From positions 1,240,001 to 1,304,000 of the forward strand of contig JACZZP010000017.1 in NCBI GenBank assembly GCA_015183035.1: 64,000 nucleotides of DNA, written 5' to 3'. The notes beneath the pieces were generated by a model. The model made no database searches and was not told the origin of the DNA. It saw nothing but the letters and a program-made list of their open reading frames with translations. Positions 1-64,000 of the stretch are shown here, one piece after another. Positions within the stretch are counted from its first letter, which is position 1. Every line of letters begins with the position of its first letter. The stretch is from Meloidogyne chitwoodi (lineage: Eukaryota > Nematoda > Chromadorea > Rhabditida > Meloidogynidae). The position numbers and the translations under genes were made by a program.

Positions 1-3000
1 GCCCTTTTTAATATTTTCAACTATTTATTCTTTTTTACCTCATAATCAAGCAACATTTATTATTTTTATTTATTGCCCTTTTAATGTTTTTTTATTTCTA
101 AAAATATTTAATTTTTTAAAATTAATAAATAAAAAATCATTTTTAAACATTTTTGGATGAGCTTTTTTGCTTCATTCACTATTCTTAACACATTTTTTCA
201 TTCCTTTTTTAGAGCTATTATTGTGCAAATTTTGTACAGCTCTGAGAAAATAACTGCCAAAATTAAAAAAAAAAATAAAAATAGATTTAATAATATAAAA
301 GAATATTTTTAAATATAATAAATGTTGACCCATCCATAAACTTTATATTTATTTTTTAATTTTAATTCAGAAATGGACATTTATTTATTAATATATATTT
401 TGACAAAATTAATTTAAATATTTTAATATTTATTTTTAAATATTTTGTACTTTTTCTTTTATTTTAAAAATTATCATTAAAAAAAGAACTTTATTTTTTT
501 TTATTATAAAGTTAATCTTTTTTTTTAGTTTTTCAAGAATTTTGTCGTCAAAGAGAATCTTTTATTTTAAATACGTAATTGTTGATATTTCATTGTTTAT
601 AATAAATAAATAAATATTTTATACTTTATTATTATTTAATTTTTAAAATTTATCAAAAATATTTGGACAATAATTAAATAAATATTAATTAAATAAATAT
701 TATTTATTTATTAGTTTTTTTTTGATTAATTTCCGCGCAGGTTAAGAATTATTAATATATTTTAGCTTAAAGTTTTTTAATTTAATTAATTAATTTACTT
801 TTATTATTATTTTAATTTTTTTAATATCCAATTTTCAACAAAAGTTACATTATCATTTTATTATTTATTTATTTATTTATTTCTTCCGTTTACGTAAATA
901 TATCTTTATTAAAAAAAGATTCATTTAAACGGTTATTATTCTCTTCTTTTTTAAATATATTTTTTAATATTACCTCCAATTAAAAGTTCTCGTTTCAGCC
1001 CACACATTTAACAATCACAAAGTAAAATTATTAATATTTTCATTAAACTCAAATTATTTTATCTTCTTTCTTTTTTTTTCTTCAAGAGTATTCAACCGAA
1101 TAAAATATAAAATTGTAGTAAATAATCTCAAAACAATAATTAGAAATGGTAAATAGCTTATTTTTAATAAATAATAATATTTACATTTATTTTTTAAATA
1201 TTTGAAGCTAAAATTTAATATTATTTAAAGAAATACAATATTTCTATTAGATTATTATTTTTATAAAATATTATTATTTTTGTTTTTATTACTACAATAC
1301 TTTTCAATTTTTAATTAAATATTTTTAATTTTCTTTGAAATTTTATTGTAAAATATTTTTGGTTTCTTTTACCCTTTTAAATGTATTATATTTATTTTTT
1401 AATAAAAATTGTCATTTACTTCTCTGATTTTTTTTAATAATATTTGAAAGATTCAGTTATGTCCAAGTCGCGCACTAATCCTTTAACGGCTTACTGACAA
1501 AAATACTTCCGCTTTCGTAAATATATTATTATTATTATTATACACTTAAACTTTTAAATAATAATAATTTATTTTTACCTAACTTTTTTTTTAAAAAAGT
1601 TAAAATTTAAATAATATAAATTATTTTTATTTATCAAATTATTTACTAAACTTTATTTTAACAATTTTATAATTATTAATTTATAAAATTTTAAAAATTA
1701 TTTTAAAAAATATTTTTCCTTCTTCTACTGATCATTTTTATTTTTCTTTTCAATAAAATAACAAAAAAAAATTTATAATAATAAATTCAACAAACAATTT
1801 TAAACCAATATTGGTCTTTAAATAAAAAATATTTTTTTTCCGTTCAACCCTTGAATGCATTGAAAATTCAATTTCTTCTCAGCTGACCCTTTTGTTGGCA
1901 TTTTAAAAAATAATATATTTTAAAAACATCTGCGACAACTTTTGTTTACATAAAATGAGTTGTACAAGAAATTTCAGAATTAATAATAAATTTATATATT
2001 TTTTTAAATTAATTCATTAAATTTTATTTAAAATTTTAATTTATTAAAAAAATAATATTATTTTTAATATTTTTATTAAAAAAAAAAGTTTAAACATTTG
2101 ACTAAATTTTAAAATAATTTTTGTTTGTTTGTTTATAAGAATGTTTTTGTGTTTTTTATTTTGTTTCTGATTTTTATTATTTTTAAAAAACATTTTTTCT
2201 TTTCTTTGTTATTTTTAAAATTATTTAAAATAATTTTAATTTATTTAAATATATTTATTTATTTAATCATTAATGATCAAAAATATATTAAATAAACCAC
2301 CCAACTTTTTTTATTTTCAATTTGCAATAAAAAAAGAGCAAAAACCTTCCAACATTTATTTCCTACATTTTCCAACTTTAAATTATTTGGAAGATGAACG
2401 GCATTCCTTCACTTTTTTTTTAACTTTTGTTAAATAAAAGGAACTTTTGTCGGAATAAAAAAAACAAATAATAAAACAATTGTGATTGTCATCATTCTCT
2501 CTTTTTTCTTTTTTTAACATTTCTTTATATAATCTTTCTTCTTTTTTTAATCACTTTAAAAATAAGAAGAAAAGCTTTAATATATTTATTTATTTATTTT
2601 TGTTTCTGTCAAATGAAAGCTTTTAAAAACGGCCAAAGGCTAAAAATAAAAGTAAAATATAAAAAAAAATTGCCCTTTTTCTCCAAACTTCTTTAATTGT
2701 TTTTTTTTGTTCTTTAAATTGCTAGAACATTTTAACTTTTTAAATTTATATTTAATTAAATAATTATATTAATTGATATTAAAAATACATCATAATATAT
2801 ATTGTCATAAGTATATAATAATAATAAAATGATTGCCATCTCCAATAATAAAATTTAAAAAAATGATAGAAATTGGGTGACACTAAAGAGTAATTGAAAA
2901 GTATTTTGATACATTCTAGGAGGGAAAAAAGAGGTCTCGAGAAAAAAAGAATATGAGGACACATAAATATAGTATATAAAGGTGTGTAGAAAGTAAAGGG

Positions 3001-3960
3001 AAATAAAAACAGCCAGCCGCCACCTTCCACCACCATTTAAAGGTTTTTGTAAACAAATATATATTTAAGTAGTAGTAAATGTTTTGTTGAAGAAGAAAAG
3101 ACGTGGTGTGGCCTATAAGCCTCATTTTTAATTTCATTCTAAAATGGCCTTTGAAACATTAGAAAATTATAAAAAAAAATAAAAGAGAGAATGAACGGGT
3201 AAAAATGAAGGAATGAACGAACATTTTGACCAACTGGGAGAGATTATTTTCATTTATTGGAGACTACTTACTTAGAAATTAAAAAATATTATTATTTAAG
3301 TTATTTATTTTTCTAATAATCTTTTCTTTTCTTTTTTTTTTAGAAAAAAAGAAAAATATTTTCATTTATTTCTGTGTCAATAACAAAAATAATTTTTTAA
3401 TAAATTAATTCTGATTATAAGCTTGTTTTTTAAATTTTTTAAAATTCACGTGCTTATTTCATAAATAAAATTCAATAAATTCCAAAACAAAAATTTATTG
3501 TAAACAACTGATCGATTCTTTGAATATTTCATTTATTTGTTCTCTTTTTTGTTTAGAAAATGATAGCCAGAAAATTACTTTTTTTTTTTAATTTGTTTAA
3601 ATTATTTTAAATATATTTTTAAATAAAATATTAAATAATAATTTATTTTTCTCTTTTGTTTCTGTTAAATAATTAAAAATCATAAAATATATTTGCGATT
3701 ATTTTATGACCTTCAAAATCATCATCTTGGAACATAATATTTATTTTAAAAAAATTGTAAAAAATTGCTTAAAAAGATAAAATACATTTAACAGACCATT
3801 TTTTTATTTTAATTTGTTTTATTATTTTTTTTGTTAATTTTCTTTGATTATTTTTTAAACTTTTTTAAATAATTTTTATTTTTAGAAAAAAAAACTGTTA
3901 AAAATTTACATTTTATTATTTTTAAATAAATAAAATAAATAAAATTAAAAAAATCATATA
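1..3960. other. AT-rich intergenic / upstream region, no gene seen
   Basis: Almost pure A+T sequence with long T and A runs and repeated TATTTA/TAAATA words. Open frames on the - strand near 2.8-3.1 kb come from low-complexity sequence and lack splice structure or protein-like composition. It is the upstream region of the zinc-finger gene; a TTTTTTAG tract ending near 3885 could be its trans-splice or 5'-UTR acceptor. Confidence 0.6.
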
Positions 3961-6900
3961 ATGACTTCAATTTCTTCTTCTTGTTCTTCTTCTTCATCAT
4001 CATCATCAAATAATTCAAAAAATACTAATAAAAGTATTTCTCCATTAACTAATTTTATTAATGAAAATTATAATCAACAACATTTTTCTGAATTTTCAAA
4101 AATTGAAGAACTTCAAAAAAATTCATTAACAGAAAATCATCTTTCAAATTCTTCATCTCAAATTAATCAACAACAATTACAAATGTTGGAATTATTGAAA
4201 AAAGCTGGATTTTTAACAAATTCCTTATTAAATAAACAAGAAGGTTTTTTCTTTTTTTAATTTAAATTTAAATTTTAGATGAACAAAACAAACAAATTCA
4301 ATTAAATAATAATGAAATTGTTGGATCTTCTAGTAATTTATTTAATTCAAATTCTCTTTTAAATAATGTAAATATATTTTTAATAATTAAATAAATAATT
4401 TTTATTTTTTATTTAAAGTTACCAAATTCATTATTTGTTCAACAACAACAACAAAAAGAAGAAGATTTATTAGAAGAAGAAGAAGAAGGAGAACAATTAA
4501 TAGGAGGACAACGTAAAAAAAGAAAATTAATTGGAAATTTAGATAATACTCTTGATGGTTTAGTTGCTAAAAGAGTTGATATGCCTTTGAAAAAACGTTA
4601 TCAATCTGAAACTGAAGCCATTGAATTACCTGATGATGAACTAGAAATGAAGGTTTTATTTAATTTTTAACTTATTTTTTAATTTATTATTATTTAAGAG
4701 AATGGAAACAGATCCAGATGTTTGTACTAGAATGTGTTCTGTTTGTGGTTATCAAGGAAAATGGGTATCTGAAATGATAAGGCATAAAAGAGTACATACA
4801 GATGATAGGGTATTTTTAATTAAATATTTAAAATAATTCTTTTTTTAAGCCTTTTAAATGTAAATATTGTAATCGAACAAGTAAATGGAAAGCTGATTTA
4901 ATTCGTCATGTAGCTAGTTAGTATTTTATTTTTTTTTTAATATTTTATTTTTATAAATATTAGAAACTCATGGTATTCGTGTTGTTTCTAAATATAGCCG
5001 TTCTAAAGCTTTTGATTTTGGAAAGAATAATAATAACAATAAATCTTTTCTTCCTTCAACAGAACAACAATTAACAATTGATGATGTAATTATGGATTTA
5101 AAAGATAATAATAATAATACACAAATATTAGTTGATAATAATAATAATACTGAACAAATTTTAAATGCTTCTTCTATAACTACAAATAATAAAACAGAAA
5201 GAATGGTTAGAATTTATTTTAATTAAATATTTTTATATAAATTAATATCTCTTTATAAATATTAAAAATAAAATATTCTCTTGAAAGACACTTTAAAAAT
5301 TAATTATTTTTTAGCAAAGTCCATCAACTAATTTCTCTGATTCTCTCAATTCTATGTTTCGAAAAGCTCAACGTCTTAATGGTTTAATTCGTAATAATAA
5401 TAATAATGGTAAATTACTTTCCCGGCTTAATAATAAACAAAAAAATGGACAAAAACAAAAAATAAAAACAAAAAATATAAATAATAATAATAATTCAATA
5501 ATTCAAAAAAATTCTGAAGGAACTTCATTTAATTTAATTAATTTATTTGGAGCAAATAATAATAAGCAATTAATAAATGCTACAGTTAGAGAACAATTTC
5601 AACAACAATTATTATTATCAAAATTAGCAATGATTCAATCAAATCAAAATTTTGATCAAAAACAACAACAAAATTATAAATGTGGATTATGTATTTTTCA
5701 ACAGGTTTAAAGACCTTTTTTAATTATAATAAATTAATATTTATTTATTTTTTTTAGACTTCTTATCCTCTTCTTGTTTCTCATTTATTTGGAGTTCATA
5801 ATATTTCTCCTTTTAGTTGTCAGGTTTTTATTTTAAATTTTATTTTAATTTTTTTTTAATTTTAAGAATTGTAATCGTTCATTTACTCAATTTGTCTCTG
5901 CTGTTGAACATTTTTCTTTAGAAAAATGTTATCCTATTGGAATAAAATGGAATTTTTCAGTAAATTCTGGTTCTTCTGACAAAACTATTGAAACAAAGTT
6001 AGAAATTATTTTTATATTTTTTATTCTATTTTTCAGTTCAATTCCGTTAAATTTTTTTGGACAAAATGTGACTTCTTCTTCTAATTCTAATAATATTTTA
6101 TTTCCTCAAAATATTCATTCAAATAATATTTCCAATAATTTTGGTGGTGGTTTTGGTAATTTTTTACCTCCTTCTATTTTTTCATTGGGATTACCAACAA
6201 TGGCTTCTTTTTCTCCTAATTTATCTGGTCTTTCAATAGCACAATTAAATGGAATTAGGTATTATTTTAAAATATATATTATTTAATTAAAATTAATTTT
6301 AAAGTCAAAATTGTTGTTCTCCTGGCTCTTCTCTTTCTACTGCACCTTCTTATGGTTCTTTATTTAATAATAATTGTGAAAAACAAAAACAAACAATAAA
6401 AACAGAAAATAATAATATTGAAGATTTAAATGAACAAATAAAGGTAATTTTTTAATAATTTTTAATTAATTTATTTTTTTAGTCTAATTCTGTTCCAGAA
6501 TTAAAAATTTCAGCACCAATTTCAATTAAAAATAATTCTGTACCTTTACATCATTCACCTTTAGAAGCAGAAACAGCTAATCAACAAAATTTAAATGATA
6601 ATGAAGATTTATTTATTAATGTTGATGATGATATTAATATTAAAGAGGAAGAAGAAGAAGAAGAAAAATCATCAAAAGATGAAATACAAAATAATGTTAA
6701 AGTAATTAATTAATTATTTTTATAAATATTTTTTATTAAAAATAATAAATAAATTTAATAGAATACTTCTATGGCAGCTTTAATGTTTTTTAATGCTGTA
6801 CAAATTCAACAAAAATTAAATTCTAAACAAAATGACAAAATAGATACAACATCAACATCTAATAATAATGAATCTGAAAAAGAAGTAATTAATTTATTTA

Positions 6901-7035
6901 TTTAAAAATATTTTTTTATTTTTTTAGTTTATTTGCCCAACAATTACAGAAAATAATAATAATCCATCTTTAGCTGCTTTTAGTCAATTTTTGGCAGAAT
7001 TACAGCAACGTACTTCAACTGCTAATTTTAATTGA
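3961..7035 (+). CDS. C2H2 zinc-finger protein, 14 exons, about 807 aa
   Basis: Fourteen exons join in one frame (3961-4243, 4279-4367, 4419-4652, 4699-4809, 4850-4916, 4964-5205, 5315-5704, 5758-5823, 5867-5997, 6037-6258, 6305-6443, 6483-6701, 6762-6884, 6928-7035, ending in TGA). The N-terminus is Ser- and Asn-rich, with an acidic stretch and a basic RKKRK motif in exon 3. Exons 4-6 encode two adjacent C2H2 fingers (C-x2-C-x12-H-x3-H, then C-x2-C-x12-H-x4-H), followed by a conserved-looking basic tail GIRVVSKYSRSK. Exons 7-9 encode a second pair, one C2H2 and one C2HC-like. The rest is Asn/Gln-rich and acidic. It is probably a nuclear DNA-binding regulator with an N-terminal and a central finger pair. 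I do not recognise the exact orthologue. The start is the first ATG of the open frame. Confidence 0.88.
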
Positions 7036-8446
7036 AAATTATTTTTAAAAAAAAAGTTGTGATATTAATTATATTTTAGGTTTTAAATGCAAAAAATAGC
7101 ATTTTTATTAAAGTATTTATTTACAACAAATATTGGTATATTTAAGTTTATTAATTGTTCAGTTTTATTTAAATAATTATTATTGCTTTATTTATTTTCT
7201 TTTTCTTTTAGGCTCTAAAAATCTCCCAATAAAAATCTCTTTTTTTTTCTTTCATTTATTATTTTTGTGCAAATATATTTATATTTTAATAATAAATATT
7301 TAAATATCCATTCCTAAGATTGTATAATTTAAATTTATTTTAAATAATATTTTTATTAAATTTATTCTTTTTTATAAATATTCCTTTTTATATTTTTTAT
7401 AATTTATTTTTCTATTAAAATTGAAATAAAATTCTTATAAATATTTTATATTCTTTTTCATTTTTAATATTTCTTATTTGTGTAGCTTTAAATAAAATTT
7501 AATCATTTTTGGGTTAAAATTATATTTAATTTATAAAATTATTTTATATTAAAACAAAGTACATATTTTATATTATTTTTTTAATTATATTCGAGTGATA
7601 TTCTTTTAAAATTGAATTTTTTTTAATTTTTGTATTTATTTATTATTTTCTTTTTTTTTTTTTGTAAATTTATTTTCATTGTTTTTCCTTTTTTCAGTCA
7701 TTTGTTTTTAATAAAATAAATAAATTCTTTCCTATATATGTATTTATAATAATGTTTTTATTTGAAAAAGTCTAAGGGAATTCACATTATATTTCTAATT
7801 TTTTAAATTATTTTGTGATAATTAATTATTCCAAATTAATTCCTCTAACAGACATTAAAAAACTTTAATATTAAATTCAAAAATATAAATATTTATTTAA
7901 TATTATTTTATTTCTTGATTTATTTTAAAATTATTTTAATAGCTTTCAATATAAAATTTATCAACGATTTATTGATTAAAAAATGTTAATAAACTCGTTG
8001 GCTATAATCCTTTACAAAATTGAGAGAGAAACAGTGAGAGAGAGTTTAACTGTCTCTCTTTTTGAAAATTAAATATTTTAATATATATTTATTTATTTAA
8101 TTAAATTTAAAACTTCAACTAATAAATATTTTGTTTTTAATAAAATTATTTTTTTGAGAATTTATCTAAAATTAAAATAAATTTAAAAAATCGCATAAAT
8201 TTTCATATAAAAATCAAATGAAGTAAAAAATAAAAATTAATTTTATTTTTTAAATTAATTGATTCATTAAATTATTACATTTCTAAATTTCCAATTCCTT
8301 TTCTCTTTTAAAATAAATTAAATAAATAAAAAGATTAAAAATTAAATATATTTGTTTCTATGACAACTAATTTTTCAAATATATTATTTTCTTAGAATCA
8401 TTTTTTATTTTTAAAAGCTTAAAAAAATAAATAATTATTTTTAGAA
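7036..8446. other. Intergenic: 3' UTR of zinc-finger gene and NHR upstream region
   Basis: AT-rich, with several AATAAA polyadenylation-like signals after 7036. Near 8018-8064 a short imperfect inverted repeat of GAGAGA and TCTCTC runs could form a hairpin. No coding segment is seen. Confidence 0.55.
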
Positions 8447-11179
8447 ATGGCACAACTTGTTTCTCCAGCATTTAAAGGTTTAAATTGTTTAATTTGTGGA
8501 CAACAAGCTCATGGCCAGCGTTTCGGCGCTATCAGTTGCCTTCCCTGTGCTTCATTCTTTAGGCAAGTTTTAAATTTTTATAATATTTTTGAGATAATAT
8601 TTTGTCTAATTTTTAATGGTAAAGAATAATAATATTTATATTTAAATTAATAAATAATTTTAAGGAGATATGTTATTGAAAAATGGAACCATAAATGTGC
8701 GAGGGGATATAAATGTATTGATAACCCAAACGGTTAATTTTTTAAAATAAAATAAAAATAAAATATTTTTAAAAATTAAGTTGGAGTAATAAGAAATTGT
8801 AAAGCTTGTCGTTTTCGTCGTTGTCAAAATGCTGGAATGAAAATTAAATTAAAAAATATTGATGATGAAAAGTTAATAAAAGAATATGACCAAAATAATA
8901 TTTTAAATAATTTTCCTCAATTAAATTCTTTTAAATTAAATTTTGAAAATTATTTAAAATCTCAAAATAAGCTTTTTTCTTTAATTTATCCAAAATTAGC
9001 TCAACAACAAATTTCGGTAATTTTTAAAAAAATTTAATTAAAATTAAATATTAATAATTTAATTTAAAGATTATTGTTCCTGAAAGTGAAGAAAGTATTC
9101 TTGATTTTGAAAATCGTTCAAAACAATTTTTACTTGAAATGCTTAATAAATCATTTAATTGTTTTGATGAAATGAATATGCAACAAAAAGTTTATTTTTT
9201 TTAATATTAATTGTTTATTTATTTTTTAGCTTTGTTTACTTAATGATTGTTTTGATCAAATAAATTTTTTAATAGCTACTTATTTAACAATAAAAAGTTT
9301 TCAAAAAAATGATTTAAATTCTTCCAATTATTTTTTTATAATTTATGGACATATTCTTGATATAAATAATATTGATAAAATAATTAGTAGATGGATGATG
9401 CCTGAACAAAATAATAAATATTTTTGGTTTATTTAAAAAAAAATAATATTTTTAATTATTTTTTTAAGCAATAAAAAGGCTGAAATGTTTAGGAGATTTA
9501 ATTTAATTAAAAATTATCGACAATTACCAAATGAAATTAGTTTGGAAGATTTTTGTAGTTTAATAGCTATTGTTGTTTGTATTAAAGGTTTTTATTTTAA
9601 TTAATTTTTATTTTATTTATTAGCATTAATAAATTGCTCCTCTTCTATGGAAAAAAGTTTTAATTCATTAAAAACAATTATATTAAATGAATGGTTTAAA
9701 TTATCATATAAAACTTTAAATTCAAAACTTGAAGCATCTTTACATATTTCTAGGCTTATTTCTACTTTATTACAATTAGATGTAAAATTTAAATAAATAT
9801 TTATTTTTAAATAAATATTGTTTATAATTAAATTTTTTTAGGAAATTTTTAATTCGAATAAAAATAAAATTGACATTTCCTCCTTTTCTTCTTTACCTTC
9901 TGCCGCAGTTACTACTGATAATTTTAACTCTTCTATGCATATTACAAAAATTAATTCACATTGTATTGACATGAATAATGAAGTGAAAATTAAAAAATTT
10001 TTTTAATTAATTATTTAAATAATTTTTTTAGCCAATTCTATTTATTAATTATATGGTAAATATAATGAAATGCTATAGAAGGATTTGGGATTCATTTTAT
10101 GAATTTCCTGACCAATATCTTTCAAAATTTAGCAAATTAAATGAACTTCTTTCTTCTCCAGAAAATATACTTAGTTATTATGAACAATTTAATGTTTGTT
10201 TTTTTTTTTTAATAAAAATCTTTTTTATTTTTTAAAAATATTAGCCAAGTCAATTACCAATGAAAGATGATGAAAGAATAATTTATTTTGATCAAGTTTC
10301 TAAATTACCAGTTACTCAACAACATCCACGTAATACAAAAGCTATTATAGTTTCCCGTCTTCTTACTATTGGAATATTTAAATCATTATCTTTTTTTAAA
10401 AAATTACCACCACTTGACCAGGTGTTTTTTTAAATTATTTTATAGGTACTTAATTAAATTATAATTTAAAAAGATTCTAATCTATTTTAATTAATTGCAA
10501 TAATATATTTATTTTGTATTTTATATAGGAAGTATTAATTTGTGAACTTGCTGGTCCCGTTGGTTTATTTATACTTGGTTATATATCTCATCAATATGGT
10601 GCAGATACAGCATATGGCTGTGATGGATTAGCGGTTGTAGATGCATATAAAGAAAGAGATATTTTTAAAAAAGATATAAAGTATTATATATTTTTATTTT
10701 CTTAAATTAGTATTATTTTTTAGTTTAATGCGAATGGCATCAAAAACATTTTCTTGTAATGTTGTTCCATTTAATAATATTTTTCCACGTGTAGAAAAAG
10801 AAGAATTTGCAGTACTTGTATCAATTCTTTGTTCCTATCCAAGTAATTAAAAAATAATTTTTTTCTAAAAGAACTATACATATGTATTTATTTAGTAATT
10901 AAAAGAATTAACTCTTTTAATTAATTTTTTAAATATTAAAAAGAAAATATTTTATATGTAGTTGTTTCAAGCCTTTCTGATTATTCAAGAGAATTACTTT
11001 ATAAAGAACAATCTTTTTATACTAAAATACTTTTGAAACATTTACAATTTAAATTTGGTGATGTTAAAGGAGCTACTCGTTATGCTGAATGTATGCGTTT
11101 AATAGACCAAGCTTTTATTTGTAATCGAAAATATTTTCTATTTGTTGCATATTTAGAAACATTTTTATCTCACAATTAA
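8447..11179 (+). CDS. Nematode-type nuclear hormone receptor, 13 exons, about 660 aa
   Basis: Exons: 8447-8562, 8665-8732, 8781-9016, 9070-9189, 9230-9426, 9469-9587, 9624-9781, 9842-9982, 10032-10193, 10245-10421, 10529-10680, 10724-10842, 10962-11179. The first three encode a C4 zinc-finger DNA-binding domain: CLIC near residue 14, the P-box region CLPCASFFRR, and a second finger ending NCKACRFRRC. The rest is a long ligand-binding-domain region typical of the expanded nematode NHR (supNR) family. Segments resembling that family are RWMMPEQNN, LEDFCSLIAIVVC and LPPLDQEVLICELAGP. It is a nuclear transcription factor; the ligand is unknown. TTTTTAG lies two bases before the ATG, a typical spliced-leader acceptor. 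Intron 1 needs a GC donor (AG|GCAAGT at 8563) to keep the DNA-binding domain in frame. Confidence 0.93.
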
Positions 11180-11460
11180 ATTTAATTTATTACATATAAA
11201 AGAAACACCTTGTGATAATTTAAAAAAATATATATTTAAAATTCTCAATTGAATCGAAAATAAATTTTAAAAAATTCTATAATTTTTATTTTATTAAAAG
11301 TGCGCTTCGCTCCGGAGAATATAGAAACTGCTTCGCGTTTGTAACATTCATTCTAGAAAATTTTTGGTAAAATTTCGATAAATTAGCCTTCCTCTAAAAT
11401 TATAACTTGGTAAATTATTGAAAAATACCTCCTTAAATAAGTCCTCATACCTTCGTAAAA

Positions 11461-12007
11461 TCTAATTATATAAAAGAGAATGTTTGTCCGTTTGTCTGTT
11501 CTTTTATAGACAAATGATTGAGGCAAGTGAAAAAGAGATTTTATAGTAGTTTTTGACAGTTGGATACTATATAAACCGCTTATTTTTGATCATTCTTGAG
11601 TGATGGTTGTGGCTTAGGTTACGCCGTTTGGTTGTGGCCGTTGTTGCGCATTTTGGTTGTGGCTTAGGTTACGCCGTTTGGTTGTGGCCGATGTTACGCC
11701 GTTGGTTTTATGGCGGTAAGGGAGGTCAGGGATGGTGTGGGCGACCTCATATTCTTTTTTTATTTCTATTATTCGTTGGCGTTAGTTCTTTACTAACAAA
11801 CTATTGTTGTTTTTATATCAATGTCTGTGTTTTGGTTAATAAATGTTTGGATCAATTGTTACATAAGTTCATTTATGTTTATTCACGTTTTTGTTTTGTT
11901 ATTTGGTATGTTTATTTTGTAGTATGTATGATTTATTGATATGTTATTTAAATTTTTGTGTTTTTTCTAGGTTAGAAGGACGCCCGAAGGGCGACCAACT
12001 TCGCTAG
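11461..12007 (+). mobile_element. Non-autonomous Helitron, copy 1
   Basis: Starts TCTAATTATATAAAAG after an A and ends CTAG before a T. A GCCC-GAA-GGGC hairpin (11982-11992) lies 11 bases before the CTAG. TC start, 3' hairpin, CTRR end and A/T target without duplication are the Helitron hallmarks. It carries no Rep/helicase. A 32-base unit (ACGCC, GTTTGG, TGTGGC) is repeated near 11611-11690, which makes a spurious open frame at 11607-11939. It is related along much of its length to the copy at 36561-37032. Confidence 0.8.
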
Positions 12008-12042
12008 TAAGATATAAAATGTAAACTCAGGAATGATTATAG

Positions 12043-12186
12043 AACGAAACCACTCGACTTACACCGAAGTTCAGTGAAAATTGTGGTAAAGATTATGAAG
12101 AAAGAAGAAGATATGCAATAAAACATGTTCAGAAATACAATCTTGCAAGTTTTGAAAAATTTGACTGGATTTTTCCTTTAAAATAG
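12043..12186 (+). pseudogene. Coding-like orphan fragment, 47 codons
   Basis: An open stretch bounded by TAG codons just after the Helitron. Its balanced codons and protein-like content (basic ERRRYAIKHVQKYN, then aromatic FEKFDWIFPLK) differ from the surrounding AT noise. There is no ATG and no clear splice partner. It may be an exon remnant or a transposon fragment; I do not recognise it. Confidence 0.3.
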
Positions 12187-12641
12187 TCATTTAATATTCC
12201 TTTAGAGTTAACACTCAAAATTACCCAGCATTCAATCGTCTATAGGTGAGTGCCTTTCGCGCTCAAACAGCTTAATTAAAAAAGAATGGCTTACTGTTGC
12301 TGCCTTTCATTTTTAACACTCTATTTTTCAGAGGCAAATGTCCCGGAAAATCCGCCGTGTGTGTTTATCAATTTATACATAAATCGATTTGTTAATTTGA
12401 TGATTAATTATATTTACTAGCAAGATTAACATTAATTTCTAATTATGTAAACATGCATAATTATGTAATTAACATTCAACGGATTAACCATACACGCTTA
12501 AATAAACCTGAAATACTTTGTATTCCTTAAAACACTAAAAAATGTAAATGTTAAACTTGCGAGTTTTTTTAGAAGGATTATCCATAATTCATAATTTAAT
12601 ATTTTTACCTTGATAAATTGTATTTTATAAAAACTACTAAT
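12187..12641. other. Intergenic upstream region of yop-1
   Basis: Mixed-composition sequence, richer in G+C than the flanking genome. No coding segment, RNA gene or terminal repeat is recognised. Confidence 0.5.
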
Positions 12642-13609
<968 letters not shown>

Positions 13610-14193
13610 ATGATGCGGCAAATGCACTTTATTGACATATTTTTGACCATTTTATATATTTTCATCTTATTAAAGAAAGTTTTAATAACTTTCTTCATTC
13701 CCTTTTAAATTTATACAATAATTTTCTATATCTCCAAATTGGACCCAACGCACTGATTTGAGTTGATTTTTTGTTTTTTCATTCGATTAGAAATCAAATA
13801 AATTACTCAAAGATTATCAACTCAAATATGAAGGGGGTTGCTTTCGGTTGTCAACAAATTGTGGCGTTTTACAAATATAATTTCGCTGGAAAAGCAACTC
13901 CTTATGTAGTGCTAAATCCTCACTGATATGAACAAATTTAACATAAATATTCGTATATAAAATTGTACCAAGACCTCATCGAAGCGTTTTCGCGGTTTGA
14001 GTAAAAATTTTATATTTATCTCCATGAGATTGTCCCTTTATAATAACCTGAATCATCAAACAAAATTAAAATTTTTATAATGTAAAGCTGAAAAATAGGC
14101 AAAGCTCAAAAAGTGCTAATCGAAAGATCACGTGCAAAGAGTATCAACATTAAAAGTGCCCAATATAAACAAATGGCATTTTGTTTCTTTCAC
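13610..14193. other. Convergent intergenic region between yop-1 and the ZNRF-like paralogue
   Basis: Contains the 3' ends of two convergent genes. An open frame on the + strand around 14113-14295 is antisense to the last RING exon. Nothing else is recognised. Confidence 0.5.
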
Positions 14194-15364
14194 TCAATCA
14201 TATGGCGGGTGTGTTGGGCAAGTGTTACTGCGAGAGAACCATGCGTCAATGCACCTGAAGAAAATCTTTTACTAACAGATGTGATACTCACTTAATATGA
14301 AAGATGCAAAGACAAGGTAGCCTAGCAATCAAATCACCGCGGTCCATCTCATCAAAGCAGATTGGGCATTCACCTTTATTAGTCATAAGAAATTCTTCTG
14401 AATTTGTCATTTAGATTTTATAAAATATTAAATTAACCATTATATTTGATAGAAGGTTGTGTTGAATATCCACTTTTACTATTCGAGATACAGCGACCTA
14501 GAATTTAAAAGTCTACGTTGTTTAATAAGTTAACATGTGTAATTGACAAGCAAACCATTGTTCATCGGCGTCCTTCGTTCATAATATCTCACGGACTGAT
14601 TGCAATTATTTAGCTGAATAATTGTAGCTCTTCCATTGGTGTTAGGTCGAATAATAACGGTTGGCATCCGCAAAAGAGGTTGTTGTGCCTGGTTCGTACA
14701 ATGAAGTGAAGTAGATGTTGGTATTGATAATTGACGACTGTTGACGGACCAACCAGTGTTTAATGAAAATCGTTGTTGATTAATACAAGCTGGAGGCTGA
14801 TAAGGACAGAAATGCTAAATTTTAAAATAATACCATCAAAACTTTAATAAATACTAAGTGATTGCGCGTGACTGTCTGTTGAGGATGCCGACCAAACGTC
14901 AAATTTATATGAGGCTGATTCATTTGAGTAAATGGAGAAGAAATTGACATCTGAGGCCGTGAAACCAAAGTAGAAGGCGAGTTAACCCCAATACTAGGAT
15001 GTGGAACCGTAAATGACTGTCGTTGCAAGCATTGGATCGTAGACGGCCATGGATTATTACACAAAGTAAAGGAATTCTGATTAGGCTGGCCTATACTAAT
15101 TGCCATATTTGTAGAGTACATTTGCATTGTATTGTTGTAATTCTGTTTAAAATTTGAAAAAAAAATAATTCAAAAACCAAAAGGAACCTGATTGAAACTA
15201 AAATTCGGGAACTGACGAGCTGCTAATTGAGGTACTATTTGTTGAAATTGCACTTGAGCATTCATTTGATGCATTACTGCACCATAGATTGGCGGAGTCG
15301 ATTGATGTGGAATTAAATTAAAAGGTGGATGACCATTTTGCGGTAAAGGAAAAGACGGAATCAT
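14194..15364 (-). CDS. Diverged ZNRF-like RING ubiquitin ligase (tandem paralogue), about 323 aa
   Basis: Exons in transcription order: 15364-15188, 15142-14855, 14814-14535, 14497-14438, 14397-14292, 14254-14194. The N-terminal 240 residues are rich in Gln, Asn, Pro and Ser with no recognised domain. The C-terminus is a RING with the ZNRF signature: GECPICFDEM, ARLPCLCIFH, CIDAW and NTCPTHPP. The RING is split by an intron at the same place and phase as in the adjacent ZNRF gene, and the first RING exon is 106 bases in both, so the two arose by duplication. The short upstream exon keeps PSIKYN-EEFLMTNKGEC in place of PVLSYN-DDVLTADKGEC, but the CPVC zinc module before it is gone. The N-terminal Met-Gly myristoylation site is also absent. 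It probably retains E2 binding but has different substrates or location. More 5' exons are possible. Confidence 0.8.
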
Positions 15365-15838
15365 TAAGACGTAAATTAAATTAACTAAAATCAACTTAAC
15401 GAAATATTATATTCTGAAAACTATTAAAAAACAATTTTTTAATCAAACCAAGTAAATAATTTTTAACGGCTCTGATGCCAATTAATTTTTCAACATTAAA
15501 AAAGAAAATATCACAATTCCAATCTATCTAGATATGTACGCCAAAAATATAATTGGATAAATTAAAAAACAAAAAATATAAAATCGTTTATAAAAATAGC
15601 AAAGAAATATGAGACGTAAAATAGTGTCGATTGAATAATCGACGATGTTGATAAGATAGTGAAACCTGTTTTTTCATTAAAAATGTATAAAGGATGGAAA
15701 TAAAATGAGCGGAATAAAATCCATGTTTAGATAAAATACATTAATATACATAGGTAATCATGCCATGAACGTTGCCTCAAAAAACTGCAAATGAGAAGAA
15801 CGTCCAAATTATAATTTTTGTCCTTCATGTGCATAGAA
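15365..15838. other. Intergenic gap between the two ZNRF-like genes
   Basis: 474 bases between the stop of the upstream ZNRF gene and the first ATG of the paralogue. TTTTAG lies 19 bases upstream of that ATG and could be a spliced-leader or 5'-UTR acceptor. No other feature is recognised. Confidence 0.45.
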
Positions 15839-18031
15839 TTAGTCATCCTCAACGGGTGGATGTTCAGGACAAGTATTCTTTCTTTTAAACCACTCATCGA
15901 TACAACTAAAAGTAATGCATCAAAATACTGTTTAGTAATTTTCCTGGGTGGTGAATATATATTACTCAAACTAATAAAATTTTTAGTTGATTTAAACTAT
16001 GCCATAGCATAAGGAGATTTGTTTAAAAAATACTTATTGTTAGACTAATTGTAAGTTTTGCACTAAAACGGAATAAATAATGATTTCTATACAAAAATAA
16101 TTTGATATTTCGATTCTGGAAATACGAATAAGCGTTTAAAGCTACTCTCCTATGATCAAATTAAAATAAACTTACTTTTTGTGATAAATGCAAAGACACG
16201 GCAATCGAGCAATATTATCACCTTCAGACATATCCTCCAAACAAATGGAGCACTCACCCTTATCGGCAGTCAAAACATCATCTAAAATATAGTTTAATCA
16301 GAAAAGGAATTATCAAAAAACCATTGTATGAAAGTACTGGCCGAGTAAAACACATAACTAAATGTACTTCTACATCTTTTAAAGGCACAATTTTATGGCA
16401 CACTGGACATTTAAGATCACGACCTAAAAGATTTGTTAAAATTCACTAATAAAAATGGAATTTATAGGTTTAAATAGTTTTATTATGAAAAAATAGTCAA
16501 ACATGAAAAATAGTATAAAAAATTTGAATAAATCATTTACCAATCAACTGCAATAGTGGAAGAGAATGCCGCAATCGGCTTAATGCTGATTGCTGTTTTT
16601 GCGTTCCAACTACCCGGATTGAACTGCTAGATGTAGAGTCTGAGGCAGAAAGACTATCTTCCAAACCACGTAAAAGTGCTTCAAGCCTACTATTAGATAG
16701 CAGATCATTTGTAGAAGATGTTGAACTACTAACCAAAGCACGACGAGATCTAAAAATTTTAAAGTGGCAATCTTCACCAATTGGGGCGCCACCCCAAATA
16801 ATCGCAGAGGAATAGTAAAAATGTGTTTTTATGAGTTTTCGAGGGCGCTGATTACGAATCTGATATTTGTTTTTTCTTATCACTAATCCTTATCATTTTA
16901 TCACCCATTGAACTACATGTTGCTCACTAACTCCACACATTGCTGCTTGTGAAAAAGCAGAAATTCCTTGAGCCCAAAAGTATGCGAGCATAACAAACTG
17001 TTTAAGTTCCAAATTGGAGTTGGCAAGAAACGATCCATGACGGAGTGCTAGCTTTCTATTGCATCGTGGAGCCTGCGAGAACAGTGCCAGACAATGCCAT
17101 CTCCTCTACTCACTCTACGATTTTCGCTCATTTGCTGATTACATGATGGGCATAGTGGGGGTACAGACCGTAAAATATTACATTGTTGTAAAAATTGAAT
17201 AACAGATTCCTTTGTATTAATAAGTTGAGTAATTTGGAAAATATCCGATAAAATCTGTGATTTTTAAAATTAGTGATAAAATGATAAGGATTAGTGATAA
17301 GAAAAAACAAATATCAGATTCGTAATCAGCGCCCTCGAAAACCCATAAAAACACATTTTTATTATTCCTTTGCGATTATTTGGGGTGGCGCCCCAATTGG
17401 TGAAGATTGCCTTTAAAGTAATTTGATTAGTAAAAAGAATGATTTAAGAAGGACCTTTGACTTCCACCAAAACGCTGATGATTTCGTGGGTTCCTGTTGT
17501 GAAAAAAAGTGCTACTTAGTGTGGTACCTCCTTCACTATGACGAATATTAGCACGTTGAGCAGAATTTGAAGGTCCGACTGGCGGAGAAATACCTAAAGA
17601 AAATAACAATATGTTGTACTTATTGTCAGAAAAATGCGAAAGCCTTAACAAATAAAGTAAAACCTGAGCTATTAAGGCCTAAATGACTCATCAAAATTGA
17701 AGCAAAATTAAGATCAGCAGCCCCATCTTCCTCACTACGATTATCTTCGTCCGTTGAGGTTCTATTTGAGGGTGAGGAAGAAGAGGTCTAAAAATGAAAA
17801 GTATTTACATATTGTATGATTATTTATTTCAAACCGAATCGTTTTGTTGGAACCTCGAGTGTGAATTATTGTTACTTCTGTGTCTTTGGTGCCTAGATGA
17901 TAAACCGTTAGAAATATCGGAACTAGTACGAGGTCTGTGCTAAAATAAATTTTTTTTAACATTTAAAAATTTGTTTCAAAACATACCGCAACATCAGAAC
18001 CTGGTTGCTGCACTGACGATCTTTGTCCCAT
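15839..18031 (-). CDS. ZNRF1/2-type E3 ubiquitin ligase, 8 exons, about 298 aa
   Basis: Exons in transcription order: 18031-17987, 17939-17835, 17787-17664, 17593-17455, 16749-16541, 16423-16322, 16281-16176, 15905-15839. The protein starts MGQRSS, a good N-myristoylation site like that of vertebrate ZNRF1/2. A long Ser/Asn/Arg-rich linker follows. Near residues 210-240 is the zinc module LKCPVCHKIVP then VHLVMC, continuing into SYNDDVLTADKGEC and the RING (CSICLEDM, RLPCLCIYH, CIDEWF, TCPEHPP). This is the ZNRF order and spacing. ZNRF ligases act on endosomal, lysosomal and plasma membranes and ubiquitinate membrane and signalling proteins. Intron 4 carries a Merlin element (16766-17411). 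The gene has a diverged tandem copy downstream. Confidence 0.92.
16766..17411 (-). mobile_element. Merlin-type element in an intron of the ZNRF gene
   Basis: About 136-base terminal inverted repeats (starting GGCAATCTTCACC) flanked by the 8-base duplication TTTAAAGT (16758-16765 and 17412-17419). The interior keeps N-terminal pieces of a Merlin/ISXO2-like transposase on the - strand. It sits entirely within an intron; both exon boundaries are outside the duplication. The C-terminal catalytic part is absent, so the element is non-autonomous. Confidence 0.85.
16905..17260 (-). pseudogene. Merlin transposase N-terminal remnant (frameshifted)
   Basis: Read on the - strand in more than one frame: FLQQCNILRS, then the zinc-ribbon half LCPSCNQQMSENRR, then GDGIVWHCSR, then RHGSFLANSNLELKQFVML with AYFWAQGISAF. 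This is the N-terminal order of ISXO2/Merlin transposases (zinc ribbon, then a helical region before the DDE core). At least one frameshift breaks it, and no DDE core follows. Confidence 0.7.
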
Positions 18032-19226
18032 TTATTTATAGTCAAGTTGAAAAATTTAAATATTGAAGCAGAAAAATATTACAGCTTCTAATCTATATCG
18101 TAGTATTGACACTTCCTTAAAAATTGAATATTAATACTACATACATATGGATTGTAGGATGGGTGTCCATAGCTGGCTGTTTTTGATCATAAATTTTTCA
18201 TTTATTAACTAATCCGAGCAGTTCTTTCTTAAATGAGGCCCTCGATGAGCGGATTATTTTTGCCAACTGGAATGATATCCGACAGATCATTCAACAAAAA
18301 GTTACAGTTGGATAAAAGATGAAAATATGATCGATCGAATTCTGAAAGTGGATCAGTTTGTTTGAATGCTATATTTTTAAAAATATAACAAACTAGACTT
18401 GATTAAGCACTCAATCCAAACTTTATAAATATGTATATATATTATGTTAAAATACATTTCCAACAATGTCAAAAATTTACTTGCCCTATAAAAAATTGAA
18501 CGCATTTTAGGGATAAACAGAAAACAGTGCAGTCTCTTTATACTGGTAAAGGTATAAAAAATAATAGGCAGATGGATGAAGATTTAAAGAGAGACGTCGA
18601 TGGAACAACGTTAGATGGTCGTTTTAAAAGGGAGGTGCAGGAGTTTAATATGCTGGGACGGCAATCGAATGAGTATTGCACCAAATAAAAAGACGCATAA
18701 ACAATCGATTAGAATTGAAAAAAGTGACAGAAAATATCGGCTGGTGCCGGTCAGTCTGACCTTATATCACAATGGAGTGAAAAAACAAGAATGAAAGACG
18801 GTAACATCATAATTTCGTCGTTAAGATTATTTGGATGAGATTGATGGTTGTTTATCTGCTGTTGGTGAGCATGGTGCGAGGCTAATCTTAACTAGCTTCC
18901 TAAATAGCAGGTTTAAAACAGCTAAATAACTTTTAAGTAAAATTCAGTTTAATTTATAATATGTATGTTGCCAAAAATGCCTGATTTCTGCAATTAATGC
19001 CAGAATAATTTTTAAAACGTCTGATTTTTTAAAGTAATCTGGCATATAAAGAATATGACAAGTATTTACAAAAAATGATTGTAATCCTTAAATAAATATT
19101 AGTTCGTCGATGGTGATATTGACTGCAAATATGTAATATTTAAGTAGTTTTTAGTACGTACATATTATACCATAAATAGAAGTGAAAAAAATGCAATAAA
19201 AATAGTTATGAGATTGTTTTTGCGAG
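18032..19226. other. Intergenic, with short coding-like relics
   Basis: Upstream of the ZNRF gene. Two stretches look like old coding sequence. Near 18205-18320 a frame reads FLNEALDERIIFANWNDI and then stops. A 38-codon open frame at 18572-18688 (+) reads LDGRFKREVQEFNMLGRQS. Neither has splice partners or a recognised family; they may be relics of a gene or transposon. Confidence 0.35.
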
Positions 19227-19234
19227 AAAATACA

Positions 19235-19866
19235 GGCCTAACTACAGTTTCCGTACTTTTTTTGTTTTCGGACGAGTTATATGTCATTCGAAATAGCTCA
19301 TCGAGCTGAGTCGAGTGACATAAAAACTAGTCCGCGGAAACAACTATGGGCTAAGTTACAGACCCCCGAAAATTGAAAAACCATAGGGGGGAGTAAGCTC
19401 ATTTTTGTGGCAAAAAAATAAAATATGAGTATGATAGCTCATTCAAAAGAGCTCTTCGAGACCTATCGAATGAGACCAAAATTGTCGTGATTGGACGATT
19501 TTGAACAAAGTTATGCATGATCGAAGTTTGCTGGAAACACGTCAAACTTGGACCTATTGGGAGTGTTTTATGACTTCTTCATTTGGGAGCCCATCTCTCG
19601 TTGGCTTTTTGTTACATGCGTCATTCTACGGCGCAAATTACAACAAAATAATTTATTCAGTGAAAATAAATGCAGCCGCAGTAATCACTTAAATAACCTT
19701 ACCCCCCCCCCCCCCTATGGTTTTTCAATTTTCGGGGGTCTGTAACTTGGCCCAAAGTTGTTTCCGCGGACTAGTTTTTATGTCATTCGACTCAGCTCGA
19801 TGAGCTCTTTCGAATGACATATAACTCGTCCGAAAACAAAAAAAGTACGGAAACTGTAGTTTAGCC
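19235..19866. mobile_element. Foldback MITE with 8-base target duplication
   Basis: Nearly perfect inverted repeats of about 160 bases (19235 to about 19393 and about 19702 to 19866), starting GGC(C/T)(T/A)AACTACAGTTTCC. They are flanked by AAAATACA at 19227-19234 and 19867-19874. GGC termini and an 8-base duplication match the Merlin elements nearby, but the interior encodes nothing I recognise. A run of about 15 C residues lies at the inner edge of the right arm and may be unreliable in the assembly. Confidence 0.8.
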
Positions 19867-20247
19867 AAAATACATTTTCATTTGAGAAAAATAATAATAC
19901 AACATATGTATGTACATATTATATTTTTTATGTGGGAAAAATAGATTTTACATTAATTTTAATATGTAAAACTTGGGGAACGCAGTCTTTTTAAGAAAAT
20001 TTTGTCCAAACTTCTATGTCATTTTAATTAAACATTAAAATTACAAAAAATTATTAAAAATTTGACAATTATGAAAATATTTTTCAAAAAAATATGGAAA
20101 TCTGATATTAGGAAGCTGATGAAAAAAGCAATCCGTATGAATGACAAGAATCATGTGAAATTTATGACGAAAAGAGTAGGAAAGAGATAAATGCATATAC
20201 CACATAGAAAAGTAGTAAAACAAAAGAATAAAGAGAAAGAGGGTACA

Positions 20248-20297
20248 GCCCGAAAAGGCGCGGCCGAAAAGACGCCGGCCGAAACGGCGCGACTGCC
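20248..20297 (+). repeat. Short G+C-rich tandem repeat
   Basis: About three diverged copies of a unit like CCGAAAAGGCGCGG. It is the most G+C-rich spot in the window and lies just left of the 20398 element. Confidence 0.6.
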
Positions 20298-20527
20298 TTA
20301 CGGCAAAAAAACTACATTTCGTTTACCCGAGCCCACGATTATTTGCCGTTGGGACAAAATGTCGTGCAATTTCGGTCTACGAAATGTCTGGACACGCGGC
20401 TCCATGACTTTTTGTCAATGGACTTTACGTCAACGGACCATCCGTCAATATTTGTTAATGGATTTTAAGTCAACGGACTTTTTGTCAATGACTAAATATG
20501 CATATACATATTTAATTGAGGAGTTTG

Positions 20528-20640
20528 TCTATACATATGTTTGTCCGAGATTTTATAGTAAACTGATTGAGTAGAAATGGGAGCTTTTATATGTGTTTAA
20601 AAGTTCGATACTATATAAACAGCGTATTTTACCATTCTCC
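20528..20640 (+). mobile_element. Helitron-like 5' fragment nested in the composite element
   Basis: Begins TCTATACATATGTTTGTCCG and continues with GATACTATATAAACAGCG, parallel to the first 140 bases of the Helitrons at 11461 and 36561. No hairpin-CTAG 3' end was found, so this is a truncated or captured segment. Confidence 0.55.
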
Positions 20641-20676
20641 TGTTCTACGAGCAGCGCCAACTGTCTGTGACTCAAA

Positions 20677-21500
20677 CGTCTACGAGGAACGTCAACGGTC
20701 AGCTACACTAACGGAGGAAGCTCTATGCAAGGTTTTGCGAGCTACGCTAACGGCGGTGGTGCTTGAGACTAAGGTTTGGCGAGCTACGCTAACGGCGTTG
20801 GTTCTAGAGACTAAGGTTTGGCGAGCTACGCTAACGGCGTTGGTTCTAGAGACTAAGGTTTGGCGAGCTACGCTAACGGCGTTGGTTCTAGAGACTTAGG
20901 TCTTAGGAGCTAAGCTAAGGCGTTTGTTCAATAAACTGGTGTCTTAGGAGCTAAGCTAAGGCGTTAGTTCAATAAACTGGTGTCTTAGGAGCTAAGCTAA
21001 GGCGTTAGTTCAATAAACTGGTGTCTTAGGAGCCACGCTAAGGCGTTAGTTCTATGAGCCAAGGTTCTAGGAGTATGCTAACGACTACAAGATACGCCAA
21101 CGTCTACGAACAACGTCAACGGTCTATGAGCTACGCTAACGCGGTGGTGCTTGAGACTAAGGTTTGGCGAGCTACGCTAACGCGGTGGTGCTTGAGACTA
21201 AGGTTTGGCGAGCTACGCTAACGCGGTGGTGCTTGAGACTAAGGTTTGCAAGCTACGCTAACGGCGTTGGTTCTAGAGACTAAGGTTTGGCGAGCCACGC
21301 TAACGGCGTTGGTTCTAGAGACTTAGGTCTTAGGAGCTAAGCTAAGGCGTTTGTTCAATAAACTGGTGTCTTAGGAGCTAAGCTAAGGCGTTAGTTCAAT
21401 AAACTGGTGTCTTAGGAGCTAAGATAAGGCGTTTGTTCAATAAACTGGTGTCTTAGGAGCCACGCTAAGGCGTTAGTTCTATGAGCCAAGGTTCTAGGAG
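20677..21500 (+). repeat. Tandem array with higher-order duplication
   Basis: Two related monomers alternate. One of about 42 bases contains GCGAGCTACGCTAACGGCG and GAGACTAAGGTTTG. One of about 39 bases contains GTCTTAGGAGCTAAGCTAAG and GTTCAATAAACTG. A block of several copies of the first followed by several of the second occurs twice (about 20677-21069 and 21100-21500), each opened by GTCTACGA(G/A)(G/C)AACGTCAACGGTC and closed by TCTATGAGCCAAGGTTCTAG. The 42-base unit is a multiple of three, which gives a false repetitive open frame. Confidence 0.85.
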
Positions 21501-22012
21501 TCAAGAAAAAAATATAAGGAAAGTACGAGGTACGAGTACGAAGGAAAAAATATGGCTGGTACGAAGTACGAGCAAAATGAAAATTTCCAACCACTGCTTA
21601 AAACTTGACTCATGCTTGATCATGTTTTAATTTCTCTATGTATTGTTTTGTTTGTAAATGTTTTAATTATGTTAGTCTATTCTTTGTAGTTTCTGTTGTG
21701 TTAGACGATTGTAAATTTGGGTATCTGGATGATTATTTCGTTATCTTGTTTGTTTATTTTGTTGGAAATGTTTATATTTATGTATGACTTTATTGTTTAG
21801 ATTATTTTTTTTCTATTTTAAATAATTTGTTTATTGACGAAAAGTCCGTTGACATAAAGTCCAATGACGAAAAGTATTGACGAATGGTCCATTGACGTAA
21901 ATTCCTTGACGAAAAGTCGTGCCACCTGGACACGCATATAATTTAGATAATTTATACTTATGCAAATAATTTATAATTTTACATACATAGCATTAAAATT
22001 TTTTATTCTAAT

Positions 22013-22822
22013 GGCACTTGTCAAGATGGGACGGCTTTTTTTGCGGACTTTTTTTGCGGACAAATTATTTTTTGATTTTATTCACACATATATTTTTCGT
22101 TATTTACAATTTGCGATATCAAATTAAAAAAACAATCATCTCCTCCAAAATGTCGTTTCCAAATAAATTCATGCAAATAACTTTCAAATGTTGTTTCAGC
22201 AGTCCCAAATTCAGTTTTATGTCGGCGTTTCAATTTTTGCCACAGTGACTCGATGTTTTGAGTATGTATTGTTTTATCTTCTTTGCTTACGAATTCAACA
22301 CTATGATTGATCGATTTGTGTTGATATCGACGGCCTTCTCGACCAAAAATACATTATCTTAGAAGGAAATTTTCCAAATGGTATAAAGTACATAATCGGC
22401 AAAATTTACCTGTATCACTTGTTTGAAAGTTAGCTTAAAACCTTTGAAGAAAGTGCCAACCAAAGCCCCTTTTGTTTTTCTACATGTTGTTTTTTTACAA
22501 CGCCATTGTCAATATTGCTTATAATTTTCTTTACGCATTTCTGAGCCACAAATACATGTTCTTGTTTTGTGAAGCATACCAAGACTAGAAAGCCAATGTT
22601 GAAATTCATCATCGGGTAAGCTTATTTTGGTGTATAATTGTAACAAAGTAAAATTTTTAAGAGTTTGAATCATTTTATTGGATAATTGATTAACAAAAAT
22701 ATAAATGACAAAGGTAAAAAACATTTACACATATTTGTTAGTCAAGGTACACTCTTATTGCCTTGGGAAAAAATCAAAAATAATTTGTCCGCAAAAAAAG
22801 CCGTCCCATCTTGACAAGTGCC
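22013..22822 (-). mobile_element. Merlin element with deleted transposase
   Basis: Termini GGCACTTGTCAAGATGGGAC in inverted orientation (about 36 bases), flanked by ATTCTAAT at 22005-22012 and 22823-22830. The subterminal word GCGGACAAATT is shared with the element at 23444. It carries a broken Merlin transposase on the - strand. The right duplication ends one base before the ATG of the gene at 22832. Confidence 0.9.
22078..22673 (-). pseudogene. Merlin (ISXO2-like) transposase, internally deleted
   Basis: From 22673: an N-terminal part with FQHWLSSLGMLHKTRTC and CGSEM, an in-frame TGA, then QWRCKKTTCRK and GTFFKGFKLTFKQVIQ (zinc ribbon plus first helix of the family). After a junction the C-terminus resumes with INHSVEFVSKED, HTQNIESLWQKLKRRH, ESYLHEFIWKRHFG and a TAA stop. 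The middle of the DDE domain, with its first two acidic residues, is missing. It therefore cannot encode an active enzyme. Confidence 0.85.
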
Positions 22823-22831
22823 ATTCTAATT

Positions 22832-23296
22832 ATGGGAGTTGAAAAGTCAGTTGCAGATAATGGGGAAGATCGTTCTACAGAATATTGGTTGTCTCGTAGA
22901 ACTGAAATTGCTTCAGAAATGATGAATAGATTGAATAATTTGGCAAATAATCAAGTATTTTATATTTTTTAAAATATTTTTAAATTATTTTATAGGATCC
23001 ATTACTTAAATATTATACCGATTGGTTAATATCAAGAAGTCGGCGTTTATTTAAAATTAACCGTCAACAGGTTGAATCAGAGGAATGTGAACCATCAAAT
23101 TTATCTTCATATGCGCGCATTCCGTTTAGTTCTGAGACTGAGTTTGTTTTGCTAATTATAATACATAGAAAAGTAAATTTCTTCCTGTGCATATTTTGAA
23201 AATTTTAGGTCAGAGCATCGTTGTCTGTATAAGGAAATTGATGGTTGGAAGAAAAAACTTGAAGAGGAGCGAAATTATTCATTTCACACCGTCTGA
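22832..23296 (+). CDS. Unrecognised small protein, 118 aa
   Basis: Three exons (22832-22954, 22996-23141, 23209-23296) with good GT...AG sites and consistent phase, ending TGA. The product is hydrophilic and charged, with a basic central segment (WLISRSRRLFKINRQQ) and a charged C-terminal helix (EIDGWKKKLEEERNYS). There is no signal peptide or membrane segment. The first ATG lies one base after the Merlin target duplication, so any promoter or 5' exon was separated from it by the insertion. An undetected 5' exon is possible. I do not recognise the family. Confidence 0.6.
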
Positions 23297-23443
23297 TGGT
23301 TTAAACCAAAATAATGCTTAAAATTGAAAGACCTTTTTTGGATTTTAATGGTACCATTTTAGTTTGGTTTTTTTATTATTTTAAAAAATATTTCTTTACA
23401 TAGTATGTATAATATAAATTTTTCTTTTTACAAGGGTTATAAA

Positions 23444-24009
23444 GGTACTTACGTATTATCCCTACGCACTTTTGCGGACAAAGTTTTTGCGGACAAATTT
23501 ATTTATTTATATAAAACAATTACAAAAAATCAATCCAATGCCCAATATTTTCCCCAAGCAAGTATAATTTCTTCAAAAACGTCTCCATCACCAATCATTT
23601 TCCTCCACATAAACTCAGCAAAATAACTCTCTAAATGATGACGTGCTGTACCTCGATGCTTCTTATTACGCCATTTGGCACTCCCAAACTGGACGTTGTT
23701 TGTGATAAAGTTTCATTTCATGTCCATCGCGACAAACTCTAGTTTTGTGTAGAAGACCACGATCTTGTAAGAATTCGATGGCATCTTTTTCAGTTGTTGG
23801 CAAATCCCAAATTTTCATTATAAAAAAATAGATAATAAACTGTAATAGAAATGGTAAAATAACATTTATTCTTAACTTTCATATTTATTATCCATCAAAT
23901 TTAATTTTGAATTTGAGTGACAACTATATTTGAAGGAAGGAGGAAAATAAATAAATTTGTCCGCAAAAACTTTGTCCGCAAAAGTGCGTAGGGATAATAC
24001 GTAAGTACC
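23444..24009 (-). mobile_element. Merlin element, short internally deleted copy
   Basis: About 60-base inverted repeats starting GGTACTTACGTATTATCCC, containing two GCGGACAAA words, flanked by GTTATAAA at 23436-23443 and 24010-24017. It encloses a two-part transposase remnant on the - strand. Confidence 0.9.
23530..23818 (-). pseudogene. Merlin transposase remnant: N- and C-terminal parts fused by deletion
   Basis: Starts at ATG 23818: IWDLPTTEKDAIEFLQDRG, LLHKTRVC, GHEMKLYHKQRPVWEC, then a stop. Overlapping in another frame the C-terminal part follows: KKHRGTARHHLESYFAEFMW and GDGDVFEEIILAWGKY, then TGA at 23530. The whole DDE core between them is missing. Confidence 0.8.
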
Positions 24010-24017
24010 GTTATAAA

Positions 24018-24655
24018 ATGGGCATCAGACTTAAATTAAATCGTTCGGAAATTGAAACACTAATCAATTTGTATACATTTAGTCAAAAGTTAAATATATT
24101 AGTGATCTAAAATATAATTATATAGTTTAAACACATTCTATTTTTGTTTCAATCTCTTTGACTTAAAAATAGTAAGTCTTATTTTCTCTTCTAAAAAAGA
24201 CACGGGTGATTGGTTCTGATATTTTTTTTAATTCTTTAGCAAATTCCCTCCATTCTCAAGAGGGCCAAGAAAATTTTTACTTTTATTCTGAAAATTCTAA
24301 AGAGTAGATACAAACATGCGAAGTATTTATAACAACGCGGGACGATAAGTAAAGAATTTGGAAAAAAGAGGAATGGTTGAGGATTTTTGTGTAAACAATT
24401 GTTTTAGTCGCACTACGGAAATGAGAAACGTTGCGAGTTTCATTATATACGTTCATATATATAAATATATACTTTACTATATTATATAGAATTTTAATAG
24501 AGTATATCTGTTAATATTTAAAGTTAAAAATAATTGGCACATTTCTCTACAATAGCTAATTTAAATTTTTGTTGAATTTATTTTTCTTAATTATACAAAG
24601 TGCCTTGTCTCTCTATTCTTTTTGAGTTGTTTTACAACAATAGTAAATTTAGTGA
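24018..24655. other. Intergenic, upstream of the transmembrane-protein gene
   Basis: AT-rich with no coding segment or repeat recognised; several TATATA tracts around 24450-24500. Confidence 0.45.
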
Positions 24656-25603
24656 ATGTCGCAAGAGCCCCGTACTCCATGGTCAAGATGGGATCTTCCA
24701 TATTCAGGTATTTCCTCTCAAATATGAGGCTTTTGTTCTATAAATGAAACTACCGGATTTTACTTAATTTTGACATTTTCCTAAAAAAACATTACGTACA
24801 GACAGCAACTTTTAATTATACCAATCACTACTAATATAAGGGGATATTGTAATAAAAAAGAGTAAAAAGTAGGTATTAGATAAGTAATTGACTAATGTTA
24901 GTGACGTTTGAAACCTAACCACTTTTATTATAAAAAACGTAAAAAATAACAGATACAACCCAGAAGAATCATTTAACTGATAAAGACAGTGAGTTACAGC
25001 TTTATGATCCATCATACTCTAACTCAGTTTCTGGACAATCTCTTCCTAGCGATGCTACTTTTGAGACAATAAAGGATGCAACATTAGTTACAAAAGAAAT
25101 AAATGGTTATTGTTAAATATGTAATAATTTAATATTTATTCCAAATTTAAGAGCATGACCCGTCATTTTATAATTGTATTTATGGAATTCCAAACAGTGT
25201 TCAGCAGGTTTTTTTTACAGATTTATTTATTTATTGTTTGCTCTATAGACTTTTTTACATTATTTTATTGTCTTCATTTTTGTAATAGGTCATACAAGAA
25301 TGTCATATTGATGTTGATTGCTGTGAAAAAACATGCTGTGATTCGAATTGGTTTCTAATTAATCTAATCCTAATTTAATTTCAATAATTAAATTTTAGGA
25401 AAACTAAATATACATTGGTTATTGGATTATTGGCATTATTTTGTCTTCTTGTTATAATTTCCCTTATTGTTTGGATTATTGTTTGGCTAATAAATCGTAG
25501 AAAAGACAGGAAACAAAGGCAAGAAATTGAGGAGGAAAATATTAATAATCAAAATCCACCTAATCATTTACAAATAAATACATTAGAAAACCGTCTCTAT
25601 TAA
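24656..25603 (+). CDS. Unrecognised single-pass membrane protein with a CC...CC motif, 175 aa
   Basis: Five exons (24656-24707, 24953-25105, 25152-25207, 25289-25350, 25399-25603) join in frame and end TAA. The first 70 residues are hydrophilic (MSQEPRTPWSRWDLPYS at the start). A Cys-rich stretch follows (ECHIDVDCCEKTCCDSNW), then a long hydrophobic helix at about residues 112-140 (VIGLLALFCLLVIISLIVWI), then a basic NRRKDRKQRQ and an Asn-rich tail. No signal peptide is seen, so this is a type III-like or tail-side-in single-pass protein. Closely spaced Cys pairs just before a membrane helix recall Shisa/CYSTM-like proteins, but the match is only in style. Nematode-restricted family likely; function unknown. 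Confidence 0.75.
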
Positions 25604-26134
25604 TTAATTAACAAAAATATTTTTTAAATAAAATAATGAAATATTGTCATACAATTATTTGATATTTTGTTTTGCTCAAGTAAACTAACATAAGTATGAA
25701 TATGTCTTTTTATATAATCAATTGAATAAAATTTTACATAATATTCCGAAAATTTTTAATTATAAAAAATTTTTTGTTGTAGAAAATTTCTGTAAAATTT
25801 TAAATTGATTTACATCCGAATGTGATTTGATATGAAATATAAGTAAAAAGTATTGAACTTAAAATATTTAATTAGGTAATTAATTAATTAATATTTTTAT
25901 TAAATTATTTTAATTTAATATTTAATTAATTTATTTGTGTTTAATTTATATAGAGAATTTAAATTCATTTCTCAATTTTTATCTCTCAATGAAATCTTTA
26001 TCCATTTATTAAACGAAATTTGTCTAATTTGCAAATATTGACCTGAAATATTGATGGAACGCCTCCTTTTTATTTTAAAATATTTATTAATGTTTCTATT
26101 TACTTAAAAAAAATAAATTTATTAATAAAATAAA
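25604..26134. other. Intergenic
   Basis: AT-rich 3' region of the membrane-protein gene and upstream region of the transporter. Nothing else recognised. Confidence 0.5.
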
Positions 26135-27776
26135 ATGACAACCTCAACAAATTTATCACCGATTTTCTACAAACAATTGGGAATTATATTATTAACATTG
26201 CAACAATCAAGGCAATACTAAATATAATTAAATTAAATATTAACGTTAAAATATTTTTATTTAGCATGCCTTTATTAGTTAGAGCCTCGCGAGACAGAGA
26301 TAATGCATTCATAACAACAGTGTAAATTAATTTAATTTTTAAATTAAATAATATTTGAGTTTTTTCTTAAATAATTTTTCGAAATAATTATGACACAATA
26401 ATTTAATAAAAATAAAATTTTTATTTTATTTAGAAATGTTTTTTTCATGGATTTATTTAAATTAATTGCCTGTTCTATATTACTTTGTTTAAAGACAAAA
26501 AGTATCTTAAAGTAATATAATAAATACTAAGAATTATTAATTATTATTTATTTTAAAAGATTTTTAAATGATTGTAAAAATACAATTTTTGGAGATCCAA
26601 TTGAGACTGCTAAAGTTTATTTTTAATTAAATTATGTATTATTTATTAATATTTTTGTTTATAATAAGGTTTGTGCCCCTTCACTTATATATAATTTACA
26701 AAATAATTTATATTATGTTGCGCTTTCTAATTTAGAATCAACAACTTTTTGTGTTTGTTTTATATAAATAAATAAAATAAAAATTAATAAAAAGGTTATT
26801 TATCAATTAAAAATTCTTACAACTGCAATTATGTTACGATTATTAATTGGAAAACAAATTTCAAAAATACAATGGATTGCACTTTTAATTCTTGTTAGAA
26901 TAAATATTTTTAAAAATTAATTTTGAAATAAATAATAAAAAGGTTTTTGGTGTTGCAATTGTCCAAAGTCAATATGAACCACAAACAAGTCAATCCAATA
27001 TAGAACAAAGTGTTTTTATTGGAATATTATCTGTTATAATTATGTGTATTTCATCTGCATTTGCTGGTAAATTTAAAAAAATATATTTTTTTTTAAATAA
27101 GAAAATTAGGTGTTTATTTGGAAATTGTTCTTAAAGAAAGTTCTGTGGATATTTGGATGCAAAATATAAGATTAGCTCTTTTTGGATTATTAATTAGTTT
27201 ATTACTTATTTTTATAAAGGATTTAAATAGAATTTCTGAAGGTTTTTTTCAAATATAAAGTAAATTTTGAGTAATTTAATTATTTTAAAGAAGGAATTTT
27301 TGTTGGTTTTGATACTTTAGTTTGGATTATGACAGCAACAAATTCATTGGGTGGTCTTCTTATTGCAGGTATTTTTTAATAAATTAATTAAACTTAATTC
27401 TTTTCTGAAAAAACTTGAATAAAAATAATTAAAATAAATTAAAAATTATAGTTGTCATTAAATATGCTGATAATATATTAGTAAGTATTATAATCAATGC
27501 TTTTTTTAAATTCTTTTTTAGAAAGCTTATGCACAAGGAGCAGCAATTGTAGGGGCTGCTTTTGGTTCTTGGCTACTTTTTGATTTTTTACCAAATAAAT
27601 TATTTTTATTTGGAACTTTAATGGTTGCAATTTCAGTTTATTTTTATAATGGATATCCACCTGAGAGAAATGAAAATGAAATTAATAATAAATTAAATAA
27701 TTCTCTTCCTTTATTATATAAAAGATTAGATAATTATATTGAAGAAGAAGAAGATAAAAATGGACAATTAAAATAA
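26135..27776 (+). CDS. Nucleotide-sugar transporter, SLC35A family, about 355 aa
   Basis: Eleven exons: 26135-26211, 26265-26321, 26434-26511, 26560-26614, 26669-26752, 26795-26893, 26943-27066, 27110-27241, 27291-27368, 27452-27480, 27522-27776. About ten hydrophobic helices follow the SLC35A order: VFFMDLFKLIACSILLCLK, YNLQNNLYYVALSNLE, VIYQLKILTTAIMLRLLIGK, and the family hallmark SLGGLLIAVVIKYADNILKA. The acidic cytosolic tail (LYKRLDNYIEEEEDK) is long for the family. These are Golgi antiporters that import UDP- or CMP-sugars in exchange for the nucleotide monophosphate. The substrate cannot be told from sequence; UDP-Gal, UDP-GlcNAc and CMP-sialic acid carriers all share these motifs. 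Intron 1 uses a GC donor at 26212 (no in-frame GT exists before the stop). Confidence 0.92.
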
Positions 27777-30400
27777 ATTTATTTATTACACAACAATCTC
27801 ATCCAATATTTTAAAGATGAGGATGATGCTTTACTTAAATATTTGAATTAAAATTTTAAATTATAAATTATATTTTATTTTCACTTCTAAATTAATAAAA
27901 TATTTTTAATAAATTATTTTTTTATTTTAATCAATAATACTTTAAATTAAATTTATTTTCTCATTTAATTGAATGTTAAGTACTCAAATCGCTTTTTTCA
28001 ATTTTATTTAAACTTGGACAAAAGTTCTCGTCAACTTTTTTTCTTTGATGGCAATTGGATTGGAGAAGACACAAAGAGGTATTTCCCTCTTTATCCTCCT
28101 CTTTCTTTACACTCTCATTGTTGGGATAGGTGCCAGCCAATATCCTTAATGCTAACTCATTTAAAATTAACGCCAAAGAAGTGTTAATAAACTCTTCAAT
28201 AACTTCATTATCGTCAGACACTTCTTTTCTTTACTTATTTTTTTAAAGAAGATGACACTTAGTTGGCGCCAACTTGGAGATGAAAAGAAATAAAAGCTTT
28301 GAAACTAAGGATAATGCAAACAAGGAAAAAGAATAGTCGTTTCAAAAGGAAGAATTTGTTCGGGAATTTGAGCATAAGTTGGCTTTCTTATCTTTTATTT
28401 AAAGTAATAGATCAATAATTAGGAATTAATGGCTATTAGAGATTTTTTTAAAAAAAAAGTTATATAAATGATGGATTTTCTTTGGATGAATGTCCAAGTT
28501 ATATTAGAAAAGTCTCATTATCTCAAATAATCATGAACTTTAAGATAAAAACGTTAATTTATAGTCCTCGTGCTTGTCTGATTAAAAATTATTTTTTAAT
28601 TAAAATATTTTTTTAATTTATCCATTTAATTAAAAATATTTAAACATTGTGATTTTCTTTTATATAAAATGTATTTTTTTTAATAATTTAATTAAAATTT
28701 TACATTTCTTTTAACAATTCTTTAAACGTATTACTTATTCAATATTATTTGAAAATGAATAATTGTTTAAAAATATTATTTAATTATATGAATCACTTTT
28801 AGCTTTTTCTTTGAAATTTATTTAAAAAATAATTTATTACATATATTTTTTAATATTATCTTTTTTTTTGTCCCACACTCTGAGAATTGTTGAATTAAAT
28901 TGAAAGAACACAATTTAATCGCTTCATTTTATAGAAAAATGATTAAAAATTTATAATTGTCCTTAAATAAAGATATTGATATATAAATAAAAATATTTAT
29001 TTTTAAAGCTCTATCATTTTGATTGAATTAATCTCTCTACTTTTATTTAAAAAACTTTTCTCCTAATACTAAAATATAATTAATTTATTAGAGTTTAATT
29101 ACAAAATTATATTTATAAATTAATTTATTTTTATATTAATCCTTTTTCAAAAAATATATCTTTATATCAAATAATACATATATTAGCAACAATTAAACCT
29201 ATATGTCTCAATTAATTGCCCCCCTTCTCGATGGGCGTAATGAAAAATTAATTTGTTGGAGTTGTCGTTTACTCTGATATTTTTATCACCAAGGATTGCT
29301 GGCAATGATTGAAAGCTCTAAAACTTTTTTTTTAATTTTATTTGCTTCATTTCTTTATATTCTATAACTATTTATTTATTTATTAGTTAGGCCATATGCC
29401 TATTCAATTCTCTGTTAGTTTATATTTTTTGGCTAATCGAATATCTTAATATGTTATTGAAAAAAAACGAAGAAAGAGGGTGATTTACGTAATACAAACT
29501 AGAAAAAAATATTAAAAACACAGAAAAAACTTAAAAAAACATTTCTTTTAATTATTCTTCCAAAATTATTATTTTATCTTTTTTTTATTTTATTTTTACA
29601 AGAATAAATAAATAAAAGGATAATACTATAATAATTATTTATTAATAAAAAGTTCAATTAACTATATATATTTTTAAATTATTTATATTTCTTTTTGGAC
29701 TTATTAAATTCTAATTTATAAATACAGTCACCTTTTATTTATTCTATGGCTGTTTTTTTTAATCAAATCCTTTTAAATTCATTTTTAAGTATTAAAATAA
29801 AATCGTAAAATCAAAACAAATATAATTTTTTTTAATTTAAAATAAAATTTATTATTTTTTTTCATTTGAATCTTTATATATATTAATTTTCATATCTAAA
29901 ATTGAAAAAATTTCTCCTGAATAAATTGGTCTATGGTCTATTCACTAATTGGACAAAAAAACTTTGGTAGATAGCCTCAACAATTATAATAACAACTATA
30001 TTACTTAACTGCCAATAATAAAACAACATTAATAATAATTATTCATTTTTATCCACTTTTTATTTAATAATTTTATTATTCTGACACTTCAACAACTTAT
30101 AAATCTTGAATATATTTTCCCATTTACAAAAAAAAAAGAAAATTGTTAAAGCTTTTGTTTTTTTCTTGTTGAGTTTTCAAAGGCTCAAGTCCTTTACGGA
30201 AATAAGTTCCAATTGCCAATAAACAAAGGCGATAAGCAAAAAAATTTGAAAAGAGGAGCCAAGCGACGAATTATTTTTGCGCTATAAACGCGAACATAAA
30301 TAAATATACTTTGGCTATAACCTCTTGCCATAATTTGCCCTTTCTGCCTTTGTCTTAAAATTCCTTTATTATTTGAAGCAAAAGAGGACGAGTGCATTTA
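27777..30400. other. Large intergenic region between transporter and peptidase
   Basis: Mostly AT-rich. Around 27976-28430 and 30190-30400 the composition is more balanced. An 81-codon - strand frame at 27976-28221 has protein-like codons but no ATG or clear splice sites. 30190-30400 is probably the promoter and 5' UTR of the peptidase gene. No tRNA or terminal repeat found by eye. Confidence 0.45.
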
Positions 30401-33400
30401 ATGATTATGACAACGACAGAACAGAATGCTATTGGAACAATACTTGATAATGCCACATCATCAGTGAGCTAATAAAATTTTACAAAAAGTTTTTTTAATG
30501 TTTCCACGTTATTTTGGCCGTGGCCCTTCCTTTTATGAATTGGTAATTGATAAAAGTTAAAAATAGTAAAATATTCAAAATTTAATTAAATGATATTTAA
30601 AATTATTAGAAGATTATTATAAAATGTTAAAAGTTGTTTTTTTAAAAAGGTTCCAAAATCAAAACAAACTAGCCCTGTAGTTCCATCAGAAAAATCGACT
30701 AAATCAAAAACAATAGAAGCTACAACAGTAAATCATTCCCCTTTAATTAACGTTGCAGAAGAACAAAATTCTGCAACTTCAACAACATCTGTTTTACCTT
30801 TAGTTACAATAAACAATAATAATAAAAAGAAAAATAGGTTTGAAAAAGTACCATTATCACCAACAACAATGACAGCAACAAGAGCAGCATCAGAAACACC
30901 AAAAAAGACAAGAAGGTTTAAAACTTTTTTTTAAATAATATTTTATTTTTTTTTATTAAAAAGACGGAACAAGAATTTATTATTTTTCATCTCTTTTTTT
31001 CTTATTTTATTTTTTCTTATTGCTCTAATTGTTTCTTTAATATTTATATTATATAAAGAAAGAAATGCAATATGCTTAACTCCTATTTGTGTTCATACGG
31101 GTATTTTTAAATAAAATATTAAAATTATTATTTTATTTTTTTAGCCGCAATTATTTTAAATTCAATGAATGCAACAGTAGATCCTTGTGAAGATTTTTTT
31201 GAATATGCTTGTGGGAATTGGATTAAACAACATCCAATTCCTGGTAAATAATTATATTTAATTTATTTAAAATATTCAAAAAATAAGATGATGCACCTTC
31301 TGTTTCAAATTTTGAAAATCTTGGACAAGATTTGGAATTAGCATTAAAAGATTTATTAGAAAATGGACCTGAAACACTTGGCAATATGAAAGAAACAAAC
31401 AAAGAGGCTGTTAAAAAAGCAAAATATTTTTATCAAATGTGCCTAAATGAAAGTAATTTAAAAATAAATAAAATTAAAATTTTTCAAATATAAAGATAAC
31501 AAACCTTTTTAAAAGCTAATGGTCACTTTAAATAAATAGTTTCTTTAAAATAATTTGAAATATAAAATTAAAAATTATTTTTTAGTACTAAAACTACATT
31601 TATTTTTTCAAAAAATACTTTTAAAAATATTATAAAATTATTTTTTTTACTTTATTTTTAGCTGAAATAATGACCTCATGGAGAAATGTGTTTGACCAAG
31701 TACTTCTCACTTTTGGTGGTTGGCCTTCTTTAGAGGCATCCTCTGAGCCTAATATTAGAATAAGAACTGAAAGACTTTATGGAATTATGGTAAATATTTA
31801 ATTTAATTATTTTTACTTTTTTTAAAAAAAAAAGGTTTCAAAGTTTCGAGCAGATTCACTTTTTAAAGCAACTGTTCAGCCAGATGATAAAAATTCTGAT
31901 AAACATATATTATTGGTGAGACTATTTAAATTTAATTTTTAATAATTTAATTATAATTAGATAGACCAACCAGCACTTAATCTTTTTGCACGTGATTTTT
32001 ATATGCTTATTGAAACAGAAGATGAACGACTTGCTTATCGAACATTGTAAAAGTTTTATTTTAAATATTTCTAATTTATTATTATTTTATTTATTTTTAG
32101 AATTCGTGATGTATTAGTATTACTTGGTGCAGATCATAGAGTAGCAGAAAGAGATTCACTTGAAGTTCTTCAATTTGAAACAGAACTTGCTAATGTTAAT
32201 TTTTAAAATAATAATTTTTAATTTATTTAATTTAAAGATAACTGTCTCAGAAGATCAACGTCATGATATTGCTGAACTTTATACAAAATATACTATTGGA
32301 GAAATTAAAGAAAAGTTTTTTTGAATTTAATTTTATTTAACTTTTTTTTTTGAAAAGATTTCCAAATTTTGATTGGCTATTATTTTTTAATACAATATTT
32401 GAGGATATTGATGAGCAAAAAAGAAGAATTCCAATACAATTTGGAAATAATGAACCTATTGTTATTTATGGAGTTGAAGTAATTTAAAATATATAAATAA
32501 TTAATTAATTTTTAATTTTTTAATTAAAAGTTTGTTGCTCGTCTTGATAAATTATTACCAATATTTGAACCTAGGTATTTATTTTAGAGTTATTCAAATG
32601 CGTTTTTCCGGTATCGGTATTTCGGTAAATACCGAAACCGCGGTAATACGGTACCGTGAATAACTCTAATTTATTTATATTTAAAAAAAACATAATTAAT
32701 TTAATATAAAGAGTTGTTCAAAATTATTTAACTTGGTGTTGGTTTTTTAAAGCAATGCTTAGAGATTTACCTGATCCTTTTGCTTTAACAATGTTTAAAT
32801 TTTATCGAACATTAAATTGTTAGTATATATGTATATTTAATTTAAATAAATAATAAATTAAATTTTTATAATTATTTATCTTTTTGGGAAATTATTAAAA
32901 ATATAATTTAGAAAATGTTAAAATATTTATTTATTAAAATTATATTATTTATTATAGTAATGATGGTACAAAAACTTAGATGGCATGGATGTGTTACAAG
33001 AATTAATAGTTTAATGCCCATGGGTAATTAATTAATTAAATTTTAAATAATTTTAAAATATTTAAAGCAACATCAAGTATTTATGTAAAACATCATTTTG
33101 ATAATGAAGCAAAAGCACAAGTTGAAGAAATGATTGCTTTAGTAAATAAATATATATTTAAAATATTTAAATTTAATTTAAAAGATAATGGAAGCATTTG
33201 TTGAATTATTAGATGAAGAAGATTGGTTAACTAAAGAAACTAAAGCATATGCAAAACAAAAAGTAATTTTAAAATTAAATTATTAAATTATAACTTTATT
33301 TATTTGAAGATTAAAACAATGCATAAAAAAATTGGTTATCCTGATTATTTAGAAAATACTACAGCTGTTAATTTAGAATATGAACGGTTAATTATATTAT

Positions 33401-34651
33401 TATTAAATAATTAATTAAAGTAATTTTAGTTATATTGTTTATGAATCTGATTATTATAAAACAAAATTTCAATTTTATGAAATGTATCAAAAAGATATTT
33501 TAGAAAGAATTAGAATGCCTGTTGACAGAAATAGGTAATAAAATAAATAAATATTTTAAATTTTTTTATTAAATAAAAAAAGATGGGTAGCTGGTGCTGC
33601 TTTAGTTAATGCTTTTTATTCACCAAATACAAATGAAATAAGTAAATAAAATTAATTATTTAAATAAAATTTAATATTTTTTCAGTATTTCCGGCAGGTA
33701 TTTTACAACCAGTCTTTTATAGTAAACATTTTCCTCGCTCAATGAATTTTGGAGGAATTGGAGTAGTTATTGGACATGAAATTACTCATGGTTATAAAAT
33801 ATATATTTGTTTTTAATTTAAATTATTTATTTAATATATTAGGATTTGATGATAGAGGAAGACTTTATGACCAATTTGGAAATATAAGGCAGTGGTGGTT
33901 AGTTATTTTATTTATTATTTATATTTTTAATAAAATCTACAGAGAATTAAATAATTAAGAGAATAAAATTAAAATATTATTTTTTTAATTAATTTATTAG
34001 GGATAATGCTACAATTGTTAAATTTGAAGAAAAAGCTAAATGTATTGAAGATCAGGTAAAATAAATAAATAAAATAATTATTTAAATTTTTAAGTATTCA
34101 AATTATATTCTTGACCAAATTTCAATGAAAATTAATGGACGTAGTACAAAAGGAGAAAATATTGCAGATAATGGAGGACTTAAACAAGGCATTTATTTAA
34201 AATTAAATTATTATTTAATTTTTTAGCATATCGTGCCTATAAAAAATATGAACGTTTTCGATCAATTCCACAACAACTTCCTGGAGTTAATTTAACACAA
34301 GATCAATTATTTTTTCTAAATTATGCCCAAGTATTTTAATTATTATTTTAATATTAATTAATTTATTTTTAAAGATTTGGTGTGGTATAATGAATGATAA
34401 AGAAGCAATTAGAAAATTAAGAACTTCTGAACATTCTCCTGGTCCAATTCGGTTAATTTTTATTTATTTTGTTTTTAATATTTTTAAATACTTATTTTTA
34501 AGAGTTAAAGGTCCTCTTTCAAATTCTGTAGATTTTGCTGTTGCTTATAATTGTCCACAAGTATTATTTTAAATTAGAATAATAATTAATTATATTTCTA
34601 ATATTAAAGGAAAGTCCAATGAATCCTGCACAAAAATGCCGAGTTTGGTAA
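30401..34651 (+). CDS. Neprilysin-like M13 zinc metallopeptidase, 27 exons, about 838 aa
   Basis: All 27 exons join in frame from ATG 30401 to TAA 34651, with introns of 35-220 bases. The N-terminal cytosolic part (about 110 residues) is Thr/Ser-rich. A signal anchor follows ([20 protein letters not shown]), then the ectodomain with [13 protein letters not shown]. The catalytic site is complete: VNAFYSP for substrate binding, [12 protein letters not shown] with the HExxH zinc motif (exons 20-21), GENIADNGG with the third zinc ligand Glu, and the C-terminal CRVW. It is a type II membrane ectoenzyme that cleaves small peptides such as neuropeptides outside the cell. The cytosolic tail is longer than in vertebrate neprilysin. 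Intron 12 carries an 80-base MITE. The intron after exon 23 needs a GC donor at 34189, which restores [13 protein letters not shown]. Confidence 0.95.
32587..32666. mobile_element. 80-base palindromic MITE with TA target, in a peptidase intron
   Basis: Termini GAGTTATTCA and TGAATAACTC, flanked by TA on both sides (32585-32586 and 32667-32668), as for Tc1/mariner-type insertions. The interior is an imperfect palindrome of CGG and ACCG words, strikingly G+C-rich for an intron here. Confidence 0.7.
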
Positions 34652-35662
34652 TATCTGTCCGTCAAATTTTATTTTTATTTATATACAAAATTTTGATAAA
34701 AAATGTATTGTATATAATCAAATTCTTTTTTTTTAATTTAACTTCATCCTTTTATATACCTAATTTTCAGATTTATTAGAAGCTTTCTCTCTCTCTCAAT
34801 TAAATAGTACAATTTTAATTTTTTTATTATCTGATTTTCTCTAAAATACCAACCCTCTAGAGAAGAGTTGAAAAATATAACGACCGGTCGTTATATTAGA
34901 GAAAATCTGGTATATATTTTTTTGCCATTAATTAAAATATATATTATATATTTGTTTTTATTTTTTAATATTTTTATTACCTAAAATTATATTTTAATTT
35001 TTTATTAAAATTATTTTTCTTACTTTAATTCTATATTTTATTTTATATCTATGCCCGATGAAATAAATTTTAAAAACTTTGTTTGATTAATAATTTTATT
35101 GCAAAAATTAAAAAATAAATAAATATTTAAACAAATTAAATTTAATTAAAATATATATAATTTTTAAAAAATAGAAGAGAAATATTTTTAAATATTTTAT
35201 TGTATTATGTATCAAAAGATTTTAGAATTTTGACCCAAAAAGTGTTTATACATTTAATATTTCTTCTTTTTCTGAAAATTATTTTCTAAATTGTTTGCTG
35301 CGCAATGACCCAATTTTTTATAAATATTATTATTTTAAAGAGAAATTATAAATGAAATAATAATTGAATGATATTTATTTAATTTATTAAAAATTAATAA
35401 ATATTTTGTTGCCTTATTTTAAATATTAAATAAATAAATAAATAAATATTTTAATTAAAATATTTTTAAAAACATTTTCATTTAAATCCTTTTCTCTTTT
35501 AATCTCACTAAAAATAAAAATATTCATTTTTGTAAAAAGGATTCGCTTCATTTCTTTTATTTGTTCTCAAATCTCGTTCAAATACATATAATAAATATAT
35601 ATTTATTTTGAAGCATTTTTACGTAGAGGATTTTTTGAGATTTTTTTTTATTAAATTAAAAA
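34652..35662. other. Intergenic between peptidase and secreted-protein genes
   Basis: AT-rich except for the palindrome at 34833-34907. Contains the likely 3' UTR of the peptidase and the promoter of the secreted-protein gene. Confidence 0.5.
34833..34907. repeat. Foldback repeat with a perfect 22-base inner palindrome
   Basis: Outer arms GATTTTCTCTAA (34833-34844) and TTAGAGAAAATC (34896-34907). Inside, 34875-34896 is a perfect palindrome centred on ACCGGT. It may be a tiny MITE or a hairpin in the peptidase 3' UTR. Confidence 0.6.
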
Positions 35663-37303
35663 ATGTTAAAAAATATTTTATTTATTTTAATTATATTATT
35701 TAATTCAATTTATGCGTTGAAGAATGCAGTTAGAGGAAAAAAATGTGCACAAAATCAAGTAAATATTTTTATTAAATTTTTAGAAATTATTTAATTTAAA
35801 TAAATTTAAATGATTAATAATAATTTTTTTTAATTTTAGGTAGTAAATAAATTAACAGTATATGAGGATGGAGCTATCGAAGCTGAATGTGGTCCATTGC
35901 CTTGTGGTTCAACAGGAATTTGTTCAGATGATTTAAGTTCATGTAAAGCAGCTTCTGATGTATTTTCTGGAATGAAATGGGCACATAATGGACAAAGGCA
36001 AATTTATTTTTATTAAAAAAGAGATAAAGTTTAAAGGAAATGTAAAAGAAAATAATGAAGATAATATTATAATATTTATTTTTTTTTTTAAATTAATTTA
36101 TAAAAATATTTAGTATTTTATTACGTTGTTGTTCATTACAAGCAGGCAATAAAGTTTATATTGGTACAGATCTGGTAACACTTGGTTCATATTATACAGG
36201 TATTTAATAATTTTATTTAAAAAAAATAAAATTAAAAAATCAATTTATTTTTGTAAATATTTGATTACTTTAGGTGGAATAGTTCCTGAAAAGGATATGA
36301 TGGGAACAGCAGGAATTGAATATGATTTTGTTGCAAATGCTAGAACTGAACAGTAAAAAAATTTATTTAAAATTTTGTTAAAAAATTTTAAATAATTTAA
36401 AGAGGAGGTGTTCGTGTTTGGGTTTATCGAATAGTTTGTCAAACAGAGAATCGTAATAATTATCAACATCAAAAACTATCAGTTTCTCATCCGTCAATTC
36501 CTCAACAAAAAATGGAAGACCAAATGTCTAATGACGAACAACCGTAAATTAATTTTTTAATCTAACTATGTAATTGAGAAGAGTTGTTTGGTACTTTTAT
36601 AGTAAACTGATTTGAGTGAAGAGAAAATAGAGGTTTTTATAGTAGCTTTTGACAGTTTGATACTATATAAACCGCTTATTTTCTCATCATTTTGAGTGGT
36701 GGTGGCCGAGGCTACGCCGTTTATGGTGGTTCTATTATATCGGTAAGGGAGGTCAGGGATGGTGGGTGAGCGACCTCTTAATATTTATTTTTTATTTTTG
36801 TCTTTGTTGGCATTAGTTATTTGAGCTAAGATGTTGTTGTATCAAGGTCGATGTTTTGGTTTGAAGAAATGTTTTGACCTATTATTTCTTTAAGTTCTTT
36901 TATGTTTATTCACGTTTTTGTTTTGTTCTTTGGAAATGTTATTAGTATGCTGAATTTGTTGGTTAGGTTATTTTAGTTTTTGTTTATTTTTTGTAGGGAA
37001 GAAGGACGCCCGAAGGGCACCAACTTCGCTAGTTTATTTAAAAAAGTAATTAATTAATTTAAAATATTTATTGAATGTTTTTTTATTTATAAAATTTTAG
37101 AATTTCTGAAGTTCAGGAAGAAAAAAAATTACAAAAGGATGAAATAACTGAAAATAAAGAAGATGAAGTAGAAGAACAATCTGTTCCTAATCCTCTCCAA
37201 TATCGGTTTAAAAAAAATAAAAAAAATTATTTAAAAATTTAAATTTTTCAGTCCACGAAGAAATAATCAAAAAGATTCATCTCCCGCCAATCGAGTAATT
37301 TAA
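35663..37303 (+). CDS. Secreted Cys-rich protein, 238 aa, unrecognised
   Basis: Seven exons (35663-35758, 35840-35997, 36114-36199, 36274-36352, 36403-36543, 37101-37205, 37252-37303). A clear signal peptide (MLKNILFILIILFNSIYA) leads to a compact domain of about 140 residues with eight or nine Cys: ECGPLPCGSTGIC, SCKAASD, SILLRCCS and YRIVC at its end, with YDFVANARTEQGGVRVWVY in between. An acidic Glu/Lys/Gln tail without Cys ends the protein. The layout suggests an extracellular, disulphide-bonded domain. It faintly recalls nematode hedgehog-related N-domains, but I would not assign it. Intron 2 needs a GC donor at 35998. Intron 5 contains a Helitron. Confidence 0.8.
36561..37032 (+). mobile_element. 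Non-autonomous Helitron, copy 2, in an intron
   Basis: Starts TCTAACTATGTAATTGAG after an A; ends with the hairpin GCCC-GAA-GGGC (37008-37018), 10 bases, then CTAG and a T. It shares ATACTATATAAACCGCTTAT, GGTAAGGGAGGTCAGGGATG and the 3' end with copy 1. It lies within intron 5 of the secreted-protein gene, and the splice sites at 36544 and 37100 are native. Confidence 0.82.
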
Positions 37304-37881
37304 CAAAATTAATTAATTAAAAAAGAATGTATGTATAAATATTAATTTTATTCCCAAATTTTAATCATATTTTCTAGATATTTTATATAAGTACATATAT
37401 GTCAGTGTAGGAATAAATTTAATAAAAATTTTCTAAATTAGAAAAAAAAAGTTTTATTCATAATTTAATAAAAAAGAAACATTTGTTAAAAAATTTTACA
37501 CTAAAATATATTTTTTAACAAAAATAATATATTTATAAAATTGTATATTTTAAAAATTTAATTTGAGTGAAAAATGCACAAAAACAATTAATAAACAAAA
37601 AAAAACCGGGAGATGAATTTTAAAATAAAACAAAAGAAATATAAAAGCTATTTTTCATTAATTTCAAAGTAAAATTAAAAAATAAATAAATAAGTTTTTT
37701 TATAAGAGAAAATATTTAATTATTTATTTTAATTTATTACCTACATATTTCCCTAATTTATTTCCAAAAATGTTTATTTTTTAATCGGACCCAATTTCCC
37801 CTAACAAATGATTGAAAAAATTTTTTAAAGAAAATTTTTGTATTTAAATATTTTGAATAATTAATTTTAATGGCAATGTTT
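37304..37881. other. Convergent 3' region
   Basis: 578 bases between the stop codons of two genes pointing at each other; AT-rich, with AATAAA-like signals on both strands. No other feature. Confidence 0.55.
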
Positions 37882-38377
37882 TTAATTATTAGATGTTGTT
37901 GTACTGAGCTTTGCTGGTCTTGAAATTTGTAAGGTAACAGAATTACCACTTGAACGAATATAAGTAACTGCTGAATGCTAAAAATTAAAAAGAAGTTAAA
38001 TTTAATTTTAAAATTTAATTTAATACTTGTGTTGTTACTTCATGTGCATTTACAGCCATTATACGATCACCAATTGCTAATTTTTCAGCTGCTGAGCTAC
38101 CTGGTTGAAGAGAAGTTATCTAAAAATAAATGAATAATATAAAATTATATATCTAACTAATTTTTAAAAATAAATTAAGGATAAATTACTTTTTATATAA
38201 TTACTTCCGTATAAAACGCTATTTTTATTCCAGAGTTTAGATTTACTATATAAATTAAAATAAAACATACAAGTATTCCTCTAGGCCTTTTTCCAATTCC
38301 CATCCCCCATTGCTGACCCTCATCTTTTTTAAGTGCAATTAAAAGGCTATCACAACCAGCTTCTTTTAAATCTGATC
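37882..38377 (-). other. mpz-1: mpz-1 PDZ domain 10 and C-terminus
   Basis: [56 protein letters not shown], then a short Ser/Thr tail and TAA at 37882. In C. elegans this domain binds a serotonin-receptor tail. Confidence 0.9.
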
Positions 38378-41300
38378 TAAAAATAATTAAATAAATTATA
38401 TATAATTTTTAATTTAATTCAAAATTTACCTAAAAGCAGCAGAAGGTTGAATAGAAGAAGAAGTAGAGGCAGATCCACTACTATTTGGTAAATGATTTAT
38501 TGGACGTTTTTGAGAGGAAGAAGTTATAGTTATACCAGAAACAGTCTCTTCTGAAGCTACAGTCTCTGCTATTGATTTCTAAAAAATTTTAATAAATTAA
38601 AAAAATATATATTAAAAAAACCAAATCTTCTTCACTAACAGGTGATAAATCAGTTCTTCCCATTAAACTTTGTTGTTGATTATTTTCATCATGTAGAGTA
38701 ATTTGTAATGTTGGAGGAGGTAATTTATTTCCTCCATTGGTAGGAATAGGTGCAGGTGGTGGTGGGTCCCTTTAAATTAAATTTAAATTATAATTAAAAA
38801 AATAAATTACTTATTAGTTCCATTTGATTGTTTTTCTTGTGACAAATTAGTTGATTGAATTTCATTAATATTTTGTTGCTGTTGTAAAGGCATTTGTGTT
38901 GCTTCATTAGAATTAATATTTTGACAATTATTACTATTATCAAATGTTGAATTTGTTAGAGGTGGTTGAGCAGAACGAACACGTTGAGCAGTTTCTGTTA
39001 ATTTCCAACGACCAATTTTTAAAGAAACTTTTCCTGTACATGTCTATAAAAATAATAATTATTATTTTATTTTTTAAAATTATTTTACCTTTAAAATAGT
39101 TGCAACATCCTCTTGCATCCAATTAGCAACATCATGACTATTTATTACTAAAATTTGATCACCTTGCATTAAACGGCCATCTGAGTCAGCAACACCACCT
39201 TTGACTATTTCGGAGACTAAATATATTTATTTATTAAATTTTAAATTGTATTACAGTCAAAAAATAAAAATAAAAAGAGAATCTATTTTTAAATATTATT
39301 AACTAAATAAAATCAAAGTAAAATTTAAAAAAATAACCATAAACTCCAGGTTCATTTTTTCGTCCAACAATTGACAACCCCAATCCTTTACCGGCCTTTT
39401 TTAAAATATCAATGTCAATAATATTGTAAATTTGTGTAGGATCAAGTAGGCTCATTTGTAGATTCTGGTCTGTAAACACTGAAGATATTACTTTGAAGAA
39501 ATATATGTATTTATTTATTTATTTTAAAATAATTTTGAAAAAAAATAATTTTAATTTAATTTTAATAAAATTACTAACCTCTATAAACAAGCAGACGTAC
39601 TTTAGCAGGTGTTCTCCTCAACAAAAGAATTGCCTGTTCATGAGTACTGTTACGAAGAGAAGTGTTATTTACCTAAAAAGCAACAATTAAACATTTTTTT
39701 ATTTATTTAAAAAATATATAAGTATTATTTATTTTAATGGATCCTAAAACTTAAGTTAAAAATCTGATATGTATTTTAAATTAATTTTCATAAATATACC
39801 TCAAAAACTTGATCACCAGGCTTTAAACGACCATCAATTGCAGCAGCCCCATCTTGATATACTTCATGAATAATAACAGTACCCAAAACCTTGAAATAAA
39901 TTAAATATAAATTTATATTTAAAATTATTATAAATTAAAAAAAATAATTAAAAAATACAAACAGTGTCTGATCCTCCAACAATGCTTAAACCAAGACCTT
40001 TACCATCTTTGTCAATCTCAATTAAAGTTTCTTGACCAATCTGGATTGGACATTTTTGGAGAAATTGAGATTGTTGTTGCTCCATTTGCCAGCTCCTTTT
40101 TCTGGCTAAAAATTAATTTTTTATTAAATTGGTCAAATGATTTTTAATTGAAAATTAAACAAAAAATTATTAAAATAAAATTAAAAATAAAAAGTTTATA
40201 AAGATAGATAAATTCTTTTGTTTTTAATTTTTTATCCATTTTTTTAATTTTGAATAAATTTTAATAAAGCAATTACACTAAAAACATTAAAATACAAATA
40301 AAAACTTTAAAAATATTTTTTCAATTAAAAAAAAATAATTTATGGATTTAAAAATTAAATAAAAAAAAAGATCTCAAAAATATATTTTAAAAGAAAACAA
40401 CAAATGTGGTGGATATATAAAAGAAAAAAGGCAAAATGCTTTAAGGCAGAAACTCATCAACAAAGCGAGAAAAAGGACTATTATGTGGGGGGTAATACTT
40501 CATTCAAAAAAAGGTCTGCCACTCACTATATAAGCAGTTTTGATGAGCTTATAGAAAATAAAAAAGAAAAGAAAAAATTGAGAAAATAAATTCCCATGAG
40601 GTAATATTATATATAAGACACATAAAAATCTTCAAAAATAAAAAGACTCAAGAAGAGTAGAAAATTGAGAACAGAAAAAAGGAAAAGGAAAAATAGGAAA
40701 AGCTATGTACATATATCCAAATAGTTTTATTATATAAACGAATATATAAATACATTTGCTTTAGGATACTAAATTGCCAAAAACAAAAATCTAAAAAAAT
40801 AAAATATGAAAAAAATTGGAGAAAATTTTGTCGATTTGAGAAAACAAATAAATATTTATTTACCTAGATATATATATCTCCCCTTTTAAGAGGATAAGTA
40901 GTACATATGTAAAAGGAGAAGGTTTAATGTTCTTCTTCTACTAAATGGATAAGGAATGAAAGGATCTAAGTAATTTCACATATATATATTTTTTAAGTTT
41001 ATTAATTTCTTTATATGTTTAATTTATATAATTAATTATGCTTAAAGGAAAATATATTAAATATTAAAAAACTGTATAGTATGGGAGCTATATCAGGAAA
41101 TGTAATTTATCTGTAAAAACAAAAATTAGTATCTTTAAATAATAAAATTAGGTTTTTTTAATCCAGATATAATAATTCTAAATAATAATAAATGTAAACT
41201 AACTCTTATTTATCGATAAATGTTTGTATATTATAATTATTTAATAAATATATTTATGACAAAATTATTAAAAAAAAAGAAATAATATCTTCTCTAAATT

Positions 41301-44300
41301 ATTATTATAATATAATTTTATATATAGATTGGGGAAATGGTTATAATGCCCAGGAAATATATATTAAAGTGAGAGAATGGCCAGTTGAATATAAGGACGA
41401 GAATGTGGTGACAACGTAAAATGAGCATTCAGTTAGTTTTGTGTGTCAGTCATTTAAGCTAAACATAAAAATAAAATAAAATAAAAAAGAGGCTTTACTT
41501 AAATTTTCTTTTTTATATTTTGTTTAGCTAGAAAAGCTTTTTCTTTGCGCCATTTACTTTTATTATATTGACTAGTAGTAAATAAAATAAAATGAAAAAA
41601 AGAAGTGTGAATATAGGAGGAGATAGACCAATTTGAGTTAAAAACAAATATATTTAAAATTATAAAATTATTTTTTTGAAATAATAAAATATTTTTTAAT
41701 ATTGATAATTCTTTAATAAGTAAAACTATATTTTTTTAAATCTTTTATTTTATTTTTAACGAAGATTAATTATTTAGCAAAAATATTTACCTATGTAGAA
41801 AAATTATTATGATGGATTATTATAATCTTTTTTTTTTTAATTTTAGTTAAAAAAAGTGGGTGATATTAAAATTATGAAGGATTTAAAATTATTATTATAA
41901 AAAAAGCAATTGTTAAATTTAGAAAATAAAAAAATAAAAAGAATCTCAAAAATAATTATTGAAATAACTAATTATAAATATAAATTTAAAAAAATTAATT
42001 TTTACTAATTTAGAAATTAAAAATATATTTTTTAAAGAAGGGTTAAAATTAAAATATTTAAATAATTTTTTAACCAAATATGTAAAAATAAACTTTAACT
42101 CAACTTTTTCTTTGGAGATAGGTATAAAAGGGGAAAAGCTAATAATAATATTAAATATAATTTTCTCATTTGACTGTCAATAAAAATGCCTTAAAGAATG
42201 CTTTGAATGAAAAAGCTTTTTTACCAGATGGCATTATAAAATAAATATAATTTTTATCGATTTTTTAATATTTCTAGAAAAGCTGTAAAGCAAATAATTT
42301 TTTCACAATTATGTAGTAAAATAATTGAAGAAGAAAAAAATATAAAGAAATTTAATTTAGAGGAAAATTTATATATTTTTAAATTAAAAATAAAATAAAA
42401 ATATAATTAATTAATTAAAAAAAGAATATTTATAGTTAATGAATATATTTAGATAATGTAAAAATAATAATAAAAACATTTTTTTAATTAATAAAAATTT
42501 ATTTAATTAAAATAAAAACTTACAAATAGGTTCATTTAGTATATTAGCAATTCCAATATCATTTTGCGTTGTTTCAGGCCTAAGATTGGATGATAAAGTT
42601 GTCGAATTAATATCTTCTGGCTATTAAAAATATTTATTAATATAAAAATTAATTTATTTTAAAAATTTATTTTTATTAATTTAAAGTTCTCTGATTGTAA
42701 ATTATGAAAAGAGAGAGAGAAAAAGAGAATTGAATTTATATAAAATAATAAATTTATAATAAAAATTTAAAAAATATATTTATTAAGACCATCATTGTAT
42801 TGCCTAAACGTCCAACAATATTACTAATTTTGCGAATCATTTAATAATTAAAATTATATTTTTTAATAAATAAAAACTAAAAGAAAAAAATAAACTAAAA
42901 AAATAAATAAAAAAATAAAAAATAATAATAAAATTTATATAAAAAATTCTTTTCTTTTTTATTGTTAAAAAAACTGAAATAAACTCTAAATTGAAAAGCG
43001 TCATTTCTTTAAATTTTTTTTATAAAACATGAAGAATAGACGAAGAAAAAAAGTATTAACTGCAACAAAATCGGCGGGGGCGTATGGAAATTAAATAAAA
43101 AAGAATATCTTTTTTTCTTCTTAAAGTTTTTTTTTGGAAGAGAAGAGAGTTTATTTAGATTTTTTTATAACAAATAATGTTATCAGAGCAAAGAAAATTA
43201 TTAAAAAAAATTTTAATTTTATTTTGAAAAAATAAGAAAAAAATTTTTTTGAAATAAACTTAATAAAAAGAAAACACTTTTCTCTCCCAATTAAATGTCT
43301 CAAAGGATTTAAAAATAAAAAATTTATTTTTGCAAAAATATTTTTAAGTAGAGGGAGAATTGAAATAAATAAATAAATATATTTATTTATTTATTTAATT
43401 TAATTTAAAAAAAATATATTTTTATTATTTATTTACAAACCGCTTCAATTTTTACTTGAGGCATTTTTTGTTGTTTTGAGAGAATTTCGGAAACAATTGT
43501 TTTGGCTCCTAATTCGCATTCACTTTCACTTGTATATTCTTTTTCTGATGTCATTGGTGGAACCTAAAATAATTTAATTAAAAAATATATTTATTTTAAA
43601 TAAAATTACTTCAAAAATATTATTTATTAAATCTTCTTTTGTTGTTTTGATTTTTTCTTGTTCTATTATTTGATTTGAAGATATTTGTTGTTGTTCAATT
43701 TGTCTTAAAACTAATAATGAGAGACTACTATGTTGACAACATTTTCTAATTTTTTCAGTTGCATCTTGATGATTTAGGCCAAAAAGAACACGACCATTAA
43801 TCTTTTAATTTATTTGTAAATATAATTATAAAAAATATTTTTAAAGATGTATTTAATATTACTTTCTAATAATTACCTCAAGTAATTCATCACCAACTTT
43901 TAAAGAAAGGGGTGAATCAGATTTAACACCAACAACAATAACTGGAGGACGATTAGCTCCCTTTAAATATAAAAATTAATTTATAATAAAAAATTAATTA
44001 TATTTAATATTAAATAATATATAATTTTAATTGTCTTATTTAATTTATTTTACCTCATCTCTTCTAGTAGAAAGTATAAGGCCAAGACCTCCAGGTGGAA
44101 TATTAGGCATACGTATTAGCACAGGTTTTCCAGGTAAATCAGAATATTTTTTTAAAACTTTTTCTATTATAATAATAATAATAAAAAATATTAATTAATT
44201 TATTTAAATGTACTTTGAGTATAATGGAATATATCTTCTAATTCATTATCATCTTCTTCTTTTTCTAAGGCAGCAGCACTTCCAATATCTATTTCAGTAA

Positions 44301-47300
44301 TAAATGGAGTTGGAGGAATTGATGTTTGACCTTCACTGATAATTGAAGTTAATGAATCTTTTTTAGAATTCTAAAAAATTAATTTTTAATTTAAATATTT
44401 ATTTATTTACTTGTCCTTCCCTATTCACAAATGTTTGTAATGATTGTAAAGATTGTACTTCAAAACAGACTGGATTTTCTGCATTTTTAATTGCTTGAAC
44501 AGCATTATCATGTGTTGAATTAATTAAATCAATATCATTAACTCTAAGTAATCTATCCCCCATAAAAAGTTTTCCACAACGACCAGCTGGAGAATCAGCA
44601 ATAACAGATTTAATAAAAATACCAGAAACAGTACTAGAAAATGCTGAAGAATTTCCAAAAGCAGTAGTCATTTCAATACCTTTTTGGCTAACTTCAACAC
44701 GTCCACCAACAATACTAATACCTAATTAATATTTATTATTATTTATTTTTTTTAAATTTATTACCAAATGTTTCATTTGGATTTCTCTGTAAAATAACAC
44801 TTCTTGGCTCACTCCAAAAGTTTATAGCTTCTCCTCTATTTGTTGACTGAATGAAATAAATATTTTAATAATATAATTTATTATTATTTTACAAACATTT
44901 TGTAATTCATCACATTTTGGACTAATTGGAAGACTTGAACTTGTTGGAATATTTTCTGTTTCTGATATTTCCAAAGAATTTTGTTTACTAAATCTATTCA
45001 TTTCAAATTTAGATTTTGTTGTTACATTATTATATTCATTAATTATTTGTTCTTCTTCTTCTATATTCTTGGAACGTTTCTTTAAAAAAATAATAATAAT
45101 TAAATTTGAAAGAATTTTGAAATTATTTATAAAAATTAAAAAAAAACAATTTTTATTTTTCACACACAAATAAACTTGTTATCTTTCCTTTTTGCAGGCA
45201 AATATAAATATATTCACTTGTATTAAGTATATATGTACATATATTTATCTCTTAGAATGAAAATAGAGAAAATGAAGGAATGTTTTTATTATTCATTTTA
45301 TCCCTTAGCCAGAAAACCAAAAAATCAATTATGTCATTGCTATTTTTTATTAAGATGGCATTTATTTCCGTTTATCTTTTTTTCAACAAATAAAACACCC
45401 CAAGGGAGAAGAAAATTTCTCTAACAAATTTTTATCATTAATTTAATTCCTCTTAATTCTTATTAAAAAATAAAAATAATTATAAAATTATTTTTATTTT
45501 AAAAACTTTATTTTTAAATAAAATAATTTATTAATATTTATTTATTTTAATATTTACTTTTTTAAATGAAGATGCTGCTCTTCTAAGAATTCCTTTTTGT
45601 GGTTTAGGTGGAGGTTGTGTATTAGCAATTGATGAAGCTCTTAAATAAATTTTAGATGTTTTTATAGATGTTTTTGCTGGTAAAGGATTTAAGGAAGAAG
45701 AAGATGGAGATGAAAGTGAAGGTGCAATATTGGAATGAAGAATACTTTTTTTATCTCCTCTCCTCCAAAGAATATAAAGATCAAATATAGCATCAGCTAT
45801 TATTGCCTTTAATTTTTAAAAAATAATTTTTTTTTGGTAAAAAAATACCTTTTGAATATCTTCAGAAAATTTTTCTAATATTTCTCTTTCTTTTTTATTT
45901 TTTTCTAAATTTATTGAAGTTGTTGGAAGATAATCAATAATATCATCATTATTAGGTGATTGTAATTCACTACTTTCAATATTAAAATCTAAGGCATTTT
46001 CAGTTAATAAACGTAAATCTTTATTAAAAAGTGGACTTTTGTAGAATTTAGGATAAACTCTAAAAATAATAAAAAAATATATTTTAAAAAGAATATTATT
46101 AAATTAATTAATTTATAAATAAATAAATTAAATATAATTTCTCCTTACTTTGGTGATAACCTAGAATTTTCAAATAAATTCTGTGTTGTTACATTTTGTT
46201 GAATATGATCATCGGTAGAAAACATTGTTAAATTATCTAATCGATGAAAACGATCTTTCCATAATCTAGCATCAGAAGAAGTTATATAGGAAATACTATA
46301 TAATAATATTATAAGTAAATTAATTAATATATTTTTATTTACTTGCATTGTGCTCCAACTAAATTAGCTCTTTTCATAATAGCTCTAGCCTGTGCATTTG
46401 TTACATTTCTTAAAATTTCACCATTTATTTTAACAATATAATCACCAGGCTATTTTATAAATAATAAATTAATTTTTAAATTAAAAAATACCTGAATTCT
46501 ACCATCTTTAGCCAAAGCTTTTTTACTACAAATATTTTTAGCAATACAACCATTAATTGCTTTATCAGTATCAGCATCCAAGGAAACACCAAGAGGCAAT
46601 GAATTTTTAATAATTTTAATATGCCTTTCTAAATGAGAAGGCAAAAAAACAATATCTAAAAATAATATTTATAATAATTAATATTTTTAATTATTTATTT
46701 ATTACCATAAGACCAAGATCCTCTTAAAGATGCTGCAGGTGAGGCACAAGGAGAAAGTGAACGACTTGAGCATGGAGTCCAAGCAGAAATTGTTGCTGTT
46801 TGCATTGGGGATTGAGCACTGCTCTAAATTTTTTAAATTAAATTTTTAAATTATTTTCCAATAATTTTAGTCAAGTAATGCAAAATTACAAAATAAAAAT
46901 ATTCTCAATTATTTTACTCACTATTAAGTATATTTTAAAACAAAAAATTATCAAATAAATAAATTTAAAAATTTTTTTGATAATCTAATTTTTATTTATA
47001 TATAATTTTGATAAATAATAATTTTTAAAGAAAAAGTTAATTACTTTAATTAATTTTGTATTTAAATAATAGTTAAATATATTTTCTTTTAGTAAAAAAA
47101 GGATTCTCCAAATAATTTATGTATATATTAATTGGCCCCAAATTCATTGAAAATAGTAATTTGGGAGTTTTTTTATTTTAGTAAAAATGCAAATTCCAAA
47201 TTAATTCTCCTTTTTAACTAACTTTAGGAGTTGATGCACTGCTTGGTGAAGGAAAATATAACTAAAAATAAGTGAAATTAAATGTTAAAATAGTAATTTA

Positions 47301-50300
47301 AAAAAAAAACATAAAATTAAGAATTAAATAATCAAAATTAATTTATATTTAATTAAATGTAAATAAATATAATTTAACACAACCTGTGGATTTAAGCACC
47401 GTTGGGAATTATAGAGAGAATTTTTGCCAATCCAAATCTCTTCTTGACTGGATCCTGTTGAGAGAAAGCACTGAAAAAATAAAAGAAACTTTTTTTAATT
47501 AAAAAATAAATTTTATTAAAATAAATTTATAATAAAAAAATATTAATTATATTACATATTATTAAATAATAATAAATGATAAAAATGTTTAAAATAATTA
47601 ATAACTATAATTAATTTTAAATATTTTAATAATAAAATAATTTTTTTATAAAAATTTATTTTAGAAAATAATATTTGTGGAATTTTGTGAAAACTGTGCC
47701 ATTGCAATAAATAAATTTATTCTAACAAAATAAAAAAACCAAAAAAGCTATTCCATCAATTTAAAAAAAAAAGTAAAAGAATTTAAAGGAATTACCTAAA
47801 CCACAAAAGTGGATGGAAGTCAAAAGAAAATAAATTAAAAGGAAGGAGAGGACTTTGTAAAAATTTTAAATAAATAGTTGTGGTTTTTACTTATTTTTAT
47901 TTTTAAATCCTCCAAATAAATTTATTTTCTACTTGATTGAGTGGAATTGACAAACAAATAAATAAATATATTTATTTATTTAAAAATATATATATTTTTT
48001 TAAATTTAAATATAAATAATTAAAATAAAATATAATAATAAAAAAAAAGATATTTTATTAAAAAATAAAGATAAGATAATTTATTTAGTTTTAAAATATT
48101 TTATTTTATACCTGTTCTGTAGTATTGAGCAAATTAAAGCTTTCACGGCGTCGTCTCCCTCTTGGTGAATGGGACTTTGCTTGAAGACGTTCACTTTGAG
48201 AAAAAATAGGAGATGTGCTTAAACGACACTAAAATAAATAAATAAATATTAATTAATATATTATTTTTAAATAATTTTTAGTTATAAAAAATAAATAAAA
48301 AAATTCAACAAAAATTAAAAATTAAGATAAACTTTTAAAATAAAAAATCAAATATCGCCCTCCTATTTTTATTAAATTTTTATCATTCAATAATAAAAAG
48401 TTGGAAAAAGTATAAAATAAAAAAAAACGGAGAATCAATGCAAACCAGACGTCACTAAATATATTCCTCTTTAAAAAATAGAAAAGAATTCAATAAAAAA
48501 ACTCAATCTGGGCCAATAAAAATATGCCAATATGTGGGGTGATGATACATAAAGGTATTATATTATAATTGATAAAAGAGAAGAAATAATTTTAAAAATA
48601 AAAGTTTTTTTAATTAAATTAATTTAAAAATTAATAAAAATAAGAGACTCTTGTTTTATCAATTTAATGGTATTTGTAGATAATAAAAAATAAATTAATT
48701 AGTAGAAAATTGTTTAAAATATTTTAATTTATTTTACTTAAAATAATGGACTTAAGAAAATGTAGAAATACCTGGACGTTTGTTTTTTTCTTTTTAGAAA
48801 AATAAATAAAAATGGAGGAACTCAAGTGTGAGGATCAATAGCATTCTCTTAACATTAAAAAAAAATAATATTGCAACCAGACGATAAAAAATGGAGGGAA
48901 AACAAAAGGAAGAAAAGAAGAGGAAAAAATATAAGCTAGTAAAGCATTTAGTAATGAAAATATATATTTAAGGAAAAACTCTTATTTTTTTATAAAAAGC
49001 TACCTAAATAAATAAATATAAGTATAATAAATAAATATATTTTTTATTTAATAATCTAAAATTAACATTTTTTTAATTTTAAATAAATATTTTTATTTAA
49101 TTATTAAAAAATTGTTTAAAAATATTTATAAAAAGAAGAGATCAGAATTAACAAAATCTCTTAAAATATATTTATTTTCTTAACCAAAAAATTAATTAAA
49201 TTTAAAAAATAAAAGAATTATTAAATTATTTTTATAATATAATTATTTTAAAATAAATATATGTAATTGTCAAATATTTTATTTTAATTTATTACTCATT
49301 ATAAAAATACTTATGATTTACATGTAGTGGGTGTTTAAATGAATTTTTTAAAATAATAATATACCAAAAATATAAATTTAAGAACAAAAAAGATGACAAA
49401 AAATAAAATTCTTTTTATAAAAATATTAACTAAAATTTAAACAAAAAAAAAGATTAATCATTTTTGGTATTATAAATATTTTTAAATTTTTGATAAAAAA
49501 AGAAAGTCAAAAATATAAATAAATATAATTAATTATTTAAATTGTACAATTTTGCAGAAAATAATTACCTAATTATTAAAAATAATTTAAATAAATAAAT
49601 ATTTTAAATTAAATTTTAATAAAAAAAATAGTTTGATATTTAGTGTAAAAAAATTAAAAAATATTATTTATTTATTTATTAAAAATAAAAGAATTAAATT
49701 GGCTCTTTTTTTGAAACCTTTTTAATAAAAAAAATAATCTTTTATAAATAATAACCAGTTTTAATTTTAAAAATAAATCCTATTATTTAAAATAATTTTT
49801 ATTAAAAATATAAAAATTAATTTATTTAAAAATAAATATTTTTTCTAATAATTTTACAAAATATTCAATGAATTAATTTAATTAAAATACTAAAGGAAAA
49901 GTATCTAAATATTCACGTGTATTTGTTTTTAGGGAAAATGAGACAGTCTGGTAATAATAAATTAAAAAAATAAAAATAATAAATTTCTCAGAATTATAAA
50001 AAATAAATTAAAAAATTAAAATAAAGTAATTAAAAGTAAATAAATATTTATATTAATTTTTAATAAAAATACCTTTTCAATAGGAACAGGCTTTGCTATA
50101 CCAAGACGAACAATTTGACCAATAGGAGCTGTCTAATTTTAAAATAAAATATTATTTTTTTAAATATTTTTAAAAATAAATAAATTTGTGCCTTTAATAC
50201 TTCAACAGCATTTTCTAAAGAGCTATTTGAAAGGTCTTTGTCATTAACAAAAAGAAGTCTATCCCCAGGGACAACTCGTCCATCAGCCTATAAAAAACAA

Positions 50301-53300
50301 AAAAAAATCTTTTTTTAAGGTTAACTAAAAATAAAAAATATTTTTTTAATAAATCTAATAAAAAGTTAAAGAAAAAAATAAAAAAATTTTACTTGTGCTG
50401 CACCTCCAGGAACAAGACTTTTAATAACAATTACTACATTTTCAGCTGGATGTAATGGATCCTTTAAAAATATTTTTAAAAATATTTTAAAATTTAAATT
50501 AATTTAAAATTACCTGATAATCTGCTATAGAAAATCCGAGTCCTTTTGCATCTTTAAGTAAAGGAACAATTAAAGGAATACAATTCCAAACAGCTAAACC
50601 AGATAAATTTTCAAGTGATCTTGATTTAAATGAATTACGAATAATTCTCTTTAAAAAAATTAATTAAATAAAATAATTAAGTTAAATAATTATTTATTTA
50701 CTGTTGCTCTGTGTGGAGGTAAAGTAAATTTATTATTATTTTTATTAAAATCAGATAATCCAATTTCAGATTTTGCCTAAAAATTAATTTATTTAATTGA
50801 AAAATTTAATTAAAAACTTTAATAAAATGTTCTTCACCAGCCATCATTGAAGCTAATAAAGGATAAGCTATAGGAAGGCACTGTTCATAAGTTGGTATTA
50901 CAAAATTAATAAATTCTTTAAAAAAATAAATAAAATATATTTTTTTAATTATAAGTACCTAATTCACTTTTTCTACAAAATATTAATCGAATAAAAGAGG
51001 ACTTTTCTTTCCTTTCACAATTTAATAATTTACGCATTTTTACAAAAGATTCTCCATAAAGTGATATGTCATTGACCTGTTTTTTATTTTAATTTAAAAA
51101 ATAAATAAATAATAAATTAAATACTTGTAAAAGTTCATCTCCAGTTTTTAAAATTCCAGTTTTTTCAGCTGGACCATTCTTTCGAAGACTAAAAAAAATT
51201 AAAATTATTTATTTATAAATTACATACCTTTCAATAAAATGATGAGAACAAAGTTGATTTCCTTTAAAAAATAATAATAATAATTATTTAAAAATAATAA
51301 ACCATTGCAAATATCAACAGTTCCTTGCCATTCAATACCTATACCTCCATCAATTTCAATTTTTTCATCAGGTTCTAAATCAACAACAATTATATCATAA
51401 TCTAATCCAAATCTATTTGCCCAAAAACTCTAAATAAAATAATTTTTTTAATTTAAATTTTATTACTTTATAATCAATTAATGAATGTTTTTTATGATGT
51501 TCACAAAGTTCTTTTGGTAAAGGAGAAGAAATACCTCCAACATGTGTTGTTGCTGTACTTGAAGATGCTACTGATTCTGAATGTGCTAAAGTAGCAGCAA
51601 ATAATTCCTTTTTAAAAATTAAAAAAAATAAATTTAATTTAAAAAATAATAATAAATTATTTATTACTTGTTCATGAAGCATTTTAAGGCATTTTGCTTG
51701 AGGAGTTTCCTGATCAAAACGAACAAGCTTCATACAAACATTTTGTCCACTATTAATTAATAATCTAACAGAATCATTCTTTAAAAAATTAAAATAAATA
51801 AAAATAAATAATTTTATTTATTACATGGCTTAATCCTTCTAAACTTTTTCCATTAACATCAATAATAAGATCATGAAGTTGAATTTGTTTAGATAAATGT
51901 GCTGCTGATTGAGGTACAAGTGATTTAATAAATACTCCACTTATTTCTTCTTAATTAAATTAAATATATAAAATTTTTCAGAAATAAATTATTTTTTCTT
52001 TTAAAGTAAAAATTTTTAAATAATTTTCATAGTAAAAAAGAAAGAAAAGGCTAAAAAAAGAAGAGAAGAAGCTCGTTATATTTTTTAAGGCAGTTTAGTG
52101 TTTGGTGCAAAAATAGAAAAAAACTAAAATAAGATTAAACAAAATAAAAAAGAGTTTTTTTGTTAAGAAAATAAATTATATTTAGTAAAAAAGAAGAATA
52201 TATATTGCCATAAATAAAAGTTTAATATTAAAATAAATAAATAAATTTATTTATTATTTAAAAAATATTATAAAAATAAAATAAGAGAGGAAATATTCAA
52301 AAATAAATAAATAAATTAATTATAGGTATCTTTACAAGCATAGGTATATAGAAGAAACGTAAATAATAATTGCTCTTATAAAATTAATTTAAAAAAAATA
52401 AAAATATTTTTATAAAAATATTTAATACCTTTACGATAAACATAACCAGCCACAGTAATTCCAAGACCAATTTTTGAGTCTCTATTTAATTGTACTTGTA
52501 TAATTTTATATTTACCAGATAACCATTTATCACGAGAAAATGATGTTAATGCCTTAAGAAAATATTTTAAAATAATTTAATTATTAATTTTACCATTTCT
52601 TGTAATTGTTTAAGAGAACGTCTTTCAGAAGAAGATGAACATGAGGGATTTTCATTAGAATGACCCTAAAATTAATTCAAAAATAATATTATTATTTATT
52701 CCTACAAAAAATAAAGAACTTAAAAAAATAATAAAATTAATTAAAAATTAATTTTAACAAACCCGACTAGATCGAAATTTTTTTATTTTTCCATTAATAT
52801 TTTTTCTTTCAGAATCTAATAATGTTCTTTTTGGTTTAGAATTTATATTATTATTTTTATTTTCCATTTCATCTTCTCCAATAATATTTGCTGAAGAAGT
52901 ATTTGGCTTATTTAAATCTTAAAAAAATAAATAAAAATATTTAATTATTTTTAAAAATTAAAAAAAAATAATAAAATAAAATTCACGCCTTTCAGAACAG
53001 TTTCTGGTCCAAGACAATGTGTTAATTGATCAGGAAATTCTGTTCCTTCATTAAGTATTATTGTTTTATTATTATTATGATTAATTCCATTACATTTACT
53101 TGTACTTGGTTTATTCTAAATAAATAAAAATTAATTTAAATAAAATATTATATTAATTTTACTTCAAATAATTCTAATCTTCTTTGTACTTCATCATCAA
53201 GTGTTGTTGCAGAAAGTGCTGCCCTTGTTGCCATTATCCAACAAACTGAAATTATTTTAAATAAATTTATTTTATTTAAAATATATTTTTAAATAAAAAT

Positions 53301-56013
53301 ATTTAAATAAATATTTATTTTAAATATAATTTTTTGTAAAATGTTTCTAAAACTTAAATTTACTTTATAAAAATAAAATTATTTTTTTACATATTCAATA
53401 ATATTCACACATTTTTTTGCATTTATTTTGTGGTTTTTGCCAACTGACGCAAAAGAATAAATATTTATGTACTAACTTTTGGAAAAAGAAACAATTTTTA
53501 GGCAAAATAGTTATTGGGACATTTTTTGAAAAGATCAATAAATAAATTTTGTTAAATAATTTATATTTTAAAATTACATGGTGTGTTATCTGTTGTTATT
53601 TCATTATCTTGTAATTGAATAGAATGTGCAACAGTCATTTGTATATAAGGGCTATCTTGTTGTCGAAGAAGGGCAGCTATTTGTTGACTTAAATAAATAA
53701 ATATTCATTATTATTTATTTTAATTACCTATTAAGGCCTTGTGTTGAAATATTTCCAATTTGTAAAATTCTATCTCCAGGTTTTAATCTTTGATCCTAAA
53801 TAAATAAATTAATTAATTAAAATATTTTTAATTAATTTATTTTTTAATTTAACTTTATCTGCAACACTTCCAGCAATTATTGACTTTACTACAACTCCAG
53901 TACTATGACCACCAACAATACCAAAACCTAAACCTTCTGGTTCATTTGGAAGATGTAAAATTTGGACTTGAACCCATTCACCAGTCAACTAAAAATTAAT
54001 AAATATTTTATAAAATTAATTCACTAAAGAGGTTTGAGATTATAATAATTTAAAATAAAAATTAATTATAAAGAAAAAAAAAGATTAGATGAAAATAATT
54101 ATACAAATAATAAATAAGAAGAAAAAAAGAGAAATATTAAAAAATAAATAAATAAAATATCGCCGCGTGCATGCCTTAACAATTTTTTCAATTTTATTTT
54201 GTTTGCGTTCAAATCGTTTAAACATCCAAACATTGTCTTTTTCTGATTCTTCTTTTAATAAAGCAAGTCGTGTTCCAACTGTTTCATAACTATTACTTAA
54301 CTAAAAAATATATAAAATATATTTATTTATTAAAAATTATTTAAGTATTTATTCTAATAATTAATTTTATTTTTAGCCTTATATCCATAGAGAGAGGTTA
54401 ATTAATTAATTAATTAAGGGATGAGATAATAAATAATTAATTAATTTTAATTTATTTACTTTTTTGTCAATATTATCTGAATTATCATTTCTTTTTTTAT
54501 TTCTAAGTGACCAAAATTGTCTTTTTAATTCTCTATTATTTCCAATAAATTCATTTTTATTATTTTGTAGTAATTCTTCTTTTTTTGTTAAATTCCAATA
54601 TTTTTGAAATTCTATTTTCCAATTAAATGAAGAAAATGAATTATTAATTCTTTCATTATAACTTTCAGTACTTGCATTAGAATGTCTTTTTTTTAAATCA
54701 AAAAATTTTCTTTCAAAAATTGGAAGTCTTTTATTATAATTTAAAATTAAATTATTATTATATTTATTTGGAGTTATTATATTCTTTTTTAAATAATTAT
54801 CTTCTTTTTCTTCATTTTTTATTTTTTTAATTCTACCAAAAGAAGAATTTAATTGTAAATTTGAATTTTTTAATAAATTTTTTGAAGGTATTTTTATACG
54901 TTCACTAGACCATTTTCTTTTATATTTTTCTGTTTGATTATCAAAATTAACATTTTTGATTAGTTTTTCTTTACGAAGAAGACAAATGTTCTAAAAAATA
55001 ATTAATTTAAATATTTATTTTTTAAAATTATTTTCAGCTATTATTTTCTTACCGGACTGTCTACAAATAAAACACGATGTTTTTGACCATTTCCATTCTG
55101 ATATTTAATTATTTTGGTCATTTTTTCTTGAAGTTGAAAAGCAAAGTCTGTGACATTAATTTGTTCTTTTTTTTGAGAAGAAGAATATTTATTATTTAAT
55201 AATTCTTTTTTAAATAAATTATTATTATTTTTATTATTAATTTCTTCATTTTTAAAATTATTTTCCTCTTCTTTTTTATTAATTTCTTCTAATTTTTCAA
55301 TTTTTTTATTTTTATCAAAAATTTGTTCTTCTTTTTTATTATTTAATAAATATTCATTATTAATTTTATTTAATTTAATATTATTTAAATTATTTGGACA
55401 AATAGTAATTTCTTTTTGATTTACTAATTTATTTTTAGAATAAAAAACAGATCCTCTACGAGTTTGGACAACACGACGAAAACTTCTTCTTAAAGCTTTT
55501 GGAGATTCTGTAAATCGTCGATTTTCAATAAGACGTGAATTTTTAATTTTTTCTAAATTATTTTTATTATTATTATTTGTTGTTGTATGCATTTTTATCC
55601 AAACTTCTTCACTGAATGAAGAAGAAGAAGAAGAAATAGATAATTTTCTTTAAAAATAATAATAAAAATATTTATTAAAAAAAGAATTAACAATTAAATA
55701 TTTGTTCATAAATAAATTTAAAAAAAAAAGAAAGTTTTATTTACTTTGAACGTCCTCCTGTATTTGAAATTAAATTTAATGGAATTCGCATAAAACGTTT
55801 TGTTGCCTCCCAAGGGTGTTTTTGTTTTAACAATATATTTGAAGTAGTACTATATATTTTATTATTATTTTCATTAATTACCCCATGTTGTTGTTTAGCA
55901 ATTAAAAAAAGAGAAGAATGAATAAATTTATCAGAATTATTATTTTGATGATTATTATTTGATTTTTTATTATTTTCAAAAAAATTATTGACCATCCAGT
56001 TAATTAAACGCAT
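37882..56013 (-). CDS. mpz-1: MPZ-1, multi-PDZ scaffold (MUPP1/PATJ type), ten PDZ domains
   Basis: More than 40 exons on the - strand encode ten PDZ domains in the order and with the signatures of MUPP1/INADL: first [19 protein letters not shown], middle GISIVGG and SPAGRCGKL, late [12 protein letters not shown] with [13 protein letters not shown], and [21 protein letters not shown]. elegans MPZ-1 also has ten. It is a cytosolic scaffold that gathers receptors and channels at membranes; in C. elegans it binds the serotonin receptor SER-1. The model starts at ATG 56013 (no splice acceptor upstream). About 400 residues rich in Lys and Asn precede PDZ1, and Ser-rich linkers separate PDZ4, 5 and 6. 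No N-terminal L27 domain is seen. An extra 5' gene (59397-56380) may be alternative exons. A GC donor at 52988 is required by frame. Confidence 0.9.
39000..39494 (-). other. mpz-1: mpz-1 PDZ domain 9
   Basis: [60 protein letters not shown]. Strong match. Confidence 0.94.
39579..40105 (-). other. mpz-1: mpz-1 PDZ domain 8
   Basis: [68 protein letters not shown]. Strong match to a late MUPP1 PDZ. Confidence 0.94.
40106..42523 (-). other. mpz-1: Large intron of mpz-1 before the PDZ8-10 block
   Basis: 2.4 kb of AT-rich intron. A more balanced stretch at 40400-40590 gives a short + strand open frame and a TATATAAGCAG word, but no supported gene. No transposon ends found. Confidence 0.6.
42790..42840 (-). 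other. mpz-1: Alternative first exon of a short mpz-1 isoform (PDZ8-10 only)
   Basis: Encodes [17 protein letters not shown] followed by a GT donor in phase 0. It has no acceptor upstream of its ATG, so it can only be a first exon. It joins in frame to the exon at about 42619-42524, which is also in phase with the long-form exon ending at 43440. Confidence 0.65.
43074..43082 (-). promoter_or_regulatory. GC box (EGR/KLF-like) upstream of the internal mpz-1 start
   Basis: GCGGGGGCG, an exact EGR-type site, stands in otherwise AT-only sequence about 235 bases upstream of the internal first exon on the - strand. Function inferred from position and rarity. Confidence 0.4.
43740..44165 (-). other. 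mpz-1: mpz-1 PDZ domain 7
   Basis: [55 protein letters not shown]. Ends approximate. Confidence 0.88.
44412..44846 (-). other. mpz-1: mpz-1 PDZ domain 6
   Basis: [20 protein letters not shown] loop, [53 protein letters not shown]. Clear MUPP1 PDZ7/8-type match. Confidence 0.93.
46270..46655 (-). other. mpz-1: mpz-1 PDZ domain 5
   Basis: [12 protein letters not shown] loop, [38 protein letters not shown]: the MUPP1 PDZ with the NAQARA helix. The carboxylate loop is non-canonical. Confidence 0.88.
50073..50648 (-). other. mpz-1: mpz-1 PDZ domain 4
   Basis: [60 protein letters not shown]. Matches the MUPP1 PDZ with the GFSI.DYQDP loop. Confidence 0.92.
50959..51429 (-). other. mpz-1: mpz-1 PDZ domain 3
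   Basis: [23 protein letters not shown] (an altered loop, as in MUPP1 PDZ3), [31 protein letters not shown]. Confidence 0.88.
51668..52552 (-). other. mpz-1: mpz-1 PDZ domain 2
   Basis: Split by a 470-base intron. Loop [12 protein letters not shown], then [30 protein letters not shown] slightly diverged PDZ. Confidence 0.85.
53578..53988 (-). other. mpz-1: mpz-1 PDZ domain 1
   Basis: Three exons. Carboxylate-binding loop [22 protein letters not shown]; ends with QQIAALLRQ. Closest in pattern to MUPP1/PATJ PDZ1. Confidence 0.9.
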
Positions 56014-56379
56014 TTTTTGGAAATTTATTTATTTATTTTTAATAAAAAAGAAATACAAAGAAGAGAAAAAGAAATATTTGTATATTTTTTAAATTATTAA
56101 AAATGAATTTTGTTTTTAAAAATTAAAGGGAAAGAAGACTTTCAAGCAAAAAATAAAAAGCCAAAAAGTTCAAATTCGATGAAAGCTTTGGCAAATCCAT
56201 CAACACGATTTATAAGAAAAAACCCTAGGGAGACACAGCCGTTTAAAAAGGTTTTTATGATAAATATAAAAAAAGATACTTTAAAAATAGTTTTAAAAAA
56301 ATTAGAGGATTTTCGCTTTTAAATTAAAAAAAAAGAAATAATATTATAAAAAATAAATAAATAAATATAGATTTATATA

Positions 56380-59300
56380 TTAATAGAGTAAATTAATTAA
56401 AATAAAATAACTAACAGCCATTAATTTAGTTGAATTTCTGAGTAATCCAAAGACAAGAAAAGGTGTTTCTTTTAATAATTTATTCTAAATAAAAAATATA
56501 AATTTAAAAAATAAAATAAAAAAACCTTTAAATATTGTTCAACAAATTCACTAACTTTATTTAAACTTTGTTGACTTAATTGTTGAATATTTTCATTTAA
56601 TAAATTTAAATTAGAAGGAATATAATCAACATTATTTATTTCTTTTTTTTATTAAAAAATAAAATAAATTATTTAAAATATTTTTTTAAATTATTTAATA
56701 AATATATTACCATTAATTAAATTAAAAGAAATTATTTCTTCTTCTTTTTTTATTTCGTTTTTGTAATTTTTAAATAAATTATTATTATTTTGATTTAAAT
56801 TGTCGATGAGCAAAGTATCTATTGAAAGAATTCTATCAGCAATGTGAACAGAGCCAAAAGTTCTAAAAAAGTTTTTTTAAATATTTTAATTATAATAAAT
56901 TAAAAAAATAAAGCAAAAATAATTAATGAGTATTTTAAAAAAGAATTTCTTTAATATATATTTAGCTAAAAATAAAATTTAAAAAATAATTATTAATAAT
57001 TTTAATAAATTATTTAAAAATAATAAGTAAATTGATTGATTAATTTTGTGGACAAAAAGAAAGTAAAAATGAATGTTAGAATTTGCAGGTTTGATTGCCT
57101 TATCGACAAAAGAAAAAAGAAAAATAAAAATCTTTATGAACATTTAAAATGAGTAAAAAGCAGCCGCAAAAATTTTGACGTTTAAAAATCTGAAGATGTC
57201 AGTTAATTATTTAGCAAAAAATAAAAAAGAAAAGAGTGAGGCATTGCCTGCGGTTTTTTTGGTAAGAAAAAATGAATGAAGAGGAATGGAAAAAATAAAA
57301 TATTTTAAAAAGGAAAGACAAAAAAGAGTTAAAATGAAGAGAATAAGCTAATAACACCACAGGTGGTTATTATTATTATTTTTTAAATATTTTTTTTGTT
57401 TTTTAGAATAAAAGTAAAGAATAAATTAAATAATATTTATATTTAATTAATTTAAAAAAATATAATAATTAATTAATAAAACAAAATATTTTGGCTTTTT
57501 TATTAAATTCTCAAAAAGAGTGATATTTGAGATCTTTTTTGTACTAATTTAAATATACAAAACCAAAATAAAATAAATTTTAATTTTATTAAATAATATA
57601 TATTTTAAATAAAAATAATATTTTTTAATTTTATTTTGTTCTTTTAGGATTTTTTATTTTATTTATTTATAAATATGTAAAATAGTCCAGCAGAGTCAAA
57701 TTAAACATTTTTACATTTTTTCGTTAGTTTATTACAGTTTATATTCTAATTTTACTTTTTTTTATATTTTCTCGTACAAAGAGTCATTCCCCCTTCTAAA
57801 AAGTCAACTTTTCAGCACTTGGCCATTATTGACACCAGCCGACAGTAAAAGGTTCAAATATAATCAATTTTATTTCATTCCCTTTTTTCAGAGTTTTTAC
57901 GAATATAAAAGAATTATAAATATTATAAAAATAGTATATTATTTTTATATTGTCCAGAAATTTTGATTTAATGGAAGATAATTCAATCTAAAATTACTTT
58001 ATTTTTTATTTTATTTTTCGATTTTTAGCAATATTTAAATATAATAATTAAAAATTAACAAATAAAAAAAAATAAAAATAATTGTAAAGAAAAAACAAAA
58101 AAATTTCATGGCATATGACTTTGTTAAAAATGTTATTGTTTTGTTATTTATTATTTTCAATTTTAAGAAAAAAAATTAATGAAAATATTTAAAAAATTAA
58201 ATATTTATTTAAACAAATATTATAGATTTATTGGAAAAAGTTTTAAATAGAAAATAATATTTATTAAAATATATTTAAAAGCTATAAAATCAGTTATTTA
58301 ATTTAAATTTTAAAAAATTTTAAAATTAAATTTTACTTGAGTTATGGCCAAAATATATAATTATTTGGGTCAATGCATTCATTCATGCAAATATAAAATA
58401 TAAAAAAGGAAATAGAAAAGAGAGGTAATATAATTCTTTTTTTAAAAATAAAAATAAATGAGAAGAGCATTCTTCTGTCATTTACTGGGTGACACAATCT
58501 ATAAATAAAAAAGGAAGTGTTAAGCGGAAAAAGGCGGAAAATTGAAAGAGTAAATAATATAAATAAAAATAATTGTTTATATTAGAAGAATAAATTGAGC
58601 GAAATTAATTTTTTTAAAATATTTTATATTAAAATAGGTAATTAAAAAATAAAAAAATTCTCAGTTTTTAATTTCAATTAATTTAAAAAATTTTTTTTAA
58701 TAATAAATAAAAAATTAAAATTAAATAATTTATTTACCTTTTTCGTATATCGTTAGGGCCAATAATTGAAAGATAATTTTGATTATTCCATTGAGCATAA
58801 AATATTTTTGGTTGACATTCTCTAACATCTATTGAAGCAAAATATATTTTCTTAACAAAAAATATATTTTTATTTATCTAAAAATAATTATTTATTTACT
58901 TGATTTTTATTTTTTATATATTTTTGAAGTTTAGAATTAAGACAATTTTGAATACATTCAATTTGTTGTTTTTTTAATTCTAAAATATTTATATTTAATT
59001 AATTAAATTAATTAAAAACCTTCAGTGCAAGAGGAATATTCCTCTACCTCTGCTAAAGAAGAATATTCTGGAGAATTAATCTTAATTAAATTATTTAAAT
59101 TAATTAAATTTAATTTAAAAAAAACCTGTTCAACTAAATGTCTAAAAGTTTTTTCTCCAATTTCTGCTTCTAAATTTTTAATTCCTTTGTTTAGATCTGT
59201 ATTTCTCTTTCTTAAGTTGTTCAATTCGGAACGAAGTAATTTTACTTCTTCTTTTAAATTTAAATTAATTAATTTAAATAAAGATAATATAAAATTAAAC

Positions 59301-59397
59301 CTTCCATTTTTTTAGGTCTTGGATCATTTCGTGGATCACTAGGTGTTGATAATGCATTTCTCATTGGTTTTGGAGAACGAGTATCAAATACCGGCAT
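56380..59397 (-). CDS. Coiled-coil protein or alternative 5' end of mpz-1
   Basis: Exons in transcription order: 59397-59301, 59250-59126, 59080-59020, 58979-58900, 58850-58738, 56862-56711, 56641-56526 and one from 56484. ATG at 59397. After a Pro/Arg-rich start comes a coiled coil (about residues 33-75: EVKLLRSELNNLRKRNTDLN and on), then QQIECIQNCLNSKLQKYI, a compact stretch VRECQPKIFYAQWNNQNYLS, and an Asn/Lys-rich end with FLVFGLLRNSTKLMA. The last exon either reads on to TAA at 56380 (model given, about 265 aa) or splices at 56416 (phase 0) to the phase-0 mpz-1 exon near 54992, skipping mpz-1's own first two exons. I recognise no domain. Intron 5 is 1.9 kb. Confidence 0.65.
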
Positions 59398-61172
59398 TTT
59401 AATTAATTATTTTACAATTAAATATTAAAATATTATTTTTAGATAATAATTTAGTTAAATCTAAAAATAAAATAAAATATTATTCAATTAATTCAGAACT
59501 TATTTAATAATAAAAAACAAAAAGGAAAGACATTCTAGAATGGAATATATATTTAAAATATCTTTTTGTTCAATCTTTATTTCATATAAAAAACTACTTT
59601 TTTGACTTTTTAAGGATAAAAGAAAAGGGTTATCGAAAAGAAAAAAAAGATGAGGCATTTAAGCATATAAATAAAGGAAGGAAGGAAACAATATAAAAGA
59701 AATAGAGAAAACACTAAGAAAAAGTTTTTTTAAAAAAAAAAGAACAAGGAGTTGTGTTTATTTAAAAAAATGATAGAATAACTTTTTTATGGATAACAAG
59801 ATGCCCTCTATAAAAATTCTTCTTTTATGGCGTAAAATTCTAGCTACTCTTAAAAATATTTTTCGCTAAAACTATTTTTGTGGGAGATAATATTTATAAC
59901 AAAAACATATCTTTTTCCTTTTTAATATTTTTCCCACGCTTTGTATATATTTTAGAGAATAATATAATTAATTAATTAATTAAATATTTTGTTTCTAAAA
60001 ATATTAAAAAAAAAATAAAATGAAAATAAATTTCAAAATGAACTTTTGTAAAATTAAATAATTTAAAATTAATTTTTAATGAATTTCGATTACCTGATTA
60101 ATCCTCTGGAGAATTTAACTACAAATTTTTCGGAAACTTCCTTCACAAATATAAAAGGGGAAAAATCGCAAATATAAAAAATATAAATAAATAAATTTTA
60201 AAAAGTTTTTATTCAAAAATTAAAGAATAATTTAGAAAATTATTTTAATAATATAATTCTAACATAATACAATTTTTAAAATAAGTTCAATAATTATTTG
60301 GGGAGTAATTCTCTGTAAACCAGAAAATTCACAAAAATTATATTATAATGTTTTTTCTATTCAGAGCATTTTTATAAAAAATATATTAGAAAATGATATC
60401 CTTTTCTTCTTCTTTTAAAAAGTTTTCCATTAAAAATGACTTAAAAAACCTTAAAAACAAATTGAATAAAAATAAGAAAAAAGTCTTTTCTAAGTAATAT
60501 GTTAGTAAATAAATAAATATTCAAAAAAGGCAAAAAAGCGAATAAATTGTTTGACAAAATAATTTTAAAAAAAAGAAAGGGAAATTCAACAAAAAATACA
60601 TAAAAAAAGTAAATAAAATAATATAATAAATATATTTGAATATACCAAAATAATTTAAAATAAAATATTAAATTTTAAATTTGATTGAAAAAGATAATAA
60701 TAATTTATTTAAATTATTAATTAAATTTTATTTTTATATTTTTAAGATTTACAGTCACTGGATTTTAAATATTGTGTTTTTTAAATTAAATATAAAATTA
60801 ATATTTTATTTAAAATAATTCAATATTTTTCCAGATATTTTTTTTAAATTGGCCACAATTTATTTCACCATTTGTTACAATATCATAATAATTATAAAAT
60901 AAATATATTTATTAAATTAATAATATAAAACAAAAATAATATTTAAATTAATTAAAAAAATATATATAATATTTCTTTTTTCATATTTTTATTTTTTTGA
61001 ACAAAATTATATTTAGAAGAACACAAATATAAATTAAACAGAAAAATATTTATGTATTTCTGATCAAAATCTTGTGTTATAAAATATTAAAAAAATTATT
61101 AAATAATTTTATCAATAAATTCAAAATATATTTATATAATAAAATGACTATTTGAGTATTTTTTTAAATTAA
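59398..61172. other. Intergenic between coiled-coil gene and sup-12
   Basis: AT-rich with A- and T-runs. Holds the 3' UTR of sup-12 and the promoter of the coiled-coil gene. No coding segment seen. Confidence 0.5.
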
Positions 61173-63242
61173 TTATTCACTTCTACGATTATCTAAATTC
61201 TTTGAAGAACGTTTTAAATTGTTACTTGTTGTTGTTGAAACTTTAAAAAATATATAAATTTTTTATTTTTCTTAATTAATTTAAAAAACCTGTTCCAGTA
61301 ATTCCTCCATTACTTACAGCAGCAGCTAATTGTGCTTGTGCAGCAATTTGGGCAACATAATTTTGGGCATTAGTCACAGAAGTTGGGGCAGTTGCAGATA
61401 AAGTATTTGCTTGTTGGAGAACTAAAAAAAATATTTAAAAAAAATATTAAAAAATAATAATTTAGTTATACATGGATAGGCAGCAGCCAAAGAAGAATTA
61501 TTAGAATAATCAAATTGAGGAGTACCACTAACAACAGGCATACCATAAGCAGCAGCTATTGCAGCTAAATTTGTTTGTTGATTTCCATTTTGTTGGGCTG
61601 CTGCTAATAAAAGTTGATTATAATCAAAATAAGCAGAATTAGCTGTATTTGCTCCACTAGTAACAGCAACACCTGCTTGTTGTTGTTGAAGTAAAGCAGC
61701 TAAAATAAATTTAAAAATATTTTAATTTGTTAAAACCTTGTTGTGCAGCCAAAGCAACTAATGCAGCTGTATTTTGTGGTTGTTGTGAAATATTTTGAGA
61801 AAATTGTAAAGCAGCCAAAGGATTAATTGCAGCTAATTGTTGTTGCGCTGCTTGTTGTTGTGCAGCAGCAATTGCTGCAGCAGTTTGATTTTGTGAAAGC
61901 AAAAGTTGATTAGTAGGAGAAGCTGCTGCAGCAGCTGCAACAGCAGCCAATCTATATATTTAATTTTTTTAAAAATTAATTAATTTTTGTAGTGCAAAAA
62001 TTAATTTAATCAACTTTATTCTCAATTAACACAGCAATTATTTATTTATTTTAAAATTATTTTATAAATAGTCAAATCAAAATATTATTATTATTTTTAA
62101 TAAATAAAAAGTCTAAATATTTACCAAAACACTAATATAATATTTTAAAAATAATTATATTAAAAATCCCAAAATATTTATAAAAAAATATCCATCACCA
62201 AAAGAAAAAGCAGAAAATAATTAATTTTGACTTATAATTTTTACAAAACAAAGCAAAATATATAATATTTTTAGTAATTATAATTGTACATGGTATATAT
62301 ACACTTCAAATAAAACTTAAAATTGCGCAGGAAGGACTCACATTTATTTATGATACATATTTAGGTATTTGTAAATGTTCATCAATTTGCGCTGAATTTT
62401 AAATTAATTTTAAAAAAATATTTTTTTTAAATATTTTTTCATAGTTTTTACCAAAAGGAAAGGATAAATAGGTAATAAAATAAAATAAAATAATAAACAT
62501 AATAACCGTTGTTGTTGTTGCTGTAGTTGTAAGGCTGCCTGTAACTGAACTGCCTATAATAAAATTATTTAAAAAAATATTTATTTATTTATTTACTTGT
62601 AATTGTGGAAGTTGTCCAAGAGTTTGAGAAAGTACTGCCAAATGTGAATTGTTTCTGGGCTTAGCCCCTAAATAAGCAAGATTTACATTTGTTTTTCGAC
62701 CATCAATTATTGGATTTGGATCTCTAAATTTTAAAATAAAAAAGTTTTAAATAAAAGTTAAAATAAAATTTATACCTGCAAGCCTTTTCTGCATTAGAAC
62801 GTTCTCTCATTGTTACAAACCCATAACCACGGCTTTTCTGTGTTTGCCTATCAGTTATTACTACTGCCTTAATTTTATTTTTAATTTTAAATTAATTTTA
62901 AATTAATTACAAACTTCCTCAATTTCACCAAATTGACTAAAATAATTATTTAATGATTCATCTGTTGTATGATAAGGAAGTCCTCCAACAAATATTTTTG
63001 TAAATCTTGTATCACGACTACCTATATTATTTAAATCTAAAATATTATTTTAACAAAATATTAAAAAATAAACCTGTAGGTGGAGAAGAAGAATTATTAT
63101 CTCCATTTAATGATGAATATGTAGTAGAAGAGTTTGTAATTGCAGCTGCTTGTTGTGCTGCAAATGTTGCCTGAAGAACTGCTTGATCTGCTGATAATGT
63201 TGCTGCATTAAGTTGTTGAGTATATAATGATGATGGTTGCAT
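61173..63242 (-). CDS. sup-12: SUP-12 / RBM24-38 RNA-binding splicing regulator, about 399 aa
   Basis: Nine exons in transcription order: 63242-63074, 63036-62915, 62867-62776, 62723-62597, 62553-62507, 61951-61737, 61699-61472, 61421-61290, 61240-61173. One RRM at about residues 68-145: RNP2 [34 protein letters not shown]1 RGYGFVTM, and [20 protein letters not shown], near-identical to SUP-12 and vertebrate RBM24/38. The N-terminus and the C-terminal 230 residues are Ala/Gln-rich low complexity. The family binds GU-rich RNA in the nucleus and controls muscle-type alternative splicing (in C. elegans unc-60 and egl-15). The long Ala/Gln region is larger than in C. elegans SUP-12. A 1-kb promoter region follows. 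Confidence 0.96.
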
Positions 63243-64000
63243 TTAGAGATTTTATTTATTTTTTAACCTAAAAATATATTTTAAATGTTTTTAATCATTT
63301 ATTTATATTTTAAAAATAATTCCAAAATTAAGAATATATTTAACTAAATTATTTGTGTATTAGCTTAAAAAAAAGTTAATAAAATAAAAGCTTTTTCATA
63401 AATTCTCGATTTCTGTCCAATAATAAATAAATAAATATATTTATTACTTTAAAATAAAATTTAAAAAAAAAAAGAAGAAACAACTGTTTCTTTTCTGATC
63501 TTTTCAATATTAACTTCTATAAATGTTTAAAACATTTTTTTCTTTATTTTTACAATTTAGTCATCTTAAAAGAAATAAATAAACTTTTTAAAGAAATAAT
63601 AAAAATAAATATCCAAAGGGTTGGTTTAAAGTATTAAATAAATATTTTACTAAATAAATAAAATATAAAGTTTTGTTAAAATATAAATTTAAAAAATAAT
63701 TTTAAAATAAATAAATACCTCTTTTTTAAAAATAATAATTGTGATGTTGTTGTTTTTATTGAATAATTGAATTCCTGAGTAATATTTATTTAAATATAAT
63801 TAATTTAAAAAAACTAAGCAAATAAAAAAATATAATTAATTCTCGGCAATCAACAAATAAAAAAAAGAAATTATTTTATTAAATAAAATAATTTAAAACA
63901 CGGCAAATGCTTTTAAATATTTGTTACTAATAAAAGCTGTTAGTGATAATAGGAAATAAAATAATAATTTTTAAAAATATATTTTTAATATAATAAATTA
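63243..64000. other. sup-12 5' region with a possible 5'-UTR intron
   Basis: On the - strand an AAAGAG|GTATTTATT donor near 63719 and a TTTTTAG acceptor near 63270, just before the ATG, would remove about 450 bases of AT-rich sequence. The acceptor could equally be a spliced-leader site. Nothing coding seen. Confidence 0.4.

Follow-up and report, generated by a model that had tools for sequence, protein, structure and literature searches.

Five mobile elements, here called E1 to E5, stand side by side within 7.2 kb of a 64,000-nucleotide stretch of the Meloidogyne chitwoodi genome (the window, the whole stretch that was analysed), and the preliminary description had classed all of them as Merlin-type insertions. 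The locus raises the question of whether this holds for each of the five, and whether they arrived independently. The reading that we consider likely is that of four Merlin insertions beside one probable Mutator/foldback-like (Tm1-like) element, five independent insertions in all. Merlin elements, whose first description is credited in PMC8101967 to Feschotte 2004, are defined in the available sections of that article by 5'-GG ends, inverted repeats of 24-462 bp and 8- or 9-bp duplications; several unlike Merlin families in one genome have previously been reported, according to the same sections.

Five elements and their coding remnants

Exact 8- or 9-bp duplications and terminal inverted repeats were found at all five positions (Table 1), exactly as they had been described. 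A blind scan of the 64-kb window for GG...CC ends with an exact 8- or 9-bp duplication returned the same five elements and one trivial match within E1's own repeat, with no matches in the reversed window and one match in total in 20 mononucleotide shuffles. No tRNA or Rfam match was obtained in scans of the window.

Table 1. Positions of the elements, their parts and the repeat hit by E3 in the window.
Feature	Positions	Strand	Description
E1 with duplications	16758..17419	.	646-bp Merlin deletion derivative, element 16766-17411; 139-nt inverted ends with 3 mismatches; duplication TTTAAAGT
E1 coding remnants	16893..17263	-	zinc-ribbon part 17048-17263; helix-turn-helix part 16893-17105
E2 with duplications	19227..19874	.	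632-bp non-coding Merlin-related element 19235-19866; inverted ends of about 157 nt, 96% identity; duplication AAAATACA
Repeat with right end hit by E3	20295..20397	+	dispersed repeat of about 103 bp; copies elsewhere without E3
E3 with duplications	20389..21935	.	1,529-bp non-coding element 20398-21926; duplication TGGACACGC; probable Mutator/foldback
E3 left end	20406..20490	.	6.0 copies of 15-bp unit GACTTTTTGTCAATG
E3 interior	20728..21500	.	41-42-bp tandem-repeat arrays
E3 right end	21833..21918	.	5.9 copies of 15-bp unit
E4 with duplications	22005..22830	.	810-bp Merlin deletion derivative 22013-22822; 36-nt perfect inverted ends; duplication ATTCTAAT
E4 coding remnants	22078..22724	-	N-terminal part 22509-22724; catalytic C-terminal part 22078-22353 (DDE_Tnp_IS1595)
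E5 with duplications	23436..24017	.	566-bp Merlin deletion derivative 23444-24009; 65-nt perfect inverted ends; duplication GTTATAAA
E5 coding remnants	23530..23878	-	N-terminal piece 23666-23878; C-terminal piece 23530-23712

Open reading frames of at least 50 aa were searched with a profile built from four Merlin proteins of the same genome, none of them from E1, E4 or E5. Six of the 267 frames in the window scored above threshold, two each in E1, E4 and E5, and the next best reached E 0.78, which bears out the transposase pieces previously claimed for these three elements. The E1 remnants (E 1.6e-10 and 4.8e-11) represent the N-terminal half only, the catalytic half being absent, and their naming as zinc-ribbon and helix-turn-helix parts is based on weak, sub-cut-off Pfam matches. 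The C-terminal and N-terminal remnants of E4 matched at E 6.1e-23 and 0.0043, those of E5 at 2e-9 and 0.00025, respectively. The Pfam cut-off for DDE_Tnp_IS1595 was passed by E4 only (28 vs 27 bits), E1 and E5 being recovered only with the genome's own Merlin profile. E2 and E3 had been described as lacking a transposase; in agreement with this, none of their frames of at least 50 aa matched the Merlin profile above threshold, and neither four E2 frames nor six frames in or overlapping E3 gave an above-cut-off Pfam match.

Merlin families represented by E1, E2, E4 and E5

The assignment of E1, E4 and E5 to Merlin is supported by their coding remnants, GG ends, inverted repeats and 8-bp duplications, and for E5 additionally by its longer copy L107. 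The duplication is exactly 8 bp in most pairings of left and right ends of these families: in 21 of 28 for E1 (9 bp in one), in 19 of 21 for E4 and in 9 of 13 for E5. L107 is a 1,256-bp copy of the E5 family with E5's own ends and a AATATTTC duplication; it contains most of the transposase reading, interrupted by stops, including counterparts of both E5 coding pieces, and its Pfam match is weak (17.5 bits vs a cut-off of 27). E5 itself is identical in sequence to two copies elsewhere in the genome.

E2, for which the preliminary description had only the ends as a tie to Merlin, was assigned to it because sequence from its interior and its subterminal regions aligns with a complete, PF12762-coding Merlin element of 2,192 bp from the same genome, and this sequence-based assignment is likewise supported. 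Identity to the 2,192-bp element is 86% across 434 bp and 79-82% in the subterminal regions, with no match in the outermost 43 bp. GG ends and an 8-bp duplication were present in all seven fetched E2 copies, and the duplication was exactly 8 bp in six of nine looser pairings.

Four copies of the 2,192-bp element were fetched, of which three are identical over 2,192 bp and the fourth has 3 differences, and they bear four different 8-bp duplications. The gene is predicted to have two exons, a 47-nt GT-AG intron and a 357-aa product, with an open frame in 4/4 copies. Its transposase has 348 homologues at E<=0.001; among 25 aligned relatives, the D, D, E blocks are kept in most and a CxxC...WxC zinc-ribbon-like N-terminal pattern is the majority state, and none of the 25 matched the Pfam zinc-ribbon model at E 0.01. 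Given identical copies with different duplications and four apparently intact frames, Merlin appears to have moved recently in this genome. No full-length parent of E1 or E4 was seen among the genome copies listed.

Assignment of E3 and independence of the insertions

E3 also has GG ends and a 9-bp duplication. Its inverted ends are imperfect, with 11 of the 16 outermost bases pairing, followed by about 100 nt of repeats; the outer bases are unlike each other (GGCTCCAT vs GGTGGCAC), with the 15-bp repeats behind. We set E3 apart from Merlin because of these ends and because 9-bp duplications prevail among E3-type copies: the length is exactly 9 bp in 10 of 16, exactly 8 in 3, and 3 have no duplication, versus 59 of 76 pairings with exactly 8 bp, 1 with exactly 9 and 16 with none in the Merlin families (Fisher test on pairings having a duplication, p = 4.8e-9). 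The right ends of two E3-type copies, L092 and L093, were placed by a scan for an 8-, 9- or 10-bp duplication; without both, the 9-bp count is 8 of 14 and p = 1.3e-7. The 16 Merlin pairings without duplication were kept in the count, some of them being chance pairings from a loose end match (<=4 mismatches); the window-repeating loci L009 and L039 and loci of <500 bases were omitted, and repeated rows counted once. The start of one E3-type copy, C4, was set one base from its initial placement in accordance with the end-pattern search, and a set of 58 elements chosen by their duplications does not enter the counts.

Coding candidates for the E3 type were examined individually. A PF12762 gene in L069, considered as a sign that E3 is Merlin, lies within an inner element of 1,443 bp that is bounded by 163-nt ends and an 8-bp duplication of its own; the nesting is judged from these features because the search for an empty site gave only 15-bp matches. 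A MULE gene in L090, considered as a sign of Mutator, is also nested, the E3-type copy L091 carrying GCATAACTGG once as the empty site. The ends of this nested MULE element are like those of E3 in design only (alignment score 21 vs a shuffled mean of 23), and of the 26 MULE matches the remaining 25 are all 38 kb or more away from every one of 97 matches to the E3 end pattern. Two loci with variant E3 ends, L092 and L093, were inspected downstream for a coding partner; both proved to be short E3-type copies, and an element flanked by an 8-bp duplication is nested in L093. Among the E3-type copies listed, none had a transposase within ends of the E3 type that did not sit in a nested element, although a rare coding copy may have escaped these listings, and a second search with the E3 ends found no coding partner.

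In the available sections of PMC3169594, Tm1 is described as a root-knot nematode Mutator/foldback family with mostly 9-bp (8-10) duplications, unlike outer motifs and tandem-repeat ends of about 14 bp. E3 shares with Tm1 the mostly 9-bp duplications, short unlike outer motifs, repeat ends of about 14-15 bp, non-coding copies and nested insertions, but has 41-42-bp internal arrays and no transposase-bearing copy with E3 ends was found. Six exact Tm1 motif strings (A1, A2, C, D) were absent from both strands of E3, so that it is called Tm1-like in design and not filed as Tm1. Judged from these sequence features, E3 is probably a Mutator/foldback element and not Merlin.

That all five elements are Merlin, E3 representing a family whose ends are imperfect, whose interior holds tandem repeats and whose target stagger is 9 bp, is unlikely. 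E3 does begin with GG, 8- or 9-bp duplications occur in Merlin, some Merlin families combine imperfect ends with tandem repeats (PMC8101967, available sections), and the copies listed revealed no transposase, whatever its kind, for the E3 type; yet the 8- versus 9-bp contrast, the Tm1-like 15-bp-repeat ends and the assignment of the L069 Merlin gene to an inner element all speak for separation. The claim that the whole cluster is of Merlin type is supported for E1, E2, E4 and E5 and is probably wrong for E3. As hAT and P elements likewise make 8-bp duplications, the four elements with that duplication length might instead belong to one of these superfamilies, their coding remnants having been misread. 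This is scarcely credible in view of the Merlin-profile matches in E1, E4 and E5, of L107 and of the match of E2 to a PF12762-coding element. Moreover, when the seven coding pieces of E1, E4 and E5 were compared with Pfam by hmmscan, no transposase of another kind was named, and GG ends are a Merlin trait (PMC8101967, available sections).

Very improbable, too, is an origin of the cluster through a segmental duplication or as a single composite element, in which case the five would not be independent. The crowding would fit such an origin, as no 7.25-kb place among 193 listed outside copies holds more than two of the five families. This statistic, however, is exploratory, based on the start positions of 198 copies, up to about 40 per family, and is biased by this ceiling and by the choice of families that occur here, and the enrichment of inter-family neighbours elsewhere is mild (15 pairs within 10 kb vs a random mean of 6.4; highest of 400 trials, 14). 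Each element shows a duplication, ends and a genome-wide family of its own, and separate duplications were also seen at most of the other copies examined. When the flanks of a nested E1-type element are joined, they match L022 and L030 at 58/58 bases, with the target present once; the joined flanks of a nested E5-type element match L040, L041, L042 and L044 at 58/58, and copies of the repeat hit by E3 stand elsewhere without it. For the E1 insertion of the window itself, the sequence of the joined flanks occurs only at this locus, and no empty counterpart was found. With these matched empty sites of relatives and the E3-free target repeats, the earlier statement that several families landed side by side is well supported.

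Proposed mechanism and relation to known systems

In the preferred reading, four Merlin elements and one Tm1-like element would have entered the stretch by five independent cut-and-paste insertions. Internal deletions would have taken most of the transposase gene in E1, E4 and E5 and all of it in E2, the inverted ends being retained. A Merlin transposase from elsewhere may bind the GG-starting ends and excise the element, and insertion at an 8-base staggered target cut, followed by repair, would give the 8-bp duplications. E3 would have been moved by another transposase making a 9-base stagger. The boundaries, duplications, coding remnants, the longer parent form of E5, the empty sites of relatives and the identical recent copies are observed; we infer which transposase moves which family, the mobilisation in trans and the superfamily of E3. 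A still-mobile Merlin system, in which an autonomous 2,192-bp element with intact-looking copies and non-autonomous families, amplified recently enough for copies at different sites to be identical, exist beside a separate Tm1-like family, is plausible but put forward tentatively; if true, it would show an animal Merlin active in its natural setting.

The result is solid, though for the most part ordinary. The elements are good markers of recent change in a small nematode genome, and identical copies with different duplications make Merlin mobility testable between isolates. The 8- vs 9-bp contrast is a warning that GG ends by themselves may be insufficient to recognise Merlin, and the E3 transposase, if found, would tell whether foldback-type elements here are Mutator.

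A literature search for Merlin MITEs in Meloidogyne, with subscription journals mostly outside its scope, gave no apparent description among the matches listed. Merlin had been called a less studied class in plant-parasitic nematodes, a description that holds only in part: in the available sections of a 2024 survey of such nematodes (PMC11118728), Merlin is one of the superfamilies named as widespread and most predominant. With the Merlin superfamily at large, the elements share GG ends, inverted repeats that are tens to hundreds of bp long, 8-bp duplications and DDE_Tnp_IS1595 with D, D, E; they differ in being deletion derivatives (E1, E4 and E5) or non-coding (E2), and in the N-terminal CxxC...WxC pattern. 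Bacterial IS1595/IS1016 share the PF12762 catalytic domain and the 8-bp duplication (PMC8101967, available sections), whereas an intron is predicted in the full element here, and non-autonomous copies make up most of those seen.

Insertion boundaries and Merlin affinities

The window (C9:1240001-1304000; 22.6% G+C) was compared with loci (L numbers) fetched from the same genome (47,477,280 bases, 30 contigs). The preliminary description had listed five Merlin-type insertions of several families, E1 to E5, and their coordinates and duplications proved exact. A blind scan of the window for GG...CC ends bordered by a duplication of 8 or 9 bp returned all five and one trivial match within the inverted repeat of E1, while the same scan gave 0 hits in the reversed window and 1 in 20 mononucleotide shuffles. 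In an inverted-repeat search (876 pairs in all), E1, E2, E4 and E5 accounted for four of the 25 longest pairs shown; the remaining 21 were 70-75% alike, those printed being A+T-rich.

Features located in the window and in loci fetched from the same genome
Feature	Location	Description
E1	window 16766-17411	insertion
E2	window 19235-19866	insertion
E3	window 20398-21926	insertion
E4	window 22013-22822	insertion
E5	window 23444-24009	insertion
~103-bp dispersed repeat	window 20295-20397	331 first-look candidates in genome, 40 scored; inverted partial copy often adjoins
14-bp tandem repeats	window 20250-20291	left of E3; CCGAAAAGGCGCGG, 2.9 copies
2,192-bp Merlin element	C3:1620650, C8:904351, C25:357310, C28:976984	L002-L005, four fetched copies
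Inner Merlin element	L069:860-2302	1,443-bp member of a further Merlin family, bounded by 163-nt perfect inverted ends and an 8-bp duplication; pair of long transposase ORFs with putative intron
Inner Mutator-like element	L090:574-2980	FLYWCH and MULE (Mutator-like) domains, 167-nt ends
Zinc-ribbon-like pattern	L107:175-756	

E1, E4 and E5 are Merlin derivatives, as had been proposed. Against a profile built from four Merlin proteins located elsewhere in the genome, six of the 267 window ORFs of at least 50 aa exceeded the threshold, with E between 6.1e-23 and 0.0043; E1, E4 and E5 hold two apiece, and the next-best ORF was at E 0.78. Among the coding pieces of the three elements, only E4 passed the Pfam cut-off. 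The remnants in E4 and E5 comprise an N-terminal part and a C-terminal catalytic part. E1 retains the N-terminal half of the transposase only, so that its assignment to Merlin depends on this half together with the ends and the duplication. A 1,256-bp copy of the E5 family (L107) combines E5's ends and an 8-bp duplication with most of the transposase reading, interrupted by stops, which makes E5 a Merlin element shortened by internal deletion; two ORFs of L107 matched the IS1595 zinc-ribbon and catalytic models weakly, below the cut-offs. In L107 and 25 aligned Merlin relatives, a CxxC...WxC zinc-ribbon-like N-terminal pattern was seen as majority consensus; PF12760 matched L107 weakly (E 0.0055, below cut-off) and, at E 0.01, 0/25 of the relatives.

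Judged by similarity, E2 is Merlin-related, in agreement with its earlier assignment: it matches a complete 2,192-bp Merlin element of the same genome at 86% over 434 bp and at 79-82% in the subterminal regions, with no match in its outer 43 bp. Three of the four fetched copies of this element are identical over 2,192 bp and the fourth has 3 differences, each with its own, different 8-bp duplication. All four keep a two-exon frame with a predicted 47-nt GT-AG intron; the gene is apparently intact. Counted from the first methionine, its predicted product has 357 residues, and 348 homologues were found for it at E <= 0.001. Most of the 120 homologues listed carry PF12762 (DDE_Tnp_IS1595, the Merlin catalytic domain), and proteins named from Meloidogyne hapla, Heterodera trifolii and Bursaphelenchus xylophilus are included; of 25 homologues drawn from these 120 and aligned, most keep the D, D and E blocks and 24 match PF12762.

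Superfamily of E3

E3 is probably something other than Merlin, and here the preliminary assignment gives way. Exact duplications in 16 E3-type copies were of 9 bp in ten, of 8 bp in three and lacking in three, one of the last having 9 bp with one mismatch; in two of the ten the end was placed by a scan for duplications (8/14 without both). In contrast, 76 pairings of the Merlin families, with ends located independently of the duplication, gave exactly 8 bp in 59, 9 bp in 1 and none in 16 (p = 4.8e-9; 1.3e-7 without the two scan-placed copies). The ends of E3, with unlike outer bases followed by six 15-bp tandem units, follow the design published for Tm1, a Mutator/foldback family of root-knot nematodes. 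According to PMC3169594, most Tm1 duplications are of 9 bp, the two 7-bp outer motifs differ from each other and accompany repeats of ~14 bp, and the transposase is a MULE type resembling Phantom. E3 thus resembles Tm1 in duplication length, outer bases and short tandem-repeat ends, but lacks its motif letters. A Merlin origin of E3 is unlikely, yet we retain it, since Merlin elements can have tandem repeats, ends that are imperfect and duplications of 9 bp (PMC8101967).

Two genes within E3-type copies were considered as E3 parents and rejected: the Merlin gene in L069 and the MULE gene in L090 each sit in an inner element with its own ends and duplication. L091 is a copy without the nested element of L090 and has the target GCATAACTGG once. 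The ends of that nested element share E3's design (14-bp period) but not its letters. The 14-bp repeats left of E3 are possibly the end of another foldback-type element.

Empty sites and recency of movement

The insertions were real events. In L031, an E1-type element lies inside another with CGAATCTG flanking both sides; the joined flanks, containing a single target, agree with L022 and L030 at 58/58 bases, and 1 to 5 mismatches separate them from L012 and L010. Likewise, an E5-type element lies within an E4-type one in L047, flanked by AAATTTCC, and the joined flanks match L040, L041, L042 and L044 at 58/58 and L049 at 56. For the inner Merlin element of L069 an empty site was sought and not found. 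E3's target is the right end of the 103-bp dispersed repeat, of which five of eight fetched copies have TGGACACG once at that end and continue without E3, one of them with the full TGGACACGC; the letters are altered in the other three, and none of the eight has them twice.

Comparison of copies shows that Merlin-type elements moved recently. Two other copies of E5 are identical over 566 bp with other duplications and a third has 2 differences, while two more fetched copies sharing its ends differ at 52 and 82 positions. Of the seven E2-family copies fetched, four show no difference over 630 bp and carry four different duplications, and in the E4 family three copies with three duplications are identical over 670 bp, a fourth having 1 difference. 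Other subfamilies are older, e.g. the 441-bp E1-type copies, which differ pairwise at 0 to 47 positions. Two identical E2-family copies, L094 (C14) and L095 (C3), share the duplication GAATTTTT and possibly represent a duplicated or haplotype contig instead of two insertions.

Novelty and clustering of the families

The window families are new, and the kinds they belong to are already known. No description of them was apparent in the accessible portions of the literature on Merlin in Meloidogyne, nematodes and MITEs and on M. chitwoodi transposable elements. In the nematodes surveyed by PMC11118728, Merlin is one of the superfamilies named as most predominant and widespread, and coexistence of unlike Merlin families within one genome is reported in PMC8101967.

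Among the 193 copies listed outside the window, copies from at most two of the five families fall within any 7.25-kb place; when all 198 listed copies were placed at random, 400 trials gave at most three families per place; this count is based on the copies listed, with families chosen since they meet here. Inter-family neighbours outside the window are mildly enriched, with 5 pairs within 2 kb (random mean 1.2; highest of 400 trials 5) and 15 within 10 kb (mean 6.4; highest 14). A gene-poor landing zone would be a candidate cause of this enrichment.
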